From assembly GCA_028285025.1 (NCBI GenBank), contig JANQQH010000006.1:1-11207 (forward strand): DNA of 11,207 bases, in the 5' to 3' direction. The notes beneath the pieces are model-generated. The model did no database searches. It was not told the DNA's origin and was given only the letters and a program-made list of their open reading frames with translations. A program made the translations under genes and the position numbers. Origin of the DNA: Hyphomicrobiaceae bacterium. Lineage in GTDB: Bacteria > Pseudomonadota > Alphaproteobacteria > Rhizobiales > HXMU1428-3. Positions 1 to 11,207 of this stretch are shown piece after piece (the first letter of the stretch is position 1; every line of letters begins with the position of its first letter).

Positions 1-150
1 ACCCCTATGCAAATGACATTGGAAAAAGCCCTGTCTTACATCAACGATGATGAGTTGGTTGAAATCACCCCAGAAAACATCCGCCTAAGAAAACGCCACT
101 TATGCCCCCATGCGCGCAAAAAGGCAGAGAAATTAAGAGAAGCTGTCTAG
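1..150 (+). CDS. typA: TypA/BipA ribosome-associated GTPase, C-terminal end (partial)
   Basis: The reading frame is open from base 1 to a TAG at 148-150 and encodes the last 49 residues of a protein whose start lies to the left of the window. The stretch MTLEKALSYINDDELVEITP followed by ENIRLRKRHL and a basic tail matches the conserved C-terminal domain of TypA/BipA, an EF-G-like translational GTPase that binds the ribosome and helps 50S assembly and stress or cold adaptation. The GTPase domain itself is not in view, so the call rests on this C-terminal signature only. A hairpin follows 18 bases after the stop. The gene converges on the minus-strand GlsB-like gene. Confidence 0.85.
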   Translation, partial: TPMQMTLEKALSYINDDELVEITPENIRLRKRHLCPHARKKAEKLREAV

Positions 151-168
151 CGTATTGGCACCTAAACC

Positions 169-195
169 GCCCCTTAACGTTTCATGATAAGGGGC
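169..195 (+). terminator. hairpin after typA, possible terminator
   Basis: GCCCCTTA at 169-176 pairs perfectly with TAAGGGGC at 188-195 across an 11-base loop. It lies just after the typA stop. No U-run follows (AAAACAAG comes next), so it is not a classical intrinsic terminator on the plus strand. It may stabilise the 3' end or block read-through between the convergent genes. Confidence 0.45.
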
Positions 196-212
196 AAAAC
201 AAGCCTCTAAAC

Positions 213-248
213 AAAAAAAGGGCTGCCAAATAAATAACAACCCCTTTT
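213..248 (-). terminator. probable intrinsic terminator of the GlsB-like gene
   Basis: Read on the minus strand, AAAAGGG (242-248) can pair with CCCTTTT (216-222), and the T-run continues to 213. The hairpin starts 16 bases after the GlsB-like stop codon. The loop is long (19 bases) and half of the stem is A-T, so the strength is uncertain. The U-run and position support a terminator. Confidence 0.45.
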
Positions 249-264
249 ATAAACAACGTTACGT

Positions 265-519
265 CTAGGCTCTTTTTACCAGCCCAATCACAAACAGTAA
301 GATGATAGCACCAAGAGCGGCACTAATAATGTCAGCGATTGGAAAACCACCTGGTATATGACCGGCAAACAACCAGCCAGCAACAATAGCACCCAAAACA
401 CCAACGATAATATTCCCTAACAAACCAAAACCACCACCGCGCATAATCTGGCCTGCTAACCAGCCTGCAACGGCACCTATAACTAAAAAGATAATCAGAT
501 TAACTGGATCAATTGGCAT
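265..519 (-). CDS. GlsB/YeaQ/YmgE family small membrane protein
   Basis: This 84-residue, very hydrophobic, glycine-rich protein belongs to the transglycosylase-associated family (GlsB/YeaQ/YmgE, PF04226). These are inner-membrane proteins of about 80-90 residues linked to general stress; the molecular role is unknown and the 'transglycosylase' name is not supported by chemistry. Three membrane segments are visible, near residues 6-22, 34-50 and 60-80. The family pattern GAVAGWLAGQIMRGGGFGLLGNI, here split by length into its key GxxAGWxAG and GxGLLGNI parts, is intact. The open frame extends 30 codons further upstream, but I chose the ATG at 517-519 because AGGGGAGAG lies 6-14 bases before it and the family begins at this point. 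It is monocistronic, with a probable terminator downstream. Confidence 0.88.
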   Translation of the reverse strand: MPIDPVNLIIFLVIGAVAGWLAGQIMRGGGFGLLGNIIVGVLGAIVAGWLFAGHIPGGFPIADIISAALGAIILLFVIGLVKRA

Positions 520-719
520 AAGTCTCTCCCCTATGGAAAATTGAACGACACCCATAATATAAGGATAAAGCTGGGCTGTTTTGAGGAAAAACGGCGTTTT
601 TTTGCTCAATTGGTTATTTTTTATAGTAAAAGCAGTTAGTTAATCTTTAAAAATAAGTTGCTTGCAAAAAACAAGTATCATAGTAAGCTTCTCATAAGAC
701 AATCAAGAAGGAGCACGCC

Positions 720-755
720 AAAAGATCTCAGGCAAAACAAGTTTTGCCCCAGATC
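720..755 (-). terminator. intrinsic terminator of the small secreted protein gene
   Basis: GGCAAAAC at 731-738 pairs with GTTTTGCC at 741-748. The stem is extended, past a two-base internal loop on each side, by GATCT (724-728) against AGATC (751-755). On the minus strand it is followed by TTTT (720-723). It lies 25 bases after the stop of the 780-1001 gene. Confidence 0.6.
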
Positions 756-779
756 AAAGATAAACAAAGCTCAAGCACA

Positions 780-1001
780 TTAATAAGAGCCACGTTTATC
801 TTTCACACAGCGCTTGCTTTGAGAATCCCAAAGATATCCCTTCTTTTTCAAACACTGAGACCTAGTCAACCGCTTATAAATAATATCAGAAGGAGTAGCA
901 AAACCTTCTGGCTTTGCCACAGCGGTGTTCATTATGGTTCCGTTCATAAACATCACAGCACTCAAAACAAAACCAGTAACAATCCCTTTTTTAAAAGTCA
1001 T
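780..1001 (-). CDS. small secreted protein with two cysteines, unknown function
   Basis: The gene encodes 73 residues. Residues 1-29 look like a Sec signal peptide: MTFKKG is the basic start, residues 6-24 are hydrophobic, and TAVAKP offers an Ala-x-Ala type cleavage site around residue 29. The mature part is about 44 residues and basic, with C50-LKKKGYLWDSQSKR-C65, a two-cysteine loop with a GYxWD core that could form one disulfide in the periplasm. I do not recognise the family. The start is well supported: AAGGAG lies 8 bases before the ATG. A plausible promoter precedes it and a hairpin terminator follows, which suggests a single-gene unit. A longer open frame on the opposite strand (744-1058) has no such support. 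Confidence 0.75.
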   Translation of the reverse strand: MTFKKGIVTGFVLSAVMFMNGTIMNTAVAKPEGFATPSDIIYKRLTRSQCLKKKGYLWDSQSKRCVKDKRGSY

Positions 1002-1064
1002 TCTAATCTCCTTATCTACGACCTATTGCAGGCAAGGATAAGTCACAGCTTATTATGAGGACAA

Positions 1065-1094
1065 ATAATATTGTTGTGAGCAAAAGTTGATCAA
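1065..1094 (-). promoter_or_regulatory. possible promoter of the small secreted protein gene
   Basis: On the minus strand, TTGATC (1089-1094) and TATTAT (1065-1070) are 18 bases apart, close to the sigma-70 consensus. The start site would lie near 1058, giving a leader of about 57 bases to the ATG at 1001. The -35 overlaps the last codons of the SDR gene. This is a pattern match only. Confidence 0.4.
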
Positions 1095-2551
1095 GACGTA
1101 AGCGACTTGAAAGGGAAACTTTTACCAAGCGCGTCTCGTAATGTTGGCGATTGAAAAACAAATCCTGAAGCCAATGCCTTTTTAGGCACAACCCTTTGAC
1201 CGCCCAGCAAAAGCTCTTTGGCCAAATCTGACAAGCCAAGCTTTAACAATGTCGCGCTCAAAGGCAAAACCGCTGGTCGGTTCAACACGCTCCCCAGCGC
1301 TTTGGCAAAATCTTTATTCCGCACAGGAAACGGCGCCACACCATTTACTGGCCCGTCAAGATCTTGAGTTATCAACGCATGAATGATTAACCGAATAACA
1401 TCATCCAGATCAATCCAACTCATCCATTGTTTACCAGAGCCAATAGGCCCACCCAAACCATACTCAAACGGAACAAGAAGGTTAGCAAGCATCCCCCCTT
1501 CACTTCCCAAAACCAAGCCAATGCGCAAGCTTACCACCCGGCACTGGTAAACTTTCAACCGATCAGCCGCCTGTTCCAAACTTTGGCAAACCTCGTGCGT
1601 AAAACATGGACGTGCCTTGCTTTCTTCACTTAACTCTTCATCTTCGCGCAAACCATACCAACCAATGGCAGAGGCAATAATCACAGTTTTGGGCGGCACA
1701 TAAAGGCGGGCACAAAGTTGTTCTATTTGAGCAATCAAATCCAATCTAGAGTTAACAATGCGCTCTCTTTTCGCCCTGGTCCACAACCCATTGGCCAAAG
1801 GTTCACCGGCAAGGTTAATGATGGCATCAACAGGGTCATCATCCCGAACCTCATCAAGATTTGTGATAATATTAACCGGGCTTCCCAACTTGGCCGCCTC
1901 TTGTGGTCTGCGCGTTAAAACGGTCACACTATGCCCATTTTCAATCAGACCTGCTGTCAGCCGTTTACCAATAAAGCCGGTCGCCCCAGTAATGAGAATG
2001 TGATGATGCCGTTTAAGAGCCTTAGTCAAATCACCTGCAGGGGGGCGTTCTAAATGGTTAAGCCGGTTGACTGCCAAACAATCACGAACACCAAATACAA
2101 AAACGCCAATGCTAGCAAAGGTCAGAACCCAACTGCCCCAACCATAATAAACAGGGACATAAGCGGTGTTAAATGTAAACAAACCCCACAAAGCAGGCAT
2201 TAAAAGCGCTAAAATCGCACCGTAATTCAACGCCAATAGCGTGTGCAAAACCCTCTCTGTCGCGGGTAATTTACGGCTCAAATCTTCTTCGACAAAATCC
2301 CAAAGTGTGATCACCACTTCTATCAAGATAAAGCCCATCGCAAGCAGTGCAAACCACCCGTAAGGCACCCCCCAGGCAAAACAAAAAAACAAGCCGCTAT
2401 AAATAAAATTTCTTATCGCATGCAGTTTTAACTCATTTTGCGCACTTGGTTGCCAAGCTAATTTTTCAGAAAACTCATGATGAAACAAAGTGTCACTGGC
2501 ACCCATGAGCAATTGCAAAAAAACGAGAGCCCATAATAAATCACTGGTCAT
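1091..2551 (-). CDS. TIGR01777-type SDR/epimerase with N-terminal membrane domain
   Basis: The protein has 486 residues in two parts. Residues 1-160 hold four or five hydrophobic segments (about 3-18, 48-62, 65-85, 103-123, 138-157). Residues 184-486 form an extended short-chain dehydrogenase/reductase-like domain of the TIGR01777 (YfcH, SDR39U1) family. Visible marks are the nucleotide-binding GATGFIG (189-195), NLAGEPL (246-252), SAIGWYG (294-300, holding the tyrosine at the catalytic-type position), the family signature GKQWMSWIDLDDV (373-385) and a C-terminal DUF1731-like region. Typical members are about 300 residues, so the N-terminal membrane domain is an addition and should anchor the enzyme at the inner membrane. 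The substrate is unknown. Its ATG overlaps the stop of the DUF4166 gene (ATGA at 2548-2551), so the two are co-transcribed and probably translationally coupled. No clear terminator is seen after it. Confidence 0.88.
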   Translation of the reverse strand: MTSDLLWALVFLQLLMGASDTLFHHEFSEKLAWQPSAQNELKLHAIRNFIYSGLFFCFAWGVPYGWFALLAMGFILIEVVITLWDFVEEDLSRKLPATERVLHTLLALNYGAILALLMPALWGLFTFNTAYVPVYYGWGSWVLTFASIGVFVFGVRDCLAVNRLNHLERPPAGDLTKALKRHHHILITGATGFIGKRLTAGLIENGHSVTVLTRRPQEAAKLGSPVNIITNLDEVRDDDPVDAIINLAGEPLANGLWTRAKRERIVNSRLDLIAQIEQLCARLYVPPKTVIIASAIGWYGLREDEELSEESKARPCFTHEVCQSLEQAADRLKVYQCRVVSLRIGLVLGSEGGMLANLLVPFEYGLGGPIGSGKQWMSWIDLDDVIRLIIHALITQDLDGPVNGVAPFPVRNKDFAKALGSVLNRPAVLPLSATLLKLGLSDLAKELLLGGQRVVPKKALASGFVFQSPTLRDALGKSFPFKSLTS

Positions 2552-3276
2552 TGTTCAATCTCCTCAAAAATCGCGGTTTGATAAATCAGCTCGCCAAGAA
2601 CTGGATGATGAAGACAAAAACTGTAGCGAAAGCGTTTTGGGCCCGTTTCTCTATGTTCAACAACCAACCGGCCCGGTGATAAAAAACGGGGAAGAACAAT
2701 CCGTTTTTTGCCAAACAGCAAAAAATAGTGGTTAGAAATAAAAAACAAGGTTTTCTCTTTAACTTTAACATCAAGCGCAATGCCGATGTTTTTTGAAATA
2801 ATTTCTTCAAGTCCGGTTGGGCCAGCAAATCGTTTGACAGATTGAATGACCTGCAGAAAGGTTTTGGAACTAGGATAAAGCCTTGTCCAATACTGGCCTT
2901 CAAAGTCACGCGCTTCTTTAACGATCACTGTGGCCGGCCCTCTAACATTGTCCTCCTGCGGCAAGGGGGCCCCAATAAATTTGCTTAATTTGGCCAGGAT
3001 CAGTCCTATTTTAGACAATCGGGTTTTATGAATACGCCCTTGATAAACAATGACTTTTCTATGACTGAAAGATTTTACAAACCTTATTTGCACACAAAGA
3101 GGTAAATTGACCCAATCCTCGCCCACCAAAGTTGGATAGCGTAAAGATTTTAAAAGCGCCTTTCTCGTTAAAGGCATACTTTCACAAGACGGCTTTTGAG
3201 CGGCAAAATCTTTGTCTATATTTTGCCCGTTTAAGCAAGGTACCAACATTTTCCTATCTCTAAAAAATCTTTTCAT
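2548..3276 (-). CDS. DUF4166 domain protein, first gene of the SDR operon
   Basis: The protein is about 242 residues, basic and soluble, without a clear signal peptide. It resembles DUF4166 (PF13761) proteins: a region with VYQGRIHKTRLSKIGLILAKL and a following IGAPLP (about 78-106), then VIVKEARDFEGQYWTRLYPSS, split here around the W-x-R-x-Y/F core near residue 130, LPRFLSPG (195-202), and HPVLGELIYQ near the C-terminus (224-233). Its function is not known; the family often sits beside SDR-like proteins. The start is uncertain. The open frame can begin at a TTG at 3331-3333, but that would put the palindrome 3279-3298 inside the gene. I prefer the ATG at 3274-3276; an ATG at 3247-3249 with GATAGG upstream is also possible. 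It overlaps the SDR gene by four bases. Confidence 0.75.
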   Translation of the reverse strand: MKRFFRDRKMLVPCLNGQNIDKDFAAQKPSCESMPLTRKALLKSLRYPTLVGEDWVNLPLCVQIRFVKSFSHRKVIVYQGRIHKTRLSKIGLILAKLSKFIGAPLPQEDNVRGPATVIVKEARDFEGQYWTRLYPSSKTFLQVIQSVKRFAGPTGLEEIISKNIGIALDVKVKEKTLFFISNHYFLLFGKKRIVLPRFLSPGRLVVEHRETGPKRFRYSFCLHHPVLGELIYQTAIFEEIEQ

Positions 3277-3278
3277 AA

Positions 3279-3298
3279 ATTTCTGTAATAACAGAAAT
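3279..3298. promoter_or_regulatory. 20-bp palindromic operator candidate before the DUF4166 gene
   Basis: ATTTCTGT (3279-3286) and ACAGAAAT (3291-3298) are perfect inverted 8-mers around AATA. The same two arms with the same 4-base spacing occur at 4051-4070 before the GbsR/MarR-type regulator. On the minus strand the sequence TATTAT (3297-3302) overlaps its edge in the same register as the -10 at the second site, though no good -35 is seen here. It is probably the binding site of the neighbouring regulator. Confidence 0.7.
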
Positions 3299-3380
3299 AA
3301 TAATTTAAAAAATTTTGGGCCCTTAAAAAACAAGACCCATAATCAAAAAATTTATTAAATATCTTTCAGATCACCCGAGC

Positions 3381-3419
3381 TTAAACCCCTTAAAATTAGG
3401 GAAAAACACAAGGGTTTAA
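3381..3419 (-). terminator. weak hairpin after the regulator gene
   Basis: TTAAACCC (3381-3388) can pair with GGGTTTAA (3412-3419), extended by CTT/AAG over a bulge, with a loop of about 20 bases. It lies about 50 bases after the regulator stop on the minus strand. No U-run follows, so the call is tentative. Confidence 0.3.
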
Positions 3420-3467
3420 AAAAACACTTTAGTACATCATCATAATCTATTCATCTTAACGATTATG

Positions 3468-4061
3468 CTATTTTGCCTTTCCACCGCCTACAAATCTCAT
3501 AATTGTTTTACCCATTTTCATCATCGCAAAAATTTTTGTTTTTGGCACTGATGACATATCCACATACCACCCGTCTAGCACGCTCATAAAATCACGCATC
3601 GCAACAATGCGCTGTTTTGCCAATGGCGTGACAGATTTATCCTTTTTTGCCTCTTCCACACAAAGGTCCATAATTTCAAGGGTCGGGTTTATTTCGCGTT
3701 TTTTGCGCCCCCGCGCAATCGCCATCAGCATTTCCCACAAATCCCCTTCTGCTTCAAAGTGGTCCCGCCGGTCGCCCAAAACATGCACCCGTCGGATCAA
3801 CTCCCAACTGAGCAATTCTTTCAAAGAATTTGAAACATTAGAACGCGCTAACCCAAGGGTTTGAGAGATTTGTTCCGCTGTCAATTGCTCTCCTGTGACA
3901 TAGAGAAGAGCATGGATCTGAGCCACAGAGCGATTAACCCCCCAATGAGTACCCATTTCCCCCCAATGGACAACAAATCGCTCGGTTACAGGGCCAAAAT
4001 CTACGCAAGCGTCAGATAGACCTGCTTGATATCCATCTTTATTTTTAGTAATTTCTGTCAT
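3468..4061 (-). CDS. GbsR/MarR family transcriptional regulator
   Basis: The protein has 197 residues from the ATG at 4059-4061. It matches the GbsR group (COG1510): an N-terminal VTERFVVHWGEMGTHWGVNR (25-44), typical of the group, a winged helix-turn-helix at about 60-93 (LTAEQISQTLGL, then ARSNVSNSLKELLSWELI), and GDRRDHFEAEGDLWEML (96-112) as the wing and following helix. Members are dimeric repressors; GbsR of Bacillus senses choline, but the ligand here cannot be told. The open frame extends 31 codons upstream, but that extension is hydrophobic, unlike the family, and would span the promoter, so I chose M32. The start codon lies inside a palindrome shared with the DUF4166 promoter region, which implies autoregulation. 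It lies 191 bases upstream of the DUF4166-SDR operon on the same strand. Confidence 0.88.
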   Translation of the reverse strand: MTEITKNKDGYQAGLSDACVDFGPVTERFVVHWGEMGTHWGVNRSVAQIHALLYVTGEQLTAEQISQTLGLARSNVSNSLKELLSWELIRRVHVLGDRRDHFEAEGDLWEMLMAIARGRKKREINPTLEIMDLCVEEAKKDKSVTPLAKQRIVAMRDFMSVLDGWYVDMSSVPKTKIFAMMKMGKTIMRFVGGGKAK

Positions 4062-4070
4062 TACAGAAAT
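4051..4070. promoter_or_regulatory. 20-bp palindromic operator candidate at the regulator start
   Basis: ATTTCTGT (4051-4058), CATT, and ACAGAAAT (4063-4070) form a perfect inverted repeat identical in arms and spacing to 3279-3298. It overlaps both the -10 hexamer (4069-4074) and the regulator's ATG (4059-4061). A bound dimer here would block RNA polymerase, so negative autoregulation is the simplest reading. Confidence 0.72.
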
Positions 4071-4097
4071 GATAGATAGTATCTGTAGTAGAGTCAA
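4069..4097 (-). promoter_or_regulatory. promoter of the GbsR/MarR-type regulator
   Basis: On the minus strand, TTGACT (4092-4097) and TATCAT (4069-4074) are separated by exactly 17 bases. The expected start of transcription, about 7 bases after the -10, falls at or next to the A of the ATG at 4061. There is no Shine-Dalgarno sequence before that ATG, which fits a leaderless mRNA. Confidence 0.6.
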
Positions 4098-4194
4098 TAT
4101 AAAAAACAGGCAGCCCGCAAAAAAATTTAAATTTATCTCATCAATAATAATCACCTAGCCTCAATGCACATCCATACATTAAGCCAAGCTCACC

Positions 4195-5553
4195 TCAACC
4201 ATCATAAGGATTATGCCCTTTGCGCATATGCAAACGCACTGGCACACCCCAAAAATCAAACGCCTCACGCAACCCATTGATCAGATAGCGCGAATAAGAA
4301 GTTGGTAAATCTTCTGGTTTTGAACAAAAGCAAACAAATGTCGGCGGGCGCGCATTGGATTGGGTCATATAGCGCAAACGAATACGCCGTCCCCCAACCG
4401 CTGGCGGGGTGTGGGCATCAACCGCATCGTTCAAGAACCGATTAAGCGCAGAGGTACCAACCCGTTTGTTCCAAACCTCTTCCACCTCTAAAACGGCGCG
4501 CATCAATTTATCAACCCCGCGCCCGGTTAAAGCTGAAATGGGTACCACTGGCACGCCTCTCACTTGCGGCAGCAACCGCTCAACTCGCTCGCGAACCGCA
4601 CTGATCAACTGCCCATTGTCTTTTGTCAGATCGCTCTTATTCAACCCAATGACCAAAGCACGCCCCTCTTGAGCGACAAGATCGCAAATGGTCATATCTT
4701 GTTTTTCCAGCGGGCGCTCTGCATCAAGCAACAACACAACCACTTCTGCAAACTTAACCGCCCGCACAGCATCAGAAACAGAGATTTTTTCAGACCGCTC
4801 TTTAATCCGCGCCTTTTTGCGCAAACCGGCTGTGTCAAACAAACGAATGCCGCGCTCTGCCCATTGAAAATCGATAGCAATGGAATCTCTGGTCAAGCCT
4901 GCTTCTGGCCCGGTGATCACCCGCTCTTGGCCCACCAAACGATTAACCAATGTTGACTTGCCCGCATTTGGCCGCCCGACAATGGCCACTTTTAAGGCCC
5001 GCTCATCATCTTCAACCTGACTTTCATCAAGGGATGAACTTGATGCTTCACTTTGCCATTGCTCATAAGCCTCTACCAAAACCTGATAAAGGCCGCCAAT
5101 CCCCTCACCATGCTCAGCCGAAATGGCAAGCGGGTCGCCAAAACCTAACTTAAAAGAAGCGTAATACCCCTCATCGCCCGCCTTACCCTCACACTTATTG
5201 GCTATCAGTTGAATGGGTCGCCCGGTTTGCCTGGCCTCTTGCGCAAACATTTCATCTTGCAACGTCAGCCCCTCACGCCCATCAATCATAAATAAAATGA
5301 TATCTGCTTCATTCACAGCTTGCGCGGTTTGATGACGCATACGCCCTTGAATGCTCTCCTCATCCCCCTCTTCAAGACCAGCAGTGTCAATCAATGTCGC
5401 TTTCACATCACCAAATTCTATCTCAGCTTCACGCCGATCCCTTGTCATACCTGGGCGCGGGTCCACCAAGGCCAACCGCTTGCCTGCCAGCCGGTTAAAC
5501 AAAGTGGACTTACCCACATTTGGGCGCCCCATAATTGCAATTGTAAATGACAT
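4195..5553 (-). CDS. der: ribosome biogenesis GTPase Der (EngA)
   Basis: Der is an essential GTPase with two G domains that acts in 50S subunit assembly in the cytoplasm. The protein is 452 residues, normal for the family. Domain 1 has GRPNVGKS (9-16), DTAG (56-59) and NKCE (119-122, the usual NKxE variant). Domain 2 has GRPNAGKS (193-200), DTAG (240-243) and NKSD (305-308). A C-terminal KH-like domain follows and ends in GHNPYDG. The open frame extends 19 codons further, but MSFTIAIMGRPN is the family start and AAAGGC precedes this ATG. That Shine-Dalgarno lies in a small hairpin (5560-5579). The gene follows the YfgM-like gene and bamB in the order also known from E. coli, but is separated from bamB here by 251 bases holding a large inverted repeat. 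Confidence 0.97.
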   Translation of the reverse strand: MSFTIAIMGRPNVGKSTLFNRLAGKRLALVDPRPGMTRDRREAEIEFGDVKATLIDTAGLEEGDEESIQGRMRHQTAQAVNEADIILFMIDGREGLTLQDEMFAQEARQTGRPIQLIANKCEGKAGDEGYYASFKLGFGDPLAISAEHGEGIGGLYQVLVEAYEQWQSEASSSSLDESQVEDDERALKVAIVGRPNAGKSTLVNRLVGQERVITGPEAGLTRDSIAIDFQWAERGIRLFDTAGLRKKARIKERSEKISVSDAVRAVKFAEVVVLLLDAERPLEKQDMTICDLVAQEGRALVIGLNKSDLTKDNGQLISAVRERVERLLPQVRGVPVVPISALTGRGVDKLMRAVLEVEEVWNKRVGTSALNRFLNDAVDAHTPPAVGGRRIRLRYMTQSNARPPTFVCFCSKPEDLPTSYSRYLINGLREAFDFWGVPVRLHMRKGHNPYDG

Positions 5554-5559
5554 CAAATT

Positions 5560-5579
5560 GCCTTTAAAAAACAAAAGGC
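5560..5579 (-). promoter_or_regulatory. hairpin covering the der ribosome-binding site
   Basis: In the der mRNA, GCCUUU and AAAGGC (5574-5579 and 5560-5565 in window positions) pair over an 8-base U-rich loop. The 3' arm is the AAAGG that would serve as the Shine-Dalgarno for the ATG at 5553. The stem is only six pairs, half of them A-U, so it may open easily. It could tune der translation. Confidence 0.35.
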
Positions 5580-5657
5580 GGCGAAGAACAACCACCTTCA
5601 CCGCAAACAATCTCTTAAACTGAAATTCTCAAAAAAATTTTGTTCGAGGCTTGTTGC

Positions 5658-5780
5658 GTGCCTTAACTCTCATGGTGAGATTTTTGCATTTTAGATCCTC
5701 TTGTCAAGGGCGTTCACGCTTGTTCAACCCTTGACAAGAGGATCTAAAATGCCAAAGTCGCACCATGAGAGTTAAGGCAC
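5658..5780. repeat. 123-bp near-perfect inverted repeat between bamB and der
   Basis: The arms 5658-5710 and 5728-5780 are each 53 nt and pair with 50 Watson-Crick pairs, one G.U (on the plus-strand RNA) and two mismatches, around a 17-nt loop (5711-5727). The outer 20 and inner 24 pairs are perfect; all differences lie in the nine positions 5678-5686 / 5752-5760. It is non-coding. It could be a dispersed palindromic element or MITE, a strong RNA stem that ends or processes the bamB transcript, or both. I see no target-site duplication and no U-run after it. Other copies cannot be checked here. Confidence 0.9.
5680..5707 (-). promoter_or_regulatory. possible der promoter within the inverted repeat
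   Basis: On the minus strand a perfect TTGACA (5702-5707) is followed after 16 bases by AAAAAT (5680-5685), a 4/6 match to the -10. Transcription would start near 5672 and read into der with a leader of about 120 bases. The mirror TTGACA (5731-5736) on the plus strand lacks a comparable -10. This is a pattern match only. Confidence 0.3.
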
Positions 5781-5804
5781 AGACCAGGCGTCAATTTTAT
5801 GCTT

Positions 5805-7163
5805 TTAGTTGAAGGCCAATAATTTGGCTTTATCAGTTAAAATATACATATGACCGCCAGCCACAACCGGGGCAATACCCATTTTAACGCCAAGGTCTCG
5901 TTTCGCGCTAACAGAGCCTAGTTTGGCGTCAACACCAACCAGCATCCCCTTTGTTGACACCAGCCAAAGGCGGTTGCCTGCCAAAACAGGTCCACTCCAA
6001 CGCCCACCACCCGGCAACCGGCTTTTCCATAACAACTTACCCTCTTTGGCTGTCAGCGCCATCAGTTCGCCATGCAAATCAACCACGTAAACCACGCCGC
6101 CGGCCACCCAAGGAGCTTGAACACCGGGAATGTTTTGTGACCATAACCGCTCACCAGTTTTTAAAGACGAAGCAATCATGCGTCCGCCATGGCCAATGGC
6201 AAACACGGTCCCACCTGAGATCACAGGGCGAGACGCATTGCGCAAAGCTGAAATCGCCCCGCGTGAAGAACGCGACAAAGTCTCTGTCCAAACCGGAGAG
6301 CCTGTTTCAATGTCAATCGCGATTAATTCACCAGATGGATAAGGAGCAACAACAATCCCGCCAGAAACAGCCGGCGATGCATTGGTTAACATAGAAGCTG
6401 ATTCAGGCAAACCTTGATAGCGCCATAGCTCAGCCCCATCCTCCCCATTAAGACAAACAAAACTACCCAGCACAGTCGTGGCAAACACTTTACCACCTAC
6501 AGCGGTTGGTGACGTGCGCATAGGTTCGCCAACCTTTTTCACCCAAATCTCTTTGCCGCTGCTAGGAGAAAGAGCGTAAACCCGTCCAAAGCCAGTAGCA
6601 ACATAAAGTCGGCCAGCCTCAATTGCCAGCCCACCACCATAGCCTTCATAATCCTTTTCATTATTGATAGCCAGTTTCACACTCCAAGCGCGTGATCCGC
6701 TGGATTGAGAAAAAGCACTCACACGGCCCCGGCTATCCAGCGTAAAAACTTTACCACCATAAACAATCGGGCTCGCAATCACCCGGCTACGCTTGGAAGA
6801 GCCACGCCCAATGCTGGCACTCCAACGAGAAGAAAGCCCCCCGGTTAAAGCCAGGTGCCCAGGTGCGTTATCAGGCTGACCACCAGGTTGAGACCACACA
6901 CTATTAACAGTGGCAATCGGCAACGCTGTAACAGCTGTGGCAGCGCTCACATCAAGTTCGGGAACACCATCACGCTTGGCCGTCATAACCGGAATGCGCT
7001 CACCAGGTAGCTTAGCCTTTGGCTTTTTAAACGGATTAGAAAATTTAGGTAGGGAGGGAAGTTCCGGTGTGTCAAAATCGGTAAGTTCCTCCATCGTACT
7101 ACACGCCGCTACCGAGACCGATAACAAACAAATCGTAACAAAACCTATAAATCGTTTGATCAT
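5805..7163 (-). CDS. bamB: outer-membrane assembly lipoprotein BamB
   Basis: BamB is a periplasm-facing outer-membrane lipoprotein of the BAM complex, which inserts beta-barrel proteins. The protein has 452 residues. Residues 1-20 form a signal peptide with lipobox VAAC and acylated Cys21; the following Ser is compatible with transfer to the outer membrane. A Pro/Lys-rich linker (30-60) leads to eight PQQ-like propeller blades from about residue 125 to the end, each with the pattern GGxVY...D..G.L.A.....G..LW (for example VYGGKVFTLDSRGRVSAF, and VAGGVVYVVDLHGELMAL). AAAGGTG lies about 10 bases before the ATG. It starts 47 bases after the YfgM-like gene stops and is probably co-transcribed with it. 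Confidence 0.95.
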   Translation of the reverse strand: MIKRFIGFVTICLLSVSVAACSTMEELTDFDTPELPSLPKFSNPFKKPKAKLPGERIPVMTAKRDGVPELDVSAATAVTALPIATVNSVWSQPGGQPDNAPGHLALTGGLSSRWSASIGRGSSKRSRVIASPIVYGGKVFTLDSRGRVSAFSQSSGSRAWSVKLAINNEKDYEGYGGGLAIEAGRLYVATGFGRVYALSPSSGKEIWVKKVGEPMRTSPTAVGGKVFATTVLGSFVCLNGEDGAELWRYQGLPESASMLTNASPAVSGGIVVAPYPSGELIAIDIETGSPVWTETLSRSSRGAISALRNASRPVISGGTVFAIGHGGRMIASSLKTGERLWSQNIPGVQAPWVAGGVVYVVDLHGELMALTAKEGKLLWKSRLPGGGRWSGPVLAGNRLWLVSTKGMLVGVDAKLGSVSAKRDLGVKMGIAPVVAGGHMYILTDKAKLLAFN

Positions 7164-7210
7164 TTTCTACACACCTTTAGCAAGATCAAGTGCTGTAAAA
7201 TTAAAAAGTC

Positions 7211-7876
7211 TTACCCTCCCGCTTTGCGGGCAGCGATAATATCTAACATAATTTGTGCCCTGCGTTTCAAAGCGGCTGGGCTGCCCCGATCAGTCACAAT
7301 CTGAGAAAAATATTTACGCGATTCATCCAAATTCTTTTCTTTCAATGCAGCCAGTGCAATCACCTCTAATGCAGTAGCCCGCCACGCTGCTTTTTCATCT
7401 AGAAAAGACCCCAAAGCTGTTTTGGTTTCCTCAAATGACGCCCCATCAAGTTTCAACAAAGCCAAATTAAGCTTAGCATAATCGCTCATAATTTTGTCAG
7501 CACTAGGATTTTGCAGAATTTTTTTATAAATCACTTCAGCTTGCGCTGTTTCACCCTTTTTGGCCTGATTTGCCGCCAAATGGAGCGACGCTAATAACTC
7601 ATACCCCCCCGGGCCATCAGCTTGCAATGTGCTAAAAATCTTATTGGCCGCTTCCGTTTCGCCTTTGCCCATTAATTGCAAAGCTTCAACAAATCGATCG
7701 CCTGCATCTTGCCGTTTTGACGTTTGCCAATTTTGCCAGAAAATAAACCCGGCCACCACACAAACCAACACCACAACACCGCCAACAATCAGCGTGCCAT
7801 ACTTGTTCCAGAGCGCTTGCAAGCGCTCTTGGCGCAGCTCTTCATCAACTTCTCTAAATATTTGATCGTCAACCAT
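7211..7876 (-). CDS. YfgM-like TPR membrane protein (ancillary SecYEG subunit family)
   Basis: The protein has 221 residues: a charged cytoplasmic start (VDEELRQERLQALWNKYG), one membrane segment at about 28-48 (LIVGGVVVLVCVVAGFIFW), then a periplasmic helical domain of TPR type (PF09976, TPR_21). The N-terminal E-E-x-R-x-E-x-L/W-K-YG pattern and topology match the YfgM group, which in E. coli associates with the SecYEG translocon and periplasmic chaperones. The order YfgM-bamB-der is the E. coli order too, which strengthens the call. Sequence in the TPR part is variable, so orthology is inferred from topology and context. A plausible promoter lies directly upstream; only a weak GAG-type ribosome-binding site is seen before the ATG. 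Confidence 0.85.
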   Translation of the reverse strand: MVDDQIFREVDEELRQERLQALWNKYGTLIVGGVVVLVCVVAGFIFWQNWQTSKRQDAGDRFVEALQLMGKGETEAANKIFSTLQADGPGGYELLASLHLAANQAKKGETAQAEVIYKKILQNPSADKIMSDYAKLNLALLKLDGASFEETKTALGSFLDEKAAWRATALEVIALAALKEKNLDESRKYFSQIVTDRGSPAALKRRAQIMLDIIAARKAGG

Positions 7877-7900
7877 TACAACACATACTCTTTTGCTTTA

Positions 7901-7928
7901 ATCATAGCGACTACATCTGCTCCAACAA
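7901..7928 (-). promoter_or_regulatory. possible promoter of the YfgM-like gene-bamB unit
   Basis: On the minus strand, TTGTTG (7923-7928) and TATGAT (7901-7906) are 16 bases apart, giving a start near 7894 and a leader of about 18 bases to the ATG at 7876. The -10 is a 5/6 match, the -35 is weak. Confidence 0.4.
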
Positions 7929-8060
7929 ATCCTGTTTAATATTAAGTAAATATAAAACGGATAAGCCCGAAACGCTCACTCTAAACAGAGCATTCGAATC
8001 GCCTTTATAAAAATTTAGCCTCTTGATAACTTGAGATCCCTCATTTGACAATTAGATAAG

Positions 8061-8091
8061 CGATTTTTCCCTTTAAAACCGCTTAAAATCG
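8061..8091 (-). terminator. weak hairpin after panB
   Basis: CGATTTT (8061-8067) pairs perfectly with AAAATCG (8085-8091) around a 17-base loop, 55 bases after the panB stop. The stem is A-T rich and has no U-run after it, so terminator function is doubtful. The rest of the 7877-8145 gap shows no coding signal. Confidence 0.2.
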
Positions 8092-8145
8092 TAAATAAGA
8101 CGACAAAAGAACTCATTAATAAGAAATGGTTTGCTATTTTGTGGT

Positions 8146-9009
8146 CTATTTGCCCACGCTCTTAAGTTTATTTTTCGATTTAGCTGAAATTTTATCTTTT
8201 ACGCTATAAACATGATCCTTCGTTGGAAATGCACGTGTTCGAACATCTTCAGCATAATGGGCAACCGCTCCCTCAATCGCGGCACCAATTTGCCCAAACT
8301 CTTTAACAAACTTAGGTACTTGCGGGCTCAAACCCAACATATCTTCAAGCACCAAAATTTGCCCATCACAATGGGCTGAGGCACCAATACCAATGGTAGG
8401 AATGTTAACTTGTTTGGTGATTTTTTTTGCCAAAGGCTCCGCCATACCTTCCAACACAATTGCAAAAGCTCCAGCTTGTTCAACTGCTTTGGCATCATCT
8501 TCAATCGCCGCCCAATCTGCCCGTTCACGCCCTTGGGTTTTAAAGCCGCCCATCACATGAACCGCTTGCGGCGTTAAACCAACATGAGCCATCACAGGAA
8601 TGCCGCGCTTGGTTAAATAAGCGATTGTTTCGCCCATTTGCACACCGCCTTCAAGTTTGATGGCACCACACCCGGTTTCTTTCATCACGCGCGCGCAATG
8701 ACGAAACGCAACTTCAGGGCTTTCTTCATAGCTGGCAAAGGGCATATCAACAACAACCAAAGCCCGGCTAGAGCCACGCACCACAGCCGCCCCATGCAAA
8801 ATCATCATATCAAGAGTGACAGGTACAGTTGAAGGCAATCCATGCATGACCATACCCAAACTGTCACCAACCAGGATAAAATCTACATAAGGGTCTATAA
8901 TGCGAGCAGTGTGCGCATGATAAGCCGTTAATGAAACAATGGGCTTGTCCCCTTTCATTGCCAAAATATCAGGCGCGGTATAGCGTTTTATCGGACGTTG
9001 GTGAGACAT
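8146..9009 (-). CDS. panB: 3-methyl-2-oxobutanoate hydroxymethyltransferase (ketopantoate hydroxymethyltransferase)
   Basis: PanB transfers a hydroxymethyl group from 5,10-methylene-tetrahydrofolate to 2-oxoisovalerate to give ketopantoate, the first committed step to pantothenate and coenzyme A. The protein is 287 residues from the chosen start and has the TIM-barrel motifs: [10 protein letters not shown] (48-57, metal-binding Asp49), VVDMPF (86-91, metal-binding Asp88), KLEGG (118-122, Glu120), HVGLTPQ (142-148), LEGMAEP (186-192, catalytic Glu187) and [20 protein letters not shown] (207-226). These correspond to Asp45, Asp84, Glu114 and Glu181 of E. coli. The frame begins nine codons earlier, but the ATG at 9007-9009 has AGGGGG about 8 bases upstream and fits the family start. 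The C-terminal 17 residues are lysine-rich. panC is not in view. Confidence 0.96.
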
Positions 9010-9090
9010 GAAGAAGCCCCCTTTATCGTCTATCATTATTAAAACAAGCCGCAGATCTTAAAAAAAGATTTCAATCCAGGCTGCTACTTA

Positions 9091-9121
9091 ACTATATGGG
9101 GTGAAAATAAGATTGATACAA
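9091..9121 (-). promoter_or_regulatory. possible panB promoter
   Basis: On the minus strand, TATAGT (9091-9096) is a 5/6 match to the -10, with TTGTAT (9116-9121) 19 bases upstream, a slightly long spacing. The leader would be about 75 bases. Pattern match only; read-through from the NnrU-like gene is the alternative. Confidence 0.3.
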
Positions 9122-9155
9122 CCCATACTTTTTTACATTAAACATCAGCAGTGAT

Positions 9156-9737
9156 TTAATGAATAAGGGGCACCCCAATTAATAATTTATGCAAATAAAA
9201 GGCAAACGCCACATAAAGCCCACCACCAATAACAACAGCCAAAACATCATGCAACCAATTGGGTTGGAAATCTCTTGTCTTGACCAATCCAAATTGCTCT
9301 CTTTTCTTTACCGAAATGCGGGCAAAAATCCCCCACAGCAAAAAGCCGCCAAACAAGACCAGTCCAGCCAAATCACCTGCCTTTACCAACAGATGACCAA
9401 AAGACCATAATTTAACAGATAGCAATTGCGGATGGCGCACCCAATAGCGGATATGTCCTTTAAGCCGGGCAGAAACAAATAAGATAAAAGCAATAAGGAC
9501 CAACAACATGGTCACATGGCGCAATTCCATCGGCAAGTCAAATAAAACAATCGGATCATGAAACTGGCTGGCATAGCCCCATATAATTAAGACCAAACCG
9601 AGAAAAGCTGTGATGGAATAACCCAGCTTATAATTTTTCTCCCCAACCATTTTAATCAGCTTATGCCGCTTTCGTGGCAAAGCCGGTATCAGGTGGATCC
9701 CTAAAAAGAGAACCAACCCCAAAAGTAATAGTCCCAT
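9156..9737 (-). CDS. NnrU family membrane protein
   Basis: This 193-residue protein has about six hydrophobic segments (near 1-20, 38-55, 72-90, 108-118, 120-138, 165-185) and carries the family hallmark HIRYWVRHPQLLSVKLWSFG followed by HLL (95-117), which matches the NnrU family (PF07298). NnrU was first linked to nitrite/nitric-oxide metabolism in Rhodobacter; many members have no proven role, and no denitrification gene is in this window, so the name does not show function. I chose the ATG at 9735-9737, with AAAGG 9 bases before it, over a TTG nine bases earlier that would touch the Shine-Dalgarno. It lies 146 bases upstream of panB on the same strand. Confidence 0.85.
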   Translation of the reverse strand: MGLLLLGLVLFLGIHLIPALPRKRHKLIKMVGEKNYKLGYSITAFLGLVLIIWGYASQFHDPIVLFDLPMELRHVTMLLVLIAFILFVSARLKGHIRYWVRHPQLLSVKLWSFGHLLVKAGDLAGLVLFGGFLLWGIFARISVKKREQFGLVKTRDFQPNWLHDVLAVVIGGGLYVAFAFYLHKLLIGVPLIH

Positions 9738-9815
9738 GTAAAGCAACCTTTATAGTTTTTTCTTACCTTTGTAGCACAAATTTTAGGCATTCGCGACCAA
9801 TAAGACCCTTTCTTT

Positions 9816-9845
9816 TTGTGCACAATCTTCCATGAGAGTTATGAT
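9816..9845 (+). promoter_or_regulatory. possible promoter ahead of the TraR/DksA-like pseudogene
   Basis: TTGTGC (9816-9821) and TATGAT (9840-9845) are 18 bases apart on the plus strand, with a start about 115 bases before the pseudogene's ATG. Nothing else is seen in the 9738-9968 gap. Confidence 0.3.
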
Positions 9846-9968
9846 TTTTAACATTTAATAAGAAGAAGAACCTGCCATTATGCCCTTAGCATAGCCACAA
9901 ATCATAGACTTTACGCCCAATCTTACTACACTGGTCACATTAACCATGAAACAAAAAACAAATATGAA

Positions 9969-10300
9969 ATGACCCCAGATCAAATCAAAACCCGTTTGTT
10001 AAAATTAGAACAAGAGCTCAAAGAGCTTGACGATCTTTCCAAACAAGCCCGGCAAACGGTTACACATGGCCAACAATCTGTTGGACGTCTTTCCCGCATG
10101 GACGCCATGCAACAACAAGCCATTGCAAACGCCACCCAGCAAAGACGCAAACAGATTTAAGATGAATGAAAACAGCTCTAGTACACTTGGAAAATGATGA
10201 CTATTGAAATTATGAAAATTGCGCCCAAGAGATTGCCCCCAAACGCTTAAAGATCGACCCACTCGTCACTCGCTGCACCCAATACACCTCTTCAAGTTAA
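9969..10300 (+). pseudogene. TraR/DksA-type zinc-finger protein, decayed
   Basis: The first 63 codons (MTPDQIKTRLLKLEQELKEL through SVGRLSRMDAMQQQAIANA) form the coiled-coil part of an alphaproteobacterial TraR/DksA family C4 zinc-finger protein, but stop at a TAA (10158-10160). In another frame, from 10166, the rest is recognisable: MKTALVHLENDDY, a TGA (10205-10207), then NYENCAQEIAPKRLKIDP and LVTRCTQY, ending with TAA at 10298-10300. The frames join if one base was lost in the T-run at about 10156-10158, and a further in-frame TGA lies at 10163-10165. In the zinc finger, two of the four cysteines have become tyrosine (codons 10211-10213 and 10283-10285); two remain (10220-10222, 10274-10276). 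Family members bind RNA polymerase or are regulators of unknown role. The gene is almost certainly inactive, though the 63-residue front could still be made. Confidence 0.85.
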
Positions 10301-10336
10301 GCTAATAAACAAATGATCACAACAAATCACTATCTA

Positions 10337-10352
10337 TTGATTTGCAAATCAA
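10337..10352. promoter_or_regulatory. 16-bp perfect palindrome, operator candidate
   Basis: TTGATTTGCAAATCAA is a perfect palindrome, 52 bases before the ATG of the small lipoprotein gene. TTGCAA in its centre could act as a -35 with a poor TAAATC 17 bases on. It may be a regulator-binding site; the regulator is unknown. Confidence 0.35.
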
Positions 10353-10404
10353 ATGCTAAAAACTTAAATCAAACCACATCAGCAACAAATAAAGAGATGA
10401 ATGA

Positions 10405-10548
10405 ATGCACCGCCCTTTTTTGAAAAAAATATCCCTGCTCTGTCTCGCACTGTTTCTACCCCTCATGGTCTTGTCTGCTTGTGCACCCAATAAGAACAAT
10501 GGTTTTTCCGTACCAGAAGAAAGACCGGAACGCCGCGGCAGTTATTAA
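10405..10548 (+). CDS. 47-residue lipoprotein, unknown function
   Basis: This short gene encodes 47 residues: a basic start (MHRPFLKK), a hydrophobic stretch (9-22), the lipobox LSAC with the acylated Cys26, and a polar, charged tail of 21 residues (APNKNNGFSVPEERPERRGS and Y). After processing only about 22 residues remain on the lipid anchor. AAAGAG lies about 8 bases before the ATG. It is not an obvious LptM (YifL), as the GxKGPLYLP motif is missing. I do not recognise it. It converges with the beta-propeller gene 40 bases away, and no terminator is clear between them. Confidence 0.65.
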   Translation: MHRPFLKKISLLCLALFLPLMVLSACAPNKNNGFSVPEERPERRGSY

Positions 10549-10588
10549 AAAGCCCTTGCCCACCAATTACAAAACACATTCATTCGTT

Positions 10589-11207
10589 TTACGGCTCATC
10601 TTGCGTAATTATTTTTTCGTCGCTGCGCCCAAAAACCAAAATATGACCATTGCTTTTAACCGGTACCCAAAATTCTTTTGAGCCGGTTAAATAAGCAAAA
10701 TCACCCAGGCCCGTGGTCTGTTTCAAACCAAAAGTTCGCGCCACATTAATTTCTTCAACGAATGAGCCATCACGCAGATCAAACTGAAATAAAGACGCCC
10801 CATCCTCATCACTGGCATAAACAAACCCTTGTCCATCACTGACAATGCTAGCAATTGGCGGTAAGTGATAAGCGGTGAACGGTTCAATCCCTTGATCTCT
10901 TATTGAGATTTTATAAAGCCCGCCGCGCTTTTTATTATTAGCAGAAGGGGAGGCTTGGTCTGTCGTCTCAAGCCCGATAGAGCCCACATACAAATGCTCT
11001 TTGTCAATGGCCAAGCCATTCGGGCCAGACAGCTTGGAACTTTGCACCCAAAGTTTCAAAGACTTCTCCTTCTCCAAAACATAAATGGCATTATTTAAAG
11101 GCGCGCTGATAAAAAGCTGGCCTTGAGAGTTTGCAACAACATCATAAAAATAAAACACATCATCAATCACAAACCGATTGCTGATTTTGCTATTGGCAAT
11201 ATCAATC
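10589..11207 (-). CDS. beta-propeller protein, SMP-30/NHL-like (5' end missing)
   Basis: The frame is open from the right edge of the window to a TAA at 10589-10591, giving the last 205 or so residues; the N-terminus lies outside. A GTG at 11168-11170 is not needed as a start because the frame continues upstream (IDIANSKISNRFVIDDVF). The repeated pattern VVANSQGQLFISAPLNNAIYV, split here around its G-x-L-x-x-S core, then GPNGLAIDKEHLYVGSIG, VSDGQGFVYASDEDGASLFQ and KEFWVPVKSNGHILVF fits the six-bladed SMP-30/gluconolactonase/NHL propeller fold. Such proteins are lactonases or binding scaffolds; active-site metal ligands cannot be assigned from this fragment and any signal peptide is out of view. 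Function is unknown. Confidence 0.75.
   Translation of the reverse strand, partial: IDIANSKISNRFVIDDVFYFYDVVANSQGQLFISAPLNNAIYVLEKEKSLKLWVQSSKLSGPNGLAIDKEHLYVGSIGLETTDQASPSANNKKRGGLYKISIRDQGIEPFTAYHLPPIASIVSDGQGFVYASDEDGASLFQFDLRDGSFVEEINVARTFGLKQTTGLGDFAYLTGSKEFWVPVKSNGHILVFGRSDEKIITQDEP

Follow-up and report, generated by a model that had tools for sequence, protein, structure and literature searches.

The 20-bp palindrome ATTTCTGT-N4-ACAGAAAT, which occurs twice in the window (the whole stretch of 11,207 nucleotides analysed here, from a Hyphomicrobiaceae bacterium), is very probably the operator of the adjacent GbsR-type regulator. According to this reading of the sequence, the regulator would repress its own gene from one copy (O1) and a DUF4166-SDR operon from the other (O2), and would be released by a ligand. 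A local autoregulated repressor of the MarR type is an already known kind of circuit; what is new here is the branch of the family, its operator, its target genes and the placement of the start codon. The features of the region are as follows.

4092..4097, minus strand: predicted -35 TTGACT from the promoter scan, beginning 27 bp ahead of the palindrome
4069..4074, minus strand: predicted -10 TATCAT from the promoter scan, overlapping O1 by 2 bases
4051..4070, minus strand: candidate operator O1, ATTTCTGT-AATG-ACAGAAAT, an exact palindrome holding the regulator ATG and the predicted transcription start
4059..4061, minus strand: start codon ATG of the regulator, inside O1
3468..4061, minus strand: GbsR-type MarR-family regulator, 197 aa (PF12802, 38.7 bits)
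3316..3339, minus strand: terminator-like hairpin between the regulator and O2, from folding against shuffles
3297..3302, minus strand: possible -10 TATTAT at O2, weak, read from the sequence and absent from the promoter scan list
3279..3298, minus strand: candidate operator O2, ATTTCTGT-TATT-ACAGAAAT, an exact palindrome 2 bases ahead of the DUF4166 ATG
2548..3276, minus strand: DUF4166 protein, 242 aa, with its ATG at 3276-3274
1091..2551, minus strand: TIGR01777-family SDR with an N-terminal extension, overlapping the DUF4166 gene by ATGA

The palindrome in the window and in its own genome

Both copies are exact, with perfect arms, and lie at 3279-3298 and 4051-4070, where the sequence-only reading had located them. 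Their minus-strand centres are indeed TATT and AATG, respectively, and no third copy is found in the window even with up to three mismatches. One copy sits at the start of the regulator gene and the other directly ahead of the DUF4166 gene, as had been described. The pair had been called very unlikely by chance, and this holds: given the base composition of the window, 5e-6 exact copies are expected in the window and 0.001 in the genome. In dinucleotide shuffles of the window, matches with up to three mismatches averaged 0.09, and 2 of 200 shuffles gave at least two of them.

The genome-wide search that had been suggested for this organism was run on its own assembly (2.41 Mb, 549 contigs, 90% complete) and has returned only the two known sites at up to two mismatches. 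This count fits the predicted self-contained regulon of regulator, DUF4166 protein and SDR. The reversed control pattern matched 4 places at the same threshold, so loose matches alone are unimpressive, but both real sites are exact. Overall, a chance origin of the palindrome is rejected by the shuffles, the composition expectation, the related loci, and the sampled genomes with their reversed control.

Elsewhere in the window, a long inverted repeat (GTGCCTTAACTCTCATGGTG ... CACCATGAGAGTTAAGGCAC) was seen by eye at 5658-5780, between der-like and bamB-like genes.

Conservation at related loci

A search for the palindrome at related loci had also been proposed, and its conservation there is very strong. 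The lack of conservation that had been named as a refutation is not seen. Within -160/+60 of the start of the regulator match, the palindrome is present at up to two mismatches in 80 of 80 loci (the best 80 of 591 confirmed), although these loci are not independent of each other (27 are Bradyrhizobium and 20 Sphingomonas by title). Actually, 53 of these sites have no mismatch, 26 have one and a single site has two, while 661 of 771 control windows (220 bp each, taken from these loci) have 7–9 mismatches in their best match. Only 14 control windows showed 0–2 mismatches, and these probably fell on second sites. The 80 loci are those closest to an alignment in which 8 of 13 rows start with MTEI, a string encoded by the right arm. 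All that escapes this bias is the left arm, the whole-genome scans, the second sites and those 7 of the 80 loci that were not scored with an internal ATG. Some genomes of the 80 loci seem to be present in the genome samples as well.

In the genus, all 7 other genomes carry a site, at up to two mismatches, at the regulator or at its DUF4166-SDR operon. When we scanned the 8 genus genomes with G or C permitted at one base per arm and at most one mismatch, 17 places were found, 15 of them at the regulator/DUF4166 locus, and the reversed control gave 1. In one congener (G003), the site on contig C322 precedes the DUF4166-SDR genes at the contig end. Two palindromes with one mismatch lie off the regulator contig (G003:C285:12521-12540 and G007:C12:51337-51356), and may be further targets or chance matches. 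The order, sampled with 199 genomes, has 29 regulator matches scoring 249 bits or more, of which 28 carry the site at up to two mismatches and the remaining one (G015) at three.

Several individual observations were made at these loci. In L174 (G169), the regulator match contains two internal stops and may be a decaying copy, yet the site persists at one mismatch. L065 has four sites (-1225, -6, +608 and +1429 from the regulator match) and two DUF4166 genes; its contig is labelled Anaerolineae, yet its regulator groups among Alphaproteobacteria, possibly from mis-binning. In addition, a degenerate third half-site, ACNG, was seen 9 bp past the right arm. It accompanies 51 of 80 first sites, 13 of 24 second sites and 10 of 23 sites of the cyd-associated clade described below; its mirror image on the left accompanies 2, 6 and 6, respectively. 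The third half-site may reflect more than one dimer, and in first sites it is partly coding.

Association with the regulator in sampled genomes

In 484 sampled genomes we have found 28 exact palindromes, distributed over 24 genomes, and 26 of the 28 adjoin such a regulator gene. The 199 genomes of the order contribute 18 exact copies in 15 genomes (17 adjoining the regulator gene), and the 289 genomes of the class contribute 12, of which 10 lie outside the window's own genome and 9 of these 10 adjoin the regulator; the two sets share 4 genomes. The reversed pattern has no exact copy in either search.

Two exact copies (G198 and G441; L143 and L214) have no regulator, DUF4166 or SDR gene in their 3-kb locus, and in G198 no regulator was found anywhere in the genome. 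These two copies are what would speak for binding of the sites by a different transcription factor. We consider this most improbable, since the other 26 exact copies adjoin this very regulator gene and the sister regulator clade carries a matching operator variant. The adjacent GbsR-type protein is the preferred candidate.

The regulator and its start codon inside the palindrome

That the regulator is GbsR-like has been borne out. It contains a MarR winged-helix domain (MarR_2, PF12802, 38.7 bits against a cut-off of 27), and its best solved relative, at the top of 12 matches, is Mj223 (1KU9, E 2.6e-20), which is the published modelling template for GbsR. Against the CudC equivalog NF047500 it scores 48 bits, below the cut-off of 218. 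The aromatic cage for choline/betaine is described as absent in GbsR members outside osmostress (PMC6207618).

Ahead of the regulator, the window has TTGACT-17-TATCAT, with 10 of 12 matches. Promoter-like matches in this region (4, against a shuffle mean of 2.9) are not above shuffles, so the argument for a promoter is carried by conservation and not by the scan. In 71 of the best 80 of 591 loci, TTGA or TTGC begins exactly 26 bp ahead of the palindrome. The junction has the consensus TCnGAT-ATT; its GAT keeps the G in 51 of the same 80 loci and has C in that place in 12. With a 17-bp spacer, the typical -10 would be [GC]ATATT, ending inside the left arm (TTGAC-17-[GC]ATATT), and transcription is predicted to start at about palindrome position 9–11. 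This is where the ATG sits, at a constant point of the palindrome and in an open frame, in 73 of the 80 loci. From the promoter spacing and the ATG inside the palindrome, we predict a leaderless, autorepressed mRNA whose first bases would be operator.

Of the two arms, the right one is coding in the regulator gene and the left one is not. In all 73 loci with the ATG inside, codons 2–3 are ACA GAA, while elsewhere in these genes ACA serves 67 of 545 Thr codons (12%) and GAA 300 of 959 Glu codons (31%). From these fixed codons, the coding arm looks to be held at the DNA level. Conservation of MTEI purely at the protein level is rejected as an explanation for the left arm, which does not code, for the choice of codons and for the second sites.

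As the start codon lies inside the palindrome in these 73 loci, one could suppose that the palindrome acts as an RNA hairpin controlling translation. However, the transcription start is predicted inside the palindrome, which would leave the left arm outside the mRNA, and the sister clade keeps the 8-4-8 layout although 20 of its 23 sites lie 20–50 bp ahead of the coding region. This makes the hairpin extremely unlikely.

If O1 is a DNA operator, a regulator dimer bound there would cover the last bases of the -10, the start point of transcription and the ATG, and would repress the regulator's own gene. The sign of regulation is unreadable from sequence and O2 has no good -35, which would suit an activator or a dual-acting regulator in place of a simple repressor. 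Such a role is very unlikely in our judgement, because O1 spans just the place expected to block polymerase, and the relatives GbsR, OpuAR, CydE and CioR are described as repressors (PMC6207618, PMC7396694, PMC6096048, PMC11837568).

The DUF4166-SDR operon and the second site

Repression would extend to the DUF4166-SDR operon by binding of the regulator at O2, and a ligand, possibly hydrophobic, would release it. The first gene product matches DUF4166 (PF13761) with 89.4 bits against a gathering cut-off of 23, and the second matches TIGR01777 with 295 bits against 207.35. The DUF4166 protein is tentatively predicted by modelling to form a beta barrel, with a resemblance to nitrobindin and fatty-acid-binding proteins; its sequence search of the PDB gave one match, at E 0.81. 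With regard to possible heme binding, H208 and H224 hardly vary across 32 DUF4166 rows.

Among the best 80 of 591 loci, DUF4166 lies downstream of the regulator in 73. A TIGR01777-like SDR is found in 45 of the 80 under score cut-offs, a saccharopine-dehydrogenase-like gene in 23 and DCC1-like matches in 14, these three counts coming from models of 2–9 seeds on uncurated ORFs. Other genes occupy the loci that lack DUF4166: L095 has DUF3429, L128 a fatty acid desaturase and L134 an SDR-DCC1 fusion.

A second site (up to three mismatches) stands ahead of DUF4166 in 21 of 73 related loci, or 22 of 74 including the window. Its presence goes with the distance from the regulator stop to DUF4166: 8 of 11 loci with a gap of at least 150 bp have it, against 14 of 63 with a shorter gap (74 loci including the window). 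This distribution, together with the lack of TTGAC at the usual distance ahead of second sites (by eye), would suit O2 as a roadblock or auxiliary site that stops transcription reading through from the regulator gene; a roadblock mode is proposed for B. subtilis GbsR (PMC7396694). On the other hand, the terminator-like hairpin precedes O2 in the window (-11.7 kcal/mol for the 31-base stretch against a shuffle mean of -3.4), so the operon should need its own start, and the -10-like TATTAT abuts O2. Weighing both sides, we regard the roadblock role as somewhat unlikely, and take O2 preferentially as a promoter operator.

A general terminator ahead of second sites is rejected: folding covered the 14 of 25 second sites that have a T tract, and only three of them (in the window, in L060 and in L096) came out clearly below shuffles. 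An A/T tract of the type AAATTTTTT(G) stands shortly ahead of some second sites, e.g., in L060, L063, L078 and L083, usually with no clear hairpin. DNA looping between O1 and O2 was also considered and rejected, as a rough calculation on a few site distances gave no constant helical phase.

A sister clade with a variant operator

In the order, 28 regulator matches of 192–214 bits (leaving out a partial match in G001 and 13 weaker ones) form a separate clade with 100/100 support in a tree of 74 rows, built from the full set of 28 sister rows together with the window and 45 further rows out of 101 of its branch. At 22 of the 28 sister loci, a cydA-, cydB- or CydDC-like gene lies within 2 kb. Pfam identifies cytochrome bd subunits I and II for the L039 queries, subunit I in L041, and ABC transporters for the remaining queries, which we take to be CydDC.

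These sister loci have their own operator, ATTTCAGA-N4-TCTGAAAT, in 23 of 28 cases at up to three mismatches (4 with none, 9 with one, 5 with two and 5 with three), while 0 of 125 control windows have it at up to four. It is absent at up to three mismatches in L197, L199, L200, L202 and L206. Of the 23 sites, 20 begin 20–50 bp ahead of the matched coding region. That is, the 8-4-8 layout is common to both branches, and the differences between them fall on positions 6 and 8 of the half-site.

The stretch ARSNVSNSLKEL is presumably the recognition helix, as judged from MarR folds. In it, all 102 rows of the window branch (99 distinct) have A as residue 73 and N, T or S as residue 79, whereas in the 23 sister rows with the operator (the five loci named above being excluded) residue 73 is S in 20 and residue 79 is M in 23. 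These are alignment numbers, equal to 72 and 78 from the ATG. The comparison rests on one phylogenetic split and is a correlation only, and many further residues differ between the branches, e.g., W34/F, V43/I, S46/T and H51/Y. As a tentative extension, which we hold possible but somewhat short of probable, this alphaproteobacterial GbsR branch may guard a hydrophobic-ligand module, made up of the barrel-like DUF4166 and an SDR or saccharopine-dehydrogenase-like protein, with an operator that doubles as a leaderless start and with specificity against CydE set by the recognition helix, chiefly by residues 73 and 79.

Implications

The recurrence of the palindrome beside related regulators in many bacteria points to a widespread, uncharacterised and self-contained gene circuit. 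It offers a candidate operator and target for many regulators that are still uncharacterised, among them those of Bradyrhizobium, Sphingomonas, Hyphomicrobium and Ruegeria, and the two-base change of the operator ties them to the CydE branch, for which a footprint exists. Direct tests come within reach for the role of DUF4166 as well as for the DNA code of the GbsR family. In addition, the start codon inside the operator is a compact and widely kept arrangement that predicts leaderless autoregulation.

Comparison with known systems

In the open-licence literature we have found neither DUF4166 nor this regulator-DUF4166-SDR circuit. The family survey PMC6207618 does not use the terms DUF, Bradyrhizobium, Sphingomonas or Hyphomicrobium anywhere in its main text, and its figures and supplements group some genes as unknown.

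B. subtilis GbsR is likewise a repressor of the family that uses an A/T-rich inverted repeat with a 4-bp spacer near the transcription start (PMC7396694). It differs in its targets, gbsAB and opuB, in sensing choline (PMC7396694, PMC6207618), and in an operator that lies downstream of the mapped start (PMC7396694). CioR of Chromobacterium violaceum differs in its cioAB target, and its DNA binding is reported to be abolished by zinc or iron (PMC11837568). CrtR of Corynebacterium glutamicum is, as proposed here, a MarR-type local repressor with a very small regulon, but it has a TTAA motif and a divergent carotenoid operon; its own mRNA is reported to be leaderless, as we predict for the regulator here (PMC5401885).

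Among the closest known systems, CydE of Alishewanella sp. WH16-1 is compared here by operator sequence. CydE is also a GbsR-type repressor of its own operon, but it controls cytochrome bd and is derepressed by sulfate (PMC6096048). The window regulator is not beside cytochrome bd genes; it adjoins DUF4166 and SDR genes, and these also stand beside it at 6 of the 7 congener loci, the G003 locus being split over contigs. In place of the CydE-subgroup operator, the window branch has ATTTCTGT-N4-ACAGAAAT. A second, dissimilar CydE footprint, GGGATGCGCATATGCAAAT, is also reported (PMC6096048), which indicates that recognition in the CydE family involves more than this palindrome. Footprint site 1 of CydE, TATTTCAGAAATTTCTGAAAGTTCA, can be written as ATTTCAGA-AATT-TCTGAAAG, i.e., in the 8-4-8 layout and with one mismatch to the sister operator; its half-site is ATTTCAGA, against ATTTCTGT in the window branch (PMC6096048). 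Since the sister operator matches this footprint, the window branch uses a variant of the 8-4-8 operator of the family.
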